Below, piece by piece: positions 1-64,000 of a stretch of 64,000 nucleotides of DNA. The translations under genes were made by a program, and so were the position numbers. The stretch lies in contig CALYAW010000005.1 in NCBI GenBank assembly GCA_944393685.1, forward strand, positions 1-64,000, given 5' to 3'. Source of the stretch: an uncultured Alphaproteobacteria bacterium. GTDB lineage: Bacteria; Pseudomonadota; Alphaproteobacteria; RF32; CAG-239. Positions within the stretch are counted from its first letter, which is position 1. Every line of letters begins with the position of its first letter. The notes under the pieces are model-generated. The model searched no databases, had not been told where the DNA came from, and saw only the letters and a list, made by a program, of their open reading frames with translations.

Positions 1-43
1 AAGGCGTTTGCTGGCACCATTAGGGTTACACCCGCTTATGAAG

Positions 44-78
44 AACCACCGGCTAAGCCGGTGGGTTACTTTTTTTTG
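44..78 (+). terminator. Rho-independent terminator at the left edge
   Basis: The stem CACCGGC / GCCGGTG with a TAA loop is followed by a run of eight T. It would end a transcript entering from outside the window. No gene can be assigned to bases 1-43. Confidence 0.7.
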
Positions 79-158
79 CTTGACGCTATTTGCTGATAAG
101 CCTTGTTACACTTACTTGATTTTGGGATCATATAGATGTTTTGATGTCTTAATAAGAA

Positions 159-2210
159 TTAACCAAGTTTACGTATCATATCAAGAATTGTGCTAAGCTT
201 GTTGTACTCATTTGTTTTATTAGAAATAAATTCTTTTTCCAGATCAAGTACTAAGATGTTGGCTTGCTGATTAGCAATTTCTTTGCCTAGCAAAATATTG
301 TCTTTTTGATGAAGTAGATATTCTTTTTGTTTTAACGCTTCATCAATATATGGTTTAAGCAAACCAGTACGTTTTGAATAGCCAGAAGTAAAAAAGAAAA
401 TTACTAAAATGGTTCCAAAAATAAGAAGAACAGCTAACGGAGATATTACTGAAGATACGACAATGCCGGTCAGCAGAATAAAAGCCGTAGCGACTGCTTT
501 GGCTACAATATTATATAAATTACTGACAAACTGAATATAAAATAATAACGCTCCAATGATAAATACGAAAGTTCCGGAGATAAGAACTCTCAAGATAGAA
601 AGGTTTTGAATAAATAGAGCAATTCCTGTTTCTCCTGCAAACAGCATTGCCAGACTAAACAAAATATAACCTAGATTAAGTTTGAACCGGAAAGAGTTAA
701 AAGATTGGCGAATATCTTTTTCGATAAAGCGAGAGGCTCTTTTAATTTTAATCAAATTATTTTTATTGACGTTAAAGACGGCTTCATTAGAACCAAACAT
801 CGCACTCAAAGCTTTTTGTTCATTTTTGGATAAAGATTTTGTTTGATCTGTACGTTTAACCAAAAGAATAGTATCTCCGGCTTGTTGAATATCAATAATA
901 TTTTTTTTATACATTTCTAAGATAAAAGCCCCAAAAGATTTAGCATCGTATTTTCCTAGATATAAAAGCCGGAGTAATGGAGCTGATTTTTTAAGATTGA
1001 TTTTAATTTGTCCCACATTTCGACGAATATAATGTCCGGAAATAACAAAACCGACAATGACAGCTATCAAAGATAAAGCACAGAAAACAATATCGGCATG
1101 TTTTTCAATTTTACGAAATAGCCAATCACCAAAAGGAGGTTCAGCAAGCACACCATGAGGAAGGGAGCTAATAATATGGAATCCTTCGCCGACAAAAAGA
1201 GGCCTGGTAGCTCGGTATCCAAAAGATGTTGGGTTTAATTTGATTATATTCCCCCACATTGGGCTTAGATTTTCAGGTGTTCCGATTAAAACCACTTGAC
1301 CTAAGGGTTCGCTTGTTTGAGGATATGTAATAGTGGCGCCGCTTTTGGCAACAACTAAGTCCCAGGAACTTCCGGTTACATCCCAGTAAAATTCATCAAA
1401 GTCAGGATAAATTCCCATTAAATTATGAACAAGGTAAACAAAACGATAGGTATAGACACCTGGATTAAGGGGCGTTTCAGTTTTTTGAGTTAACAAGTAT
1501 CCACCGTTATTTTGAGGAATGATTTTATAATCAGTAGGTTGTCCATTGAGACTAGCCTCAACAAAAGTATAATCTAATTCTTGCCTTGTTCCGTCACGAA
1601 GCAGAATGGACGCTGGCAAACTTTTATGAATACCGGTTTTGAGTTTTTCACCATTAGCAACAACGGTGATAGTTTCTTCAAATTTAACGACGCCGTCTGG
1701 TAAAATATCAATTTTTGTTAAAAGATAAGGAATATGTTCTTTGGCGGGAATCAAAACTTTTTCAGGGCTATCGGGCAGAATTGCTTCAATAACGGCAAAA
1801 TTTGGCTTTTCCCAAATTTTTTGCTGATCTTCAATTTGTGGTATAGACTGCGTTTGTCGTATATCTTGAGGAGATTTGCGTTGCGCAATTTTGGCCAAAG
1901 CGGCTTCGTAAATTTTTTGAAATTCAGGTTTGTTTTGCTCTTGTAAGGCTTTTTGTGCTTCAGGGCTGCGTACGGAGTTAATACTACCGGTTGTTACATT
2001 TTTAGAATCTTCTATAACCGTTGACTTTACTCTTTCTTCCAAAAATTTTTGCAAATCTTCTGCCGACATATTTTGTATTTTGGGAGTGTCAGTTTGAGTT
2101 TGTGACTGAGGTTGAGGAATGGCAGCTTGATCAGATATTTCCATAATTTTTGCGGCGATATTCGTGTTTGCAGCAAAAACAAGACAAAGGGCTATAAAAA
2201 ATTTTTTCAT
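159..2210 (-). CDS. DUF2207 family membrane protein
   Basis: The 683-residue protein begins with a signal peptide (hydrophobic residues 4-19, ending near ANTNIAA). A Gln/Thr-rich linker follows, then a beta-rich extracytoplasmic domain at about 150-355 (IHKSLPASILLRDG, YTYRFVYLVHN and DEFYWDVTG are typical of DUF2207). A transmembrane helix lies near residue 380, a cytoplasmic part at about 405-520, and a hydrophobic cluster near 525-645. This is the layout of predicted DUF2207/YciQ-type membrane proteins, whose biochemical role is unknown. It is transcribed divergently from the GlmU-like gene, with about 85 bp between them. The family call is from motif recall and is fairly secure. No function can be given. 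Confidence 0.75.
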   Translation of the reverse strand: MKKFFIALCLVFAANTNIAAKIMEISDQAAIPQPQSQTQTDTPKIQNMSAEDLQKFLEERVKSTVIEDSKNVTTGSINSVRSPEAQKALQEQNKPEFQKIYEAALAKIAQRKSPQDIRQTQSIPQIEDQQKIWEKPNFAVIEAILPDSPEKVLIPAKEHIPYLLTKIDILPDGVVKFEETITVVANGEKLKTGIHKSLPASILLRDGTRQELDYTFVEASLNGQPTDYKIIPQNNGGYLLTQKTETPLNPGVYTYRFVYLVHNLMGIYPDFDEFYWDVTGSSWDLVVAKSGATITYPQTSEPLGQVVLIGTPENLSPMWGNIIKLNPTSFGYRATRPLFVGEGFHIISSLPHGVLAEPPFGDWLFRKIEKHADIVFCALSLIAVIVGFVISGHYIRRNVGQIKINLKKSAPLLRLLYLGKYDAKSFGAFILEMYKKNIIDIQQAGDTILLVKRTDQTKSLSKNEQKALSAMFGSNEAVFNVNKNNLIKIKRASRFIEKDIRQSFNSFRFKLNLGYILFSLAMLFAGETGIALFIQNLSILRVLISGTFVFIIGALLFYIQFVSNLYNIVAKAVATAFILLTGIVVSSVISPLAVLLIFGTILVIFFFTSGYSKRTGLLKPYIDEALKQKEYLLHQKDNILLGKEIANQQANILVLDLEKEFISNKTNEYNKLSTILDMIRKLG

Positions 2211-2296
2211 AACTAAACACTCTTTGTTAACAAATAAAAGATATTTGTTATTATAAGGTATAAGTTATTAAAAAGTTATAAAGGAGTTTTTTGACT

Positions 2297-3040
2297 ATGA
2301 ACGATAATAAAGTAGCCGCCATTATCTTAGGAGCCGGACGAGGTACACGAATGAAATCTGATTTACCTAAAGTAATGATGCCGGTTGGCGGCAAGCCCAT
2401 GATTCGGCATATTCTTGACACATTGGAAGAAATAAAAGCTGATAAAATTGTCACGGTAATAGCTCCGGATGGTGATTTGGTAAAAAAAGAAGTGGCGCCG
2501 TATCCGACTTGTGTACAGGAGAAACAACTTGGCACGGGCCATGCTGTTTTGGCTGCGCGTTCGGAATTATTTGGTTTTAAGGGAGATGTTTTAGTAATTT
2601 TTGGAGATCAGCCGCTTTATACTAAAGACACGATGCAAAAGCTTCTTAATAAACGTCGGGAGGGATATAGTGTTGTTTGTTTGGGCTTTCGCCCGAAAGA
2701 TCCGGCTCGTTACGGACGTCTTGTAATGAATGGAAATAATTTGGAACGCATTGTTGAATTTAAAGATGCGACGGATGAAGAAAAAGCGATTGATTTGTGT
2801 AATTCCGGAATGATGTGTTTTGACGGAGAAAAACTTTTTGAAATTCTTGCTGTCATCAGTAATGAAAATGCTGCCGGAGAATATTATCTTACAGATGCTG
2901 TCGAGGTCGCGCTGCGCAAAGGCTTAAAGTGCAGTGCTGTTGAATGCCCCGTAGAAGAGGCCTCGGCGGCCAATACATTGGAAGAATTGGCTCTTCTTGA
3001 AGAGTTACTGCAAAAGCGCAACGCCAAAAAAGGAAAATAA
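2297..3040 (+). CDS. GlmU-like N-acetylglucosamine-1-phosphate uridylyltransferase (single domain)
   Basis: This is a nucleotidyltransferase with the signature LGAGRGTRMKSDLPKV at the N-terminus, QLGTGHA, the metal-site Asp in FGDQPLY, YGRLV, and GEYYLTDAVEVA. These match the N-terminal uridylyltransferase domain of GlmU, which makes UDP-GlcNAc from GlcNAc-1-P and UTP for peptidoglycan and LPS. The protein stops at 247 residues, so the hexapeptide acetyltransferase half of bifunctional GlmU (about 450 residues) is absent. I chose ATG 2297 because AAGGAG at 2281-2286 is 10 bases upstream; an in-frame TTG at 2291 would be only 4 bases from it. The stop overlaps the next start by one base (TAATG). 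UDP-sugar specificity is inferred. Confidence 0.8.
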   Translation: MNDNKVAAIILGAGRGTRMKSDLPKVMMPVGGKPMIRHILDTLEEIKADKIVTVIAPDGDLVKKEVAPYPTCVQEKQLGTGHAVLAARSELFGFKGDVLVIFGDQPLYTKDTMQKLLNKRREGYSVVCLGFRPKDPARYGRLVMNGNNLERIVEFKDATDEEKAIDLCNSGMMCFDGEKLFEILAVISNENAAGEYYLTDAVEVALRKGLKCSAVECPVEEASAANTLEELALLEELLQKRNAKKGK

Positions 3041-3504
3041 TGTCATTTATAAAAACACATTGGTTTGGCCTCATAAGCGGAGTAGTCGTCTTTGTTTTTA
3101 TGGGGGTATTTGTTTTAGTTTTGCTGTCGCCGCGGCAAGATGCGCAAAAACGTGGATTTATTCCGTGCACACATGAATTGGCGGATCGTTTGTTAAACTG
3201 TGAAAGTGATAAAAAAATAAGTTGTCTGTTCGGTGCAATTTTGCGCAACACATGGTGTGATATGAAGGTTATCGGGCAGGGTGTTGCAAATTGGTTTGAC
3301 GGAAAGCAAAAAACACCGTGGAGCAATTATATTTTTATTCCGGAGGCTGAGCTGAGTGATGTTTTTGATACTGAAACTGCAAAAGAATATCTGAAAAACA
3401 ACCCGTCACCAGCGGTTGAAATGCAAAAACTTCAAAAATTAAACAAGGAATTAGAAGATGAAATCAACTATGAAGAAGTCGCAGAAGATGAAAAACCGCA
3501 ATAA
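3040..3504 (+). CDS. Small membrane-anchored protein of unknown function
   Basis: The 154-residue protein has one strong transmembrane helix at residues 9-30, followed by a soluble domain with four cysteines (CTHELADRLLNC, SCLFG, WCDMK) and a charged Glu/Lys-rich C-terminus that may form a short helix. I do not recognise a family. The four Cys after the membrane segment could form disulphides if the domain is periplasmic (inference). It is translationally coupled to the GlmU-like gene upstream (TAATG), and its 3' end overlaps the start of pepF by 47 bases, so the three genes probably form one transcript. Confidence 0.65.
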   Translation: MSFIKTHWFGLISGVVVFVFMGVFVLVLLSPRQDAQKRGFIPCTHELADRLLNCESDKKISCLFGAILRNTWCDMKVIGQGVANWFDGKQKTPWSNYIFIPEAELSDVFDTETAKEYLKNNPSPAVEMQKLQKLNKELEDEINYEEVAEDEKPQ

Positions 3505-5281
3505 TGTTCCGGCTTGGGATTTGAGCGATTTATATACAGGGATGGATGATCCGCAAATTGAAAAGGATTTGCAAAAATACAAAAAACAAAATGAAACGCT
3601 TGCAAAAAAGTACAAAGGGACTTTTGCATCCATTTCACCTAGTGAATTTTTAAAAGCGATTCGCATGGTTGAAGAAAATAGTATTTTAGGAAGTAAGCTG
3701 GGTGTTTTTGCTTATTTGAATATGGTAACCAGAATGAAAGATACCAAAGCGGTTTCGTTTTATCAAAGTATTGATGAGCGCATGACAGATTACGCTAAAG
3801 CATCAATATTCTTTACTTTAGAGATTAATCAACTCTCGGAAAGTAAGTTTAATGAACTCACCAAAGATAAGCAAGTTTCTTACTACAAACCATTTCTGGA
3901 GCGAGTACGCCGTTTTAAGGCTCATGAATTATCAGAGCCGGTTGAGAAGATATTTCTTGAAAAATCGGTAACTTCCGGTGGAGCGTGGCGTAGGCTTTAT
4001 GATGAGCATTCCGCAGCCCTTGAATACATTATTGACGGCAAAAAATACAATGACGCCGAAATATCTAAGTTGTTATTAGATAAGGATTCTGAAACCCGAG
4101 CTAAAGCCGGACGAGAGATGAATCGTGTATGCAAAGAAAACAGTAAGTTATTTACATTCATCTATAATATGATTGTCAAAGACAAAGCGATTAGTGATGA
4201 TAACAGAGGATATAAGTCTCCGGTTGCGGCAAGAAATCTTGACAATCAAGTAGACGATAAAGCGCTTAATGCACTGACATCGTCTGTTCGCGCGCAATAT
4301 GCAAATTTGGCACATCGTTTTTATAAACTTAAGTCCAAATGGCTTGGGGTAAAAAAAATACAATATTGGGATCGCAATGCGCCTCTTCCATTTAGCGCGG
4401 ATCGTCAATACAGTTGGGAAGAAAGTGTTAAGATCGTCCTTGATGCGTATGAAAAATTTTCACCCAAGCTAAAGAAGTTGGCAGAGCCATTTTTTGATAA
4501 AGATAAGTCATGGATAGATGTTCCGCCTCGAGATGGCAAACGTAGCGGAGCTTTCGCAATGCCATTGCCGGAAAAATTCCATCCGTATTTGATGTTGAAT
4601 TTTGTCGGCAAGCAAAACGATGTGCTGACATTGGCTCATGAATTAGGACACGGATGCCATATGCGTCTAAGCATTAAGCAAGGGGAACTCAATGATGACA
4701 CGCCGCTTACACTTGCAGAGATGGCATCTGTTTTCGGAGAGATGATAACTTTTCAGTCATTGCTTTCAACATTGGATGATGATAAGGAGAAATTATGCCT
4801 GATAGCTTCCAAGGTAAATGATATGATTAATACGGCTGTTCGCCAAATTGCTTTTCATTTTTTTGAGACCAGAGTGCATGAGGAGCGCAAGAAAGGAGAA
4901 TTATCAGCGGAACGACTAGATGAAATATGGCTTGAAGAAATGCGAGCAAGCTTAGGTCCAAGTGTTATAGTTGATAACGACAGCAAATCAATTTGGCCGA
5001 TAGTCAGCCATTTTTTCCATAGTCCGTTTTATGTTTATGCTTATTCATTTGCAGATTGTTTAGTAAATTCTTTATATCAAGTTTATAGGGAAGGAAAAAT
5101 CAAAAATTTTGCGGATAAATATCTGGATATGCTGAGCCAAACAGGTGTCAAACGCTATGATGTCTTGTTAAAACCGTTTGGTCTAAATGCAAAGAGTCCG
5201 GAATTCTGGAACAAAGGATTGAACTTGATATCTTCATATATTGATGAGCTAGAGCGTTTGGATAAAAAAGTGAAATTCTGA
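3458..5281 (+). CDS. pepF: Oligoendopeptidase F (M3 family metallopeptidase)
   Basis: The zinc-binding HELGH is at residues 394-398 (LAHELGHGCHM), and the downstream Glu of the M3 site lies in TLAEMASVFGE about 25 residues later. The N-terminal helical part (NVPAWDLSDLYTGM) and the length of about 600 residues fit PepF of family M3B, a cytoplasmic enzyme that cuts peptides of roughly 7-17 residues. ATG 3458 overlaps the preceding gene by 47 bases. ATG 3470 and ATG 3488 are other possible starts, and the conserved region begins only at about residue 17, so the exact start is uncertain. A bidirectional terminator follows directly. Confidence 0.92.
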   Translation: MKSTMKKSQKMKNRNNVPAWDLSDLYTGMDDPQIEKDLQKYKKQNETLAKKYKGTFASISPSEFLKAIRMVEENSILGSKLGVFAYLNMVTRMKDTKAVSFYQSIDERMTDYAKASIFFTLEINQLSESKFNELTKDKQVSYYKPFLERVRRFKAHELSEPVEKIFLEKSVTSGGAWRRLYDEHSAALEYIIDGKKYNDAEISKLLLDKDSETRAKAGREMNRVCKENSKLFTFIYNMIVKDKAISDDNRGYKSPVAARNLDNQVDDKALNALTSSVRAQYANLAHRFYKLKSKWLGVKKIQYWDRNAPLPFSADRQYSWEESVKIVLDAYEKFSPKLKKLAEPFFDKDKSWIDVPPRDGKRSGAFAMPLPEKFHPYLMLNFVGKQNDVLTLAHELGHGCHMRLSIKQGELNDDTPLTLAEMASVFGEMITFQSLLSTLDDDKEKLCLIASKVNDMINTAVRQIAFHFFETRVHEERKKGELSAERLDEIWLEEMRASLGPSVIVDNDSKSIWPIVSHFFHSPFYVYAYSFADCLVNSLYQVYREGKIKNFADKYLDMLSQTGVKRYDVLLKPFGLNAKSPEFWNKGLNLISSYIDELERLDKKVKF

Positions 5282-5290
5282 TGGAGACAC

Positions 5291-5328
5291 AAAAGCGAGG
5301 ATATATTATTGTTCCTCGCTTTTCTTTT
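5291..5328. terminator. Bidirectional terminator between convergent genes
   Basis: AAAAGCGAGGA at 5291-5301 pairs with TCCTCGCTTTT at 5313-5323, followed by TCTTTT. The hairpin lies after pepF and overlaps the last codons and stop of the minus-strand VirB8-like gene, so it can serve both. Confidence 0.8.
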
Positions 5329-6109
5329 CAATCACTTGTTTGGCCACGTCCAGATAGTGTTCTGAGGCTTGAGGTGTTCCGACATAGCCAAGTACATAAC
5401 TTTTGACTCTAAATCCATAAGGGTTATGGGTAAAATCAAACGAGTGTACACCTTCTTCTTCTTCGGGATTGTTTTTTATATCAACATAGATAATACGTAA
5501 ATAAGCACGCCAGATAATAACCTGAGGGTCGGGAAAATCTTTTGTGGTGGTAGAAGTCCTAAATTGAACTTGCCATAACTCGTTGGTAAGTTGCCGCACC
5601 CAGTCGACGCTTATTTTCCGGATCATATTTTGTTCAATAAAACGCACGACCTGATCATAATTCATTTTATATATAAACTGCTGATAAGCTCCGATAGTTG
5701 AAAGTTGATAAAATTCGGAGTCTCGATCCCAACGATAAATTAAATCGGCATGAGAAAATGGGATTTCATGTCGGAGCTCGACATAGCGTCTAATAAGTTC
5801 TTCTGTTACGAGTTTTTCTGGGTTTCCGTGTACCTCTGCCAATTGCGATTTTTCCAGAGTGCTAAAAGTATTGTTGACTTGGTAAAAAGCAGGAGCAGAG
5901 CGTTTCTGCGGGAGCAGGACATAAATAGCCAGAGCGAGCATAATAGTAATGCAAATACTGAAGACACAAGATATGACCATGATTCTTGATGTCCATAGAT
6001 ATCTTCGCTCGGGCATGGCCTCAATATGTACACGCTCGGGATAAAGCCCCAAGACATCGGGACTTTTTTTATCGCGATACCGAAATAATTTGGAAAAAAA
6101 CATATTCAT
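5306..6109 (-). CDS. VirB8-like inner-membrane protein, copy 2
   Basis: The 267-residue protein has a short cytoplasmic N-terminus, one transmembrane helix at about 43-68, then a periplasmic domain. The C-terminal part carries NPYGFRVKSYVLGYVGTP, the NPxG-type motif and closing strands of the VirB8/NTF2-like fold, and IIWRAYLRIIYVDI resembles the preceding VirB8 strand. VirB8 is a bitopic assembly factor of type IV secretion systems. No other type IV genes are visible in this window, so the system it serves is unknown. It follows its paralogue by 16 bases and shares with it AMPERRYLWTSRI just before the membrane helix. The fold assignment is from motif and topology. Confidence 0.65.
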   Translation of the reverse strand: MNMFFSKLFRYRDKKSPDVLGLYPERVHIEAMPERRYLWTSRIMVISCVFSICITIMLALAIYVLLPQKRSAPAFYQVNNTFSTLEKSQLAEVHGNPEKLVTEELIRRYVELRHEIPFSHADLIYRWDRDSEFYQLSTIGAYQQFIYKMNYDQVVRFIEQNMIRKISVDWVRQLTNELWQVQFRTSTTTKDFPDPQVIIWRAYLRIIYVDIKNNPEEEEGVHSFDFTHNPYGFRVKSYVLGYVGTPQASEHYLDVAKQVIEKKSEEQ

Positions 6110-6125
6110 GAAACAGTTTCTTTCA

Positions 6126-6905
6126 TTAATAAGTAAAGCGCATGCTACGAGCGTCTTTTGCCGTATTCAAATAACTTTCCGGTTGATCCGGTGTGCCGAC
6201 ATATGAAAGCGAGTAATTCAAGACCAAAAAACCAAAAGGATTCAACTCTCTCTGCAATCGATTATTATAATTAATAGTTGTGAAAGCAACACGCAAATAA
6301 GCGCGCCAAATATTAATTAACGGCACGGTTTCTCCCGGATAATAATCCATGGTGATAAATTGGGCGCTCCACAAGCCGCGAGTAAGAGGTCTGACCCATT
6401 CTATCTCGACCAAACGCACCAAGGAGCGCATCCGAAACTGCATAATATTATTTTGAGCATCATTAGTGGTAAAATTTTGGAATACGGAACGAGCGGAGAG
6501 CCAATAAAGCTGAGAGCCCGGAGCCCATCTGGTAACCAGTTCATCATAATCATTACCGATAACATGGCGCAAAGAAATATATTCTTCAATAAACAGTTCG
6601 GCAATCAAATCTTGTACCGGAACGGTTTTTTCCTGTACATCAGTTAATTCAAGCTGGCTGAAATAGTTGTTTGTCTGCAATAGTCTGGGATAGGCGCCGC
6701 GCTGAGGTAAAAGGACATAGATAGCACTAGCCAACATCATAGAAAAACAAATGCTGATACATGACAAGATAACCAAGATTCGCGAAGTCCACAAATATCT
6801 TCGCTCAGGCATGGCGCTGACATGTACTTTTTCCGGATAGAAACCAAGTTTATCGGGGCTTTCTTTTTCACGGTATTTAAAGATTGTTTGAAAAATATCT
6901 AACAT
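6126..6905 (-). CDS. VirB8-like inner-membrane protein, copy 1
   Basis: This 259-residue paralogue of the next gene has the same plan: YREKESPDKLGFYPEKVHVSAM, then PERRYLWTSRI, a transmembrane helix at about 42-67, and a periplasmic VirB8-like domain ending in NPFGFLVLNYSLSYVGTP. The two genes are adjacent and co-directional with 16 bases between them, so they are probably co-transcribed and may form hetero-oligomers, as DotI/DotJ-type VirB8 homologues do in other systems (inference). The gene is divergent from the TolC-like lipoprotein, with a 166-bp shared promoter region. No clear Shine-Dalgarno sequence precedes the chosen ATG. Confidence 0.65.
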   Translation of the reverse strand: MLDIFQTIFKYREKESPDKLGFYPEKVHVSAMPERRYLWTSRILVILSCISICFSMMLASAIYVLLPQRGAYPRLLQTNNYFSQLELTDVQEKTVPVQDLIAELFIEEYISLRHVIGNDYDELVTRWAPGSQLYWLSARSVFQNFTTNDAQNNIMQFRMRSLVRLVEIEWVRPLTRGLWSAQFITMDYYPGETVPLINIWRAYLRVAFTTINYNNRLQRELNPFGFLVLNYSLSYVGTPDQPESYLNTAKDARSMRFTY

Positions 6906-7046
6906 TGGCGCTCAAACATTTGTTGTGGTTTAGTACAAATTATATCCGGAAAAAATATCAATTTTATTAATTTTATACATCAAAGTTGAATAAAAGCAAA
7001 TAAATACTGTTAATATCCGAAATATTGATATAACCTGTGTTACAGA

Positions 7047-7058
7047 TAAGTGCACTTA
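7047..7058. promoter_or_regulatory. Perfect 12-bp palindrome in divergent promoter region
   Basis: TAAGTGCACTTA is a perfect palindrome, 13 bases before the TolC-like start codon and inside the intergenic region shared with the VirB8-like genes. It may be a repressor or activator site. No regulator is suggested by the sequence. Confidence 0.3.
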
Positions 7059-7071
7059 CAGGATATTATAC

Positions 7072-8976
7072 ATGAGGAAGATATTTGCTTTTTTGTTTTT
7101 TGCCGCGATTTTCATATCGGCATGTTCTTCTCGGGATGAGGTTGGTATAGATGAGCTCGCAGCTCCCACTCCGGTTTCGTATACTGATTGGGATAGGGCG
7201 ATTCGTGTCGATTCTGATTTGCAGACAATGTATGCTTCATCACCTCGTAAGATAGAAAAGCCGATAGATATGTATATGGCAATGGCTCTGGCGTTGAAAT
7301 ATAACTACACACGTCGAGTGGTTAGCTATCAACAGAGTTTGATTGAAGTAGGTAAATCACCAGCCAACAGGTTGCCAGAAATATTTTCTTCAGCCGGTTA
7401 TGTTAATACATCAAACCCCGGAGCGATGGATTCTGAGTTAAAATTGGCGTGGAACATTCTTGATGTCGGTACGGTTTATTATCAGACACAGGATGCAAAA
7501 TATCAAACCGGTGTGGCATATGAACAGAGTCGCAAAGTAATCCATAATCTTTTACAAGAGACGCGAGTTCTATACTGGAAGACGCTAACGGCGCAGCGTT
7601 TATTGCCCGTGGTTGATGATATGATAGAATATATGACCTTGGAGGTGGATGAGCTTAATACTCAAACTGCGGATTTGGCAAAAAGCGGACAAAGTTTAAG
7701 TATGCCGGACTTGGTCAAGAAAAGAAAATATATGGAATCTGTAAAAAAACTATCAGCGCTCAAACGCGATATGGAGACAGCGGAAGTTCGTTTAGCGGCG
7801 TTAATGGGTTTCCATCCTTCTACAGAATATACGCTTGTCGGTAAGGAATACGGCAATTTTGAACTTCCAGAAATAAAGAGTTCTCTTAGCGAAATGGAGT
7901 GGCTCGCTCTGACCAATCGTCCGGAGCTGCGGGTTCGTGATCTAGTCACCAATATAGAAGAGATCAAGGCTTCGTTTCATACATTTGAAGACCCCGGAGA
8001 GAAAAACTACAAAAAAGATCCCTCTTATTATAATAGGTTATGGTCTAAAAAAGCCAGACAGATAGGTATGGCGGTGTTTGAAAGCAACCGAAATCCAAGT
8101 GCTCAAGAGCTTGAAACGTTACGTCGCCAACGGATGACAACGTTGGTCTTAAGTCAGGTATACGTTGCTTGGGCGCGCTATATGTCAGCGATGGAGGATT
8201 ATCAAATTAAACATGAACTGGCTAATGTTTCGGAGGATATAGCGGAAGACACAACAATCCAAGATGGAGCCAAGGCTGCAAAAAGTAAATTGGAAGCGGC
8301 CAGAGCAATCGAAGATGAGGTTGAAGCCTTATTGGCATATGTTGATTTACAGGATGCTTTAGGAAATTTGTATGCAACTTTAGGGATGGATGCGATTCCC
8401 TATTATATGCTGGGCGAAAAACCTTCAAAGATTGCGATCTACTTACGCGGTGTTCTAGAAAAGTGGCGTAAAGGAGAGTTTCTGCCGGATAATCGTCCAT
8501 ATTTATTGGATGTCCCCACAAAACGTCCTCCGGTTAATTTGTCTTCTGGCAAGTTGCTTCCGGATGTTGTCGTAGAAACGGGAAGAAGAATAAATGTAAC
8601 GATTCCAGAAGCAATCTATAACAAAATGGACTTCAAAGGAAAAGTAACGGCCAAGGCCGGCCTAAAGGACGATAGTCCACTTCCGAATTGGTTGAACTTT
8701 AATGAGGAGACCAAGACGTTCAGCGGAACGGCAATGCCTGGCAATATTGGTAAATATAGTATCAAGACCTATTTGACTGACGAGGACGGCACAACAGGTT
8801 ATGTATTATTTAATATAAAAATAGTTGATGTTTATGTTCCTTCCGTTCAGGTAAAAGGGTTGACCCCAGGACGAAACGCAATGGTTCTCAAACGATGCAT
8901 TGGTTCGCAGTGCAGTGATGAATATGTGTCTGAAGAGATTATCGGAGAGGACGTTGCGACTGAGCCGATAAGATAA
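7072..8976 (+). CDS. TolC-like outer-membrane lipoprotein with C-terminal Ig-like domain
   Basis: The signal peptide ends in the lipobox ISAC with Cys18, so the mature protein should be lipidated. Residues of about 65-440 are mostly helical and read like an outer-membrane efflux protein (PIDMYMAMALALKYNYTRRVV, LKLAWNILDVGTVYY, TRVLYWKTLTAQRLL, VRLAALMGF, ELRVRDLVTNIEEIK). This suggests a TolC-family channel or a TolC-derived protein. Residues of about 510-605 (ITVPE-like strand NVTIPEAIYNK, LPNWLNFNEETKTFSGTAMP, GKYSIKTYLTDEDG) look like a He_PIG/cadherin-like beta-sandwich, which is unusual for TolC proteins. No inner-membrane pump or adaptor gene is adjacent; the nearest genes are the divergent VirB8-like pair. 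Confidence 0.7.
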   Translation: MRKIFAFLFFAAIFISACSSRDEVGIDELAAPTPVSYTDWDRAIRVDSDLQTMYASSPRKIEKPIDMYMAMALALKYNYTRRVVSYQQSLIEVGKSPANRLPEIFSSAGYVNTSNPGAMDSELKLAWNILDVGTVYYQTQDAKYQTGVAYEQSRKVIHNLLQETRVLYWKTLTAQRLLPVVDDMIEYMTLEVDELNTQTADLAKSGQSLSMPDLVKKRKYMESVKKLSALKRDMETAEVRLAALMGFHPSTEYTLVGKEYGNFELPEIKSSLSEMEWLALTNRPELRVRDLVTNIEEIKASFHTFEDPGEKNYKKDPSYYNRLWSKKARQIGMAVFESNRNPSAQELETLRRQRMTTLVLSQVYVAWARYMSAMEDYQIKHELANVSEDIAEDTTIQDGAKAAKSKLEAARAIEDEVEALLAYVDLQDALGNLYATLGMDAIPYYMLGEKPSKIAIYLRGVLEKWRKGEFLPDNRPYLLDVPTKRPPVNLSSGKLLPDVVVETGRRINVTIPEAIYNKMDFKGKVTAKAGLKDDSPLPNWLNFNEETKTFSGTAMPGNIGKYSIKTYLTDEDGTTGYVLFNIKIVDVYVPSVQVKGLTPGRNAMVLKRCIGSQCSDEYVSEEIIGEDVATEPIR

Positions 8977-8993
8977 AAAAGCAAGAGTATAGA

Positions 8994-9023
8994 AACCCCG
9001 CAGAAAATAGCGGGGTTTTTTAT
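8994..9023 (+). terminator. Rho-independent terminator after the TolC-like gene
   Basis: AACCCCGC (8994-9001) and GCGGGGTT (9010-9017) form an 8-bp stem with an 8-base loop, followed by a T-rich tail. Confidence 0.9.
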
Positions 9024-9356
9024 TGTTAAATTTTAGATTCGATAGGCTGCTCACAATTATTAAAGCCGTTCCGAGTCTCGAATCCGAGTCGATAAGCATT
9101 GCGAAAATAGGCAAATATTTTGCTTAAAAACCCAAAAAAATAGACGTATTTTCGGCAGAAAAATTTTATTAAGAAATTTATCCACGAGGTAAAAAAATTT
9201 TTATGATTGATTTTGAATAAGATAGTCGATATCTAGTTCATTTTTAAAAAAAATGCTATTGAGCGAAGGCTCTGAATAACGCAATATAACGTCATGGTCA
9301 TGAGGCCGAATTATTGTTATTTTTTGCACTCAAAAAATTTTTATAAAAAGTTGTGC
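9024..9356. other. Long A+T-rich leader region upstream of nrdD
   Basis: No convincing gene is present. One near-consensus DnaA box, TTATCCACG at 9178-9186 (8 of 9), is visible, and a second, weaker one (TGTGCATAC, reverse orientation) lies at 9352-9360. Their significance is uncertain. The stretch is otherwise A+T-rich without a clear hairpin. Confidence 0.4.
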
Positions 9357-9404
9357 ATACTAAATATAGGGATATTTACATTTTATTAATACTATATATG
9401 GTAT
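9357..9404. promoter_or_regulatory. Tandem NrdR-like boxes upstream of nrdD
   Basis: Two matches to the NrdR box core (consensus acaCwAtATaTwGtgt) are seen: CTAAATATAG at 9360-9369 and CTATATATGG at 9392-9401. Their equivalent positions are 32 bp apart, about three helical turns. Paired boxes at this spacing are the usual target of the ATP/dATP-sensing repressor NrdR in front of ribonucleotide reductase operons. They lie 62-110 bases before the nrdD start. The first box overlaps a DnaA-like sequence. Confidence 0.65.
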
Positions 9405-9465
9405 ACACAGTGTCAATAACGAGATTGCGGTCTCACTGCGAATAAATAAGGATCAAATACGCAAA

Positions 9466-11523
9466 ATGTCTAAGTCAAGTTACGAAATGCCCCACCTTGA
9501 GGATGAAAAAATAAACATAGAGAGCGTTACCAAAAGAGACGGTACGCTGGCTCCCTTTGATAGTTCCAAAATTCACAATGCCATTAATAAAGCCGGCACC
9601 AGTACAGGAGAATTTGGCGAGCAGGAAAGCTGGCTTTTGACAGCTCAGGTTTTAAAAGTATTAAAACACAAATTTTCAGAATCCTTGCCGACAATTGAAA
9701 ATATTCAAGATATAGTTGAGCAAGTTTTAATCTCTGCCAACTATTTTGCAACGGCCAAAGCATATATTTTATATCGGGACCAACGCAATCGTATGCGTGC
9801 TGATCGCAAGGTCATGGTTGATGTGGAAAGTTCTATCAATGAGTATTTGGAAAAACTTGACTGGCGTATCAATGAAAATGCGAATCAGGGTTATTCCAAC
9901 GGTGGTTTGATACTGAATGTTTCTGGAAAAGTAACGGCGAATTACTGGTTGAGCCATGTTTATCCGGCAAATGTAGGAGAGGCTCACCGTAATGGAGATA
10001 TTCATATCCATGATTTAAGTATGTTGGCGGCTTATTGTGCGGGGTGGTCTCTTAAAAATCTTTTGCACGAGGGATTTAACGGAGTTCCAGGAAAAGCGGA
10101 AGCCGGACCGGCTAAGCATCTTTCTGCAGCCGTTGGTCAAATGGTTAACTTTATGGGAACATTGCAGAATGAGTGGGCCGGCGCACAAGCCTTTTCGTCC
10201 GTAGACACTTATTTGGCTCCTTATGTTCGTTTGGATAAGTTGAATTACAAGCAAGTCTATCAGTGCATGCAAGAGCTTGTTTATAATTTGAACGTACCGT
10301 CTCGTTGGGGGTCCCAGACACCTTTCACAAACTTCACGTTTGATTGGGTATGTCCGGAAGATTTGCGGGACAAGCATCCGTTGGTTGCAGGTGTTGAACA
10401 AGAGTTCACCTATGGAGATCTGCAAGAAGAAATGCATATGATAAACAAGGCCTATATTGAAGTCATGATGAAAGGTGATATAAAAGGTCGTCCGTTTACT
10501 TTCCCGATTCCCACCTACAACATGACACCGGATTTTCCTTGGGAGGACGAGAACACCGAGCTTTTGTTTGAAATGACGGCAAAATATGGTTTGCCATATT
10601 TCCAAAACTTTATTAATTCGGTATTAAAGCCGGGACAGATTCGTTCAATGTGCTGTCGCTTACAGCTTGACTTACGAGAACTTCTTGCGAGAGGTAATGG
10701 CTTGTTTGGTTCTGCTGAGCAGACAGGCTCTGTTGGCGTTGTTACTCTTAACTGTGCTCGTTTAGGTTACGTTTACAAAGGTGATGAACATGCGCTATTC
10801 AACAGAGTTGACGAGTTGATGGAAATAGCAAGGACATCTTTGGAGATCAAACGAAAAGTTATTCAACGCCTGATTGACAATGGTTTATTCCCCTTCACCA
10901 AGCGATATCTTGGAACATTGCGCAATCACTTCTCGACTATCGGAGTAAACGGTATCAATGAGATGATTCGCAACTTCACAAATGACGAGCATAATATTGC
11001 TGATGAGTGGGGACAAGCATTTGCAGAGAAATTCTTGGATTATATCCGCGACAAATTGGTTAAGATTCAAGAAGAGACCGGCCACATGTATAACCTTGAG
11101 GCAACGCCGGCAGAAGGAGCAACGACACGTTTTGCCAGAGAGGATAAAAAACGTTTCAAAGATATCATTCAGGCAGGAACAAAGGAGAATCCGTTCTATA
11201 CCAATTCCTCTCAATTACCGGTAGGTTATACGGACGATCCTTTTGAAGCATTGGAGCTTCAATCAACATTACAAACCAAATATACAGGGGGAACAGTTCT
11301 TCACCTTTATATGGGCCAGAGAATTTCTTCGGCAAAAGTATGCCGAGATATAGTCAGACGTGTTTTGACGAATTATCGTCTGCCATACATTACCATAACT
11401 CCTACTTTTTCCATTTGCCCCAAGCATGGTTATATCTCAGGAGAACACAAATATTGCCCGATCTGCGATGAGGAGTTGAAGGCACAAAAGAGAGCCGCAG
11501 CATCCAGAAAAGATGTTGCATAA
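9466..11523 (+). CDS. nrdD: Anaerobic ribonucleoside-triphosphate reductase, large polypeptide without glycyl-radical tail
   Basis: The 685-residue protein starts with an ATP-cone allosteric domain (SVTKRDGTLAPFDSSKIHNA, about residues 18-105). The class III reductase barrel follows: NGDIHIHDLSMLAAYCAGW, FNGVPGKAEAGPAKHL, FTFPIPTYNMT, GSVGVVTLNCARLGY. It ends in a cysteine-rich metal site CPKHGYISGEHKYCPIC. Class III enzymes normally continue into a glycyl-radical segment (RVxGYxRP), but this chain stops 20 residues after the cysteines and that segment is encoded by the next gene. The role is reduction of ribonucleoside triphosphates to dNTPs without oxygen. NrdR-like boxes precede it. Confidence 0.93.
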   Translation: MSKSSYEMPHLEDEKINIESVTKRDGTLAPFDSSKIHNAINKAGTSTGEFGEQESWLLTAQVLKVLKHKFSESLPTIENIQDIVEQVLISANYFATAKAYILYRDQRNRMRADRKVMVDVESSINEYLEKLDWRINENANQGYSNGGLILNVSGKVTANYWLSHVYPANVGEAHRNGDIHIHDLSMLAAYCAGWSLKNLLHEGFNGVPGKAEAGPAKHLSAAVGQMVNFMGTLQNEWAGAQAFSSVDTYLAPYVRLDKLNYKQVYQCMQELVYNLNVPSRWGSQTPFTNFTFDWVCPEDLRDKHPLVAGVEQEFTYGDLQEEMHMINKAYIEVMMKGDIKGRPFTFPIPTYNMTPDFPWEDENTELLFEMTAKYGLPYFQNFINSVLKPGQIRSMCCRLQLDLRELLARGNGLFGSAEQTGSVGVVTLNCARLGYVYKGDEHALFNRVDELMEIARTSLEIKRKVIQRLIDNGLFPFTKRYLGTLRNHFSTIGVNGINEMIRNFTNDEHNIADEWGQAFAEKFLDYIRDKLVKIQEETGHMYNLEATPAEGATTRFAREDKKRFKDIIQAGTKENPFYTNSSQLPVGYTDDPFEALELQSTLQTKYTGGTVLHLYMGQRISSAKVCRDIVRRVLTNYRLPYITITPTFSICPKHGYISGEHKYCPICDEELKAQKRAAASRKDVA

Positions 11524-11554
11524 GAGTAAAATTTAACTTTGGAGATAGAATAAA

Positions 11555-11761
11555 ATGACAACAATCAACTTTGAAGATATCAAATTAAACGACGAAGAAA
11601 GACAGCCTTGCGAAGTATGGACCAGAGTAATGGGATATTATCGTCCGGTTTCAGAGTTTAACGTTGGTAAAAAATCAGAATTTTACTCTCGGGTATGTTT
11701 TGCTGAGAGCAAGGCAGTTTGCGGCTGTGGTTGCGATGCGTACGAAGTAGCGGCTGAATAA
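11555..11761 (+). CDS. Separately encoded NrdD glycyl-radical domain
   Basis: The 68-residue protein contains CEVWTRVMGYYRPVSEFNVG, the segment that normally ends NrdD; Gly27 in RVMGYYRP is the predicted radical site. A C-terminal CGCGC cluster is additional. It is a real gene, not a simple frameshift: ATG 11555 has its own GGAG at 11541-11544, its frame has a stop (TAG 11546-11548) just before the ATG, and the upstream chain meets two further in-frame stops (11530s-11550s) if its own TAA is read through. It lies 31 bases after nrdD and 18 before nrdG. It should dock onto the large chain, as the spare domain GrcA/YfiD docks on pyruvate formate-lyase (analogy). Confidence 0.85.
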   Translation: MTTINFEDIKLNDEERQPCEVWTRVMGYYRPVSEFNVGKKSEFYSRVCFAESKAVCGCGCDAYEVAAE

Positions 11762-11779
11762 TCACAAAGTTATAATCTG

Positions 11780-12478
11780 ATGAGTAATTTATTGGTTGGC
11801 GGCGTTGAAACATTCAGCGCCGTCGATTTTCCCGGAAAACTAGCGGCTGTAGTTTTTTTGCAGGGATGCCCGTGGCGTTGTCCGTTTTGTTACAATACAG
11901 ATTTGCAACAAATAGGAAAACGGACAGATTTTTTGTGGGAAAAATTTCTTGAATTTTTAAATAAACGCAAAGGTAGATTGGATGCGGTAGTCTTTAGCGG
12001 AGGGGAGCCTTTAGTGCAAGATGGGTTGTTCGATGCGATGAAAGATGTCAAAAATTTAGGCTTTGAGATAGGCTTGCACACCGGAGGCTATCGCCCCAAA
12101 AAACTGGCGGAAGTTTTACCGATTATAGATTGGGTTGGTTTTGATATTAAAGCTCCGTTTGATGCCAAACGTTATTCTCAAGTGACACAAACAGAACACT
12201 TGCGTGAGGTTTTGCAGAGCCTAGATATGTTGCTTTCTTCTGGCAAAGATTTTGAGTGCCGCACGACATGTGATCCTCGTTTATTGACACGAGAGGATTT
12301 GCGTAAAATGGCGGAAGAATTATACGCCAAGGGGGTTAAGAAATATTTTCTGCAAAAATATCGTCCGATTCCAGGCGACACAACAACCACAGACAGTGAC
12401 TGCGAAACTCTATTAACTGACCCCGAATTATTACAATATATGCAAACACATTTTGCAGAATATGAAGTTCGTAAGTAA
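11780..12478 (+). CDS. nrdG: Anaerobic ribonucleotide reductase activating protein (radical SAM)
   Basis: The [4Fe-4S]/SAM motif CPWRCPFC places its cysteines at residues 30, 34 and 37. VVFSGGEPLVQ (the GGE motif), GLHTGGYRP and GFDIKAPFDAKRYSQVTQ fit the NrdG2-type activase family of about 230 residues. It generates the glycyl radical on NrdD using SAM and an electron donor. Here the substrate glycine should be in the small protein encoded directly upstream. The three genes are closely spaced and share a terminator downstream, so they form one operon. Confidence 0.9.
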   Translation: MSNLLVGGVETFSAVDFPGKLAAVVFLQGCPWRCPFCYNTDLQQIGKRTDFLWEKFLEFLNKRKGRLDAVVFSGGEPLVQDGLFDAMKDVKNLGFEIGLHTGGYRPKKLAEVLPIIDWVGFDIKAPFDAKRYSQVTQTEHLREVLQSLDMLLSSGKDFECRTTCDPRLLTREDLRKMAEELYAKGVKKYFLQKYRPIPGDTTTTDSDCETLLTDPELLQYMQTHFAEYEVRK

Positions 12479-12482
12479 ACAA

Positions 12483-12520
12483 AATAAAGGCTCTTTCTTG
12501 TTGAAAGAGCCTTTATTTTT
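12483..12520. terminator. Bidirectional terminator between nrdG and the coiled-coil gene
   Basis: AATAAAGGCTCTTTC (12483-12497) pairs perfectly with GAAAGAGCCTTTATT (12503-12517) across a 5-base loop, with T-rich flanks on both strands. The stop codon of the minus-strand gene (12519-12521) abuts the stem. Confidence 0.92.
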
Positions 12521-15332
12521 AGCCATTGGCTTTTCCACCTCTGATGTGGCGAGTAATATTTTGATCAATAAAGCGTTGCTTTGCTTTTTGTTTACCTTTT
12601 TTAGTCTTTTCTTTTTCAACAGAAGCTTTATATTGCCCAACCAAACGACCAAGAACAATAGCTTGTTTTTTTTCATCTTTTGATTTGAAAGATTGATTGT
12701 TTGCCAGAGCGTTTACAGCATCCACCAGTTTTTTCTGTCCGGCAGGAAGGTCCTGATATGCTTTAGATTTTTTAAATTCTTCAAATTGTTCGGGGTTCTG
12801 CTTTTGGACTTGCATTAGTAAATCCATTTTTTCAACGGTTATGTCTTTGACCGAAAGTTCGGCTTCATGCATCATCTGTCGCCCCATAAGAACGCCATTG
12901 GTATATTTTTGTCCTAAACCTTCTTCTTCGAGGTAGGCTTTATCTTGGGAACTTAGCTCAGAATAAGATCTTTTTGTTCCTCCCATGATATTTCGCCCTT
13001 CGGCATCTAAGGCTTGTTGTTGAGCCTCTGTAAGAGATTTGTATTCTTCTTTTTCTTTTGCCTCTCTTTTGAGGGTTTCTTGAATATGTTGTTCTCCTAA
13101 TCCGAGTTCTTCCAAGTAGGCTCTGTTTTCAGAAGATAATTCTGCAAAACTTAATCCTTTTTTGCCGTTTACGGTAAGAGGTTTATCATTAGCGTCATAA
13201 TAACGATTTTGACCTCCCATTTCCAAACGTCCTTCCGCGTTCAAAGCCATTAGTTGTGCCTTTGTCAGCAATATCTCGCCGTTTTCGCGACGTTCGACCT
13301 TGGTAGGGGATCTGGTCTCGGTATCTTTGTCTGCATTAGAGGTTCCGGAATTTCCGTTTTCTTGTCCGCCAAAACCCTCACGTCCTGGTCTGCTTGCAAA
13401 TTTTTGTTCTAATTCGGCCTGATTTTCAATGACAAGATTTGCATCTTTAGCAGCTTTTACCATATTTTCATAAAATTCAGGTGTCACGTTTTCTGCAAGA
13501 CTAAATGATTCATAGCCATCTTTTTTTAAGTTGGCTACAAATTCCGCACATTGCTCGGCCGTAGGATCTTTTCCGCCTTTACCGCTTATATTATATGTGT
13601 TTTCATCTGGGTGGCTTACTTCAAGCCCTGATTCGGAAGGTGTTATATCTTCTCCGTCACGTCGTTCCTCATGAGTTACAACGGTATTGAGCGTGCTTTG
13701 ATTTTGATCTTCTTTTTCATCTTTTCCTTTATCATCATTTTCGGAGACAGGTGTGTCTTTATTTTCGTTAGCTTCATCATCTTTTTCCCGCGGTGGAAAA
13801 AGCTCAGCAATTTTTGCTTCTAATTCATCGCCTGTCACACCATTTTCACGCAATATCTTTTCATAAACATTCTGGGCGGTAATGGCTTTTTCCGTTAAAC
13901 CGTTGATTATAGCATCAAGTTCTTTTTTTTGTTCTGCCGATAAACCTCCGCGGCTTTGCAAAATTACGAGAGCTTTATATCTGTCACTTGATTTAATTGC
14001 CTCTATCCTCTCTTTTTCAAGACTTTTAGCCATTTTTTCCAAACGTTCTCTAATGTTTTGTTTAACAGGTTCGGTTTGGGTTTGAATATTATCAATCTTA
14101 TTCTTGCGCTGTCCGGATATTTTTTCCGCTTGCTTTCCAAAGGCAGCTTTTTGTGCTTCATACATTTGAATTTGTTTTTTCAGACGGGTACGGCTTCTGG
14201 GATTCTCCGGTTTTTGGGATTTCAGTTCAGAAAGCTTTGCATCAAGAGTTTCTATATGGCGAGAAGTATCTGTTAAGTTTAGGCGCTTAGCGTATTTGTT
14301 TGTAACGCCTTTAGAAGAAAGCCTAAATTCACTTAAGCAAGTTCCAAGCAATTTAAAACGGGCAGAGATATTTTTTCCCATATTTCTGCTCCAGAATGCA
14401 TTTTGATTAATAACATCCTGAAGTACGGTTACATTATTATATTTTTTCTCAAGTCTTTGTGTTTTTTCATTTTTATTTTTAAGGTTGCGATCACGCAAAG
14501 CCACCCGAGCTCTGTAATAAGGAGCCATGAGCGCCGAAGCATAAACAATTTTTGTATCATAATAGTTAGGATCTATTTTTTTAAGCTGATTATTAAGTTT
14601 TCGACGATAATTAAATTTGAGGAGCCCTTTGGATGTTTCTTGAAGTTCTCGGACTTTGTTAATTAAACCTCGTCTGGCAGACATATTTCCTTGAGTTTCG
14701 CCATATGCCTCAACATTTGCCAACAGGCGATCAACTTGCTGTTGCAAAACTGCCAATTCTTCTTTTGGAGCCGCGCCTTCCAAATCTTTGAGAATTTGTT
14801 CTCCAAAAGAATGAGAGCTATTTGGCAAATAAGCCTTATCAGCAGGCATCATCTCTAAATCAGGTTTATCAAGTTTTTTTAGAACATTTTCTCTTATGGT
14901 TTTTTCATATCCTTCGCCATCAAGAGCTTTGGCTATTTTAAGAATTTTTTCTCCGTCTTGTAATTGGTCATACATATTGCCATTAGCAATCTGCTCGGCT
15001 AAAAAGGCTTTTTCCGAAGGAGAGAGAATTAAATCACCTTCTCTATTAATTTTTGCTTCTAAAAATTCGCGGCGCTCTTGATTTCCTTTTATTTCTTCAA
15101 AACGGCGATCAGTTCCGGAAGCATCCGAACGGGAATCTGTATCGTGAGGATTGCGAATTTTTTCCTCATATTTTTTGCGAATACTGATAAATTGATCATA
15201 TTGATTAGAAGTTACATAAGCGGCATCGGCCCGTTCAAGAAGGCGTTTGAGTTCCTCAACACTTGCCGGATTAGAATAATCGGCACTTTCAATTTGGTTG
15301 GAAATTTCCTCTAAACTAATGATATCAGCCAT
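12519..15332 (-). CDS. Large coiled-coil protein of unknown function
   Basis: The 937-residue protein is very rich in Lys, Glu, Gln and Ala, has no signal peptide or transmembrane segment, and has long predicted coiled coils at about 60-500. An acidic low-complexity linker lies near 515-560. Near residues 690-810 it carries two related repeats: ALNAEGRLEMGGQNRYY...FAELSSENRAYLEELGLG and ALDAEGRNIMGGTKRSY-SELSSQDKAYLEEEGLG; ILSPSEKAFLAEQIANG near the N-terminus looks like a distant third copy. The C-terminus is strongly basic. I do not recognise a family. It could be a structural or secreted protein; with VirB8-like genes nearby an effector role is conceivable but unsupported. It is monocistronic, with terminators on its 3' side. 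Confidence 0.7.
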   Translation of the reverse strand: MADIISLEEISNQIESADYSNPASVEELKRLLERADAAYVTSNQYDQFISIRKKYEEKIRNPHDTDSRSDASGTDRRFEEIKGNQERREFLEAKINREGDLILSPSEKAFLAEQIANGNMYDQLQDGEKILKIAKALDGEGYEKTIRENVLKKLDKPDLEMMPADKAYLPNSSHSFGEQILKDLEGAAPKEELAVLQQQVDRLLANVEAYGETQGNMSARRGLINKVRELQETSKGLLKFNYRRKLNNQLKKIDPNYYDTKIVYASALMAPYYRARVALRDRNLKNKNEKTQRLEKKYNNVTVLQDVINQNAFWSRNMGKNISARFKLLGTCLSEFRLSSKGVTNKYAKRLNLTDTSRHIETLDAKLSELKSQKPENPRSRTRLKKQIQMYEAQKAAFGKQAEKISGQRKNKIDNIQTQTEPVKQNIRERLEKMAKSLEKERIEAIKSSDRYKALVILQSRGGLSAEQKKELDAIINGLTEKAITAQNVYEKILRENGVTGDELEAKIAELFPPREKDDEANENKDTPVSENDDKGKDEKEDQNQSTLNTVVTHEERRDGEDITPSESGLEVSHPDENTYNISGKGGKDPTAEQCAEFVANLKKDGYESFSLAENVTPEFYENMVKAAKDANLVIENQAELEQKFASRPGREGFGGQENGNSGTSNADKDTETRSPTKVERRENGEILLTKAQLMALNAEGRLEMGGQNRYYDANDKPLTVNGKKGLSFAELSSENRAYLEELGLGEQHIQETLKREAKEKEEYKSLTEAQQQALDAEGRNIMGGTKRSYSELSSQDKAYLEEEGLGQKYTNGVLMGRQMMHEAELSVKDITVEKMDLLMQVQKQNPEQFEEFKKSKAYQDLPAGQKKLVDAVNALANNQSFKSKDEKKQAIVLGRLVGQYKASVEKEKTKKGKQKAKQRFIDQNITRHIRGGKANG

Positions 15333-15547
15333 TTTTTTGTCCCTTATGAATTCTAAATTTTTTCTTCATTGTATCAAAAAAAGTGCTAACAATCAATTAA
15401 GAATTGTCTAATTTTTGTCAAATTAATAAAATTTTAACAAATCAAATTTTCAAAAAATATATGTGTATAAACAAGGGCGTCGGTTGCACGGAGCATTTCT
15501 TTATTTTATGGTAAAAGCAAGCAGGATTTAAATAGAGGACAGTGTCT

Positions 15548-16435
15548 ATGAAAAATTTTTTATTTATAGCGGCTATAGGTTTGGGAGCGATAAGTGCAGT
15601 TACTCAAGCACAGGCTGAAGAACCGCTCGCCTATGGAGATTTATATAATGTGGAGTGGTGTCCCTGTAATCCGGAAGAACCTTTTGACGCCAATGGTTCG
15701 GTAGTCATGGGGCGGACGGTTATGTGTCCGTGTGACGGGTTATATTCTGGGTACAAAAAAGGTTTTGAGCAGGATATACGCGAAATTAAGAATGCCGCCA
15801 AAAACCAACTGCGTAAGTTAAATTATTTCAAGTATTATCTAGGACTCGACTATAATATTGGTTCAATGTCTGCCGGCAGTAAGGAAACTTCGTTTGATGA
15901 TTTGATATTTGCCGCCGGTCCGATTAGTGTAAAACCGGATGACATTATGGATGACCAAGACAGTCTGTCTTTTGTTGCGGGAGCTCGTATTAGTAAGTAT
16001 TGGGGAGTGGAGGCTTTTTATCAGCAGTCATATGATGATAATACCGTCACCTCTGTTGATAATAAAACACTCAATCACATAGACTATCACTTGCTGAACG
16101 ATTATACGACCAGTTTCAAGGCATATGGTGCTGATTTAATAGGCTATGTTCCTTTGTCTCCGTATTTTGACTTTGTAGGCTCTCTGGGATTGGCGCAATA
16201 TAATTTTGAAAATGAAGGTCTGTTCACAGCTTACTATGTTGACGGTACAAATAAACGTGATGTTGTCAAACGGAGTTTTGATGAAGATAAAATCGGGTGG
16301 CGAGCCGGTGTCGGAGCACAGTTAAACATAGCAGACGGCATAGCCCTCCGTGCAATGTATAGGTATATTTATATCGGAGGGGATCTTGTTGATGAACTTA
16401 ATGAGTTCTCGCTCGGATTGCGTTTTTTGTTCTAG
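15548..16435 (+). CDS. Outer-membrane beta-barrel protein, copy 1
   Basis: The protein has a signal peptide ending near TQAQAEE, a Cys-containing N-terminal stretch (WCPCNPEEP, VMCPCDG), and alternating beta strands ending in an aromatic residue (ELNEFSLGLRFLF), as in small OmpA/OMP_b-brl-type barrels. Features shared with the next gene include YYLGLDYNIGSMS-type strands, VEAFYQQSYDDN, the DEDKIGWRAGVGAQ turn and LRAMYRYIYIGGD. I chose ATG 15548 over GTG 15542 because AGAGGA at 15534-15539 is well spaced only for the ATG. No ligand or activity is suggested. Confidence 0.75.
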   Translation: MKNFLFIAAIGLGAISAVTQAQAEEPLAYGDLYNVEWCPCNPEEPFDANGSVVMGRTVMCPCDGLYSGYKKGFEQDIREIKNAAKNQLRKLNYFKYYLGLDYNIGSMSAGSKETSFDDLIFAAGPISVKPDDIMDDQDSLSFVAGARISKYWGVEAFYQQSYDDNTVTSVDNKTLNHIDYHLLNDYTTSFKAYGADLIGYVPLSPYFDFVGSLGLAQYNFENEGLFTAYYVDGTNKRDVVKRSFDEDKIGWRAGVGAQLNIADGIALRAMYRYIYIGGDLVDELNEFSLGLRFLF

Positions 16436-16456
16436 TTTTTTATAAAGGTAAAGCAG

Positions 16457-17215
16457 ATGAAAAAAATATTTTTTATGACGGCTCTTCTCGGAACGGTAGC
16501 AACGACATCTGTATCAGCGCAAAGCTATAATCCGAATTATCCGAGCAATGTGCCAAACAATTATTACAGCTATAATGGAGTGCGTTCGGTTCCTAAGAAA
16601 CCTGCCGATTTCAAGAAATTTAGTATGGGTTTTGATTATGTTCTGGGATCTGCTTCAATCGTAAAAGAAGATTTTACGTTGAACAATCCTTTGCCGGGAG
16701 GAGATCCATATACCGGCAACACGGACAAATTTGAGGACAGCATAGATTCATTGAATGTTAACATAGGTTGGCGTCCGTTCAGATACTTAGGTTTTGAGGC
16801 TTTTTATCAGCATTCGTTGTCAGATAATCAGATCAAATACCAAGAAAGTTATTCAATGGATCCTCGTTTTGCAATGGCAGAATATAATTTGAAATATACG
16901 GCATATGGTTTAGATGCGATTGTATATATTCCCGTATTTTCCAAATTTGATATTTTAGGAACGGTTGGCGTAGCCAATTATGATTTTTCTGCAGATGCAG
17001 ATTTTAGCTCTTATCGTGTGGATTCCAATAATAAAATAAAGGGTAATTCAATCAAATTTGATGAAAGCAAGGTTGGTTGGCGCTATGGAGCTGGAGCTCA
17101 GGTGTGGCTAAGCCAACGCCTAGCATTCCGAGCAATGTATCGTTACAGTTCAATAGGCGGAGATTTTATTGACGATATTTCTGAAGTGGCGCTTGGATTA
17201 AGATACAACTTCTAA
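16457..17215 (+). CDS. Outer-membrane beta-barrel protein, copy 2
   Basis: This 252-residue paralogue of the preceding gene has a signal peptide ending at SVSAQ, a Tyr/Asn/Pro-rich N-terminus, then beta strands with the shared motifs FSMGFDYVLGSAS, FEAFYQHSLSDN, DESKVGWRYGAGAQV and FRAMYRYSSIGGD, ending LGLRYNF. The C-terminal Phe suits recognition by the BAM complex. It follows copy 1 by 21 bases and ends at a terminator, so the two are probably one transcript. Function is unknown; paired barrels of this kind are often immune-exposed surface proteins in host-associated Alphaproteobacteria (general knowledge, not shown here). Confidence 0.75.
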   Translation: MKKIFFMTALLGTVATTSVSAQSYNPNYPSNVPNNYYSYNGVRSVPKKPADFKKFSMGFDYVLGSASIVKEDFTLNNPLPGGDPYTGNTDKFEDSIDSLNVNIGWRPFRYLGFEAFYQHSLSDNQIKYQESYSMDPRFAMAEYNLKYTAYGLDAIVYIPVFSKFDILGTVGVANYDFSADADFSSYRVDSNNKIKGNSIKFDESKVGWRYGAGAQVWLSQRLAFRAMYRYSSIGGDFIDDISEVALGLRYNF

Positions 17216-17223
17216 CTTAAAAG

Positions 17224-17248
17224 CCCTCATCATAAATGAGGGTTTTTT
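17224..17248 (+). terminator. Terminator after the barrel pair
   Basis: CCCTCAT (17224-17230) pairs with ATGAGGG (17236-17242), followed by TTTTTT. Confidence 0.88.
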
Positions 17249-17249
17249 A

Positions 17250-17278
17250 TTGACTTATAAAGCACATCATACTACCCT
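17250..17278 (+). promoter_or_regulatory. Sigma-70-type promoter for the structured RNA
   Basis: TTGACT at 17250-17255, a 17-base spacer and TACCCT at 17273-17278 form a plausible -35/-10 pair. The predicted start of transcription near 17285 falls exactly before the first hairpin of the RNA described next. It begins within the T-tract of the preceding terminator. Confidence 0.5.
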
Positions 17279-17284
17279 TGCAAA

Positions 17285-17555
17285 CAAGATAGGAGTATAT
17301 CCTATCTAGTACCTGTGATAAGGTACGGAGCCGTCAGAAGCTTTTTTAGATCTATCCGGTGCATAGATATAGCATCGTTAATTGGTATAGGTATGATGTT
17401 ATATCTATAATCCGATAATATATCCCCGACTGGTTTTTTGGGTCGGGGAGCTTTGGGTGTATGTCCAGAAGTCTCATCTTTAAAGACCCGAAGGAACATT
17501 AGATAGATCATGCTTTCTGAACTCTCCGACCACCTTTTAACAGGTGGTTTTTTTA
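17285..17555 (+). ncRNA. Candidate structured RNA or leader of about 270 nt
   Basis: This gene-free stretch is packed with complementary segments. Hairpins: AGATAGG/CCTATCT (17287-17307) and GTACC/GGTAC (17309-17326). A long-range closing helix joins CGGAG, TCAGAA, GC and GATCTATC (17326-17356) to GATAGATC, GC, TTCTGA and CTCCG (17502-17528). Inside it are a 14-bp hairpin (17363-17376 with 17395-17408, one G-U), CCCCGAC/GTCGGGG (17424-17448), and a 7-bp helix 17452-17458 with 17486-17492. It has its own promoter and ends in a terminator 25 bases before the epimerase start. It may be an independent small RNA or an attenuating leader of the glycan cassette. Hallmarks of RNase P RNA, tmRNA, SRP RNA and cobalamin riboswitches are absent; 6S RNA is not excluded. 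Confidence 0.6.
17529..17554 (+). terminator. Terminator closing the structured RNA
   Basis: ACCACCT (17529-17535) pairs with AGGTGGT (17542-17548), followed by seven T. Only about 25 bases separate it from the next start codon, too few for a complete separate promoter after it. Confidence 0.85.
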
Positions 17556-17579
17556 TATTTTCTATTAGTCGGAGAAAAA

Positions 17580-18416
17580 ATGAAAGTACTTGTTACCGGA
17601 GCAGGAGGATATATTGGAAAACATGTTGTTAATGTTTTACGACAGCATCCAATAGAAATCATAGCATGTGATTTATGTAAAAATTTTGAATACCAAAATT
17701 GTTGTTGTATAGGTACGGATATTCTAAAGAATGCAGAAGACAAAGATTTATTTAAGAAGTTGGGTTCACCGGAAGCCGTTATTCATCTTGCATGGCAAGA
17801 CGGATTTAATCACAAAGCCGAATCACACATAAAAAACTTATATAGTCATTATCTTTTTTTGAAGAATATGGCGGAACATGGATGCCGCAACATATCTGTT
17901 TTAGGGACGATGCATGAGGTTGGATATTATGAAGGAGCAATAGATGAGAAGACGCCATGTTTTCCTCTTTCTTATTATGGAATAGCAAAAAATACTTTAA
18001 GACAAATAATGGAAGTCTATTGTGCAGAGCAACAAGTCTCTCTAAAGTGGTTAAGAGCTTTTTACATATTAGGAGATGATGAACGGAGTCATAGCGTATT
18101 TAGTAAAATTATTGAATTTGAAAAAGAAGGAAAAGAGACATTTCCATTTACAAGCGGGCTGAATAAATATGATTTTATAGCTATTGACAAGTTAGGAGAA
18201 TTAATTGTTAAAGCAGCTCTTCAAACGGAAATTAAAGGTATAATAAATGTATGTTCTGGAAAAGCGGTTTCGCTTCGTGATAAGGTAGAAGAATTTATCA
18301 AAGATCACCATTTTAAAATTAGACCACAATACGGAGCCTATCCGTCACGCCCATATGATAGCCCGGCCATATGGGGAGATATCACAAAATTAAATAAAAT
18401 TCTTGCGGAGGAATAG
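17580..18416 (+). CDS. NAD-dependent sugar epimerase/dehydratase (extended SDR)
   Basis: The Rossmann motif TGAGGYIGKHV is at residues 6-16, and the catalytic YxxxK is seen as SYYGIAK. The length of 278 residues is typical of the extended short-chain dehydrogenase family that modifies nucleotide sugars. LRAFYILGDDERSHSVFSKII and FIAIDKLGELIVKAA fit the substrate and cofactor-closing region. ATG 17580 is preceded by CGGAG at 17570-17574. The gene opens a cassette of four tightly packed genes for a surface glycan, placed directly after the structured RNA. The exact sugar cannot be read from the sequence. Confidence 0.85.
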   Translation: MKVLVTGAGGYIGKHVVNVLRQHPIEIIACDLCKNFEYQNCCCIGTDILKNAEDKDLFKKLGSPEAVIHLAWQDGFNHKAESHIKNLYSHYLFLKNMAEHGCRNISVLGTMHEVGYYEGAIDEKTPCFPLSYYGIAKNTLRQIMEVYCAEQQVSLKWLRAFYILGDDERSHSVFSKIIEFEKEGKETFPFTSGLNKYDFIAIDKLGELIVKAALQTEIKGIINVCSGKAVSLRDKVEEFIKDHHFKIRPQYGAYPSRPYDSPAIWGDITKLNKILAEE

Positions 18417-18417
18417 A

Positions 18418-19080
18418 ATGAAGTTATTACAAAAATTCCTTCGATTATTCTATCGCCGAAAATATAAAAACGGATATCTTCATATTCGGTTTCTTTTTTT
18501 CAAGTGGTCATGCAAAAGTAAAAATGAAAAAAAGAAATTATTTGTACCTCGTTTAATTAATATTGGAAAATATACATATTCCAGTAGCGATATCTATATA
18601 GCTTCCCCGCAGACAAGCATAGGTTCATTTTGCAGTATTGGTCCAAGATGTGTGTTAGGGCATGGCGAGCATCCTAAAAATTATTTATCAACCTCTCCAT
18701 ATTTTTATTTTGATGAATTGTCATTCAAAGAAAAGGTAATTCCTTCTCATCCGGAGTACTGGGAGGTTGCCCCGATAATAATAGAAAACGATGTCTGGAT
18801 TGGAGATGGTGTTTTTATAAAAAATGGCGTTTCAATAGGCAATGGAGCAATTATAGGAGCCAGATCTGTAGTAACAAAAGATGTTCCGGCATATGGCATA
18901 GTAGTTGGTTGTCCGGCAAAAATTATCGGATACAGATTTGATGAAGACACCATCAAAAAACTATTGGAGTTAAAGTGGTGGGAACTATCGGATGATGTTC
19001 TTAAAACTCTTCCGTATGATGATATTGAGCAAAGTATTGAAGTCATACAGGCATGGCGTCAAAAACAAAGAAAAGGATAG
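18418..19080 (+). CDS. Hexapeptide-repeat O-acetyltransferase (CatB-like)
   Basis: After a basic N-terminus, the protein shows left-handed beta-helix repeats: TSIGSFCSIGPRCVLGHGEHP, PIIIENDVWIGDGVFIKNG, VSIGNGAIIGARSVVTKDV, and VVGCPAKIIGYRF. The HGEHP His is the likely catalytic residue of the xenobiotic/O-acetyltransferase branch. The protein of 220 residues probably acetylates a sugar of the surface glycan. ATG 18418 follows GGAGGA (18407-18412) and sits one base after the stop of the epimerase gene, so the two are co-translated. Confidence 0.85.
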   Translation: MKLLQKFLRLFYRRKYKNGYLHIRFLFFKWSCKSKNEKKKLFVPRLINIGKYTYSSSDIYIASPQTSIGSFCSIGPRCVLGHGEHPKNYLSTSPYFYFDELSFKEKVIPSHPEYWEVAPIIIENDVWIGDGVFIKNGVSIGNGAIIGARSVVTKDVPAYGIVVGCPAKIIGYRFDEDTIKKLLELKWWELSDDVLKTLPYDDIEQSIEVIQAWRQKQRKG

Positions 19081-19085
19081 AATAA

Positions 19086-20030
19086 ATGCGGCGTCTGTTA
19101 GTGTATTTATTTTTTGATAAAAATGGTATTGTAGATCATTACGTTTCTTATCTATTAAAGTCTTTAAGACCATATTGCTCGGAAATCTGCTTTGTAAGTA
19201 ATGGACAAATATCATTGGGTAAAGATACTGTTTCTGATTATGTTGACACTTTTTTGGAACGAGAGAACATAGGATATGATGTTGGCGGATACAAAGATGC
19301 TCTGAATTACTATGGTTTTGATAAATTAAAAGAATATGATGAGTTAATATTATGTAATTATACTTTTTTTGGTCCTTTTTATCCGCTTCAAAAAATGTTT
19401 GAAGACATGAGTAAGAAGAGTTGTGATTGGTGGGGATTATTTACGTGGTCATTTAAGCAGAATGGCAAAATGTATCCTCATATTCCGTCATTTTGGTGTG
19501 TTTATAGGAAATCATTGCTTAATTCACCTTATTTTCGTCAATATTGGGAAACTCTTCCGTTGATAACTTCTTACCAAATGTCGGTTGCTGAGCACGAACA
19601 ACGCCAAGGCCCTTATTATGAAGAAAGAGGATTTATAGCTGCAACATGGTATGATGAGGCAAGATACAGAGATAAAAACAGTAATTTTTTATGGCCGTTT
19701 TTATCAGCCAAACAGATGATACAAAAAGACAAATTTCCTTTTTTAAAGAGAAGACATTTTTTTATAGAAGAAGGATGCATGCCCTATATTTGTGATGCTT
19801 TATCTATCCTGCAATACTTAAAGCAAAAAGATTTATATCCCGTAAAGTTGATTTATGAGAATATTTACAGAACGCAAAAATTTAGTTTCTCAGTTCTTTT
19901 GAAGCAGAAGATGCTCCGTTTAAAATATTATCTGAAATATAAATTAGGAATTCAAAAGGAGCAATCATTGAGAAAATATATTAGATATTCTGATATTTCC
20001 TTTTTAGTCAAGAATTGGAAGCGACAATGA
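19086..20030 (+). CDS. RgpF-like rhamnan synthesis family protein
   Basis: MRRLLVYLFFDKNGIVDHYV, then YLLKSLRPYCSEICFVSN, ENIGYDVGGYKDAL, YDELILCNYTFFGPFYPL and CDWWGLFTWSF are the typical sequence of the RgpF family (PF05045), found in O-antigen and rhamnan loci and usually treated as glycosyltransferase-related. The C-terminus is basic with helical stretches. It starts 5 bases after the acetyltransferase and its stop overlaps the next start (ATGA). Acceptor and donor are unknown. Confidence 0.85.
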   Translation: MRRLLVYLFFDKNGIVDHYVSYLLKSLRPYCSEICFVSNGQISLGKDTVSDYVDTFLERENIGYDVGGYKDALNYYGFDKLKEYDELILCNYTFFGPFYPLQKMFEDMSKKSCDWWGLFTWSFKQNGKMYPHIPSFWCVYRKSLLNSPYFRQYWETLPLITSYQMSVAEHEQRQGPYYEERGFIAATWYDEARYRDKNSNFLWPFLSAKQMIQKDKFPFLKRRHFFIEEGCMPYICDALSILQYLKQKDLYPVKLIYENIYRTQKFSFSVLLKQKMLRLKYYLKYKLGIQKEQSLRKYIRYSDISFLVKNWKRQ

Positions 20031-20605
20031 TTTACGCTTATATTAAAAATTTTGAAAGAGGAAGCAAAAACGAGGAGGAAATAAATCAGCAATATACTCT
20101 CATCAACGAATATGCGCAAAAAGAAAGGGTAAATATTAAACAATGGCATATCGATGCTTTACCCCAAAAAATTCTAAGTCAAATGCAAGCGGATGATATT
20201 TTGCTCGTAACGGAAATCGCAAACTTAGGAAAATCGTTGCGAGATATCAGAGAACTAATTAATTATTGTATTCTTCATCATCTCAAAATTATTATTATAA
20301 AAGATAATTATATATTTGAGAGCAGTTTAAGCATGCAATTATTGGTTTCTACGCTGGATATGGTTATAAAGTTACATGCAGATATTAAATCTCAGAATAT
20401 GAGGCGTTCACTCAGACAACGTCGCGAAGATGGAAAGCCTTTGGGACGCTTGCCTGGACATTGTAATAAAGAATATAAACTCAGTGGCAAAGAAGACGAG
20501 ATCAAAAAGTTGCTTGAACAAAAAGTACCTAAGACACGGATAGCAAAATATCTTGGCGTAAATCGGATGACGCTTTATGCTTTTCTGCAAAAAATGCAAA
20601 AATAA
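20027..20605 (+). CDS. Serine-recombinase (Mpi/Hin-type) homologue lacking catalytic residues
   Basis: The layout of 192 residues follows small invertases such as Mpi: MIYAYIKN start, DDILLVTEIANLGKSL, KLHADIKSQNMRRSLRQRREDGKPLGR, then a C-terminal helix-turn-helix KTRIAKYLGVNRMTLYAFL. The catalytic serine motif YxRVS is replaced by YIKNF, and the active-site pair R-LG-R is replaced by N-LG-K. The protein should bind DNA but not cut it. It may be a regulator of the glycan cassette derived from a phase-variation invertase (inference). ATG 20027 overlaps the preceding stop; a TTG 12 bases earlier is less likely. No long inverted repeats suited to inversion were found nearby. Confidence 0.8.
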   Translation: MIYAYIKNFERGSKNEEEINQQYTLINEYAQKERVNIKQWHIDALPQKILSQMQADDILLVTEIANLGKSLRDIRELINYCILHHLKIIIIKDNYIFESSLSMQLLVSTLDMVIKLHADIKSQNMRRSLRQRREDGKPLGRLPGHCNKEYKLSGKEDEIKKLLEQKVPKTRIAKYLGVNRMTLYAFLQKMQK

Positions 20606-20632
20606 ACCTCCGAATGCGGAGGTTTATTTTTA
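20601..20632. terminator. Bidirectional terminator after the glycan cassette
   Basis: AATAAACCTCCG (20601-20612) pairs with CGGAGGTTTATT (20617-20628). It overlaps the end of the recombinase-like gene and abuts the minus-strand stop at 20630, serving both convergent genes. Confidence 0.92.
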
Positions 20633-21469
20633 AGCATTAGTTTTTAAAGGCTTTTTGCCGAAAGGAGAGCGGTGGAAATTTTTTGATTTTATATTATTCA
20701 TTTTTTTCTGAGAAAAAGTTTTTTTCTTGTCAGCAGATGCTTTAGAATTTGATTTTTTTAAATTTCTATAACCTTTTCTAGCGGTTTCTGTTCCATTATT
20801 TTGTTCCGCAGATTTTTCTCTTTTAATCTTAAGAGTTCCTTCTTTAATTTGCTTTTCAATTCGCAAAACTTCAAGAAATTTGGATTTTCTAGGTTTTGTT
20901 TTGTTTTCTTTAGTCTTATCAACGGAAAACCCAAAAGCGCCCAAATCTCTTCCGAGAGTATAATAGCGTCCATGAACAAAGCAAAGTAAACCTGCTTTTT
21001 CAAGAGCAAGGTAGTTATCGGCTTCCAAGTACTTATCATCAACATTAACATTAACAATTTCAGCCAAAAACATATCATGGGTTTCGAAAGAAGAAACGGA
21101 TTTAACCCTGCATTCTAAAGAAACAGGAGCTTTTACCAGCATAGGAGCTTTCACTTCTTTGCAAGGTTCTATTTCAAGATTCATGTCCTTAAATTTATCC
21201 GTATTTTTTCCGGACTTTATTCCACAATAGTCACAAGCCTTGGCTAGTTCAAGGGTTGAGATATTAATAACAAATTCTCCGGATTCTTTAATAATATGGT
21301 GTGAATGTCGGCTTGGTCTGACAGAAATATAGGTCATAGGAGGCTCAGAGTTGATAATTCCTGTCCACGCAATGGTTAAGACATTGGGCTTTTCCATGGT
21401 TCCGCAGGTGACCATCACCGGCGGTAGAGGGAACAGCATAGTTCCTGGTTTCCAAGATATTTTAGACAT
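20630..21469 (-). CDS. Flavin reductase-like FMN-binding protein with basic tail
   Basis: Residues 1-190 match the DIM6/NTAB flavin reductase-like fold: WKPGTMLFPLPPVMVTCG, NVLTIAWTGIINSEPPM, SVRPSRHSHHIIKESGEFVIN, and CDYCGIKSGKNTDKF, the latter typical of flavoredoxin-type members. The last 80 or so residues are a Lys/Ser/Asn-rich low-complexity extension that most family members lack. The domain binds FMN and typically passes electrons; the partner is not indicated. The tail could bind nucleic acid or be disordered. It is monocistronic, on the minus strand. Confidence 0.8.
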   Translation of the reverse strand: MSKISWKPGTMLFPLPPVMVTCGTMEKPNVLTIAWTGIINSEPPMTYISVRPSRHSHHIIKESGEFVINISTLELAKACDYCGIKSGKNTDKFKDMNLEIEPCKEVKAPMLVKAPVSLECRVKSVSSFETHDMFLAEIVNVNVDDKYLEADNYLALEKAGLLCFVHGRYYTLGRDLGAFGFSVDKTKENKTKPRKSKFLEVLRIEKQIKEGTLKIKREKSAEQNNGTETARKGYRNLKKSNSKASADKKKTFSQKKMNNIKSKNFHRSPFGKKPLKTNA

Positions 21470-21533
21470 ATTTTTTCTCTCTATTAAATTTTCATTATAA
21501 AAGACAATAGTCTTTTTTTCTGAATAAGCAATA

Positions 21534-21563
21534 AAAAATCCTCGGGTTGTTCCGAGGATTTTT
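21534..21563 (-). terminator. Terminator after secF
   Basis: AAAAATCCTCGG (21534-21545) pairs with CCGAGGATTTTT (21552-21563). On the minus strand it lies just after the secF stop and ends in a T-rich run. Confidence 0.9.
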
Positions 21564-21577
21564 TATTACAAAGTTTC

Positions 21578-22516
21578 TTAATCCACATTACCAAAGGGAT
21601 TAATAACTTTTTCATCAGGTGTTTTGCGTAAATCAAAGAGATTTAGCATAACGGCCGAAACATAAATTGACGAGTATGTTCCAACAACAACACCCCATGC
21701 AATTGTGAAGGAAAAGCTACGTAGCGTGTCACCGCCCCAGATAAGCAGGGCCAAAGAAGCAAGCAACGTCGTTAATCCAGTCAATATTGTACGAGAGAAA
21801 ATATCATTAATGCTTTTATTGAGTAGCTCATATTGCGGCATTTTTTTGTATTTTCGTAAGTTTTCACGAATACGGTCATATGTAACCACGGTGTCATTAA
21901 CGGAATAACCAGCCAAGGTAAGAATAGCGGCAACGGTTGTTAAGCTAAAGTCAAAATCAAGCAAAGACAAGACCCCAAGAGTGGTAATAATATCATGGAG
22001 TAGCCCAACCATGGCCCCGATTGCGAATTGCCATTCAAAGCGAAACCAAATGTAAGCAGTAATGGCTAAAATCGCAATGACAGAAGCAATAACGCCATCC
22101 TTTTTAAGTTCTTCGCCAACTTGTGGTCCAACCAATTCGACACGACGGTATTCATAATCACTTCCGAGCACTTTTTTAATCTCGTTAACGGCGGCCATTT
22201 GCTCTTTTTCATCCATATTTTTGGCCTGAGCCCGAATCATGATTTCATCACCGAGTTCACCGATTGTCTGAATGTTAATATCTTCAAGGTCAACGGTATT
22301 AAGGTCTTTTCTGACCTGTTCCACATCGATTTTTTGATTCGCTTTCAATTCCATCAAAATACCGCCGGAGAAATCAATACCGTAGTTAAATCCTTTAACA
22401 GCGATACAGGCAATTGATAAAACAATCATCAACGTCGAAAGAGCATAAGTAAATTTTCGCGCTTTCATAAAGTCAATGGTTGTATCTTTGGTAACCCATT
22501 TGAAAATCTTCATCAT
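21578..22516 (-). CDS. secF: Protein translocase subunit SecF
   Basis: The 312-residue protein has the SecF plan: a first transmembrane helix near 25-45, the FNYGIDFSGGILMELK motif, a periplasmic ferredoxin-like domain, then five transmembrane helices including GLLHDIITTLGVLSLL, AILTLAGYSVNDTVVTYDRIREN and the TILTGLTTLLASLALLIWGG segment. With SecD it uses the proton gradient to help pull proteins across the inner membrane. It follows secD by 16 bases. Confidence 0.97.
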   Translation of the reverse strand: MMKIFKWVTKDTTIDFMKARKFTYALSTLMIVLSIACIAVKGFNYGIDFSGGILMELKANQKIDVEQVRKDLNTVDLEDINIQTIGELGDEIMIRAQAKNMDEKEQMAAVNEIKKVLGSDYEYRRVELVGPQVGEELKKDGVIASVIAILAITAYIWFRFEWQFAIGAMVGLLHDIITTLGVLSLLDFDFSLTTVAAILTLAGYSVNDTVVTYDRIRENLRKYKKMPQYELLNKSINDIFSRTILTGLTTLLASLALLIWGGDTLRSFSFTIAWGVVVGTYSSIYVSAVMLNLFDLRKTPDEKVINPFGNVD

Positions 22517-22532
22517 AGTAAAAATTCCTTTT

Positions 22533-24077
22533 CTAAATTGGTAATTTTGTTGGCTTATATTTGTTGAGCCAAGCAGTGATAATCAGGCGGGTAACCGTAA
22601 CTGATGTAAACATAGAAGTCGCAATACCGATAGCTAATGTAACGGCAAATCCTCTAACAGGTCCTGTTCCGAAATAGAACAACACCAACGCGGCCACCAA
22701 AGTAGTAAGGTTAGAGTCGACAATTGTGGCCCAAGCTTCCGTAAAGCCAGCTTCTGCAGCATCGCGAGTAGAACGACCGGCTTTGACTTCTTCACGCATA
22801 CGCTCAAAAATCAAAACATTTGCGTCAACCGCCATACCAATAGTCAGGATAATACCAGCGATTCCGGGCAGTGTAAGTGTTGCGCCCATAAAGCTTAATA
22901 CACCAAGCATTAAGAAGAGGTTCATAAAGACTGTTATCGTAGTAAACAAACCAAACAAACCATAAGCCGCAATCATAAAGATAACGACGGCGACTAAACC
23001 GATAATGGAAGCAACGATTCCCTCTCTGATAGAATCTGCGCCCAAGCCAGCACCAACAGTTCTTTCTTCCAATACTTCCAGAGGAGCGGGAAGAGCGCCT
23101 GAACGCAACAGGAGAGCCAAGTCATTAGCAGATTTTACAGTAAAGTTTCCAGTGATAATACCGTTTCCGCCCAAGATTGCGCTTTGTATCGTAGGGGCGG
23201 AAATAACTTCATTGTCCAAAACAATAGCTAATCTCTCGCCGATATTATCGCGCGTTGCTTCACCGAATTTTTTGCCGCCGAGAGAGTTAAATTTGAAGCT
23301 GACAACAGCTTGTCCGTCTTGAAAAGATGGCTGCGCATCAACAAGATTTTCACCACTGACAACCGGTTTACGGCTGATAACATAATATTCACCCATACTA
23401 CCAGCAACTAACTTTGAAGATGGAGGCAGTTTTCCTCGTCTGGCTTCTGCGGCAGTGGTTCTGCTGTCAACCAAATGGAAGGCCATTTTAGCTGTTTTTC
23501 CAAGAAGAGTTTTTACATATTCTGGATTTTGCAAGCCTGGCAGTTGAACAACAATTCGGTCGCTTCCCTGGCTTTGAATGACAGGTTCTTTGGTTCCGAG
23601 CTCGTCAATACGGCGGCGGACAATTTCAATTGATTGATCGACAATTTTTAATTTGAGTTTGTTCAACTCAACATCGGAATAAGAAATTTCCAAAGCGCCG
23701 TCATCGTTTTCATTAACAACAATACCGCTGTCAATTTTCTGAAACAGGTTAGCGGCTTTGGAACGAGCATTGGCATTTTCGATTCTAACCTTAACCGAAG
23801 TTGGTGTTACAGAAAGATTTTGATAGCGGATTCTATTTTCGCGTAAAATTGAACGAGCAGAATCTTCAATAGACCCCATACGCTCTTTAATAACGTCATC
23901 AATTTTAACTTCCAACAGCAAGTTTGAACCACCTTGCAAGTCAAGCCCAAGGTTTACCGGTTGCCACCAAGATGGCAAAGCCGACTTGTTGCTGATCATG
24001 TTTGGAACAGCAAAAAAGATACCGAGTGCGCAAATAGCCAAAATAATTATTACTCGGGATTTTGAAAGTTTATACAT
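22533..24077 (-). CDS. secD: Protein translocase subunit SecD
   Basis: The 514-residue protein has an N-terminal transmembrane helix, LGLDLQGGSNLLLEV, a large periplasmic domain (RRRIDELGTKEPVIQSQGSDRIVVQLPG), and a C-terminal six-helix domain with the conserved TLPGIAGIILTIGMAVDANVLIFERMREE. It lies between yajC and secF in one operon on the minus strand. Length and motifs are normal for the family. Confidence 0.97.
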   Translation of the reverse strand: MYKLSKSRVIIILAICALGIFFAVPNMISNKSALPSWWQPVNLGLDLQGGSNLLLEVKIDDVIKERMGSIEDSARSILRENRIRYQNLSVTPTSVKVRIENANARSKAANLFQKIDSGIVVNENDDGALEISYSDVELNKLKLKIVDQSIEIVRRRIDELGTKEPVIQSQGSDRIVVQLPGLQNPEYVKTLLGKTAKMAFHLVDSRTTAAEARRGKLPPSSKLVAGSMGEYYVISRKPVVSGENLVDAQPSFQDGQAVVSFKFNSLGGKKFGEATRDNIGERLAIVLDNEVISAPTIQSAILGGNGIITGNFTVKSANDLALLLRSGALPAPLEVLEERTVGAGLGADSIREGIVASIIGLVAVVIFMIAAYGLFGLFTTITVFMNLFLMLGVLSFMGATLTLPGIAGIILTIGMAVDANVLIFERMREEVKAGRSTRDAAEAGFTEAWATIVDSNLTTLVAALVLFYFGTGPVRGFAVTLAIGIATSMFTSVTVTRLIITAWLNKYKPTKLPI

Positions 24078-24094
24078 TTTGATAATCCTTTTTC

Positions 24095-24469
24095 TTATTT
24101 GGATTTTTTATTTGTGTTTGCGGGTTTTGTTTTGGCAGGTACGGATTTTTTGTCTTCCGGCAACACAACATCGCGAATGGTTCCGCGATTAACCTTGACT
24201 TGTACGCCTTGAGCAATCTCAACGGTTAAGTCGACGGGGTCTGAAGCATCAACAACTTTGGCATATATTCCTCCGCCGGTAATGACAGTGTCTCCTTTTT
24301 TAACAGCGGCAACCATAGCCTCATGCTGTTTAATTCTTTTTTGCTGCGGTCTGATTAAAAAGATATAAAACACGGCAAAAATCAGAATTAACTGCAGAAT
24401 CATTCCGGTAGAGCTTCCGGTTTGAGAAACGGCAGCTTCTGCTTGAGCAAATGCAGGGCTAATAAACAT
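24095..24469 (-). CDS. yajC: Preprotein translocase subunit YajC
   Basis: The protein has an N-terminal membrane segment (MILQLILIFAVFYIFLIRP), then QQKRIKQHEAMVAAVKKGDTVITGGGIYAKV, the YajC signature. I chose the second ATG (24469) because AAGGAG lies just before it; the first ATG at 24487 would add six residues and contain that ribosome binding site. YajC associates with SecDF in the inner membrane and is the first gene of the yajC-secD-secF operon. Confidence 0.93.
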   Translation of the reverse strand: MFISPAFAQAEAAVSQTGSSTGMILQLILIFAVFYIFLIRPQQKRIKQHEAMVAAVKKGDTVITGGGIYAKVVDASDPVDLTVEIAQGVQVKVNRGTIRDVVLPEDKKSVPAKTKPANTNKKSK

Positions 24470-24682
24470 TCTTTTCTCCTTAAACATTAACGCAAAAACT
24501 ATATATCAATTCTTTTTGCTTATATAGGGCAAAAAATATTATTTCACAAGTTTTTTCTTTGTAAGGGCAGCAAAGAGGCGGCCGTTAATGCAGATTAAAG
24601 ATTGCAAGCAAAAATAAATTATGATATAACAAGAAACATTGCGAGATAATTACTTTATGTATAATTAATTTAAATTTCTTAT

Positions 24683-25126
24683 ATGAAAGAACTTGAAAAA
24701 GAATTTTGGAAAAAGAAGCCTCTGCACAAATTGAGTAAAAGGGAATGGGAGGCTTTATGCGCGCATTGTGGACGGTGTTGTCTAAATAAGCAAGGAGAAG
24801 GAAAGTTTACTTTCTTTACCAATACTTATTGTAAACATTTAAATCCGGTAAGTTGCAATTGCAATATCTATGATAAAAGGCTAAAAAGTTGCGGCTGTAT
24901 TCAGGTAAATCTGCAGATGGTTCGCTCCCAATCAGAGCTTTTGCCGGATGATTGTGCATACAAACTTTTAGTCAAAGGTCAGGATTTACCTTCATGGCAT
25001 CCTCTTGTGAGTGGCAATCCCGAAAGTGTGCATTTAGCAGGCAAGTCAGTCAGGAGTCTGCCTGCCTTTGCAGAAAATGCACCGTTTGCGCATCCGTTGC
25101 AATTTTTGTTTGTGACGGAAAAATAA
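24683..25126 (+). CDS. YcgN-like (UPF0260) Cys-rich protein
   Basis: FWKKKPLHKLSKREWEALC, then CAHCGRCC and the later cysteines in CKHLNPVSCNCNIYDKRL and CGCIQ are typical of the YcgN/YkgJ family, which has a CxxCxxCC zinc or iron-sulphur cluster motif. DDCAYKLL and DLPSWHPLVSG complete the family signature. Length (147 residues) is normal. The family has no established function. It is divergent from yajC across 213 bases in which I see no other feature. Confidence 0.85.
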   Translation: MKELEKEFWKKKPLHKLSKREWEALCAHCGRCCLNKQGEGKFTFFTNTYCKHLNPVSCNCNIYDKRLKSCGCIQVNLQMVRSQSELLPDDCAYKLLVKGQDLPSWHPLVSGNPESVHLAGKSVRSLPAFAENAPFAHPLQFLFVTEK

Positions 25127-25132
25127 AAATTG

Positions 25133-25164
25133 CCCCGTTCAATCTGCAGATTGAGCGGGGTAAA
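25133..25164. terminator. Terminator between the YcgN-like gene and nlpD
   Basis: CCCCGTTCAATCT (25133-25145) pairs with AGATTGAGCGGGG (25148-25160) apart from one T-G pair, giving a long near-perfect hairpin between two convergent genes. T-rich tracts lie on both strands. Confidence 0.85.
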
Positions 25165-25177
25165 AGTTTTAAAAAGA

Positions 25178-26095
25178 CTATTGCAGATAATTAAGCGGAT
25201 TAACAGCTTTTTTGCCGGCTCTGATTTCAAAGTGCAGTTGAGGCGAGCTGACGCCTCCGGTGCTACCGACGGTAGCGATTTTTTCACCTTTGCGTACTTT
25301 TTGTCCCTTACGCACATTCAAAGAATCATTGTGAGCATAAGCAGTAATCCAACCGCCGCTGTGCTTTATAAGAATAAGATTCCCAAATCCTTTGAGTTCA
25401 TTTCCGGCATAAGCGATAGTGCCGGCATCGGCAGCTTTTACGGTAGTGCCTAGGGGGGCTTTTATATTAATACCGTCATTGTTGCGTCCTTTAGCAATAA
25501 CGCCGAATTTTGAGATGACTTGTCCTCGTACCGGCCAAGCAAATTTACTACTGCGTTTTTTGACAGAGGAAGAGTAAGATGCTGTTTTAGATTTGGACTT
25601 TTGAGGTTTCCAAGAGGAAGAACTTTTTTTCTTGGCAGATCCAGCAGGAGAGTATGAAGATACGGATGCCTGTTTTGTGACAATACTTCCCGGCAATAAC
25701 AGCCTTTGTCCGATGGATAGAGTGAATGGCTCGCGTAGATTGTTTGTTCGGCTGAGCTGTCTCATATCAACATTATAGCGTTTTGAAATGTTATAAAGAG
25801 TGTCACCTTTAGAAACGACATGATACTTTGCATCGGGCATACGCAATTTTTGACCGATTTTTAGGCCATAAGGCGGGCGGATATTGTTTGTTTCGATAAG
25901 TTCTCTAATCGGGACATCATAACGTCTGGCAATGCTGTAAAGTGTATCGCCTTTACGAACCGTGACATAATCAGGTGTTTCTCGTCCCCACCATGTGTTG
26001 GGACCATAATTGAGCAAAGGAATTCTTCCCGAGCTACAGCCACAGGTAACAAAAAGCAACAAAATTAATGTTATAAATGTTTTGAGCTTATTCAT
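25178..26095 (-). CDS. nlpD: NlpD-like lipoprotein, LysM and degenerate LytM domains
   Basis: The signal peptide ends at a lipobox (VTCGCS). Two LysM domains follow at about 42-85 (VTVRKGDTLYSIARRYDV) and 91-135 (HVVSKGDTLYNISKRYNV), then a Ser/Lys linker and an M23/LytM domain at 185-305 (YAGNELKGFGNLILIKHSGG, AYAHNDSLNVRKGQKV, LHFEIRAGKKAVNPLNYL). The metal ligands of active LytM enzymes (HxxxD) are replaced in NNDGINI, as in E. coli NlpD. It therefore probably activates a cell-wall amidase at division rather than cutting peptidoglycan itself. Confidence 0.9.
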   Translation of the reverse strand: MNKLKTFITLILLLFVTCGCSSGRIPLLNYGPNTWWGRETPDYVTVRKGDTLYSIARRYDVPIRELIETNNIRPPYGLKIGQKLRMPDAKYHVVSKGDTLYNISKRYNVDMRQLSRTNNLREPFTLSIGQRLLLPGSIVTKQASVSSYSPAGSAKKKSSSSWKPQKSKSKTASYSSSVKKRSSKFAWPVRGQVISKFGVIAKGRNNDGINIKAPLGTTVKAADAGTIAYAGNELKGFGNLILIKHSGGWITAYAHNDSLNVRKGQKVRKGEKIATVGSTGGVSSPQLHFEIRAGKKAVNPLNYLQ

Positions 26096-26152
26096 TTGCC
26101 CTACAGTATTTTGGTAGATACATATCTGGTATCAAAGCCTAACACGGACAAA

Positions 26153-27190
26153 TTAATTTTTTATTACTCTGAGAAGATTTCCGCGATTATCAGATGAAAC
26201 AACACCATATTCACGGTGTTTCAAGGCCATACCGACATGGCGTTTTACACGTGCTAACATCCCGTCATATGTGTCGCTGAAGTTTTTGCGGTTTGTATAG
26301 GTGACGACAATCATCTGAGCATTATATTCATCAACACGTAAAGATTTCACGGCAGCAACTGTTTCTTGAAAAATCTTAAAAGCGATAGACGAGGCTTTCT
26401 CACGCGCAACACCATTTAGGACGAGCATAATCTTTGTTTTTTCGACGCGGCCGATATTGGCATTGGGCGTCAAGTTTGCAAAACAAACATCGCTGACTAC
26501 TTTGAGCATTTTATCGGCGGTTTCAAAGTCAATTCCTTTACTAATAAAATCGTACAAATCACGAAGTTCAATCACGACGCATGAGAATTCTTTGTTATAG
26601 CGTTTTGCGAGTTGAAAATCATGCTCAAATCTTTCCAAAAGGGCGGTTTCATTGAGGGTGTTTGTTAAAAGATCTCTATTTTCGAACCGCGAGAGATTTT
26701 CTTTCCATGCGCGAGCTTCCGAAATATCTTTACACAAGAAGCTGATTCCCTCGCATTCCAAAATTTCATTGAGCAAAGGACGCTGACGACACATCATTAA
26801 TTGTTTTTGTCCGTCTTTGCGTATCAAAATGCCTTGATTATTAAGAGTAGCTTGGTGTCGATACATTTTGTTTAAGGTAGCGTTTAGGGCGTCACGATTC
26901 GCTTTTTTGTCTTCAAAAAGGCTCCCGAAAACGGATTTTCCGATAAGTTCTTGTTCCATATAACCAAGACTGTCGGCTCCGCTTTGGTTAATAAAAGTAA
27001 TTTCAAAATCTTTGTTTATTTTGAAATAGATATCGCCGGAAGTTGTTTGTGGAGTACTTTGTTGTGTGTCATTTTCTTTAATCAGCTCTTTAAGGTTGCG
27101 GCTGGTCTGCTTAAGTTTATTGCGCAATAGCAAGAGCAGCGCAAGTAAAAGCAAGTTCAAAATGACCGAGATAATAAACCCGCATAACAT
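26153..27190 (-). CDS. PAS-domain protein with degenerate GGDEF domain
   Basis: One N-terminal transmembrane helix (residues 3-22) is followed by a PAS domain at about 50-160 (INKDFEITFINQSGADSLGYMEQELIGKSVF, RKDGQKQLMMCRQRPL) and a GGDEF-like domain at about 170-330 (NRDLLTNTLNETALLERFEHDFQLAKRYNKEFSCVVIEL). At the place of the GGDEF loop the sequence reads GRVEKTKIMLVL, so diguanylate cyclase activity is not expected. It is probably a membrane sensor or a partner of other signalling proteins. It is divergent from the suf operon, sharing its 127-bp upstream region. Confidence 0.8.
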   Translation of the reverse strand: MLCGFIISVILNLLLLALLLLLRNKLKQTSRNLKELIKENDTQQSTPQTTSGDIYFKINKDFEITFINQSGADSLGYMEQELIGKSVFGSLFEDKKANRDALNATLNKMYRHQATLNNQGILIRKDGQKQLMMCRQRPLLNEILECEGISFLCKDISEARAWKENLSRFENRDLLTNTLNETALLERFEHDFQLAKRYNKEFSCVVIELRDLYDFISKGIDFETADKMLKVVSDVCFANLTPNANIGRVEKTKIMLVLNGVAREKASSIAFKIFQETVAAVKSLRVDEYNAQMIVVTYTNRKNFSDTYDGMLARVKRHVGMALKHREYGVVSSDNRGNLLRVIKN

Positions 27191-27233
27191 TATCTTTCTC
27201 CGTATTTAATAAACATACTAGCTTTCAGCATAG

Positions 27234-27281
27234 TTTGCCAAAAGCTAAAATAAGGTTAAATATGGGTTGCATTTTGGCAAA
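27234..27281. promoter_or_regulatory. Paired palindromic sites upstream of sufB
   Basis: TTTGCCAAAA (27234-27243) and TTTTGGCAAA (27272-27281) are exact inverted copies, 38 bp apart, and each contains a short palindrome TTTGSCAAA. They lie between the divergent PAS/GGDEF gene and sufB, where an operator for the iron-sulphur operon would be expected. No iscR-type regulator is encoded beside the operon. The regulator is unknown, and chance cannot be excluded in A+T-rich DNA. Confidence 0.4.
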
Positions 27282-27317
27282 AAAAACACTAGTTTAAGCC
27301 AGAGACAAGGATACAAA

Positions 27318-28763
27318 ATGAGTAAGATAACCGAGATAGCCGACGAGTCTGGCGATAAATATAAATATGGATTTGTGACCGATATTGAGTCCGAAACCAT
27401 ACCCAAAGGGCTGACAGCAGATATTATACGAATGATATCTGCCAAAAAAGGTGAGCCCGAATGGTTGCTTTCGTGGCGCCTGAAAGCCTTTGAATTTTGG
27501 CAGACGATGAGCGAGCCTTCTTGGGCAAAATTAAGTTACGACAAAATAGATTATCAAGATTTGTATTATTATTCTGCGCCAAAGCAGAAAAAAACGCCCA
27601 AAAGTCTTGCTGAAGTCGATAAAAGTTTGTTAGAAACATATGATAAATTAGGGATTCCTCTGAAAGAACAAGAGGTTTTGGCTGGAGTCGTGGCTGTTGA
27701 TGCGGTTTTTGATTCTGTATCTGTTGCGACTACATATCGTTCCAAATTGGCAGAAAAAGGTATTATTTTTTGTTCAATTTCGGAGGCCATTAAAGAGTAT
27801 CCCGAATTAGTGCAAAAATATCTTGGTTCAGTAGTTCCATACACGGATAATTTTTTTGCGTGTTTAAATTCAGCGGTTTTTACGGATGGGTCGTTCGTTT
27901 ATATTCCCAAAGGAATACGTTGTCCGATGGAGCTGTCGACATATTTTCGAATCAATGCCAAGAATACGGGGCAATTTGAGCGCACGCTAATTGTTGCGGA
28001 TGAGGGCAGTTATGTATCATATTTGGAAGGATGTACGGCGCCGCAACGAGATGAGAATCAGCTCCATGCAGCGATTGTGGAGATCGTAGTTCTTAAAGAT
28101 GCAGAGGTAAAGTATTCAACGGTTCAGAACTGGTATCCCGGAGACAAAGACGGCAAAGGTGGTGTCTATAATTTTGTAACCAAACGAGCGGCTTGCAGAG
28201 GAGATAATTCCAAAATCTCGTGGACACAGGTAGAAACGGGTTCGGCAGTTACATGGAAGTATCCGTCTTGTGTCTTGCAAGGCAATAACTCGGTTGGAGA
28301 GTTTTACTCTGTTGCCATAACCAATAATCGTCAACAGGCGGATACCGGTACAAAGATGATCCATATTGGCCACAACACGACATCAAAGATAATTTCAAAA
28401 GGTATTTCTGCGGGTTTTTCCAATCAAACATATAGAGGGCTTGTAAAAATCACACCAGGAGCAAAAAATGCGCGTAATTATTCGCAATGTGACAGCTTAT
28501 TAATTGGGAAAAATTGTGGTTCACACACAGTTCCCTATATTGAAAATCGGAACAAAAGCGCTAAAATCGAACACGAAGCCACCACTTCTAAAATTAGCGA
28601 TGAACAACTTTTTTATTGCCAAAGTCGCGGCATCGGAGAAGAAGAGGCCATCAGCTTGATTGTAAATGGCTTTTGTAAAGAAGTAATGCAGCATTTGCCG
28701 ATGGAATTTGCCATAGAAGCGGCCAAACTTATTAATATTTCACTGGAAGGAAGTGTCGGATAA
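27318..28763 (+). CDS. sufB: Fe-S cluster assembly scaffold SufB
   Basis: The 481-residue protein has the SufB core [53 protein letters not shown], and the C-terminal [40 protein letters not shown] region. It forms the SufBC2D scaffold on which [Fe-S] clusters are built. ATG 27318 is preferred because AAGG lies 7 bases upstream; an upstream in-frame ATG at 27267 lies within the promoter region. It heads the operon and its stop overlaps the next start (TAATG). Confidence 0.97.
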
Positions 28764-29050
28764 TGATTAATCCTATTTTGAAAAGAGCATTGGAGACATG
28801 GGGCGAGAAAGCTCAAATGTTGATGGTTGTTGAAGAAATGTCTGAGTTGATGAAAGAGGTTTTAAAAAACATCAATCGTAAAAAAGACAATATTGCAGAA
28901 ATTATTGAAGAAACGGCGGATGTAGAAATAATGCTAGAGCAGCTCAAAGAAAATTATCACATTGCAGAGAAGGTAGAAACCTATAAAAACAACAAAATAA
29001 AAATGATAGAGCAGCGCCTAAATGATTGGGACAAAACACACGCCGCCTGA
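28763..29050 (+). CDS. MazG-like nucleotide pyrophosphohydrolase
   Basis: The 95-residue protein is mostly helical with the metal-binding pattern of all-alpha NTP pyrophosphohydrolases: VVEEMSELMKEV followed by IIEETADVEIMLEQL (EExxE...ExxD). Such enzymes cleave (d)NTPs to monophosphates and pyrophosphate. The gene sits between sufB and sufC, overlapping the sufB stop by one base. That is an unusual place for a MazG-type gene; whether it is functionally tied to cluster assembly is unknown. Confidence 0.8.
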   Translation: MINPILKRALETWGEKAQMLMVVEEMSELMKEVLKNINRKKDNIAEIIEETADVEIMLEQLKENYHIAEKVETYKNNKIKMIEQRLNDWDKTHAA

Positions 29051-29062
29051 TAAGGAAAAAAG

Positions 29063-29821
29063 ATGACAACACCGATTTTGGAAATAGAAGATTTATATGC
29101 CCGCGTCGGCGATAAAGAAATAATCAAAGGTTTTAATCTTACCATAAATAAGGGGGAGATTCATGCCATCATGGGACCTAACGGGGCCGGAAAGTCAACT
29201 TTGTCCAACATTTTGTGCGGCAAGCCAGGTTATGAGGTTACTTCAGGTTCGGTTCGGTTTAAGGGAAAAGACTTATTAGTAATGTCGCCGGAAGAAAGAG
29301 CTTGTGAAGGTATCTTTTTGGCAATGCAGTATCCTGTAGAGATACCGGGCGTGCCGGTAACAACTTTTTTGAAGCATGCGGTTAATGCGATAAGAAAACA
29401 TCGTGGGCAGGCAGAACTAGATACCATGGATTTTATCAAGATGGTGCGTGAAGAGGGCAAAAAATTCAAGCTCGATGCCGAAATGATAAAAAGAGCAGTG
29501 AATGTAGGTTTTTCCGGAGGCGAGAAAAAACGACTCGAAGCTTTGCAAATGGCAGTTTTAAAGCCTGATTTTGCGATTCTGGATGAAGCAGATTCAGGTC
29601 TTGATATTGATGCTCTAAAAATTGTTGCGGAAGGGATTAACTCATTGCGTGATGGAAGGCGCTCAATGTTAATCATTACCCATTTTCAACGATTGTTGAA
29701 TCACGTTGTTCCGGATTTTGTGCATGTTTATGCAGATGGTCACATTGTCAAATCTGGCGGTAAAGAATTGGCGGTTGAGCTGGAAGAAAAAGGCTATGCC
29801 GAGTTTGAAAGAGAGAAATAG
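29063..29821 (+). CDS. sufC: Fe-S assembly ATPase SufC
   Basis: The ABC-type ATPase of 252 residues has Walker A GPNGAGKST near residue 35, the signature NVGFSGGEKKRLEALQM, Walker B PDFAILDEADSGLD, and the switch His in IITHFQRLL. NILCGKPGYEVTSG and MSPEERACEGIFLAMQYPVEIPGV are specific to SufC. It drives conformational change of SufBD. It is followed directly, without a gap, by sufD. Confidence 0.97.
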   Translation: MTTPILEIEDLYARVGDKEIIKGFNLTINKGEIHAIMGPNGAGKSTLSNILCGKPGYEVTSGSVRFKGKDLLVMSPEERACEGIFLAMQYPVEIPGVPVTTFLKHAVNAIRKHRGQAELDTMDFIKMVREEGKKFKLDAEMIKRAVNVGFSGGEKKRLEALQMAVLKPDFAILDEADSGLDIDALKIVAEGINSLRDGRRSMLIITHFQRLLNHVVPDFVHVYADGHIVKSGGKELAVELEEKGYAEFEREK

Positions 29822-31069
29822 ATGGCTGGATTGCTGCAACAGGTTTCTTTGCCGGGAGAAGAAATCCCTTGGTTAAACGAGATACGCCGCCGCGGTCGTA
29901 TGGTATTTGAGGCAACGGGGATTCCGACAGCCAAGACTGAGGCCTGGAAATATACAAAACCACGGGAATTGGGTGGAGATGATTTTGTATTGGCATTGCC
30001 TAGCAATAATTTGGATGCCTCAATACCGAATTTAGCTTTTGATAGTTATCGGATTTGTTTTGAAAATGGGATTTTTAATCCTCGACAAAGCATCTTACCT
30101 CAAGGTGTTGAGGTATTGCCTTTGATTGAGGTTATAATGTTTCATCCGGAATATCGGACACTAATAAATGCAAACATACAGCTGGAAAGATTTCCCTTTG
30201 CAGCATTAAACAGCGCATATTTGAATGAAGGTGTCTTTATTCACATAGATTCTAAGGTTGAAATAAAAAAGCCGCTTACCATCCTATATCACACTGATAA
30301 CAAGAACCAAAATTTATTATGCAATTTACACAATCTGATTCTATTGGATGAACAAGCATCTGCCAAATTGATAGAATACCATTGTTATAAAGGTGAGCTC
30401 AAATCACGTTATTTTGTTAATGTAGTCAACGAGATTTATTTGCGGCGTGGAGCCTTTTTAAAGCACTACAAAGTTCAAGATGAAGCGTTTAAGTCCAATC
30501 ATATAGCTTTGAACTGTGTGGACGAGGCGTCAAATGCTGTTTATCAAGCATTTTGTTTACAAAAAGGGGCTAATATAGCGCGAAATGAAACGCATGTTTT
30601 ATTGAAAGAAGAAGGCGCGTTTGCGGAGATTAATGGAGCTTACGTGATGAATGGTTGGGCGACGCTTGATACGACAACGGATATCGAACATCTTGCCCCC
30701 AATACGATTTCTCACCAACTGGTAAAAGGTGTTATTGGTGGAGATGCCAAAGGTGTTTTTCAAGGAAAAATACATATAGCGCCATTAGCAATCAAAACAG
30801 AAGGAACTCAACTTCATAAAGCTCTTTTACTAAGTGATACTGCGGAAGTAGATGTTAAGCCGGAGCTTGAAATTTTTGCAGATGATGTCAAGTGTTCACA
30901 TGGCGCAGCCAGTGGAGAACTGGATGAAGATAAACTTTTTTATATGCGTTCGCGCGGGATAAAAGAGGAAGAAGCGCGCCGCCTTTTGATTGATGCCTAT
31001 CTTGAGGATGTTATATCCAAAATAGAGGATGAAAAAATCGCTTCTTGGATTAGGTTAATGGCAAAATAA
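29822..31069 (+). CDS. sufD: Fe-S assembly protein SufD
   Basis: The 415-residue protein has TGIPTAKTEAWKYTKPREL at the N-terminus and the beta-helix and C-terminal SufBD core (EINGAYVMNGWATLDTTTDIEH, GVFQGKIHIAPLAIKTEGTQLHKALLLSD, DDVKCSHGAASGELDEDKLFYMRSRGI). It pairs with SufB in the scaffold and helps iron entry. It begins at the base after the sufC stop. Confidence 0.97.
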   Translation: MAGLLQQVSLPGEEIPWLNEIRRRGRMVFEATGIPTAKTEAWKYTKPRELGGDDFVLALPSNNLDASIPNLAFDSYRICFENGIFNPRQSILPQGVEVLPLIEVIMFHPEYRTLINANIQLERFPFAALNSAYLNEGVFIHIDSKVEIKKPLTILYHTDNKNQNLLCNLHNLILLDEQASAKLIEYHCYKGELKSRYFVNVVNEIYLRRGAFLKHYKVQDEAFKSNHIALNCVDEASNAVYQAFCLQKGANIARNETHVLLKEEGAFAEINGAYVMNGWATLDTTTDIEHLAPNTISHQLVKGVIGGDAKGVFQGKIHIAPLAIKTEGTQLHKALLLSDTAEVDVKPELEIFADDVKCSHGAASGELDEDKLFYMRSRGIKEEEARRLLIDAYLEDVISKIEDEKIASWIRLMAK

Positions 31070-31087
31070 TTTATCAAAGGATGCGAG

Positions 31088-32302
31088 ATGTATGATATTA
31101 AGCAAATAAGAAAAGATTTTCCGGTTCTTACTCGACCAATAAACGGTAAACCCAACACATTTTTGGACACGGCAGCTTCGGCTCAAAAGCCGCAATGCGT
31201 TATAGATTGTATGATGAATATTTATACTCGGGAATATTCAAACGTTCATCGAGGTTCTTATTTGTTGAGTGAGGAGATTACGTCCGAATATGAAAAATCC
31301 AGAGATATTGTTCGCAAATTTCTCAATGCTCAAGACAGTTCGGAAATCATATTTACTCGCAACGCGACAGAGTCAATAAATCTTATTGCTTCAAGTTGGG
31401 GGCGCAAATTTTTAACCAAAATGGATGAAGTTCTTATTTCGGAGGCAGAGCATCATGCCAATTTGGTTCCATGGCAAGTTTTGCGAGACGAAATAGGTTT
31501 TGAACTAAAAATCTTTAAGATAAATGACGATGGCAGTTTCAATTGGGATGAATACCAAAGACATCTCAACGGCAAGACGGCTTTGGTGGCGATAACAGGG
31601 ATGTCCAATGTTTTAGGGACGATATTTCCGCTAAAAGAAATGATAGGAGCAGCCCATCAAGTCGGAGCCAAGGTTTTGGTCGATGGTTGCCAATATGTGG
31701 TTCACCAGCCTGTTGATGTAAAGGATTTGGATTGTGATTTTCTAGCGTTTTCCGGACACAAAACCTATGGTCCGAGCGGCATAGGAGTTCTTTACGGTAA
31801 GCAGCAATTGCTAGAGGCTATGCCGCCTTATCAATACGGAGGAGATATGGTGGATGTTGTAACCTATCAAACAACAACATTTGATGTCCCTCCCGCTCGA
31901 TTTGAAGCAGGAACGCCTGCTATTGTTCAAGCGATTGGTCTGGGCGCGGCTTTGAAATATATGATGAATATAGGAATGGATAATATTCATAATCATGAAA
32001 AAGAGCTAACCGCATATATGCGCTTGCGTTTGGCAGAGATAGATGGTTTGAAAGAAGTCGGAACAGCGGAAGACAAAGGAGGTGTATTCTCCATAAATAT
32101 TGATGGAATTCATCCTCAAGATTTGGCGTTTATTTTAGACAAAGAAGGTGTTTCTGTTCGTGTTGGACATCATTGTGCGGCACCGCTTGTTCGCCGAATG
32201 GGATACGAAAGTTTAGCTCGTGCATCTTTAGGTCTTTACAGCAATAAAGAAGATGTTGATAGGTTTATTGCAGCTCTCCAAAAAGCCAAAACATTTTTTT
32301 AG
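31088..32302 (+). CDS. sufS: Cysteine desulfurase SufS
   Basis: This 404-residue group II cysteine desulfurase has the PLP lysine in SGHKTYGPSG (Lys225) and the persulfide-forming cysteine in VRVGHHCAAPL (Cys363). TASAQKPQCVID and NVHRGSYLLSEE are typical SufS. It takes sulphur from cysteine and hands it to SufE, encoded 2.8 kb downstream in the same run of genes. Confidence 0.97.
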   Translation: MYDIKQIRKDFPVLTRPINGKPNTFLDTAASAQKPQCVIDCMMNIYTREYSNVHRGSYLLSEEITSEYEKSRDIVRKFLNAQDSSEIIFTRNATESINLIASSWGRKFLTKMDEVLISEAEHHANLVPWQVLRDEIGFELKIFKINDDGSFNWDEYQRHLNGKTALVAITGMSNVLGTIFPLKEMIGAAHQVGAKVLVDGCQYVVHQPVDVKDLDCDFLAFSGHKTYGPSGIGVLYGKQQLLEAMPPYQYGGDMVDVVTYQTTTFDVPPARFEAGTPAIVQAIGLGAALKYMMNIGMDNIHNHEKELTAYMRLRLAEIDGLKEVGTAEDKGGVFSINIDGIHPQDLAFILDKEGVSVRVGHHCAAPLVRRMGYESLARASLGLYSNKEDVDRFIAALQKAKTFF

Positions 32303-32311
32303 GACAAAAAG

Positions 32312-33205
32312 ATGAACGACCTATGGTGGACATATGCACTAACGGGCAGTTTTGTCGGAGCCTTGTATGTATATATAAACCAGATACTTCGATTAAATCC
32401 CCATGTTGCGATGATATATCGAGGGGTTGTCTTTTTTGTTATTTTGTTGTCTATTTTTCCATTGTTTACGCCGATACAAAATCCTTTGTTTTATCTATTT
32501 TGCATTATACAAGGGTTTATCATAAGTATTGCGGATACGCGTATGTTTAGATTATCCAAAGTTTTTGGAGGCGAAGCCACAAGCTTGTATCAGCCATTAA
32601 GCATCGGCGCTGTATTTTTTCTTTGGTTGCTGATAAATCCGAGGCAGATGCTAACCGCATTGTCGCATCCTCTTTCTTTTGCGGCGGAAATTATCTGTTT
32701 ATTGATAGTTTCTTATGCGATGATAAAATTAAAGAAAGCCAAAATATCAAAACGCATTATTCGTTTTTTGCTCCCCTTGGTCATAGTCATTATGGTAAAT
32801 GATGTTATGAATAAAAAATGTATGGACGCTGGAGCTGAAAATATAATTTCAGCCATATACTATTACAATCTGATAACGTCTTTTGTTATTGGTGGCTGCG
32901 CTTTATTTAATTACCAAAAATATAAAGTCAGCCATTGTTTTTTTGATATAAAAAGTTTACTTACAAGTATAATTTTTTTGATAATGATTACGTTGGTGGT
33001 GATTACCAAAAATACGGCCATGTTTTATACTCCCAATCCGGCCTACGCCACGGCAATTTTAAGTTTTGCACCATTATGGATTATAGGAGTTAATCAGGTT
33101 TTGCAAAGGTACGGTTTGCTAAAAAGTGTTTACAGAGAAGATCCAAGGTATATGATAATGGCAGTTTTGGGAATAATTTTTATGATATTGATAGTAAACG
33201 GATAA
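32312..33205 (+). CDS. DMT/EamA-like membrane transporter
   Basis: The 297-residue protein is hydrophobic throughout, with about ten transmembrane segments in two similar halves (YALTGSFVGALYVYINQIL, IIQGFIISIADTRMF; then ILSFAPLWIIGVNQVLQ near the C-terminus). This is the pattern of the drug/metabolite transporter superfamily. It lies 9 bases after sufS and 4 before sufT, so it is embedded in the suf operon. The substrate is unknown; a link to sulphur or iron supply would be inference. Confidence 0.7.
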   Translation: MNDLWWTYALTGSFVGALYVYINQILRLNPHVAMIYRGVVFFVILLSIFPLFTPIQNPLFYLFCIIQGFIISIADTRMFRLSKVFGGEATSLYQPLSIGAVFFLWLLINPRQMLTALSHPLSFAAEIICLLIVSYAMIKLKKAKISKRIIRFLLPLVIVIMVNDVMNKKCMDAGAENIISAIYYYNLITSFVIGGCALFNYQKYKVSHCFFDIKSLLTSIIFLIMITLVVITKNTAMFYTPNPAYATAILSFAPLWIIGVNQVLQRYGLLKSVYREDPRYMIMAVLGIIFMILIVNG

Positions 33206-33209
33206 GAAT

Positions 33210-33650
33210 ATGGCAGATACACAAGACAAAGTTTTGACAGAAAATGAAGAGCAACTCCTAACGGCCATGGGCTTGGGAGAAGACGGGGCAATGACCAAAG
33301 ATTACATAGCTTACGCCGGTAAGAGGCTGCGTCCTGAGGATGCATCAAGAGCATCAAAAGAGCAGATAATAGAAGCCTTGCGCACGGTTTCTGATCCTGA
33401 AATAATGATAAATATATGGGATATGGGACTGGTTTATAAAATTGTGCAAGAAGATAATGGAGATGTTAAAATAGATATGACCGTCACTGCGCCGACTTGT
33501 CCGGTGGCGGGGATATTGCCGCAACAAGCAGCGGATGCGGTAGCCTCTCTGGAAGGGGTAGGTTTGGTCGAGGTCAAAATTGTTTGGGAGCCGGCGTGGA
33601 GCTTTGAAAATATGAGTGACGAAGCCAAGGCGATGATAGAACTTTTTTAA
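33210..33650 (+). CDS. sufT: Fe-S maturation factor SufT (DUF59/MIP18)
   Basis: SKEQIIEALRTVSDPEIMINIWDMGLVYKI and KIDMTVTAPTCPVAGILP are the MIP18/DUF59 core, with the conserved Cys in TAPTCP; an N-terminal extension of about 45 residues and the C-terminal WEPAWSFENMSDEAK are typical of SufT. SufT assists delivery of [Fe-S] clusters to client proteins. It closes the compact part of the operon; about 80 bases follow before the next gene. Confidence 0.9.
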   Translation: MADTQDKVLTENEEQLLTAMGLGEDGAMTKDYIAYAGKRLRPEDASRASKEQIIEALRTVSDPEIMINIWDMGLVYKIVQEDNGDVKIDMTVTAPTCPVAGILPQQAADAVASLEGVGLVEVKIVWEPAWSFENMSDEAKAMIELF

Positions 33651-33732
33651 GCTGATTTTTTCAAAAAATAAGTTGTGTTTTGTCTAATTTAATGCTATGC
33701 AGACTCATAACATTAAAAAAGGGTATTTTTTT

Positions 33733-34419
33733 ATGCAAAAGTCAGATTTCATTCCCATAGCAACTCCTCGTTTAATTGTAGACGAGTTTAAGACCTCCGA
33801 CTACGCAAGACTTCAGGAGATAGCATTTAATATTAACCGCAATGCCGATGAACACGCAGCAGAGGGGTATTGTCCTTTTTATACTTTTCAGGTAGACAAA
33901 GATACACCAAACAGAGACATTGCTATTCGTCAAAAAGTATCAGAATTTTTGATTAAAGCGGAACGCGAGCGCAATCAAGAGCCTCGTTCAACCTATCGAA
34001 TGGCGGTTCGTTTACCGGATGGCAAGCTCATAGGCAATGCCACCGTTGATATGTTGCCGATAGAAGAAGACGGTAAGAAAATATACGGAGATTTGGGCTA
34101 TTTTATAGATCCTCAATATGGCGAGCATGGATATGCTACGGAAGCCGTAAGGGGACTGGTTCATCATTTTTTTAAGAAATACAAAAAGCTGGATATTACG
34201 GCTCATCCAGCCAACAAATTTTCTCGCAAATTAATTGAGCGCATCGGAGGGGTGCAGGTTGGATATAAGGAAGCATCGCACTACGGACATGGAGAGCCCA
34301 GAGCTGTTTTTGAGGTCCATAAAGCTGACTTTTATCGAAGCTGTGCATTTAATCGTCAGATGCCGAATTTGTTGACGATTTTAATTAATCGCCAAATCGC
34401 ACAAGGTGGTAAAAAATAA
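33733..34419 (+). CDS. GNAT-family N-acetyltransferase
   Basis: The N-terminus has TPRLIVDEFKTSDYARLQEIA, as in RimJ/RimL-type acetyltransferases. The acetyl-CoA site is in YFIDPQYGEHGYATEAVRGLVHHFF, followed by ANKFSRKLIERIGGVQVGY. The length of 228 residues includes a C-terminal extension. ATG 33733 follows AAAAGGG at good spacing; an in-frame ATG 36 bases earlier lacks one. The acceptor is unknown. It overlaps neither neighbour and may have its own promoter in the 80-base gap upstream. Confidence 0.82.
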   Translation: MQKSDFIPIATPRLIVDEFKTSDYARLQEIAFNINRNADEHAAEGYCPFYTFQVDKDTPNRDIAIRQKVSEFLIKAERERNQEPRSTYRMAVRLPDGKLIGNATVDMLPIEEDGKKIYGDLGYFIDPQYGEHGYATEAVRGLVHHFFKKYKKLDITAHPANKFSRKLIERIGGVQVGYKEASHYGHGEPRAVFEVHKADFYRSCAFNRQMPNLLTILINRQIAQGGKK

Positions 34420-34432
34420 AAAAGGGAAATTT

Positions 34433-35065
34433 ATGTTCAGTGATGCAAATTTACCTGAGCCGCTTATTATACAGGAGATAGAAAATCCCGTCAGTTTAGT
34501 CGAAATTAATGAAGCAGACGGAATTTTGTTTAATACTCGTTATACAGAAATAAAATTAATCAGATCTTATATATACGATTTGATTAAACAAGCAAGAAAC
34601 TATTTGCCGGAAGGATATCGCTTTGTCATTTACGAGGCCTATCGTCCAATGTCATATCAAATAAAGTTATGGGATGGAGTTGTAGCCTCAATGAGAGAGC
34701 AATATCCTAATCTAGATCCCGCATCGGAAGAGTTCATAGCCAAGTGTGATGTATATGCCGCTAATCCGTATCGCCAAGGGAGCGGGCATCAATCAGGAGC
34801 GGCGGTGGATATTTCCCTCATTGGAGCAGACGGAGAAGAGTGCGATATGGGAGGAATCGTCCGCGGATTTGACAAGACAGCAGATTTTGATTGTCCGACT
34901 ATATCGGCAAAAGCACGTCACAATAGAGAGTTGTTACGCAGTGTTTTATCTCGGGTTGGCCTAGTAAATTATCCGTCTGAGTGGTGGCACTATTCTTTCG
35001 GAGACAGGCTTTGGGCGCGATTGAGTGGTTCTAAGTTGGCAATTTTTGGCAAACTGGATAAATAG
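34433..35065 (+). CDS. D-alanyl-D-alanine dipeptidase (VanX/DdpX family)
   Basis: The M15D zinc motifs are present: SGHQSGAAVDISL (SxHxxGxAxD) and SEWWHYSFG (ExxWH). RFVIYEAYRPMSYQIKLW carries the conserved Arg region. The 210-residue length is normal for VanX/DdpX, which hydrolyses D-Ala-D-Ala released from the cell wall. There are no vanH or vanA genes nearby, so a recycling role rather than resistance is likely. ATG 34433 follows AAGGGA at 34422-34427. Confidence 0.9.
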   Translation: MFSDANLPEPLIIQEIENPVSLVEINEADGILFNTRYTEIKLIRSYIYDLIKQARNYLPEGYRFVIYEAYRPMSYQIKLWDGVVASMREQYPNLDPASEEFIAKCDVYAANPYRQGSGHQSGAAVDISLIGADGEECDMGGIVRGFDKTADFDCPTISAKARHNRELLRSVLSRVGLVNYPSEWWHYSFGDRLWARLSGSKLAIFGKLDK

Positions 35066-35076
35066 TAGAGGAAAGA

Positions 35077-35475
35077 ATGGAAATTTCCGAATTAATAGAT
35101 AATTTTGAGTTTTTGGATAGTTGGGAAGATAAATACCGCTATATCATAGAACTTGGAGAAAAATTGCCGCCATTAGCCGATGAATTACATACGGAAGAGT
35201 GGAAAGTTAAGGGGTGTCAATCTCAGGTTTGGGTAGTGCCGCATAGAAAAGGAACTGTTCTGAGCTTTGAGGGGGATAGCGATGCTATGATAGTAAAAGG
35301 TCTAATCGCAATAGTTCTTATGATTTATAACGATAAATCCCCAGAAGATATTAAATCAATTGCAGTTGAAGATATTTTTGCTAAACTGGGACTAGCGGAA
35401 CACCTAAGTCCGAGCAGGCGCAACGGATTAATTTCAATGACGGATAAGATCAGGTATTACGCTCAAATTCTCTAG
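35077..35475 (+). CDS. sufE: Sulphur acceptor protein SufE
   Basis: The 132-residue SufE fold has LIDNFEFLDSWEDKYRYIIELG, the active cysteine in VKGCQSQVWV (Cys47), and GLIAIVLMIYNDKSPEDI, LGLAEHLSPSRRNGL. It accepts persulfide sulphur from SufS and passes it to SufB. It lies away from sufS, after the GNAT and VanX-like genes, but on the same strand with short gaps, so the whole run may be one transcript. Confidence 0.95.
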   Translation: MEISELIDNFEFLDSWEDKYRYIIELGEKLPPLADELHTEEWKVKGCQSQVWVVPHRKGTVLSFEGDSDAMIVKGLIAIVLMIYNDKSPEDIKSIAVEDIFAKLGLAEHLSPSRRNGLISMTDKIRYYAQIL

Positions 35476-35490
35476 AGCCGAGGAAAAGCC

Positions 35491-36693
35491 ATGAATATTC
35501 ATGAGTACCAAGCCAAAAAGATAATTCAACAATATGGGATAAGAATACCCAAAGGAGGAGTGGCGTATACCCCGAACGAAGCCAAAAGGACAGCGGCCAA
35601 GGCTTCTCGGAGCGGTCCTTGGATGCTCAAAGCACAGATACAGTCAGGTGCCCGCCAAAAAGGATATTTTCTTGAAAAATCCGCCGGTCCGCGCGGAGGA
35701 ATTCGCGTTCTTAAATCTCGTCGGGATATCTTGCGCAATGCGGAGCAAATGCTAGGTTCCACATTAGTAACAGTTCAGACGGGGCCGCAAGGAAAAACGG
35801 TAGGCCGCTTATATGTTGAAGAATACTGCAAGATAGAGCGTATTTTTTATGCGGGAATAGCCATAGATCGTGTTCATTCAGCGTTGGTTTTGCTTGTTGC
35901 AGCCATAAAAAATGAAGATATCACCAATATTGCATTTAATACTCCAGAAAAGATTTTAAAAATAAATCTGGATCTTGAGGGAGACACCAAACCGGAACAA
36001 GTTCGAGAAGTTATGGATTTTTTAAGGCTTCCGCCCAAGAGTGCCCGTAGTCTGGAAACCTTTATTAACGGAATGCATAGGGTTTTTGTTGATTATGATG
36101 CCAGCATGGTGGAGATAAATCCCGTAGGTGTTATGAAAAATGGTGAACTGATAGCACTGGACGCCAAAATTTCTTTTGATGATAACGCCTTATTCCGTCA
36201 TCGAGATATCGAAGCCTTAAAAGATGACTATGAGGCATCCGAACGAGAGCTACAGGCCTCAAAATACAAGTTTAATTACAGTGAGTTTGGTGGATCAGTA
36301 GGATGTATTGTTAATGGTGACGGATTAGCTCTTGCGGTCATGGATATGCTTCGCGCTAAAGGATTGGACACAGCTTGTTTTCTAAACGTCAAAGGTGGTG
36401 TAGACAAAGATAAAATAGCCTCCGGAATAAAAATTATCATGACCAATCCGCGAGTGGAGGGTATTTTGATAGATATTTTGGGCGGATTTTTGCGGTGCAA
36501 TTTGATTGCGGACGGGATTATTGCCGCGGCATCGGAAGTTGGATTAAATGTTCCCTTGGTTGTTCGTTTTGAAGGAACAAACAAAGAAGAAGCCAAAGAG
36601 ATTTTAGCAAAGTCGAAATTACCGATTATATTAGCGGATTCCATGGAAGATGCGGCAACAAAATTGGCGGCAGCAATGGAGGAGACGGACTGA
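35491..36693 (+). CDS. Succinyl-CoA synthetase beta-like protein (divergent)
   Basis: MNIHEYQAKKIIQQYGI opens an ATP-grasp domain, and the Mg-binding MVEINPVGVMKNGELIALDAKI is conserved. The C-terminal CoA-ligase half (GSVGCIVNGDGLALAVMDML, GGFLRCNLIADGI, VPLVVRFEGTN) is recognisable. Differences from E. coli SucC include the GRGK nucleotide loop read as ARQK with an insertion after it, and FLDVGGGA read as FLNVKGGV. Length (400) is close to normal. It overlaps the SucD-like gene by one base. Its partner lacks the catalytic histidine, so normal succinate- or malate-CoA ligase activity is doubtful. Confidence 0.85.
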   Translation: MNIHEYQAKKIIQQYGIRIPKGGVAYTPNEAKRTAAKASRSGPWMLKAQIQSGARQKGYFLEKSAGPRGGIRVLKSRRDILRNAEQMLGSTLVTVQTGPQGKTVGRLYVEEYCKIERIFYAGIAIDRVHSALVLLVAAIKNEDITNIAFNTPEKILKINLDLEGDTKPEQVREVMDFLRLPPKSARSLETFINGMHRVFVDYDASMVEINPVGVMKNGELIALDAKISFDDNALFRHRDIEALKDDYEASERELQASKYKFNYSEFGGSVGCIVNGDGLALAVMDMLRAKGLDTACFLNVKGGVDKDKIASGIKIIMTNPRVEGILIDILGGFLRCNLIADGIIAAASEVGLNVPLVVRFEGTNKEEAKEILAKSKLPIILADSMEDAATKLAAAMEETD

Positions 36694-37562
36694 TGTCTAT
36701 TTTTGTTGATAAAAATACCAAAGTTTTATGCCAAGGCATTACCGGTACGCAAGCAACGTTTCATATCCGCCGCTCACTGGATTATGGTACACAGGTTGTA
36801 GGTGGCGTCACCCCTGGAAAAGGCGGTAGTCTTCATTTAGGTTTGCCGGTTTTTAATACCGTAAAAGAGGCTAAAAAAGAAACCGGAGCCAATGCCAGCG
36901 TTATGTATGTTCCGGCACCTTATGTTAAATCAGCGGTCAAAGAGGCGGTAGAGGCAGAGCTGGATCTTGTGGTTTGTATTGCCGACGGTGTACCGATAAA
37001 GGATATGTTAGAGATAAATAATATGTTATCTGGCACAAAGACTAAACTTATTGGTCCCAACACACCGGGTATTATTACGCCGGGAGAAGCCAGGCTTGGA
37101 ATTTTTCCGGAAAATATTCATACTTCGGGTAATGTCGGAATAGTTTCTCGCTCTTCCACCCTGACATATGAAGCTGTTATTGAAACAAGAGAAGCGGGTC
37201 AAGGACAATCCACAGTTTTGGGATTGGGAGATGATATGCTGATAGGCGTTGACTTTGTTGAAACATTAAAGCGTTTTCATGAGGATGATCAAACCAAAGT
37301 AATTGTGCTTTTAGGGCGCCTTGGAGGAACATTTGAAGAAGTCGGAGCACAATACTACAAATCTCTTTCACATAAAAAACCGGTAATAGGTTTTGTTGCG
37401 GGCAATGCCATTCCTTTTGGTCATAAAATGGGATATGCCGGAGATGTTATTACCAAAGGTTCTATTTCAACGCAAGACAAAAAGGATATTATGGAAGATG
37501 CCGGAATGATTGTTGTCGATAATATAAACGACATCAGTACAGAGCTGGCCAAATTGGTATGA
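36693..37562 (+). CDS. Succinyl-CoA synthetase alpha-like protein without the phospho-histidine
   Basis: The 289-residue protein has the CoA-binding N-terminal half (TKVLCQGITGTQATFH, VVGGVTPGKGGSLHLGLPVFN, LIGPNTPGIITPGEA, GIVSRSSTLTYEA) and the C-terminal flavodoxin-like half. The phosphorylated histidine of SucD, in MGHAGA (E. coli His246), is a tyrosine here: HKMGYAGDVITKG. The catalytic Glu in GEIGG is Arg (GRLGG). These changes would block the usual phosphoryl transfer. Either chemistry is altered or the pair has another role. Overlaps: one base with the SucC-like gene, ATGA with comF. Confidence 0.85.
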   Translation: MSIFVDKNTKVLCQGITGTQATFHIRRSLDYGTQVVGGVTPGKGGSLHLGLPVFNTVKEAKKETGANASVMYVPAPYVKSAVKEAVEAELDLVVCIADGVPIKDMLEINNMLSGTKTKLIGPNTPGIITPGEARLGIFPENIHTSGNVGIVSRSSTLTYEAVIETREAGQGQSTVLGLGDDMLIGVDFVETLKRFHEDDQTKVIVLLGRLGGTFEEVGAQYYKSLSHKKPVIGFVAGNAIPFGHKMGYAGDVITKGSISTQDKKDIMEDAGMIVVDNINDISTELAKLV

Positions 37563-38278
37563 GCTGGTTAACGGACATAATCAATTATATCTTGCCGCCT
37601 CGTTGCCTCAAGTGTGGAAAACCCTTAGTCACGAACACGGGACTTTGTGAGGAGTGTTTTTCAGAAATCAATTTTATTACCTCACCATATTGTTACAAAT
37701 GTGGACATCCGTTAGAAACAGATTCTTTTTCTAATGCAAAAATGCTTTGTGGTCGTTGCGCGCGTCGGCACAATCATCTTTTTCGGTTGAGCCGCTCAGC
37801 TTTTGCCTATGATGAGGCGAGCAAAAATTTGATTACTAACTTTAAGTTTTGCGACAAAACAGAGAACGCGCGTTTCCTTGCACAAACCATGTTTGTTGCC
37901 GGCAAAGATATTTTTGAAAACGGTATAGATATGATTATTCCTATTCCGTTACATTTTAGAAGACTGGTTGTTAGGCGTTACAATCAATCGGCACTTTTGG
38001 CGCATGAGCTCAGCAAGCTAAGCAATTGCCAAGCAGAGTGCACTTGCGTAATCAAACACCGTCACACGCGTCCCCAAGTAGAATTATCCGGACTTGCAAG
38101 GGTACGTAATGTCAAAGGAGCCTTTTTGGTTAAATACCCTGAAAGGGTAAAGAACAAAAGAATATTGCTCGTAGATGATGTCGTGACTACAGGTTCTACT
38201 TTAAGAGAATGCGCTTTAGTTTTAAAAAAAGCGGGAGCCAAATCAGTCGATACTTTAACAGTTGCTCGTGTTATATAA
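37559..38278 (+). CDS. comF: ComF-family phosphoribosyltransferase-like protein
   Basis: An N-terminal zinc-finger-like part (CLKCGKPL, CEECF, CYKCGHPL, CGRCARR) is followed by a type I phosphoribosyltransferase domain with PIPLHFRRLVVRRYNQSALLA and the PRPP loop ILLVDDVVTTGSTLREC. This is the ComF/GntX family. In transformable bacteria ComF helps DNA uptake; in others the role is unclear. No other competence genes are visible here. Its start overlaps the SucD-like stop. Confidence 0.92.
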   Translation: MSWLTDIINYILPPRCLKCGKPLVTNTGLCEECFSEINFITSPYCYKCGHPLETDSFSNAKMLCGRCARRHNHLFRLSRSAFAYDEASKNLITNFKFCDKTENARFLAQTMFVAGKDIFENGIDMIIPIPLHFRRLVVRRYNQSALLAHELSKLSNCQAECTCVIKHRHTRPQVELSGLARVRNVKGAFLVKYPERVKNKRILLVDDVVTTGSTLRECALVLKKAGAKSVDTLTVARVI

Positions 38279-38295
38279 AATTAAAAAACAAAAAA

Positions 38296-38826
38296 TCAAG
38301 ATTGGTTTTCTTTTTTAATATACTGAGGAGGAATAACACCACCTTTGACAATAATAAGATAATAACGAACAAAAGCAAATCTGCGACCAAGCTCATCGTC
38401 GCAAACGCTCCAATCCACAGGAGTGTAATCAATTTCATCAATATCAGAGAGTTTGAGCAAGACTTCATCGCAATTTAATTCTTCATTCAACTCCGGCATA
38501 TCCAAAACACTGGGACTGACATAGACAGCATCAATTAGACCGTCTTGCTTAAGAGCGTCAACATCAATTGAAAATAAATCAGCTTGTTCAATAAAGTTTT
38601 TAAGATTCAAACTTTTTTTAGTCCATTGAATAGGTTCTGAAAAAGCGCGAATACCACGACTTCTGCCGGTAAAACAACTTTCCATCCATTGAATAATTCC
38701 TTGGTGTGTTGATTGAGCAGAACGTTTATAATAATAACTCAAATCGGCATTAGGATTTTGAGCAAAAGATAAAATGCCCTTTTCCAAAGCGTCATTTCCT
38801 TTGATGATATAATGATAAAGTCTCAT
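38296..38826 (-). CDS. Hypothetical protein of 176 residues
   Basis: I do not recognise a family. The protein is soluble, with no signal peptide or membrane segment. It starts MRLYHYIIKGNDALEKGIL, contains TGRSRGIRAFSEPIQW and VYVSPSVLDMPELNEEL, and has an acidic middle. The RLYHYI...ALEKGI start resembles short ADP-ribosyl- or RNA-handling folds in flavour only, which is not evidence. ATG 38826 is preferred to an upstream ATG at 38865 because the N-terminus then starts at the apparent domain and GGAG lies 13 bases before it. Convergent with comF across only 17 bases. Confidence 0.6.
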   Translation of the reverse strand: MRLYHYIIKGNDALEKGILSFAQNPNADLSYYYKRSAQSTHQGIIQWMESCFTGRSRGIRAFSEPIQWTKKSLNLKNFIEQADLFSIDVDALKQDGLIDAVYVSPSVLDMPELNEELNCDEVLLKLSDIDEIDYTPVDWSVCDDELGRRFAFVRYYLIIVKGGVIPPQYIKKENQS

Positions 38827-38999
38827 ATTTTTATTGTCACTCCAAATACAAGAGAAGATTAGCATTTTCTCAGAGATTTTTTCTATCCAAATTATATTGT
38901 TTTTTGATATTTGCGCAATAAAAAGATTTATATGATAAAACTTTCAATTCAGGAGTTGTTTGCTTAAATAGAAAATTTATATCTAAATAAGGGGGAACA

Positions 39000-39500
39000 A
39001 TGGTAAAAATTCTTGTAAATGACAAAATGCAACAAAACTATGTTTATGAATTAAGCGCCTCGGAAGGAAAAGATTTTTCTCCTGATTTTACGCCAGAGCT
39101 CACGCCTCCGCAAATGCTGAAACTAGGTGTTTTTGAGGGTAAATATCTCAATGACTGTCAGGAAGAATATCCTGCCTTGTGGTTTTTAAATGCCAAACTC
39201 GCACCCGCAAAAGCGGATTCAAGCTATAATTACTTTGGAGTTAAGTCACGTTTGTCATTACAAGAATGGCAAAGAAGAGGGTGGATAATATATCCAGACG
39301 TACGAGGGTGGTTTCAGTGGTATTGTCGTTACTATTTAGGCAGGCGCCTTCCAGAGGTTGATAAGATACAAATCCGACGTTGGCGCTCCTTTCGCCGGCA
39401 TGCGGCCCAAATCAAAAAAAATTGTTATACCCAAGACTTGGCTTGCCGAACCAAACAACGACAGGCCTTACTACAATGGGCCTATGATCCATTTATCTGA
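39000..39500 (+). CDS. Conserved Arg/Trp-rich protein of unknown function
   Basis: The 166-residue protein has a distinctive C-terminal half: GWIIYPDVRGWFQWYCRYYL, then GRRLPEVDKIQIRRW, FRRHAAQIKKNC and CRTKQRQALLQWAYD. I recall this pattern from a conserved family found in many bacteria, without an assigned function. The high Arg, Trp and paired Cys content would suit nucleic-acid binding (inference). Upstream, AAGGGGG lies just before ATG 39000. The 134 bases before that are A+T-rich and probably hold the promoter. Confidence 0.7.
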   Translation: MVKILVNDKMQQNYVYELSASEGKDFSPDFTPELTPPQMLKLGVFEGKYLNDCQEEYPALWFLNAKLAPAKADSSYNYFGVKSRLSLQEWQRRGWIIYPDVRGWFQWYCRYYLGRRLPEVDKIQIRRWRSFRRHAAQIKKNCYTQDLACRTKQRQALLQWAYDPFI

Positions 39501-39504
39501 GGTT

Positions 39505-39909
39505 CTAATAATCCAGAGGGTTACCGCCCATATCTGCGCGCAATTGAAAAGTATCATACAAGATGGTTTCTTTTGTAATCAAATTATGTTCATTAAACTC
39601 AAACACATCGCAGACTTCAAAAGTTGTCTCTTTCCCATCTTTGGTTGCCCAATGATAAGTAAAATGTTTGATAAGAGTATCTTTTCCTTCAGTGCTAATA
39701 AGAGTGTTATGAGGAATTTGATAAGATTTTTCAATATCAGAAAGGGTGCACATTTTTTCAAAAAATATTTTAGGCTCAATCCATCCCAAGAGAGGCGAGT
39801 ATACTTTTGCATCAGGAGTAAACAATTCGCAGAGCCCCTCAAGATTACAATTAGCCAAGGCCGTCATATATTTTTTTATGATTTCTTCAAATATTTTTTG
39901 TTTATTCAT
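39505..39909 (-). CDS. SnoaL/NTF2-like protein
   Basis: The 134-residue protein reads like a SnoaL-type NTF2 fold: an N-terminal helix (FEEIIKKYMTALANCNLEGLCELFTPDAKVYSPLLGW), then alternating strands ending in FEFNEHNLITKETILYDT. This fold includes isomerases and hydrolases as well as non-enzymatic binding proteins. No catalytic residues can be assigned. It is 14 bases downstream of the transthyretin-like gene, so the two are probably co-transcribed. Confidence 0.7.
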   Translation of the reverse strand: MNKQKIFEEIIKKYMTALANCNLEGLCELFTPDAKVYSPLLGWIEPKIFFEKMCTLSDIEKSYQIPHNTLISTEGKDTLIKHFTYHWATKDGKETTFEVCDVFEFNEHNLITKETILYDTFQLRADMGGNPLDY

Positions 39910-39923
39910 TTTTTATCCCAATT

Positions 39924-40334
39924 TTAATTTCCTCTATAAGTGGCATATCCGTTTGCAGACATTGTAATCGGTATATGATAGTGCGTATCTTCGTTAATCA
40001 AGAATACGACTTCGACAAAAGGATATATTGATTTTTGATTTTGAGAAGCAAAATAATCATTAGTCTCAAAAACCAATTTATATGTTCCGGTGTTATCAGA
40101 GTTTTTTGGTAAAAAAGTTGCAATTCTTCCGTTAGCGTCAGTGACAGCGTGATCGATAACAATCCATTGTTTTTGTTTAGGATTCATTTTTTCCAAGCGT
40201 ACATCAACACCGCTGGCAGGTTTTCCTGTATTAATATCTAAAATATGAGTACTGAGCTGATATTGTTTAGCATCATTAGCAAAAGCTCCAACAGCAAAGA
40301 AAAACGAGGCAATTAAAGCAAATAACAATTTCAT
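39924..40334 (-). CDS. Periplasmic 5-hydroxyisourate hydrolase (transthyretin-like)
   Basis: The protein has a signal peptide (MKLLFALIASFFFAVGAFA), then the HIUase fold: YQLSTHILDINTGKPASGVDV, DANGRIATFLP, and HYHIPITMSANGYATYRGN. The conserved active-site His/Arg/His and the YRG C-terminal motif are present; the last residue is Asn rather than the usual Ser. HIUase hydrolyses 5-hydroxyisourate in urate breakdown. No other purine-degradation gene is nearby. GTG 40337 is an alternative start, with better spacing to GGAG. Confidence 0.88.
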   Translation of the reverse strand: MKLLFALIASFFFAVGAFANDAKQYQLSTHILDINTGKPASGVDVRLEKMNPKQKQWIVIDHAVTDANGRIATFLPKNSDNTGTYKLVFETNDYFASQNQKSIYPFVEVVFLINEDTHYHIPITMSANGYATYRGN

Positions 40335-40518
40335 CACAATTTTGTCTCCAAAGAATTATTTAGTCATATTCTATGTATATCTGATAATGGCATAAATTAA
40401 AGAATTTATTTAACATTATGCGCATCAAGATTAAAAACTTTGCGACATTTCCATATTGATGTTTAGACGTTAACATGTTAGTTCATTATTATACATAAGT
40501 AAAGAATAAGGATATAAA

Positions 40519-41334
40519 ATGAGAGACAAGAATTTTATTAGTTTATGCAATAAGCAAGCGGAATGCAAAATTTCTCTGTGGGGAGGCAATCTTTTATCCT
40601 ATCGTCCGTTAAAAGAAGAAAAAGATGTATTTTGGCTGGGAGATTTAAATAAATTTGACAATGTTCAAGCCATTCGAGGAGGAATACCCGTTTGCTGGCC
40701 GCGTTTTGCCGAAGAAAAACTAAATGATAATCTTCCGCGTCATGGATATGCAAGGCTATCAACATGGGCTTTGCAAAACGTGAAGGTAGAAGAAAACAAG
40801 ATTGAAGTTGAACTATTTTTGAAACCATCTGCCCAATACAATCAGAATATGTCGGCCAGAGTCTTGATTAAGATAACCGACAAATTGGAATATACTTTGG
40901 AAACGACCAATCACGGAGACAATGAATTGATTTTCAGCGAGGCTCTGCATGCTTATTTCAATGTTAGCAACATTGATAATATAGAGATAAAAGGTTTGTC
41001 AGGGCATCGTTATAAAAATTCGCAAGATGGAAAATTTTATACCTTGGAAAATGATTTGCGGATAGATGGAGAGATTGACGCAATTTTTCAAAACCAAACC
41101 CACCCCGTAACAATTATAGATAAAGCCTATAAGCGCAGTATAGTTTTAGAAAAACAAAACTCAAAGACCACGGTTGTTTGGAATCCCGCCAAAGATTTAG
41201 CCGAGATGAGCGTAGGACAATACAGAAACTTTGTCTGCGTAGAGCCTTCAAATGTTGGTGAATATTGCATCAAAATAGGACCACATGCAACGCACGCCAT
41301 ATCAGCCAGCATAAGTGTGCAAAAACTAAAATAA
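40519..41334 (+). CDS. D-hexose-6-phosphate mutarotase (aldose epimerase family)
   Basis: The 271-residue protein matches the YeaD-type family: AECKISLWGGNLLSYRP, DVFWLGDLNKF, IRGGIPVCWPRF, LPRHGYARLSTW, SEALHAYFNVSNID with the catalytic His, and FVCVEPSN with the catalytic Glu. It interconverts alpha and beta forms of hexose-6-phosphates. It is separated by 184 bases from the divergent HIUase gene. Confidence 0.9.
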   Translation: MRDKNFISLCNKQAECKISLWGGNLLSYRPLKEEKDVFWLGDLNKFDNVQAIRGGIPVCWPRFAEEKLNDNLPRHGYARLSTWALQNVKVEENKIEVELFLKPSAQYNQNMSARVLIKITDKLEYTLETTNHGDNELIFSEALHAYFNVSNIDNIEIKGLSGHRYKNSQDGKFYTLENDLRIDGEIDAIFQNQTHPVTIIDKAYKRSIVLEKQNSKTTVVWNPAKDLAEMSVGQYRNFVCVEPSNVGEYCIKIGPHATHAISASISVQKLK

Positions 41335-41353
41335 TGGTTATTGGATACGAAGA

Positions 41354-41575
41354 TTGATTGATGCATTAAAAAACTATAACTTAAAAACAATTGTCAATCA
41401 CCCTAACTATACAGGAAAAGCAGGTTTAACGGGTCGTTATCAAAAAACTTTTGGCACCCCCAATGTAATTCAAATTGAATTGCAACAATATTTAAGAGAT
41501 TTCTATAACCATTCAGATGTTGTAATCAATATTACCATACCATTTTTTAATGACATAATTCGTTGTTATAAATAG
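41354..41575 (+). pseudogene. Fragment of an N-formylglutamate amidohydrolase-like gene
   Basis: The frame LIDALKNYNLKTIVNHPNY, TGRYQKTFGTP, NVIQIELQQYL resembles the C-terminal part of the N-formylglutamate amidohydrolase family (typical NHPY, TR-YG-P, ALQIEINR-LY). Only about 75 residues remain and no good start codon or ribosome binding site is present. The in-frame sequence begins directly after the mutarotase stop. It is best read as the tail of a deleted gene at the left border of the mobile island. Confidence 0.45.
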
Positions 41576-41658
41576 AAGTCTGATAATTCAACAAAATTTA
41601 CTTTTTTCAAACCAGAAAAAATTAGCTAATAAATAGCGGGTTGTTTAAAAACAAAAAA

Positions 41659-41675
41659 TCCGCCCATTTGGCGGA
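41659..41675 (-). terminator. tRNA-type terminator before island repeat 1
   Basis: TCCGCC (41659-41664) and GGCGGA (41670-41675) form a hairpin. Read on the minus strand, it ends in a T-run. It is placed as the terminator of the real tRNA-Thr is, directly before a TGGTGC sequence. Confidence 0.6.
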
Positions 41676-41681
41676 AATATC

Positions 41682-41740
41682 AAAAATGGTGCGAGATACT
41701 ATGCAATTATCGGACTAATTTCTATGATGATTTTAAACAG
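41682..41740. repeat. Island direct repeat 1 (tRNA-3'-end-like, attachment-site candidate)
   Basis: This 59-base unit matches repeat 3 (43087-43145) at all but 3 positions. It starts with ATGGTGCGAGA, which read in reverse resembles a tRNA 3' end with CCA. The shared core GCAATTATCGGACTAAT follows. It stands just before the Fic gene. Confidence 0.7.
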
Positions 41741-41856
41741 CTTTACCATAAAATTGAACTTATTAATTGTTAGATTTCTAATAATCATCATTAAAACTTA
41801 ATTGCTTTTTAGTTTTTTATGTTTAAAATTAAATAAACGTGAAAAAGAGGGAAATA

Positions 41857-42465
41857 ATGGTTTTAGAAAATAAGTTAAATATCACCAATCAATTAGAGTT
41901 GAATAAAATAGAAGAAAAGCTTAGTAAAGAAAAAGCTAAAAAACTTTTTGACAGTGGTAAAATAAATACTCTTAAAGTCGGTACTTTTGCCGGATTGAAG
42001 CAGATTCACAAATTTTTATTTGAAGATATTTATGATTTTGCCGGAAAAATACGGACTGTTAATCTTTCTAAAGGAAATTTTAGATTTGCGCCGGTTATGT
42101 ACTTAGAGCAAGCCTTAAAACATATAGATAAAATGCCCCAATCAACCTTTGATGAAATTGTTGAAAAATATGTTGAAATGAATATAGCTCATCCTTTTAG
42201 AGAAGGAAATGGTCGCGCTACCCGAATTTGGCTGGATTTAATCTTCAAAAAAGAACTAAAAATGGTGGTTGATTGGAATAAAATTGATAAATCCGACTAT
42301 CTGTCCGCTATGGAAAGAAGCCCAATTAAAGATATTGAAATAAAACATCTCTTAAAAAATGCCCTTACTGATAGAATTAATGAAAGAGAAGTATTCATGA
42401 AAGGAATTGATGTTAGTTATTATTACGAAGGCTATGATGAATACGACATCCATAAGCTGATGTAA
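41857..42465 (+). CDS. Class III Fic protein (predicted AMP-transferase)
   Basis: The Fic motif [12 protein letters not shown] starts at His112, and the beta-flap/substrate region is in [21 protein letters not shown]. The C-terminus has SYYYEG (Ser187, Glu191, Gly192), matching the inhibitory (S/T)xxxE(G/N) motif that, when C-terminal, defines class III Fic enzymes such as NmFic. It therefore needs no separate antitoxin. Such proteins transfer AMP to protein side chains; the target here is unknown. ATG 41857 follows GAGGGA. It is markedly A+T-rich and lies between island repeats 1 and 2. Confidence 0.88.
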
Positions 42466-42471
42466 GATTAA

Positions 42472-42505
42472 GCAATTATCGGACTAATTTTTATGATGAT
42501 TTAAG
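42472..42505. repeat. Island direct repeat 2 (core only)
   Basis: The sequence GCAATTATCGGACTAATTTT and ATGATGATTTAAG repeats the core and right half of repeats 1 and 3. It lacks their left, tRNA-like part. It begins 6 bases after the Fic stop. Confidence 0.65.
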
Positions 42506-42598
42506 CTTTTGAGTAAGAAAATTGGTGTATTTGAAAGTAAAGAATATATTTGAAAATAATAATTTATTTTTATAGCATAGTTGAAAAGAGAGGTGCCT

Positions 42599-42979
42599 AT
42601 GAAAAAATTTATATTACTTTTGTTATTACTTGCAACTCCATGCTATGCTGAGAATCCTATATCGGCAAAATGTGGCGAGTTTAAAGGTCATAGAATAGAA
42701 GTAAATGGAAACAAAGTAATAGAAACTACTGATAAAATCTCAAAAAAACAAACTTTTATTTTTTCTAATAATAAAATATTAAGCGACTTAGGTGACTCTT
42801 ATATTTTACTCAATAGCGAAAAATTAGTTGGTATCGCTGGAGATTCGCAGGCATATGTTTTAATAACATTCTATCCAGAAAAAGGAAAAGCTATAATTTC
42901 TAAACATTCTGATTTTATTAAGTTAGCTGATAATATATCTGCATTTACTTTTATTGCTGATTGCACATTTAATTATTAA
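42599..42979 (+). CDS. Small secreted protein of unknown function
   Basis: The protein has a clear signal peptide (KKFILLLLLLATPCYA), then about 107 residues of mostly beta character with two cysteines near the ends (AKCGEF and ADCTFNY) that may form a disulphide. I do not recognise a family. ATG 42599 follows GAGAGG. It is very A+T-rich, and lies between Fic and an inverted repeat in the mobile island. A role as exported factor or as part of the Fic module is unsupported. Confidence 0.6.
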   Translation: MKKFILLLLLLATPCYAENPISAKCGEFKGHRIEVNGNKVIETTDKISKKQTFIFSNNKILSDLGDSYILLNSEKLVGIAGDSQAYVLITFYPEKGKAIISKHSDFIKLADNISAFTFIADCTFNY

Positions 42980-42981
42980 AA

Positions 42982-43033
42982 AGTCCGATAAATCATCAAA
43001 AAATGCTTATTTCAAAATCATCAAGATCGGACT
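42982..43033. repeat. Inverted repeat carrying the island core
   Basis: AGTCCGAT (42982-42989) and ATCGGACT (43026-43033) are exact inverted copies separated by 36 bases that contain AATCATCAA twice. ATCGGACT is also the centre of the three direct repeats and matches the T-loop segment of tRNA-Thr on this strand (ATCGGACTTG). Confidence 0.6.
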
Positions 43034-43064
43034 AATCCAAAGCCTTGGAATACATACAAAAAAA

Positions 43065-43080
43065 GCACCTCAAAAGGTGC
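43065..43080 (-). terminator. tRNA-type terminator before island repeat 3
   Basis: GCACCT (43065-43070) pairs with AGGTGC (43075-43080). On the minus strand it is followed by a run of seven T. As with repeat 1, it stands immediately before a TGGTGC unit. Confidence 0.65.
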
Positions 43081-43086
43081 ATTCTT

Positions 43087-43145
43087 AAAAATGGTGCGAG
43101 ATACTATGCAATTATCGGACTAATTTTCATGATGATTTTAAGCAG
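43087..43145. repeat. Island direct repeat 3
   Basis: This is the second full-length copy of the 59-base unit, 1405 bases after repeat 1 and with 3 differences. It stands before the methyltransferase gene. Its left end AAAAATGGTGCGAGATACTA is identical to that of repeat 1. Confidence 0.7.
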
Positions 43146-43298
43146 TTAACCAAGAAAATTGAGCTGTTTAAAGAATATTAAAATCAATTTGCGGGAAAAT
43201 ATATTAGGCAAATATAATTATATGTAAAACATTGCTGTTTTGGTTGACAGGTTATTGGATATCCATATAATATTTTCAAAGTGTTTCGGAGAATAAAT

Positions 43299-44375
43299 AT
43301 GAACAGTCAAAATAATCCTTTGCTTAAGGAATTAAATGGAACCATTAGATTAGGAGAGCTTTTTTGCGGTCCAGGAGGAATAGGGTTAGGAGCCACTCTT
43401 GCTTGTGTAAATGGTTTAAAATTTGACCATATTTGGGCTACTGATTATGATAAAGATACATGTAAAACATATAAAAGCAACTTACATCCTAAAGAAGTAA
43501 TTTGTGAAGACATAAGAAAGCTTAATTTTGAGAATATTTTAAAAAAACATGGAAATATAGATTGTCTGACTTTTGGTTTCCCGTGTAATGATTTTAGTTC
43601 TGTGGGCGAACAAAAAGGATTAGATGGAAGTTTTGGTGCTTTGTATCAGTATTGTGTCAATGCATTAAATGTTTTTAAGCCTAAATTTTTTGTTGCAGAA
43701 AATGTAAGTGGCCTCAAGAATGCTAATGATGGAACCGCATTTTCTCATATACTTCAAGCTTTCCAAAATACAGGTTATAAAATATATCCTAACTTATATT
43801 GTTTCGAAACATATGGTATTCCGCAGAAACGTCATAGAATAATAATTGTTGGTATTAGAAATGATATAGACTTAACATTTAAAATTCCTTCTAATGTACC
43901 TTATAAAAATATTGATAATTCAGTAAAAACAGCATTAAAAGACATACCTAGAAATGTTGCAAACAATGAAAAAACAGTGCAATCTGATAAAGTTATAGAA
44001 CGGTTGAAATATATTAAAGAAGGAGAAAACGCTTTTACAGCTAATCTTCCTCCTGAATTACAATTAAATGTGAAGGGCGCAAAAATAAGTCAAATTTATA
44101 AAAGATTAAAATCCGATGAACCGAGTTACACTATTACAGGTAGCGGCGGAGGCGGAACTCATGTATATCACTATAAGGAAAACAGAGCGTTAACTAATCG
44201 AGAAAGAGCCCGCTTACAGACGTTTACTGATGATTTTGTCTTTTATGGAACAAAGGAAAGTGTTAGAAAACAGATTGGTATGGCTGTTCCTCCCAAAGGT
44301 ATAAAAATTATTTTTGAAGCCTTGTTAAATTGTATCATAGGTAATGACTATGAAACTATGGAAGCTAAAGTGTGA
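43299..44375 (+). CDS. DNA (cytosine-5-)-methyltransferase
   Basis: The C5-methyltransferase motifs appear in order: motif I ELFCGPGGIGLGA, motif IV GFPCNDFSSVGEQKG with the catalytic Cys, motif VI AENVSGL, motif VIII QKRHRIIIVG, the variable target-recognition region, then motif IX RERARLQTF and motif X QIGMAVPP. The 358-residue protein is complete. ATG 43299 follows CGGAG. Its stop TGA overlaps the start of the nuclease gene, which makes a type II restriction-modification unit. The recognition sequence is not readable, although the partner nuclease suggests an NgoFVII-like (GCSGC) site. Confidence 0.95.
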   Translation: MNSQNNPLLKELNGTIRLGELFCGPGGIGLGATLACVNGLKFDHIWATDYDKDTCKTYKSNLHPKEVICEDIRKLNFENILKKHGNIDCLTFGFPCNDFSSVGEQKGLDGSFGALYQYCVNALNVFKPKFFVAENVSGLKNANDGTAFSHILQAFQNTGYKIYPNLYCFETYGIPQKRHRIIIVGIRNDIDLTFKIPSNVPYKNIDNSVKTALKDIPRNVANNEKTVQSDKVIERLKYIKEGENAFTANLPPELQLNVKGAKISQIYKRLKSDEPSYTITGSGGGGTHVYHYKENRALTNRERARLQTFTDDFVFYGTKESVRKQIGMAVPPKGIKIIFEALLNCIIGNDYETMEAKV

Positions 44376-45358
44376 TGTCATCAATAATATTAAAAGAAAA
44401 CTTGTTTGAAGAGATTTTGGTTCGTCCTGCTGAAAAGTTTGATGAATTGTGTATTGTTTCTGGATTTGCAACTCCTGCTATGGGGGCTCATCAGTTAGAT
44501 GTAATCAAAGAAAGATTTGATAGAAACGATGTCCATATTAACCTTATTGTTGGAATGACGCCTTCTCTTTCTGGTATATCTAGACCACATCATAAAAATT
44601 TTGTAAAACTTGTGGGAGAGAAAGACATTTTTAATTGCTCCTACTTAAAAGCTACAGCAAAACCAACACATACAAAATTATACTGCTGGTTAAAAAATGG
44701 TTTGCCACAGGAAGCTTTTTTATCCTCTGCAAATTATACATTAAATGCATTCAAGAGATTTCAAGATGAAATAGCAACAGAGTGTAACCCTGTTGAGGCA
44801 TATAATTATTATAATTCCAAAGTTCCTCATTCCCTTTATTGTACTTGTGATGAAGCAAATGAGATGGTTCGCAATAGCATTCCGAAAATATCTTTAAGTA
44901 CAGATTCTGAAAGTGAACAGATTATTTCAGATACTAGTACTGATAAAGAAGGTGTTGATTGGGTTAAATTACCGTTATTTTCTGAAAGAGACAAACAAAT
45001 ACATACACATTCAGGTCTGAATTGGGGACAACGCGATGGACGAGAACCTAATCAAGCATACATTCCCATCCCTGCAAAAATCCAAAGGTCTGAATTTTTT
45101 CCACCACGGGGACAGTATTTTTCTGTTTTGACAGATGATGGTTTTCCCTTTGTTTGTGTCGTTGCGCAAGATAACGGCAAAGCATTACATACAACAAATA
45201 ATAACAGTGAATTTGGTGAATACTTTAGGCAAAAATTAGGTGTTCCATTAGGAAAACCTGTAACATTAGCTGATTTAGATAAATTTGGAAGTCGCTATGT
45301 AAAATTTACTAAGATCAATGAAGAAGAATATTATATGGAATTTAATCCTTCTATTTAA
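44375..45358 (+). CDS. NgoFVII/BfiI-like restriction endonuclease (PLD fold)
   Basis: The N-terminal half is a phospholipase-D-type nuclease: THTKLYCWL (HxK) followed by FLSSANYTLNAF. The C-terminal half, SGLNWGQRDGREPNQAYIPI, then FFPPRGQYFSVLTDDGFPFVC and DLDKFGSRYVKFTKI, looks like the B3-type DNA-recognition domain of BfiI/NgoFVII enzymes. Such enzymes cut without metal ions. ATG 44375 overlaps the methyltransferase stop (TGATG). The 327-residue length fits the family. No insertion or stop disrupts it. Confidence 0.88.
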   Translation: MSSIILKENLFEEILVRPAEKFDELCIVSGFATPAMGAHQLDVIKERFDRNDVHINLIVGMTPSLSGISRPHHKNFVKLVGEKDIFNCSYLKATAKPTHTKLYCWLKNGLPQEAFLSSANYTLNAFKRFQDEIATECNPVEAYNYYNSKVPHSLYCTCDEANEMVRNSIPKISLSTDSESEQIISDTSTDKEGVDWVKLPLFSERDKQIHTHSGLNWGQRDGREPNQAYIPIPAKIQRSEFFPPRGQYFSVLTDDGFPFVCVVAQDNGKALHTTNNNSEFGEYFRQKLGVPLGKPVTLADLDKFGSRYVKFTKINEEEYYMEFNPSI

Positions 45359-45530
45359 TCGATTTTGATAAAATAATGATTTATTCATTAAAATTTTTGA
45401 AGTGTATTTAAATTAATTTCGTAGCAAAATGTCGTTGGCAAGTTGCATTTTAGGGGCTCGCGGATGGGAAAATATACCGCATAATATAAATAGTTAATGA
45501 GCAAAACACTATTTATGAAAGGAAAAAACT

Positions 45531-45662
45531 ATGTGGTATGTAAAATTAAATAATACAATTCTTCCAACTCCGTATCAATATTTCAGCGATTGCCTGGCTG
45601 AGTGTAAAATATTGCAGCGGATTATGGTTGCTGTGTTTTCTGAACCGGTATTGATTGGCTAA
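45531..45662 (+). CDS. Small ORF of 43 residues before integrase remnant
   Basis: ATG 45531 has GAAAGGAA just upstream and reads MWYVKLNNTILPTPYQYFSD to IGC-less end SEPVLIG, stopping at 45660-45662. It precedes the integrase fragment by 22 bases. Start site and position suggest a real small protein belonging to an integrase module. No family is known to me. Confidence 0.4.
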   Translation: MWYVKLNNTILPTPYQYFSDCLAECKILQRIMVAVFSEPVLIG

Positions 45663-45684
45663 TTTGGTATAAAGGAGATTTGAG

Positions 45685-45819
45685 ATGTTAAAGAATTTTG
45701 AAAACTGGCTTTTGGAAAATAATTACAGCGCAAGTACCTCAGCCGATTATATGGGACGGGTTGAAAGATTATGCCGGAAAGAAGGTTACCGGTTTAGTCA
45801 GATGTGGTTGTTGTGGTAG
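45685..45819 (+). pseudogene. N-terminal fragment of a tyrosine recombinase
   Basis: AAAGGAG (45671-45677) precedes ATG 45685. MLKNFENWLLENNYSASTSA, then DYMGRVERLCRKEG, is the N-terminal core-binding (SAM-like) domain of a phage-type integrase. After about residue 34 the frame loses sense and stops at 45817. The catalytic domain is missing. Confidence 0.65.
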
Positions 45820-46477
45820 TTTAATGACTTGTGAAACTAAAGTAAAAGACGATAAACATTCTTACAATTATTTAAAATGTAACAAATTACGTTCCAAATG
45901 TTCACAAAAACCAATCAATGAAGCAAAAATCTTACAACAGCTTGAACAAGAATTGTCATTACCTATTAACATTAGTGACACTATGTTAAAAAATATTAAG
46001 TCGGAAGTAAAAAAGCAACTCAAAGCCGAAAATATCAATACAACCAATCTCAAACGAGACATTACCATTAAATTAAATGAGCTTGATGAAGAAGCAAAAA
46101 ACTTATTTCGTGGCTATATGAAAGGTAAATGCGATGAAAAAATGTATAATGAATTAAAAACTGAAATTGAAATGGAAAAAGAAAAACTACAAAAAGATAT
46201 GGATAAATACCTTGAGATTGATGCTGAAACTGATGAAATACTAGCAAATATCGCGGAAATAGCAGCAAATGTAGGAAAATTCTTAAAAAGTCCGATTATT
46301 TCTGAAAAAAGAGACATTTTGAAATTAATATTATCGGACTGCAAAACTGAAGAAAAAAATATAGCGTTTTCAATAGTTAAGCCATTCAATGAACTACTCA
46401 AAACGCCTGAAACTGATAAATGGTGCCGCTGGCAAGAAGGGGTACTCCCGCAAAAGCGGGGCCTCCTCGCGTCGTAA
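45785..46477 (+). pseudogene. C-terminal fragment of a large serine recombinase
   Basis: In another frame from about 45785, VTGLVRCGCCGSLMTC and YLKCNKLRSKC form the recombinase zinc-ribbon domain, followed by the long coiled coil (residues EEAKNLFRGYMKGKCDEKMY, EIEMEKEKLQKDMDKYLEID) and the C-terminal strand region of large serine recombinases. The N-terminal catalytic domain is absent. The last 18 or so codons (from TGGTGCCGCTGG, 46421) are in tRNA-derived sequence, so the native stop has also been replaced. Confidence 0.75.
46421..46438. repeat. Duplicate of the tRNA-Thr 3' end (attachment site)
   Basis: TGGTGCCGCTGGCAAGAA is identical to the 3' end of tRNA-Thr at 46624-46641, 203 bases away. 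Integrases that use tRNA genes leave such copies. The DNA between the copies (46439-46623) is G+C-richer than the island and contains CCCGC/GCGGG and no gene. Confidence 0.75.
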
Positions 46478-46592
46478 GCCTCAAACTTCGCATTTCGCTA
46501 ATCTGTGCGCTAAGTTCAATGCTCGCTTTCGCCAACTACCCGCTCCGGACTTGCGTTTGCCCCCGCAAATTCGTTCTTGCTACATTACCATG

Positions 46593-46621
46593 AAAAAAGC
46601 CTCCCTTAAGGAGGCTTTTTT
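46593..46621 (-). terminator. Terminator of tRNA-Thr
   Basis: AAAAAAGCCTCC (46593-46604) pairs with GGAGGCTTTTTT (46610-46621) across a 5-base loop. It lies immediately after the CCA end of the tRNA on the minus strand. Confidence 0.92.
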
Positions 46622-46623
46622 CA

Positions 46624-46698
46624 TGGTGCCGCTGGCAAGAATCGGACTTGCGACCCCGTCATTACCAATGACGTGCTCTACCACTGAGCTACAGCGGC
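46624..46698 (-). tRNA. tRNA-Thr(GGT)
   Basis: On the minus strand a 75-base cloverleaf is complete: acceptor GCCGCTG/CAGCGGC, D-arm GCTC/GAGC, anticodon stem CGTCA/TGACG with loop TTGGTAA (anticodon GGT, threonine), T-arm GCAAG/CTTGC with loop TCCGATT, discriminator A and encoded CCA. The T-loop begins TCC rather than the usual TTC. It borders the mobile island. Confidence 0.97.
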
Positions 46699-46719
46699 AT
46701 GACTTATCATGCGAGAGGT

Positions 46720-46748
46720 AACATATCCAATCATTTTATAAAAATCAA
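46720..46748 (-). promoter_or_regulatory. Promoter of tRNA-Thr
   Basis: On the minus strand TTGATT (46743-46748), a 17-base spacer and TATGTT (46720-46725) form a plausible -35/-10 pair, placing the transcription start about 15 bases before the tRNA. Confidence 0.5.
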
Positions 46749-46898
46749 GTACGTTTTTTATTTTTTTGCAACTTTTTTGCTTATTAATGCAAGAATAAAC
46801 AGCCTAAAGATATTAGGCGGATTGTTTTGTAGTATATTATCTTTTTTTTAATTATATGGGTATATTCTTTACAAATAACTTTAAGGATATCTTATATT

Positions 46899-47057
46899 AT
46901 GAGCAAAACCAAACCCGAAACACACAGACCAAGAGAACAACAGCGTTTTGAGCGAGAAGCTCGAGCACTGCAAAAAAATCTTGAAAAACGCAAGGCTCAA
47001 CAGGCCATGCGAGAACAGTTGCAAAAGGAGAACGATCATGGACAAGATAAAGATTAG
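46899..47057 (+). CDS. Small basic protein overlapping murA
   Basis: The 52-residue frame [20 protein letters not shown], then [20 protein letters not shown], is rich in Arg, Gln and Lys and probably one long helix. AAGGA lies 12 bases upstream of ATG 46899. It overlaps the murA start by 20 bases, and the murA ribosome binding site is inside it, so translation is probably coupled. Short genes of this kind precede murA in other Alphaproteobacteria, by recollection. Function unknown. Confidence 0.6.
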
Positions 47058-48336
47058 AGGCGGAAAAGTCCTAGAAGGAAAAATCTATATCAGCGGTGCA
47101 AAAAATGCCGCTTTACCTTTAATTTGTGCCAGTCTTCTGACGGAAGACACCGTTACGTTGACAAATATGCCGATGCTCTCCGATATAAAAGCAATGAATG
47201 CGTTATTAGAACAATTAGGCACAAAGATTGATGAGTTTGATGATTTTGTAGACGGGCATTCGACCAAAACTTACTCTTATCGTACCAAAGAGGCAACGAG
47301 CCTAACCGCTCCGTATGACTATGTTCGCAAAATGCGAGCCTCTTATTATGTTTTGGGACCATTATTGGCTCGTTATGGCAGATGTGAGCTCTCTTTACCG
47401 GGAGGATGCGCCATTGGAGCGCGCCCCATGGATATTCATCTGAATTCATTGGAGCAAATGGGGGCGCATATTGAAATCAAAAATGGTTACATTTATGCCA
47501 CGGTGGATAAACGCCTTAAGGGAACACATATTATTTTTCCGTTGGTTTCTGTTGGTGCCACTTGCAATATATTGATGGCGGCAGTTTTGGCAGAGGGGCG
47601 CACTGTACTGGAAAACGCAGCCAAAGAGCCTGAGATTGGCGATCTTGCTAATCTTCTCAATGCCATGGGCGCCAAGATTGAGGGGATAGGCACTTCTGTT
47701 TTGACAATTGACGGTGTTGATAAATTACATGGAGCCACACACAAAGTAATTTCCGATCGTATAGAAGCTGGGTCTTATGCGGTTGCCGCAGCCATCACCC
47801 GCGGCAAGATAGAGTTAATAAACGCGCTTCCTTCAACCTTAAAACGGCCTCTTCAGGTTTTGCGCGAAATGGGCGTTCGCATAACCGAAAATGAAAACAG
47901 TATTCTTATTGATGCCAAAGGCTGTTCTCTTATAGGTAAAGATATCATGACAGAGCCTTTCCCGGGGTTCCCGACAGATTTACAGGCGCAATTTTTGGCT
48001 CTGATGTTAACGGCAGAAGGTGCCTCCATGGTAACGGAAACAATTTTTGAGAACAGATTCATGCATGTGCCTGAATTATTGCGCATGGGTGCTAATATCA
48101 ATGTTCATGGGCATGCTTCCGCGATTGTGCGAGGAGTAAAAAAATTATCCGGTGCGCAGGTGATGGCAACAGATTTAAGGGCTTCTTTTGCGCTTATTCT
48201 TGCAGGCCTTGTGGCAGAGGGAGAGACAACCGTCAATCGTGTTTATCATCTTGATCGCGGTTATGAACGTTTAGAAGAAAAACTCAAAGGCGTTGGGGCA
48301 GATATCGAGCGTATCAAAGAAAATGATGAGGAATAA
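47038..48336 (+). CDS. murA: UDP-N-acetylglucosamine 1-carboxyvinyltransferase
   Basis: [20 protein letters not shown], then [13 protein letters not shown] with the UDP-GlcNAc-binding Lys-Asn pair, and the loop [15 protein letters not shown] with the catalytic Cys124 (the fosfomycin target). [17 protein letters not shown] and the C-terminal [13 protein letters not shown] complete the family. The 432-residue length is normal. It transfers enolpyruvate to UDP-GlcNAc, the first committed step of peptidoglycan synthesis. ATG 47038 follows AAGGAG; longer in-frame starts lack one. Confidence 0.97.
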
Positions 48337-48406
48337 AAAATCACTCTGGTAAAAAATAATTTCTGCTGTTATATTTTTGCGTAAGAATAATAACAGGAGA
48401 TTAATT

Positions 48407-48799
48407 ATGAAAAAATGGTTTTCGCTTTTTGCGCTTATGTTGTTAATTTGCGGTTGTTCCGAAAAAGCAGGATTTCTGGGAAAAAACTATCAACTGCAAA
48501 ATGCCCAAAACGGGGTAAAGGTTACACTTGCTTTTGCTGCCGAGGAGCCACGTTATTATGGAGCAGTTGTTAATCGCTATTTTGGTACATACGAATTAAA
48601 CGGTTCAAAAATAAAATTTTCTCCGGCCGGAGTAACCATGATGATGGGGCCTGAAAAGTCAATGGAGGCAGAACAAAACTTTTTAGGGATTTTACCGCAC
48701 ATTACAAGCTACAAAATGGTTGAAAACAATTTGGTTCTAATTACCGACAATGGCCAAGAGCTTGGATTTAAAGAAATTCCGGCAGACACACAAGATTAA
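48407..48799 (+). CDS. META-domain lipoprotein (HslJ-like)
   Basis: The signal peptide ends at ICGC, a slightly unusual lipobox. FLGKNYQLQNAQNGVKVTL, RYFGTYELNGSKIKFSPAGV, TMMMGPEKSMEAEQNFLGIL and LVLITDNGQELGFKEI fit the META/DUF306 fold, as in HslJ. Such lipoproteins lie in the envelope with poorly defined roles. ATG 48407 follows AGGAGA. The 140-residue length from an upstream in-frame start would be less likely. Confidence 0.75.
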   Translation: MKKWFSLFALMLLICGCSEKAGFLGKNYQLQNAQNGVKVTLAFAAEEPRYYGAVVNRYFGTYELNGSKIKFSPAGVTMMMGPEKSMEAEQNFLGILPHITSYKMVENNLVLITDNGQELGFKEIPADTQD

Positions 48800-48820
48800 C
48801 TGTTTTTTGTATGATGTATA

Positions 48821-48857
48821 ATGAAACAGCCTCAAAAATTTTTTGAGGCTGTTTCAT
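48821..48857. terminator. Terminator between convergent genes
   Basis: GAAACAGCCTCAAAA (48823-48837) pairs perfectly with TTTTGAGGCTGTTTC (48841-48855). It lies between the META lipoprotein and the helicase-like gene on the opposite strand. The outer T-runs are short. Confidence 0.75.
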
Positions 48858-48858
48858 G

Positions 48859-49650
48859 TTATTTATCTTCATTATCCACCAAAATTCCTTTAATCAAAAT
48901 AAAACTTGGCGTCCTTCCGTTAAAGGATTTGTATTTTTTAGCCAAATCAGCGGCTTCTTTGTCTGCAACATTTGCTCTGGTTTGATTGAGCGAGTTTTTT
49001 TTGTTCTCTGAGTTAGACGTTTTGGCACTTAATTGAGCTTCTTTTTCTTTATCTTTGTCAATTTTAACTTCTTCCGGAGCTTTGAGAATTTTCTCTAAAA
49101 TTCCTTGAGTTTCTTTAGAGCGACGATTAGTATAAACAATATTTTGTTTCTCGGAAGGCAACAAGGCCAATATTTTCTCAAGATTATCCAGCTGTTTGTT
49201 TTTCTTTATTAGATTAATATCATCTACAACCAAGATATCGGTTTTTGACAAATCGACTTTCCCTTGGTCGGCAATATCTGTGAGCAATTCTGGAGAACCC
49301 AACACAACATTGGCTTCATTGTCGATTTCTTCTTCTGTATCTTCATTTGCAGCCTGATTAATTTCATGATATTTGTTAAAAATAGCCAATTGATCCGAAA
49401 TCATGACCGAACATTCCGAATTAGGAGTAATAATCAGAACGTTTTTGGCTTTTTTTGAGTTGATAATATCAAGCAAAGGTAATACATAAGACATGGTCTT
49501 GCCACAACCTTGCGGAGCTATCGTGAAGATATCTTTTCCTTGCAAGATAGATGGAATCACATCGGCTTGAACGGTTGTCGGTTCTGTTATTCCGAATTCT
49601 TCAATAGCCTTAATTGTATGCTCACTTAAGCCCAAATCTGCAAAATTCAT
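48859..49650 (-). CDS. DEAD-box helicase-like protein, single degenerate domain
   Basis: FADLGLSEHTIKAIEEFGIT with the Q motif (PTTVQADVIP), and Walker A APQGCGKT, show a DEAD-box RecA-like domain. The DEAD motif reads DDIN (LVVDDINLI) and the SAT motif reads YTN, so ATP hydrolysis is not expected. The second helicase domain is missing; instead there is a charged Lys/Glu/Asn tail. At 263 residues it is about half the usual size. It may be an RNA-binding remnant or a regulator. No frameshift signs were found. Confidence 0.75.
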   Translation of the reverse strand: MNFADLGLSEHTIKAIEEFGITEPTTVQADVIPSILQGKDIFTIAPQGCGKTMSYVLPLLDIINSKKAKNVLIITPNSECSVMISDQLAIFNKYHEINQAANEDTEEEIDNEANVVLGSPELLTDIADQGKVDLSKTDILVVDDINLIKKNKQLDNLEKILALLPSEKQNIVYTNRRSKETQGILEKILKAPEEVKIDKDKEKEAQLSAKTSNSENKKNSLNQTRANVADKEAADLAKKYKSFNGRTPSFILIKGILVDNEDK

Positions 49651-49727
49651 TTCACACTTCCATATTTTTTATATTAATCTGGAGAGATAGTAAGTATTTT
49701 CTAAAAGATAGTCAATACTAATCGTTT

Positions 49728-50090
49728 CTATGCTCTGCCATATTTATCTTCTAGTCTTACGATATCATTTTCATCCAAATTTTCACCGGTTTGAATTTCT
49801 ATAAATTCTACGATTTCGTTAGTATCATTTTGAATACGATGTTTTGTTTCTGCTGGAATATAGACAGCCTCATTCGCTTTACGAGTAAATTTCTCCTCTC
49901 CCAGAGTAACAAGAGCTTCACCTTTAACGATAATCCAGTGTTCACACCGGAAGTGGTGCAATTGTAGAGACAATGTACTTCCTGGAGTAACACAGATTCT
50001 TTTTACACAGAAACTGTCACCACTGTCTAAAACTTCCCAAGTTCCCCAAGGTCTGGTATCATGGTCGCCGCGATTATAATTGTTAGCCAT
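49728..50090 (-). CDS. Cupin protein, mannose-6-phosphate isomerase type II-like
   Basis: RPWGTWEVLDSGDSFCVKRI, then PGSTLSLQLHHFRCEHWIIVKG and YIPAETKHRIQN match the C-terminal cupin domain of bifunctional GDP-mannose pyrophosphorylase/phosphomannose isomerase (ManC/AlgA). The metal-binding residues of the cupin (HHFRCEHW, HRI) are present. The nucleotidyltransferase half is absent, so this is a stand-alone phosphomannose isomerase-like domain. It is divergent from ptsP. Confidence 0.88.
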   Translation of the reverse strand: MANNYNRGDHDTRPWGTWEVLDSGDSFCVKRICVTPGSTLSLQLHHFRCEHWIIVKGEALVTLGEEKFTRKANEAVYIPAETKHRIQNDTNEIVEFIEIQTGENLDENDIVRLEDKYGRA

Positions 50091-50185
50091 TTTTTAATCC
50101 CTTTTCTTTATATTTTACTTGATGTAGAAAAATATAAAGAATATAAGTAAAAGCGCAAGATTAAAAAACTATTGGTGGAAAACAA

Positions 50186-52450
50186 ATGAAGTCACCGGCC
50201 ATAAATCAGGCAATGGAAATTTTGCGTCAATTGCGCGCGATTTCGGAGGCCAGTCACGATATTCCAGAAAAAATGGAAAAAATTGTTGCCATGCTCGTGC
50301 AACAAATGGAGGCCGAAGCCGGAACATGTTATGTCGTTGTTGATGATAATTATCTTGAGTTATTTGCTTCATATGGGTTTAATCCCGATATAGCGCATAA
50401 GATATCTTTGCGTGTTGGAGAAGGACTAGTTGGAGAGGTTGCCAAAACGGGACGATCTTTGATTGTTTCCGATGTATGGAAACATCCTTCTTTTTCATAC
50501 AAGCCGGATATGGGAGAAGAAAGTTTCAAATCGTTTATCGGTGTTCCGCTCATTCGTTGGAACCGAGCAATCGGAGTAATTTCTTTACAAAAAAAAGATA
50601 CATATGAGTTTTCGCGCACCGAGCTTGAGGTTTTAGAAACTGTTTCCATGGTTTTAACCGATATGGTCGGCTCGGAAGAAATGATAGATTATAAAAATCA
50701 GCTCATAAAGTCACGAGGACAAAGCAGCAAAGAAAAATACAAAGGTATAAGTCTTTCCAAAGGCTATGGCATAGGCAATGCCGTGGTCCATCGGCGCAGG
50801 CAAGCCGTGACCAAAATTTTTGCTGAAGATAAAGAAAAAGAGTTAAAGCGTTTGGAAATAGCCCATACCCAAATGAATGCCGACCTAGATGAAAAATTTA
50901 ATTCAACCAAATTGGGCATAGGGGAACATGTTGATATTCTTGATGCATATCGGATGTTTGCCAAAGACAAAGGATGGTATAAAAAAATTTCCGACAATGT
51001 GGGCAGTGGTTTGACAGCGGAAGCTGCAGTTGAGCGCGCATATGAGGACATGTGGAATCGTTTGTCCGGAACGCAAGACAGTTATATGCGAGAACGTTTG
51101 CATGATTTACGCGATGTGGCAGATCGTCTAATCGGTTATTTGAGCGGAGATCCGACTACGGCCAAAAGTGCTGACTATAAGGATATCATTGTTGTAGCTC
51201 AGACAATGGGTCCGGCTGATTTGATGGATTATGATTATACCAAAATAAGAGGTTTGGTTATTGAAGATGGCACTCCGACTATGCATGTTGCCATAGTTGC
51301 CAAAGCTCTTGGAATACCTGTTGTCGCCAAGATTAACGGTATATATAATCAAATTAAAAATGGGGAGCTTTTGGCGCTTGATGGTAATGAGGGCTATGTC
51401 TATATTCGTCCGAGCTCTCCCGTGCAGGAACGATTCAAAGCCAAAATTTTGGAAAAAGAGCAGCTCCGTCAAAAATTGGCTGCACTTAAAAAACTTCCAT
51501 CCAAAACAATAGACGGCCAAAGAATTAATATGTATCTCAATGTAGGTCTCGCATTTGATTTGGATTACATAGAGACCACCAATTGTGATGGCATAGGGCT
51601 TTATCGGACAGAAATTCCGTTTATGGCATCAGAAGTTATGCCTGATGTTGAGCAACAAATATCCTATTATAAGGAGCTAATGGACAGAGCCGGCAACAAA
51701 AAAGTTGTTTTTCGCAGTCTTGATGTCGGTTCGGATAAATTGCTTCCGTATTGGAGCAATGCCGGCGAGGACAATCCGGCAATTGGTTGGCGTTCAATTC
51801 GCATCACGCTTGACCGCCGAGCAATATTGCGTAAGCAGATGCGCGCTTTTTTAAGAGCGGCGGCCGGCAAAGAACTTAATGTAATGTTTCCGATGATTTC
51901 GAATTATTCAGAATTTGAAGAAGCAAAGGAAACGCTGATGATAGAACTGGAAAAAGAAAAGCGCCGAGGAAATCTTACTCCTAAAAAAGTTAATGTCGGT
52001 CTGATGATAGAAGTTCCGTCTATTGTCTTTCAACTTGATTCAGTTCTGAAGGTTGCAGATTTTATATCCATAGGAACCAATGATTTGGCTCAGTTTGTTT
52101 TCGCGTGTGATCGAGGTAATCCTCGATTGACAGAGCGGTATGATGTTTTGTCAGCTCCATTTTTGCGTGTTATGCAAGAGATTGTTACCAAAGCCAATGA
52201 TGCCGGTGTATTATGTTCTGTATGCGGAGAAATGGCAGGAAACCCGATTGAAGCGATGGCGCTGATAAGCTTGGGATATCGCAATCTTTCCATGTCCGGC
52301 TCATCATTTGGCCGAGTTAAAAGTATGGTGCGCTCACTTAATGTAGAGGAGATGGAGGATTATATCAAAATATTGCTCAAATCCAATCGTCGAACATTAC
52401 GTCCGCAATTGATATCCTATGCCAATGATCACGGTATTGAAATTTATTAA
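50186..52450 (+). CDS. ptsP: Phosphoenolpyruvate-protein phosphotransferase, nitrogen PTS (EI-Ntr)
   Basis: A GAF domain at about 15-165 precedes the Enzyme I part. The phosphorylated His lies in TPTMHVAIVAKALGIP (His367), the PEP-binding barrel contains FRSLDVGSDKLLPYW and IGWRSIRITLDRR, and the active cysteine is in CSVCGEMAG (Cys680). The 754-residue length with a GAF domain identifies PtsP rather than sugar PtsI. It starts a phosphorelay that signals nitrogen and carbon status. In other Alphaproteobacteria it is also next to prfA. Confidence 0.95.
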   Translation: MKSPAINQAMEILRQLRAISEASHDIPEKMEKIVAMLVQQMEAEAGTCYVVVDDNYLELFASYGFNPDIAHKISLRVGEGLVGEVAKTGRSLIVSDVWKHPSFSYKPDMGEESFKSFIGVPLIRWNRAIGVISLQKKDTYEFSRTELEVLETVSMVLTDMVGSEEMIDYKNQLIKSRGQSSKEKYKGISLSKGYGIGNAVVHRRRQAVTKIFAEDKEKELKRLEIAHTQMNADLDEKFNSTKLGIGEHVDILDAYRMFAKDKGWYKKISDNVGSGLTAEAAVERAYEDMWNRLSGTQDSYMRERLHDLRDVADRLIGYLSGDPTTAKSADYKDIIVVAQTMGPADLMDYDYTKIRGLVIEDGTPTMHVAIVAKALGIPVVAKINGIYNQIKNGELLALDGNEGYVYIRPSSPVQERFKAKILEKEQLRQKLAALKKLPSKTIDGQRINMYLNVGLAFDLDYIETTNCDGIGLYRTEIPFMASEVMPDVEQQISYYKELMDRAGNKKVVFRSLDVGSDKLLPYWSNAGEDNPAIGWRSIRITLDRRAILRKQMRAFLRAAAGKELNVMFPMISNYSEFEEAKETLMIELEKEKRRGNLTPKKVNVGLMIEVPSIVFQLDSVLKVADFISIGTNDLAQFVFACDRGNPRLTERYDVLSAPFLRVMQEIVTKANDAGVLCSVCGEMAGNPIEAMALISLGYRNLSMSGSSFGRVKSMVRSLNVEEMEDYIKILLKSNRRTLRPQLISYANDHGIEIY

Positions 52451-52502
52451 AAAGTATGTCACAATCAGCCCAACTTTCGAGTCTTTCAAAAAGGAATAAG
52501 TC

Positions 52503-53483
52503 GTGAAAAAAGATAAAAGTCCCCAAACAGAACAAGAAACAGAAGAAACACCTGTATTAGGAGAGGAAGAAGCATTGTCGCAAGCGCCCAAGGTCGAAAA
52601 TAAAATCACCAAAGTAGGCAGTCTTCTAAAAGAAATGCGTCTTCAAAAAGGGTTGCGTTTGCCAGATGTTGCCAAAAAATTATGTATTCGTCGCGTTTAT
52701 CTGGAAGCAATTGAAGAGAGCAATTATGCAGAGGTTCCAGCTTTCCCGTATGGGATAGGTTTTGTACGATCATATGCGACTTTTTTGGGGCTCAACAGTA
52801 GCAACATCGTTGAGCTTTATAAAGATGAGACCATGCCTAAATCGGATAAAGAAATTTATATGCTGGAGCCGCAAAGTGAAGCCAGCGTGCCCAATAAGAA
52901 ATATTTGCTGATAAGTCTTTTGGCGATTGCTTTGGTTTATGGCGGTTGGTCAGCATATAACAAGGGCCTTTTAGAAGAGGCGGATAAAGCTTCAACAGAA
53001 GAGCAGACTGAAGAAGTTTCGTCAGACACGCTACCGATTGTTGTGGAAGATTTCTCGGCAGAGCCAGTGATGGAAGGCGTTGGACCGGAGGAAGTTGTTT
53101 CTGGTGATGAGCAAATTACCGTAACGGATGCTTCGTTTGTGGAAGAAGGTGTTACATCTTCCGAGCCGGAAACAATAGAAACAAAGGATAAGGAGGAGGC
53201 CCAAGTTTCGGAAGATATTAAAATGCCGGATACAGAAATTGTTATCAAGATAAAAGAAGAAACTTGGATTGAAGTTCGTGATGCAGAAAAACTTTATATC
53301 AGTAAAGTATTAAAGCCGGGGATGACATATACCGTTCCGCAAGGAGAGGGGATGATATTGTCTGTCGGTAAAGTTAACGGCGTTGAGGTTTTGATTAATG
53401 GAGTTGTAACTTCGGTTGTCAAACCAAACAAAAAAATGAACATTGCCCTGGATCCGTTTGTTAAGGCTAACGGAACTCATTAG
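52503..53483 (+). CDS. RodZ-like HTH membrane protein
   Basis: After an acidic N-terminus, a helix-turn-helix Xre-type domain (VGSLLKEMRLQKGLRLPDVA, RRVYLEAIEESNYAEVP, GFVRSYATFLGL) spans about residues 38-115. A transmembrane helix follows near 133-150, then a Glu/Ser-rich acidic linker, and a beta-rich C-terminal domain (IKEETWIEVRDAEKLYISKVLKPG), as in DUF4115. This is the RodZ layout, a partner of MreB in cell shape. It starts with GTG 52503, preceded by AAGGA. Confidence 0.82.
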   Translation: MKKDKSPQTEQETEETPVLGEEEALSQAPKVENKITKVGSLLKEMRLQKGLRLPDVAKKLCIRRVYLEAIEESNYAEVPAFPYGIGFVRSYATFLGLNSSNIVELYKDETMPKSDKEIYMLEPQSEASVPNKKYLLISLLAIALVYGGWSAYNKGLLEEADKASTEEQTEEVSSDTLPIVVEDFSAEPVMEGVGPEEVVSGDEQITVTDASFVEEGVTSSEPETIETKDKEEAQVSEDIKMPDTEIVIKIKEETWIEVRDAEKLYISKVLKPGMTYTVPQGEGMILSVGKVNGVEVLINGVVTSVVKPNKKMNIALDPFVKANGTH

Positions 53484-53505
53484 CTTATTTATGCAAAATA
53501 TTAAG

Positions 53506-53542
53506 AAAATAGCGGTGCATAGTGTCCGCTGTTTTCTTTTTT
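53506..53542 (+). terminator. Terminator after the rodZ-like gene
   Basis: AAAATAGCGG (53506-53515) pairs with CCGCTGTTTT (53526-53535), apart from one mispair, followed by CTTTTTTT. It lies before the prfA ribosome binding site. Confidence 0.75.
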
Positions 53543-53566
53543 TGTATAAGAGAAAGGAAAAAAGAA

Positions 53567-54640
53567 ATGAATTTTGCAGAAAAATTGGCCAATGTAGTCA
53601 ATCGTTATCAAGAAGTTGAAGCTCTTATCTCAGAGCCGGGTTTAAGTTCTGACGATTTGGTCAAAATGAATAAAGAATTAGCCAATTTATCTCCGATTGT
53701 AGATGCAATCAACGAGTATAATACAGCAGAAAAAAATATGAATGAAGCCAAAGTGATGATGGATGATGCCGCGCTGGATAAAGACATGCGTGATTTGGCG
53801 GAAACAGAATATTTTGAGCTTAAAGATAAATTGCCGGATTTAGAAAAACAAATAAAGATATTGCTTTTGCCCAAAGACGCGGAAGATGAAAAGAATGCTA
53901 TTTTAGAGGTAAGGGCAGGAACTGGTGGTGATGAAGCCGCTTTATTTGCCGGAGTTTTGTTTGAAATGTATCAGCATTATGCTCAGCTTCAAGGGTGGAA
54001 ATTTGAGATAATGGATGTGAGCGAAAATGAGCTCGGAGGTTATAAAGAAGCAACAGCATCCATTAGCGGCCGCAATGTATTTTCCAAGCTTAAATTTGAA
54101 TCCGGCGCACACCGTGTTCAACGAGTTCCGGTAACCGAATCTCAGGGAAGAGTACATACATCAGCGGCAACGGTTGCGGTATTGCCTGAAGTTGAGGAGG
54201 TTGATATATATATTAATCCTGCGGATATAAAGATGGAGGCGTATCGTTCTTCTGGAGCGGGAGGGCAAAAGGTTAACAAAACGAGTTCAGCCGTCCGCCT
54301 TATCCACATTCCGACGGGAATTGTGGTTGAATCGCAAGAGGAACGCTCTCAGTTTAAGAACCGAGATAATGCTATGCGCAAACTGCGCGCACGGTTATAT
54401 GATGCCCAGAAGCAAGCCAAAGATGCCGAATACGCTCAAAATCGCAAATTGCAAGTTGGCAGTGGTGACCGTTCAGAGCGAATTCGGACTTATAATTATC
54501 CGCAAGGCCGAGTAACCGACCACCGAATCAATCTGACACTTTATAAACTGGAGGAAATTGTTAGCGGTGACGCTTTGGGCGAGATAATAGATGCTTTGAT
54601 AGCAGAAGATCAAGCCCAAAAACTTTCCGAACTTGATTGA
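53567..54640 (+). CDS. prfA: Peptide chain release factor 1
   Basis: The 357-residue class I release factor has the catalytic GGQ in [17 protein letters not shown] and the codon-reading PxT in [18 protein letters not shown] (usual PAT, here PVT). [37 protein letters not shown] and [11 protein letters not shown] are typical. RF1 ends translation at UAA and UAG. ATG 53567 is chosen for AGGAAAAA just before it; an upstream in-frame start lies in the terminator. prmC does not follow; 301 bases without a firm gene come next. Confidence 0.95.
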
Positions 54641-54884
54641 TTGTTTTTCATTGCCCAAATATCATGGCATTGTGTAAAGATTAATCATGACAAAAGACAA
54701 AGCGGGGCGGAAGCAGAGTAGAAATACTTTGATTTCAGATAGTGTTTTGTATGCGTTTTATTCTTCTTTTTATCTAAAAAATTTCGAAAACTCACAGGGG
54801 ATAACTTGCACTTAAATAGGTTGTTAAAAGTGTAGGAGATAAAGATATTCTGAAAGATTTTATAGCTGATAAAAGATAGATTTT
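54641..54884. other. Gap between prfA and dnaE with no firm gene
   Basis: Only an unsupported 42-codon frame (54687-54815) is present, without a clear ribosome binding site. No tRNA, strong hairpin or repeat is visible. Together with the dnaE promoter it makes a 301-base gap. Confidence 0.4.
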
Positions 54885-54913
54885 CATTGTCTAAGAAGAA
54901 GAATTTGTATAAT
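54885..54913 (+). promoter_or_regulatory. Promoter for dnaE
   Basis: A consensus -10 box TATAAT at 54908-54913 has a weak -35 (CATTGT at 54885-54890, 17-base spacer; TTGTCT at 54887-54892 with 15 bases). Transcription would start about 20 bases before the dnaE ribosome binding site AAGGAAGG. Confidence 0.5.
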
Positions 54914-54941
54914 CTATGAAAGCGTTGAAGAAGGAAGGTCC

Positions 54942-57900
54942 ATGGCAGAACCAAAATTTATACATCTGCGAGTTCATACGGCATATTCGTTATCCGAAGG
55001 AGCAATGAAGGTTCCTGCGCTGATTCATCGTCTTCACGAAGAACATGTTCCGGCAATAGCCGTAACAGATACGGCCAATATGTTTGGGGGCAAGGCTTTT
55101 TCCAAATATGCGGCTGACGAGGGTGTAAAGCCGATTTTAGGATGCCAATTTTATTTGCGCAATCCGGATGCCGATGATGTATTAAAATCCAAGGGCCGAA
55201 TAATAGAGCCGGATAAAATAATTCTTCTTGTGCAAAATGATATAGGCTATTCCAATATTATGCATCTGATGAAACTTTCATATCTTGACAATCCGCAAAG
55301 CAATGAAAAACCTCAGCTAAAAATGTCAGATATTAAGAGTTTTAATGAAGGGTTAATAGCATTAAGCGGAGGCGTTGAGGGACAAATAGGGCGTTTGTTG
55401 CTAGAGAACCGTTCAGCAGAAGCAGAAGATACCACACAAAAAATACAAGAAATCTTCGGAGACCGTTTTTATATGGAAATATCTCGTATTGGCCTTGAGA
55501 GCGAGCGCCAGACCGAAGATAAGTTTATAGATTTGGCCTATAAATATAACATTCCGTTGGTGGCAACCAATGAGGCGTTTTTCTTTGATGCCGACATGTA
55601 TGAAGCGCATGATGCTTTGGTATGCATCGCGGCAGCAGAGTATGTTGCAAACGACAACCGCAAAAAATTTTCGCCGAATAACCGTCTGCGTTCCGAAGCG
55701 GAAATGGTTGAGCTTTTTTCAGATCTTCCGGAAGCATTGCAAAATACGGTGAATATAGCCAAACGTTGCAGCTATCTTTCGAGTAAAGTTAATCCATTAT
55801 TGCCGATTTTTGAGTGTCCTGGTGCAATGAGTCAAGATGACTATATTGATCAACAGGCTCATAAAGGATTGGACGAAAGGATGCGAGCTCATGTTTATTT
55901 TGAAGGAATGACAGCGGAAGAAAAAAAAGAGCTTGATGATAAATATTATGCGCGTTTGGAGTATGAGTTAAGCGTTATCAAGAAAATGGGGTTTCCGGGA
56001 TATTTTTTAATCGTTTCGGACTTTATTCAGTGGTCAAAAACGCATGGTGTTCCGGTAGGTCCGGGACGAGGCTCCGGTGCAGGCTCAATAGTTGCTTGGT
56101 CTTTAAAAATTACCGATCTTGATCCATTAAAGCTGGATTTATTGTTTGAAAGATTTTTAAATCCTGAGCGAGTAAACATGCCGGATTTTGACGTTGACTT
56201 TTGTCAAGAAAATCGAGCCAAAACAATTGAATATGTACAAAATAAATATGGTTTTGATCATGTAGCTCAAATTATAACATATGGAAAACTGCAATCCAAA
56301 GCGGTAATACGAGATGTTGCTCGAGTTTTGCAGATGCCGTATGCGCACGCTGACCGTATTTCGAAAATGATTCCTCCCGGAGTTCAAGGAAAAAATCCGA
56401 CTTTGCAAGAGGCCTTGGATCAGGTTCCGGAATTGGAAGAAATGCGGCAAAACGATCCTCAGGTAAATAAGTTGTTTGATATAGCCATGAAACTTGAGGG
56501 GTTATATCGTCATTCAGGCGTTCACGCCGCCGGAGTTGTTATAGGAGATCGCCCGCTTGAACAATTAGTTCCGCTTTATAAGGATCCGCGGGCAGATATG
56601 CCGGTTACTCAATATGACATGAAGTTTGTCGAAGAAACAGGTTTAATTAAGTTTGACTTTTTAGGGTTAAAAACACTAACAGTTATCAAGCGAGCCGTTG
56701 ATTGGATTAAAAAGACCAAAGGAATAAGTCTTGATATTGAAAAAGTTCCGCTTGATGATAAGCAAACTTATGAGATGCTCCAACGAGGAGACACAACAGC
56801 AGTCTTTCAGTTTGAGTCTCCGGGTATGAAAGATGTTCACAAGCAAATTAAGCCGGACCGTTTTGAAGATTTAATTGCTATTGTTTCCCTTTATCGACCA
56901 GGGCCGATGGATAACATTCCCAGTTACATCAAACGCAAGCATGGAGAGGAAGAAATTACCTATTTGCATCCTTTGCTTGAGCCGATTTTGAAAGAAACAT
57001 ATGGTATTATGATTTACCAAGAGCAGGTTATGAATATAGCGCGAGCACTTGGCGGTTATACCATGGGAGGAGCCGATAAGTTGCGCAAGGTTATGGGTAA
57101 AAAAATGCGCGATGAGATACCCAAACAACGCAAAATGTTTATGGAAGGAGCGGTTAAAAACGGCATAGAAGAATCTGTTGCCGAAGCAATTTTTGATCAA
57201 ATGGAGAAATTTGCCTCATATGGTTTCAACAAATCACACGCGGCAGCGTACTCATTGATATCTTATCAAACAGCATACCTTAAGGCGCATTATCCGGTAG
57301 AATTTATGTGCGCAGTCATGTCTTTGGATATTACAAATGTAGACAAGTTGTTGTTTTATAAAGAAGAATGTAAAAAAATGGGATTCAAGGTTTTGCCGCC
57401 TGACATTAATAAGTCTGATGCGGATTTTTCCGTTGAAGATGGTAATATTCGTTATGCCTTGGCAGCCATAAAGAGCGTAGGAGCGGCAAATATGGAGGCG
57501 ATAGAAGCAGAAAGAAAATCCCGAGGTCCATACAAAGATATTTCTGATTTTATTCATCGTATAGATGCCAAGCAAATCAACCGTCGTCAGCTAGAACAAT
57601 TGATTAAAGCGGGGGCTTTTGATTGTATCGACAAAAACAGAGGTCGTCTTTTTGCCAACATAGACACAATAGTACAACATATTTCAGCAGCGACCGAGCT
57701 AAAAACAAGTGTTCAATCGTCTTTGTTTGGAACAGAAGAATTGCAAGCCAAAGTAAAATTATCCGAACAAGCGGATTGGCCGGAGCTTGAGCGCCTAAAG
57801 CTGGAAGCTGAGGCCATAGGATTTTATTTATCAGCACATCCGCTTGATAGCTACGCACAAGGAATGGAGCGTCTTGGCGTTAAAAAATGCAATGAAGTTT

Positions 57901-58412
57901 TTCAGGGGATTCGCACCGGAGATAATATTCGCGCCAAGCTTGCCGGATGTGTTAACTCATTTCAAAAGCGTTTGAGTAAAAGTGGTAATAAATACGCTTT
58001 TTTAGAAATATCTGATGGTACCAGCAATTTTGAAGGCTTGCTTTTCTCAGAAGGGCTTGTTCGGTATGAAGAAACAATAAAATCTGGACTTCCGTTGCTG
58101 GTAAGTGTTACGATAGACAAACAAAATGAAGATGGTAACCCCCGAGTTATGATTAACAGTGTTGAAACGCTTGATAAAGCCATTTCAGATGTTGCCAACG
58201 GTCTGGAAATCAGTATAGGGGATATTGGAGCCGTTTCCAAACTTCGTCAGATATTGTCCGGAGATAGAAATGGCAAAAATAAAATATATATCAAACCCGA
58301 TAATGATAATTGGGACATCAGAATAGAGCTCAAAGGCGGTTATGCGCTATATGGCGATATTCTGAGCCAAATACGTTCATTGGCAGGCATAACTTCGGTT
58401 AAGGAAATATAG
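54942..58412 (+). CDS. dnaE: DNA polymerase III alpha subunit
   Basis: The 1156-residue replicative polymerase has an N-terminal PHP domain (FIHLRVHTAYSLSEGAMKVP), the palm with catalytic Asp417 and Asp419 in MPDFDVDFCQENR and the third Asp in IKFDFLGLKT, GPGRGSGAGSIVAWSL, and YNKSHAAAYSLISYQTAYLK. An OB-fold follows at about 990-1070. The length is normal for DnaE1. It ends 2 bases before the next start, so the downstream membrane proteins may be co-transcribed. Confidence 0.97.
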   Translation: MAEPKFIHLRVHTAYSLSEGAMKVPALIHRLHEEHVPAIAVTDTANMFGGKAFSKYAADEGVKPILGCQFYLRNPDADDVLKSKGRIIEPDKIILLVQNDIGYSNIMHLMKLSYLDNPQSNEKPQLKMSDIKSFNEGLIALSGGVEGQIGRLLLENRSAEAEDTTQKIQEIFGDRFYMEISRIGLESERQTEDKFIDLAYKYNIPLVATNEAFFFDADMYEAHDALVCIAAAEYVANDNRKKFSPNNRLRSEAEMVELFSDLPEALQNTVNIAKRCSYLSSKVNPLLPIFECPGAMSQDDYIDQQAHKGLDERMRAHVYFEGMTAEEKKELDDKYYARLEYELSVIKKMGFPGYFLIVSDFIQWSKTHGVPVGPGRGSGAGSIVAWSLKITDLDPLKLDLLFERFLNPERVNMPDFDVDFCQENRAKTIEYVQNKYGFDHVAQIITYGKLQSKAVIRDVARVLQMPYAHADRISKMIPPGVQGKNPTLQEALDQVPELEEMRQNDPQVNKLFDIAMKLEGLYRHSGVHAAGVVIGDRPLEQLVPLYKDPRADMPVTQYDMKFVEETGLIKFDFLGLKTLTVIKRAVDWIKKTKGISLDIEKVPLDDKQTYEMLQRGDTTAVFQFESPGMKDVHKQIKPDRFEDLIAIVSLYRPGPMDNIPSYIKRKHGEEEITYLHPLLEPILKETYGIMIYQEQVMNIARALGGYTMGGADKLRKVMGKKMRDEIPKQRKMFMEGAVKNGIEESVAEAIFDQMEKFASYGFNKSHAAAYSLISYQTAYLKAHYPVEFMCAVMSLDITNVDKLLFYKEECKKMGFKVLPPDINKSDADFSVEDGNIRYALAAIKSVGAANMEAIEAERKSRGPYKDISDFIHRIDAKQINRRQLEQLIKAGAFDCIDKNRGRLFANIDTIVQHISAATELKTSVQSSLFGTEELQAKVKLSEQADWPELERLKLEAEAIGFYLSAHPLDSYAQGMERLGVKKCNEVFQGIRTGDNIRAKLAGCVNSFQKRLSKSGNKYAFLEISDGTSNFEGLLFSEGLVRYEETIKSGLPLLVSVTIDKQNEDGNPRVMINSVETLDKAISDVANGLEISIGDIGAVSKLRQILSGDRNGKNKIYIKPDNDNWDIRIELKGGYALYGDILSQIRSLAGITSVKEI

Positions 58413-58414
58413 CA

Positions 58415-59272
58415 ATGAAAACATTATGGTCAAAATTGAATCAATGGTATAACGGCACCTCCAACAAAGCAGCACCGCTTCCCGAGGAAAAAGTAAAAAA
58501 ATTTCCTATTTTTAGATTAATATTCGGTCCCTATAATCTATTTATTGATAACAGTCGAAAATTCTTTATTGTCGGAGGCATTTTTGCACTGGTTATGACA
58601 CTAGTATTTTTATTGCTCGGTCAAAATTTAATGTGCGCATTTGAAAATAACAGTCGCACCGGTTTTTGTGCCGATGGCCCTGTATTCTATATTATTGCGC
58701 GTTTTATGGGCTTGTTTTTAATCAGTATGTTTAGTGTCCGTCTCTATGAATATTGTTATAATAATGCCGCGTTTTCATGGAAATGGTTATTATTCCCTCA
58801 GAAAAGCGATGTAAAAATGTTTGGCGGATATTTGGTTTATATAAGCTTAAATTTATTATCGCTTGTGTCAGCCTATCTTTTATATATACGCATTCCCAAT
58901 CCAGATTGGCGGATAGAATTATCTTATTTCTTTGTCGTTTCTTTGGGCTTTTTGGTGCCGTTTGTATTATTGCGTTTTTACAGCCTAATGGCCTTTGTCA
59001 TGGAAAATCGCAAAATTCCTTCTTTAAAGAAAATATGGTATGAAACTTCTGGTAACGGACTGCGTTTATTGATTAGTTTTGCACTTTTATTTTGTATTTT
59101 GATTTTCTCATTAAATTCGGTCATAAATAATTTTAGACTTGTCGCTTCTGAAAATACGATTTATATTACATTTGTCGCCGAATATATATTTAATTTGGTT
59201 GTTTTGCTAAATATTATGTTTTTTATCAATTACTGCCATGTGCAGAAAGATTTTTTGTTTGGAGAAGAATAA
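58415..59272 (+). CDS. Multi-pass membrane protein of unknown function, copy A
   Basis: The 285-residue protein has a short cytoplasmic N-terminus and about six transmembrane segments (FFIVGGIFALVMTLVFLLLG, FYIIARFMGLFLISMF, YLVYISLNLLSLVSAYLLYI, and further). I do not recognise a family. It resembles the next gene in size, layout and position, and the two are adjacent, with 1 base between stop and start. Co-transcription with dnaE is likely from the 2-base gap. Confidence 0.7.
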   Translation: MKTLWSKLNQWYNGTSNKAAPLPEEKVKKFPIFRLIFGPYNLFIDNSRKFFIVGGIFALVMTLVFLLLGQNLMCAFENNSRTGFCADGPVFYIIARFMGLFLISMFSVRLYEYCYNNAAFSWKWLLFPQKSDVKMFGGYLVYISLNLLSLVSAYLLYIRIPNPDWRIELSYFFVVSLGFLVPFVLLRFYSLMAFVMENRKIPSLKKIWYETSGNGLRLLISFALLFCILIFSLNSVINNFRLVASENTIYITFVAEYIFNLVVLLNIMFFINYCHVQKDFLFGEE

Positions 59273-59273
59273 G

Positions 59274-60053
59274 ATGAGCAAGACTCTGGAAAAAGAAGTA
59301 GTCAAACTCCCTTTTATTGATACCATAAAACAGAGTTTTTTATATTTTTTTGAAAACCTTGGTTTGTTTGTAAAATTGGCGTCATTAGGGATAGTTGTTG
59401 TCCTGTTTGATATGTTTTCGGATTTTCCGACACTATGCGCAATGCGAGGAATTGAATGCCCGCAAAGCTGGCAACAAAGTGTTTCCACATTATTGCTGTT
59501 ATTGGTTTCGGTCTCAGCCATAATTATGTATTGTCGCAATATTATCTTCAAAAGTACGTCAATGAGTTGGCCCTCTTTTGTAAAAGCCTTGCTTTTGTAT
59601 GCGCTTTTTAGCGTTTTTCTGGTTATATTGATTGTGATACCCAGTATTGCGGTTATGTTTTTGTATGGTATGATTATCCCGGGAGCGGGTACACATAATC
59701 TTATTGAGAACGTCCTTTTATTTGTTCCGTTGCTTATAGCAATAGGCGTTGCCCCAATTTTTTTGATTTTTCCAGCGATTGCGGTCGAGGATAAAAGTTT
59801 TGGAATTAGACAGGTTTTTGCTTTAGCAAAAGGAAATCACAATCGAATTTTCTGGGGACAGTTTTTAATGATGGTTCCTTGTGCGATTGTTATTTTGATT
59901 TTGAATTCTTTATATAAGATAATTGGAGTTGACAATTATTTGATAAACGAATTCTTTATCATCGTCGTTATAGCTTTTTCTTTGGCGGATTCCTGCCTAA
60001 AGGCATCTTACTACGCGTACATATATAAATTTTTCAAGAAAAACCAAGAATAA
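59274..60053 (+). CDS. Multi-pass membrane protein of unknown function, copy B
   Basis: The 259-residue protein has about six transmembrane segments and a central GNHNRIFWGQFLMMVP region. IFPAIAVEDKSFGIRQVFALAKGN resembles the conserved loop of several membrane families with repeated glycerophosphoryl- or DUF-type domains, but this is not enough for a name. ATG 59274 follows GGAGAAG at 59261-59267. Function and topology are uncertain. Confidence 0.7.
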   Translation: MSKTLEKEVVKLPFIDTIKQSFLYFFENLGLFVKLASLGIVVVLFDMFSDFPTLCAMRGIECPQSWQQSVSTLLLLLVSVSAIIMYCRNIIFKSTSMSWPSFVKALLLYALFSVFLVILIVIPSIAVMFLYGMIIPGAGTHNLIENVLLFVPLLIAIGVAPIFLIFPAIAVEDKSFGIRQVFALAKGNHNRIFWGQFLMMVPCAIVILILNSLYKIIGVDNYLINEFFIIVVIAFSLADSCLKASYYAYIYKFFKKNQE

Positions 60054-60054
60054 A

Positions 60055-60095
60055 AAGAAACAAAAAAGCCTCTCAATGAGAGGCTTTTTTGTTTC
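60055..60095. terminator. Bidirectional terminator between membrane protein B and der
   Basis: AAAAAAGCCTCTC (60062-60074) pairs with GAGAGGCTTTTTT (60078-60090), extended by GAAAC/GTTTC. The der stop codon (60073-60075) is inside the stem. Confidence 0.92.
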
Positions 60096-61500
60096 TAATG
60101 GGAGAGTTTTTTTTCTCTTTTGCATCGGCATAAGGATTTCCTGTTTTGCGCACAGTTATCCGAATAGGAATTCCACGCAAATCAAAATCCTCACGTAACT
60201 GGTTTGTCAAATAACGCAAATAAGCATCCGGCAAGCCTTCAGGATTACTTGAAAATATATAAAAAGAAGGAGGTCTTGTTTTGGCCTGAGTAATGTAACG
60301 CAACTTAATGCGGCGTTTGTTCTTGCCAAGAGGAGGTGGATATTTGTCAATCATATCTGCAAACCATTGATTTAGAGGAGCAGTCGGGATACGGAGATTC
60401 CATCGCTCATAAACCTTAAGAACAGCTCGCATCAGTTTATCAAGATTTTCTTTTTTTAGAGCAGAAATTGTAACAGTAGGAATCCCTTCGGCCTGAGCTA
60501 AAGAAGTTTGTAGTTTGTCATTCAGGCGTTGCAGCGCTTCTTTTCTGTTGGCAATATCCCATTTATTAACAGCAATAACCAAAGCTCTTCCTTCATCCAG
60601 AACTTCTCTGGCAATAGTAAGGTCTTGCTTGTCAAGAACAGCATCGGCATCCAAAACCAAAACCACAACCTGAGCCAAATAAGCCGCTTTTTTTGTACTG
60701 GCGGCAGCCATTTTTTCAAGAGAATCTTCGATTCTTGCATGTTTTCGAAGACCCGCCGTGTCTACCAAATTAATTTTATATCCATCATAACACCACTCAC
60801 TTGCAATTGCATCACGTGTCACTCCAGCTTCCGGGCCAGTCAACATTCGCTCATCATTAAGCAAAGCATTAACGAGGGTCGATTTTCCGACATTTGGTCT
60901 GCCAACAATAGCCAACTGGATAGGACGTTTTTTATGAGTGCCGCTAATCTCATTATCAGCAGTATCTAGGGAAGAAACGGCATTATCTTGCAGGCATTCT
61001 TGAATTTTGTCTGCTTCAGGCTTCAGGGCTTCATATAAATCAGGCAGCCCCAGCCCATGTTCGGCAGAAAAAGGAATTGGCGTTCCAAGTCCTAATTTAT
61101 AGGCTTCATGAATACTGTCTTCTTGAAGTTTTCCTTCACACTTATTTGCCAATAAGACAACAGGCTTACCGCTTTGTCTGACCAAATCAGCCAGATGTTC
61201 GTCATAGGGTTGTATTCCGTCACGAGCATCAAACAAAAAGAGCGTAACATCGGCTTCTTTGATTGCCCGTTCCGTTTGTAGCCACATCCTTTTTTCAAGA
61301 GAGTCTTCTTTTGAATATTCATAGCCTGCAGTATCAATAACGCTCAACTTTAGGCTATAAAGTTTTGCATCAGCTTCGCGCCGATCACGCGTTACACCGG
61401 GCTTATCGTGAACAATGGCAATTTTTCTTCCGACCAAGCGATTAAATAGTGTCGATTTTCCAACATTTGGGCGTCCAATGATTGCTATTCTTAAAACCAT
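60073..61500 (-). CDS. der: Ribosome-assembly GTPase Der
   Basis: This GTPase has two tandem G domains: GRPNVGKSTLFNRLVGRKIA near the N-terminus and GRPNVGKSTLVNALLNDERM near residue 206, each with DxxG (DTAGYEY, DTAGLRK) and NKxD-type motifs (LLANKCEG, IAVNKWDI). A C-terminal KH-like domain follows. The 475-residue length is normal. Der helps mature the 50S subunit. It is the last gene of the yfgM-bamB-der operon. Confidence 0.97.
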   Translation of the reverse strand: MVLRIAIIGRPNVGKSTLFNRLVGRKIAIVHDKPGVTRDRREADAKLYSLKLSVIDTAGYEYSKEDSLEKRMWLQTERAIKEADVTLFLFDARDGIQPYDEHLADLVRQSGKPVVLLANKCEGKLQEDSIHEAYKLGLGTPIPFSAEHGLGLPDLYEALKPEADKIQECLQDNAVSSLDTADNEISGTHKKRPIQLAIVGRPNVGKSTLVNALLNDERMLTGPEAGVTRDAIASEWCYDGYKINLVDTAGLRKHARIEDSLEKMAAASTKKAAYLAQVVVLVLDADAVLDKQDLTIAREVLDEGRALVIAVNKWDIANRKEALQRLNDKLQTSLAQAEGIPTVTISALKKENLDKLMRAVLKVYERWNLRIPTAPLNQWFADMIDKYPPPLGKNKRRIKLRYITQAKTRPPSFYIFSSNPEGLPDAYLRYLTNQLREDFDLRGIPIRITVRKTGNPYADAKEKKNSPIRNKKASH

Positions 61501-61511
61501 TTTATTTTATC

Positions 61512-62843
61512 CTATTTATAAGCAAGCAAATCAGCATCTTCAGTTGTAAAAATAGTTATACCGCCGGCCACTATAGGACTTTGCGCTATGCCGTCTGATG
61601 TCGAGATATAGCTTATAATTTCGCCATTATAAGGAGACACGGCGAAAACATATCCATTGGAAGTTGCCACAATTAAACGGTCAGCAGCTAAAACAGGCCC
61701 GCTACCATATACCCCGGACTTTTCTTCCATATCATCGCCGGTTGGAATTGTCGTATTCCAAATAATTTTGCCGTTATTTTTGTTGATGGCCAATAAGTTA
61801 AATTCATTTGTAAGAACGAACAAATACTCGCCGGCAATCCAAGGCTGGTTAGTGCTTCCCATTTCTCGTTCCCAAATCCGAGACCCTGTGCGTAAATCAA
61901 TAGCAGCCAAAACGCTGTTATATCCGACGGCAAAAACTTTATTTCCGTCAATAACAGGATTTGCTTTAATAGCGGTAATTTCAGCTAAAGAATTTGTTCG
62001 TCTTTTAGAAACCAACAAATCCGTCCACAAAGGAGTTCCTGTAGAGGCCTTAAAAGCTCGCAACTCTCCGTTAGAAAAAGCCGCAATAATTACATCCATT
62101 TCAGAGTTATAGGCGGGACTGGCGCCTCCGACAATTGTTGTTGCCTCAAAATCGGTTTGTCCTCTCCACAAAATACTTCCGTCATCTGCATCCAAAGCTG
62201 CCAACGTATTATCAAAAGTTTGTACCAAAACCCTATTTGCAGCAACGCTAGGAGCAATTCTGATTGGCATGTCAAGAGAAGTGCGCCATAGCTTCTTGCC
62301 ATTAAACATATCTAAGCAAAAGACATCACCAAAACCGGTTGTCGCATACACTTTTTTGTTAAACACGGCCAGACCGGCACCTTTAATTGAAGCGCTTTTC
62401 TCTTCTTTGTTTTTAGGTTTTAAGCGTCTTTCCCAAATTTGTTTTCCATTATCAAGCCTAAAAGCGCTGACTATTCCTTCGGCATCAATCGTAAACACGA
62501 CTTTGTTGCTAATGACCGGAGATGCAATTAAGATATCGCGTTTGGAAGTTCCTTCTCCAAAATTAGTATCCCACAATTTTTTAAGTTTTGTATCTGTTTT
62601 CAGATGCCCCATAAGGTGTTGAGAGTTTCCTCCGTTTTGCGCCCATCTGGCATTATCATAAGGGCGCGGCAGGCGAATTTTAAGTTCTCCCGACGCATAG
62701 TCCGGAACGAGGCTTGAATCTTCACTTATAATGTTGATGCGCTCACCATCAATATTCAGAGGTTCTTTACCAAAGAAACCACACGCAGACAAAGAGCATA
62801 CAGCAATAGCGGCAATAATCAGCTTATAGTATTTACAGGGCAT
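61512..62843 (-). CDS. bamB: Outer-membrane assembly lipoprotein BamB
   Basis: The signal peptide ends at the lipobox LSAC. PQQ-type beta-propeller repeats follow: SPVISNKVVFTIDAEGIVSA, GLAVFNKKVYATTGFGDVFC, VAANRVLVQTFDNTLAALDA, GNKVFAVGYNSVLAAIDL, ADRLIVATSNGYVFAVSP and GGITIFTTEDADLLAYK. With YfgM upstream and Der downstream this is the BamB operon. BamB supports insertion of barrel proteins such as the pair at 15.5-17.2 kb. The 443-residue length is slightly larger than in E. coli. Confidence 0.93.
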   Translation of the reverse strand: MPCKYYKLIIAAIAVCSLSACGFFGKEPLNIDGERINIISEDSSLVPDYASGELKIRLPRPYDNARWAQNGGNSQHLMGHLKTDTKLKKLWDTNFGEGTSKRDILIASPVISNKVVFTIDAEGIVSAFRLDNGKQIWERRLKPKNKEEKSASIKGAGLAVFNKKVYATTGFGDVFCLDMFNGKKLWRTSLDMPIRIAPSVAANRVLVQTFDNTLAALDADDGSILWRGQTDFEATTIVGGASPAYNSEMDVIIAAFSNGELRAFKASTGTPLWTDLLVSKRRTNSLAEITAIKANPVIDGNKVFAVGYNSVLAAIDLRTGSRIWEREMGSTNQPWIAGEYLFVLTNEFNLLAINKNNGKIIWNTTIPTGDDMEEKSGVYGSGPVLAADRLIVATSNGYVFAVSPYNGEIISYISTSDGIAQSPIVAGGITIFTTEDADLLAYK

Positions 62844-62864
62844 AAATGTTCTCCGTACAGGGGA

Positions 62865-63542
62865 TTAAATTTTTTGATTTAACAGGGCTAACATTTCCTG
62901 TGCACGAGCTTTAAGATTATCTGAAGTATTGGCCGAAGACACAATTTTTTCATATTGATTTTTGGCTTCGTCAATATTTCCATCACGAATAGCAAGCATA
63001 GCCAAAAGCTCTCTGGCAACATTATAACTTCCGTTATTTTTCTCTGCTAAGGGAAGCAATAATTGTTTTATGTCGGCAGCAGGAGCGTTATTATCCATTT
63101 TATAAGCAGCAAGTTTCAAAGCGGCAATTTCTTGCATTTGTTCATTTTTTGCGTCTGTTGCAATTTCTTCCAGCAAGAGAGCAGCTTCTTGGGTCTTGTT
63201 TTGTTCAAAATAGATATTGGCAATTTGTAGTTTTGCAATACTTTGATATATTCCGGAGGTTCTCTCTATAATATTATTTAATATATCCAAACTTTCATCC
63301 AGACGGCCTTGGCTTTGTAATGAGATTGCAACAGCATAAGCATTGGAGATTTCTTGGTTTTTTTTGTTTGCCCAGTTTCTGAACGTTTCAAAACTGACCG
63401 CGGCAGTCAAAGCAGCGGCTACGGCAATAATGATAAACAAACCATATTTATTCCATAGGTTTTTCAATTCGTCATTTTTCACGTCATCGGCGATTTCTTG
63501 TAGCAACGGATCATGTGCCAACGGGTCTTTTTCTTTTTTCAT
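62865..63542 (-). CDS. yfgM: YfgM-like TPR membrane protein
   Basis: An acidic cytoplasmic N-terminus (HDPLLQEIADDVKNDELKNLWNKYG) and a transmembrane helix at about 33-50 are followed by periplasmic helical repeats (AVAISLQSQGRLDESLDILNNI, AKLQIANIYFEQNKTQEAALLL, ARELLAMLAIRDGNIDEAKNQ). YfgM is an ancillary partner of the SecYEG translocon and periplasmic chaperones. It is the first gene of the operon with bamB and der, 21 bases upstream of bamB. Confidence 0.88.
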   Translation of the reverse strand: MKKEKDPLAHDPLLQEIADDVKNDELKNLWNKYGLFIIIAVAAALTAAVSFETFRNWANKKNQEISNAYAVAISLQSQGRLDESLDILNNIIERTSGIYQSIAKLQIANIYFEQNKTQEAALLLEEIATDAKNEQMQEIAALKLAAYKMDNNAPAADIKQLLLPLAEKNNGSYNVARELLAMLAIRDGNIDEAKNQYEKIVSSANTSDNLKARAQEMLALLNQKI

Positions 63543-63630
63543 TAATATCTCCTTGACTTAAAATATATTTTATAAGGTCTATATATGAGTTATCCTCTGC
63601 ATAGTAAAGGAAAATTTGTTTTTACAAATT

Positions 63631-64000
63631 TCATTTTATAACTTCATGAATCAAAAAGCTCTTAATCCAGCGCAAATCTTCGATTGGTAGTTTTGCCCCG
63701 AAAGCGATGGTTCTTTCTTCTGAAATGATGGAGACAAAATATCTTCCGCTTGCGGGATTTTGTGTCACGTCAATCGCTTCAATATCATCTTTGAAAATTT
63801 CATTATGCTTGGTTGAATAGGTCATATATTTGTGAGTATGAACGATTTTATTTTTTTTAAGGACGAGCTTTTCTTTTCGAAACAAAAGTAAAATAGCCCC
63901 CAACAGCAAAAGAATGTTAAGAGTATAAAGAAAATAAAATGTATACGAATTAGAAAGAATACCATTTTTGATTTGAGCGGTTGCAAGGCACAAAATGCCT
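63631..64000 (-). CDS. Partial membrane protein at the right edge
   Basis: The frame is open to the window end, so the N-terminus is missing. What is visible has one or two transmembrane helices (YTFYFLYTLNILLLLGAILLLF) followed by a basic segment (RKEKLVLKKNKIVHTHKY) and a beta-rich part that recalls bacterial PH-like domains (FKDDIEAIDVTQ, GRYFVSIISEERTIAFGAKL). No family can be fixed. Confidence 0.55.
   Translation of the reverse strand, partial: GILCLATAQIKNGILSNSYTFYFLYTLNILLLLGAILLLFRKEKLVLKKNKIVHTHKYMTYSTKHNEIFKDDIEAIDVTQNPASGRYFVSIISEERTIAFGAKLPIEDLRWIKSFLIHEVIK

Follow-up and report, generated by a model that had tools for sequence, protein, structure and literature searches.

A small RNA of Xanthomonas, sRNA-Xcc1, was described as 88 nt long by end mapping and as a band of about 100 nt on a Northern blot (PMC2996969), and homologues were detected as RNAs in Xylella (PMC12189769). 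It is trans-acting according to the title of Chen 2011, as cited in PMC12444791, and is found 5' of symE in integron cassettes (PMC12444791). The Rfam model of this RNA, RF02221, has 87 positions and comprises only the domain enclosed by one helix (P1 in Table 1), leaving out a 5' half that is described below. In Narunsky et al. 2024 (PMC11109978), Alphaproteobacteria are not mentioned in the main text, and a paper on agrobacterial transcription starts (PMC10469942) mentions neither traM nor a riboswitch.

The RNA studied here occupies a gene-free interval between the end of an outer-membrane-protein gene (17215) and the ATG of an epimerase gene (17580) in the window, the whole 64,000-nucleotide stretch of alphaproteobacterial DNA that was analysed. 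It is a real pseudoknotted RNA, probably a regulatory one. Sequence comparison makes it a new branch of an RNA that was already known but mis-described; its class includes sRNA-Xcc1 as a distant branch and the only one catalogued. We take it to be a cis-acting riboswitch-like leader, with a probability of about 60%. Its predicted conserved core, made up of H2 with PK1, H8 with PK3, H6/H7 with their internal loop, and P1, stands just 5' of the start codon, and one strand of the folded core would be able to swap into an inhibitory pairing, for which three kinds of putative inhibitory element are found.

Structure and covariation of the putative leader RNA

The sequence from 17269 to 17556 folds with an energy of -103.7 kcal/mol, compared with -68.8 +/- 4.95 kcal/mol for 200 dinucleotide shuffles (z = -7.05; 0/200 shuffles as low), and a scan of the stretch found two terminator-like sites against 0.2 in shuffles. 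A first-pass annotation, made from the letters of the DNA, had proposed a structured RNA beyond chance here, with two 5' hairpins and a terminator, and all of these were recovered (Table 1). The promoter that it also proposed is unproven, because a consensus scan of the stretch gave nothing above chance. Its closing helix of four paired blocks was correct in that a long-range helix exists there, but the blocks are two conserved pairings, PK1 and PK3; in the computed fold, a GGAG:CUCC pairing lies outside both of them. Likewise, its 14-bp helix is present in the window copy but is not class-wide. This helix, which excludes H3 and PK2, is limited to the window copy and its closest relatives (L008, L025 and L037), and the class has H3 plus the loop pairing at that place.

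Table 1. Positions of the RNA elements of the window copy and of the genes that follow it
Feature	Position	Strand	Basis
H0, local 5' hairpin of the GAUAGGAG/CUCCUAUC type	17288-17306	+	Computed fold; copy-specific, outside the conserved core
H1 hairpin, GUACC..GGUAC	17309-17326	+	Computed fold; letters changed in the order's other copies
H2 hairpin, GGAGC..AGCUU	17327-17343	+	100% of cells paired, 22-copy alignment
PK1 5' strand, UCAGAA in H2 loop	17334-17339	+	4/6 PK1 pairs changed on both sides
PK3 5' strand, GAUCUAUC, partner 17502-17509	17349-17356	+	All 7 counted pairs changed on both sides
H3 hairpin, CGGUGC..GCAUCG	17357-17377	+	2/6 pairs changed on both sides
PK2 5' strand, GAUAU in H3 loop	17366-17370	+	PK2 variation one-sided only
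Alternative 14-bp helix, 17363-17376 with 17395-17408	17363-17408	+	Window copy and nearest relatives
PK2 3' strand, AUAUCC, immediately 5' of H5	17420-17425	+	100% of cells paired, mostly invariant
H5 hairpin, CCCCGAC..GGUCGGGG, alternative partner of P1 5' strand	17424-17448	+	H5 pair counts (see text)
P1 5' strand, GGUCGGGGAG	17441-17450	+	P1 pair counts (see text)
H6, 17451-17458 with 17486-17493	17451-17493	+	5/8 pairs changed on both sides
Conserved internal loop GUAUGUCCA/UAAAG, flanked by H6 and H7	17459-17467 (GUAUGUCCA)	+	Loop conservation
H7	17469-17480	+	3/3 pairs changed on both sides
H8 hairpin, loop with PK3 3' strand	17495-17515	+	98.9% of cells paired
PK3 3' strand, GAUAGAUC in H8 loop	17502-17509	+	Pairs with 17349-17356
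PK1 3' strand, UUCUGA	17515-17520	+	Pairs with 17334-17339; copy-specific match, covariation
P1 3' strand, CUCUCCGACC, common to terminator base	17522-17531	+	P1 pair counts; terminator overlap
Intrinsic terminator, ACCACCU..AGGUGGU (17529-17548) plus U-run	17529-17555	+	Scan; three bases overlap P1 3' strand
GUCGGAGA, 5' of start codon, includes Shine-Dalgarno-like GGAGA	17568-17575	+	Sequence
NAD-dependent epimerase, first gene 3' of the window RNA	17580-18416	+	Pfam
Hexapeptide acyltransferase	18415-19080	+	Pfam
RgpF	19086-20030	+	Pfam
Small resolvase gene (Resolvase + HTH_7), closes the glycan cassette	20027-20605	+	Pfam

Covariation was scored on 22 full-length copies from the window's order, with 49 proposed pairs. 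These pairs are kept in 99.2% of cells, a percentage that is flattered because the structure was read from the same 22 copies; when partners are slid by one column, pairing falls to 42%. Changes on both sides of a pair occur in 149 cells, against 42 +/- 5 in shuffles (0/500 as many), so the compensatory base changes for which the stretch was to be checked are present. Copy-specific complementarity is a better test than the percentage paired. For PK3, the H8 region of a copy matches its own 5' region over 8.2 nt on average and that of other copies over 5.7 nt (own better in 152/158), and the corresponding values for the PK1 strand are 5.8 and 4.5 (own better in 135/158), the non-self controls in both cases being homologous rather than independent, as the copies are mutually related. 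Since H2 and H8 are conserved stems, PK1 and PK3 are loop pairings. They are nested with each other, and both are crossed by P1.

P1 (GGUCGGGGAG:CUCUCCGACC) keeps at least 9 of its 10 pairs in 153 of 165 copies, and its 5' strand can alternatively form H5, with 8 or more of 10 pairs in 161 of 165. Among diverged copies, changes on both sides of P1 are seen in L250 (GGCCGGGAG:CUCCCGGCC), in L251 and L254 (CUCCGGGGG:CCCCCGGAG), and in a short subtype (GGACGGAUGU:ACAUCCGCCC) that occurs about once per genome in the genus. The short subtype lies before lipoprotein or secreted-protein genes (L082, in the window's own genome at C1:300065-300192, L083, L085 and L086), and has an RBS, GGAUGU, with complementarity to ACAUCC in the P1 3' strand of the same copy.

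The internal loop between H6 and H7 is the most conserved unpaired part of the RNA, a conservation partly biased because most copies outside the order were found by a pattern containing the loop. Seven copies (L027, L029, L032, L080, L094, L095 and L099) have a deviant core loop, e.g., AUAAAAUA or AUAUAACA in place of AUGUYCA, and might bind a different ligand. Copies of a free-living type (L107-L186, e.g., L118 and L126) carry an extra 3' hairpin, GCGGGGGCGUACCGC, shortly 5' of the start codon. Its loop is complementary to the H1 loop, GUACGC, and kissing of the two is a possible fourth long-range contact.

Distribution and relation to sRNA-Xcc1

A DNA search found six strong copies in the window's own genome, the window copy included, and also matched 17 further genomes of the genus. 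R1, a covariance model of the 3' core, matched 34 of 35 genomes in the genus and, at E <= 0.01, 139 of 153 genomes and 15 of 17 genera in the order; copies are dispersed within genomes, with up to at least 21 per genome. In one case (L101, G453:C6:523838-524084), two overlapping core matches lie in tandem 5' of one gene. In a sample of the class, R1 at E <= 1e-7 matched 34 of 385 genomes from about 20 families. A pattern scan of named genomes found loci in Rhizobium, Shinella, Methylobacterium, Roseovarius, Sphingobium and a Rickettsia endosymbiont, and outside the phylum in Acidobacteriota, e.g., Granulicella and Terriglobus; 79 of 80 pattern-scan loci were matched by R1 at E < 1e-6. A broader model, R2, matched 27 of 398 genomes in a sample of the phylum, seven of them outside Alphaproteobacteria. 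Moreover, the pattern was found in 18 stretches of viral contigs, those tested being confirmed by covariance model, and two BLAST queries found related DNA, one on 206 plasmid records and the other on 352, most of the plasmids being conjugative. The window copy itself matched two unannotated faecal phage records by BLAST, and one viral-contig copy had no match among named phages.

Rfam 15 gave only chance-level, non-significant matches in the window stretch, where no 6S model, T-box or known riboswitch aptamer was matched. RF02221 had no match at 17200-17620 with E up to 5, its gathering score being 53 bits. The sole above-threshold Rfam match in the window is a tRNA gene (46627-46698, - strand). 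6S RNA, to which the first-pass annotation had given a chance, resembles the window RNA in length and in the long imperfect helix of the computed fold. However, the window RNA is multi-copy in its genome, has a leader position and conserved loop pairings, and lacks a 6S match, so this identity finds no support. The description of the RNA as new needs a narrower wording: it is accurate for the window copy, which has no relevant Rfam match, but not for a class that has sRNA-Xcc1 among its members.

When the most diverged loci were scanned against Rfam at a low threshold, three of them showed sub-threshold RF02221 matches at the corresponding place; RF02221 also scored 32.6 bits (E 5e-4) on the short-subtype copy in the window's own genome. 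Above its cut-off, RF02221 matched 39 of 398 sampled genomes. All 28 RF02221 copies examined keep P1 (9/9) and carry a 5' half that is absent from the model, in which both loop pairings again follow the individual copy (PK1, self 7.7 vs 5.0, own better in 27/28; PK3, 7.2 vs 5.7, own better in 26/28). It is this shared 5' half, together with the weak matches of the diverged copies, that marks the window RNA as a branch of a known RNA. In both branches, a 5' half carries H2 with PK1 and PK3, P1 encloses H6/H7 and H8, and the PK1 3' strand precedes the P1 3' strand. They differ in the core loop, which is GUAUGUCCA/UAAAG in the window and most copies and AAUACAA/GAAUAA-like in sRNA-Xcc1, and in the expression platform, which is a terminator on P1 in the window and an RBS pairing with the H8 loop in sRNA-Xcc1. 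Since RF02221 covers only the P1-enclosed domain, the free 88-nt sRNA-Xcc1 could be a processed piece of a leader.

Position before genes and putative expression platforms

The P1 3' strand is followed by a start codon at a median distance of 62 nt (IQR 57-67) in the order and of 76 nt elsewhere, and the longest frame that follows shares the strand of the RNA in 128 of 155 copies. In the order, the terminator begins inside the P1 3' strand in 66 of 68 copies, compared with 4 of 158 control stretches; outside it, a terminator is present in 34 of 99 copies. RBS complementarity to the P1 3' strand is common in most other Alphaproteobacteria and Acidobacteriota. Outside the order, such complementarity of at least 6 nt was found for 33 of 74 genes, against 7 of 130 other genes at the same loci, and the pairing was better with the gene's own copy than with others in 54 of 70 (p 1.2e-5). 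For example, the leader of traM on the octopine Ti plasmid can pair CUAACCC:GGGUUAG, and that of R. etli p42d CCCCGAU:AUCGGGG. The copy-specific RBS test inside the window's order was not significant, with a small control of 29 genes. In the window, GUCGGAGA is complementary to UCUCCGAC of the P1 3' strand.

In sRNA-Xcc1 copies, the PK3 5' strand recurs in the RBS region, which would allow the H8 loop to pair with the RBS. The mimicry is copy-specific (5.9 nt for self and 4.3 nt for other copies; p 0.0018, n = 14); in a Vibrio phage whose record has an annotated sRNA-Xcc1 immediately 5' of a gene, CAAGGAAA is common to the PK3 5' strand and the RBS. Several RF02221 copies precede phage-antirepressor-like genes, and the gene 3' of the copy in Escherichia phage Rac-SA53 is ant, an antirepressor by annotation.

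The surface-glycan cassette that the first-pass annotation saw after the RNA is present at the window copy, but other copies precede varied accessory genes. By Pfam, those of the order encode glycosyltransferases, RgpF, outer-membrane barrels, acyltransferases, pilin- or autotransporter-like proteins, PD-(D/E)XK nucleases and regulators, and those elsewhere, among others, XRE-type regulators, TraM (5), RovC/DUF2285-type proteins (3) and outer-membrane proteins. Leader copies L164, from a Rickettsia endosymbiont, and L156 are also followed by short resolvase-like frames. On Ti plasmid NC_002377.1, the matching DNA stops 24 nt 5' of traM.

This RNA therefore has the 5' leader position and the conserved, covarying core of a riboswitch, and its platforms, as far as sequence can tell, exclude the folded core. 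The covariation, the fixed same-strand spacing to the start codon and the exclusive terminator or RBS pairing support the riboswitch-like leader suggested at first pass.

A candidate switch and its signal

In the proposed switch, a signal would stabilize the fold, P1 and PK3 would form, the inhibitory pairing would be broken and the gene would be on. Without the signal, H5 would capture the P1 5' strand and the gene would be off. The competition would be for the P1 3' strand between terminator and P1 in the window's order, for the same strand between RBS and P1 in most other Alphaproteobacteria and Acidobacteriota, and for the H8 loop between PK3 and an RBS that mimics its 5' strand in the sRNA-Xcc1 branch. 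At the window, the glycan cassette starting at 17580 would be under this control. The signal is most likely a small molecule, presumably bound at the GUAUGUYCA/UAAAG loop, because the H6/H7 internal loop is the most conserved unpaired part. We infer, more tentatively and at slightly under even odds for the reading as a whole, an orphan riboswitch class with one aptamer, probably for one common metabolite, and three couplings, which phages would use for antirepressor genes and conjugative plasmids for traM and other regulators, and which would also serve integrons and surface cassettes of the host. The diversity of the downstream genes is too wide to indicate one metabolite. For c-di-GMP as the ligand, GGDEF genes occur in 18 of 19 genomes, and a c-di-GMP riboswitch match is absent.

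The same cis-acting switch might instead respond to a protein, tRNA or antisense RNA, which we consider unlikely, though it is the strongest competitor. The lack of a common pathway among the controlled genes would fit such a signal. On the octopine Ti plasmid, the traM leader is directly preceded by a ProQ/FinO-family gene (L246 locus 2572-2904), whose product is a possible RNA-binding partner there. However, ProQ (PF04352) was found neither in the window's own genome nor in 18 relatives; it is therefore no general partner and was rejected as an obligatory one for the window's order; no other gene neighbour recurs in the neighbourhoods examined, and the absent T-box match argues against a tRNA.

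Less probable still is an independent, terminator-ended sRNA acting in trans, with no role on the next gene, as published for sRNA-Xcc1. Such an RNA would account for the mapped and blotted Xanthomonas species and its Xylella counterparts, and for the terminator that ends almost every copy in the order, but not for a next start codon at a fixed short distance on the same strand, for RBS pairings that track the individual copy, or for the lack of a terminator in roughly two in three copies elsewhere. A single-state leader, i.e., a fixed attenuator or thermometer without a specific signal, is rather improbable: terminator and RBS pairings alone could give a low basal level, but PK1, PK3 and the internal loop are conserved at a distance from the platform and the P1 5' strand retains two partners, neither of which a fixed attenuator requires. 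Dispersed copies on plasmids, viral contigs and integrons (PMC12444791) recall a mobile or selfish repeat without a regulatory role, but the single orientation, the fixed start-codon distance, and terminators and RBSs fitted to the core make this very unlikely.

On the favoured reading as a ligand-responsive leader, an RNA that had been known only as a short sRNA acting in trans gains a 5' half, with PK1 and PK3 as its two long-range loop pairings, and a probable role in cis; its class extends far beyond the Rfam family. The leader would place a candidate layer of RNA control on traM of the octopine Ti plasmid and ant of Escherichia phage Rac-SA53, both of them well-studied genes, and with class members before these two, laboratory systems are available for work on function and ligand. 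A single metabolite sensed by all members would be a signal common to phages, plasmids and cells. Like riboswitches with pseudoknotted aptamers, this RNA is a 5' leader in which one conserved core is joined to several expression platforms through exchange of a P1 strand; unlike them, it precedes unusually diverse genes and is often carried by plasmids, viral contigs and integrons.
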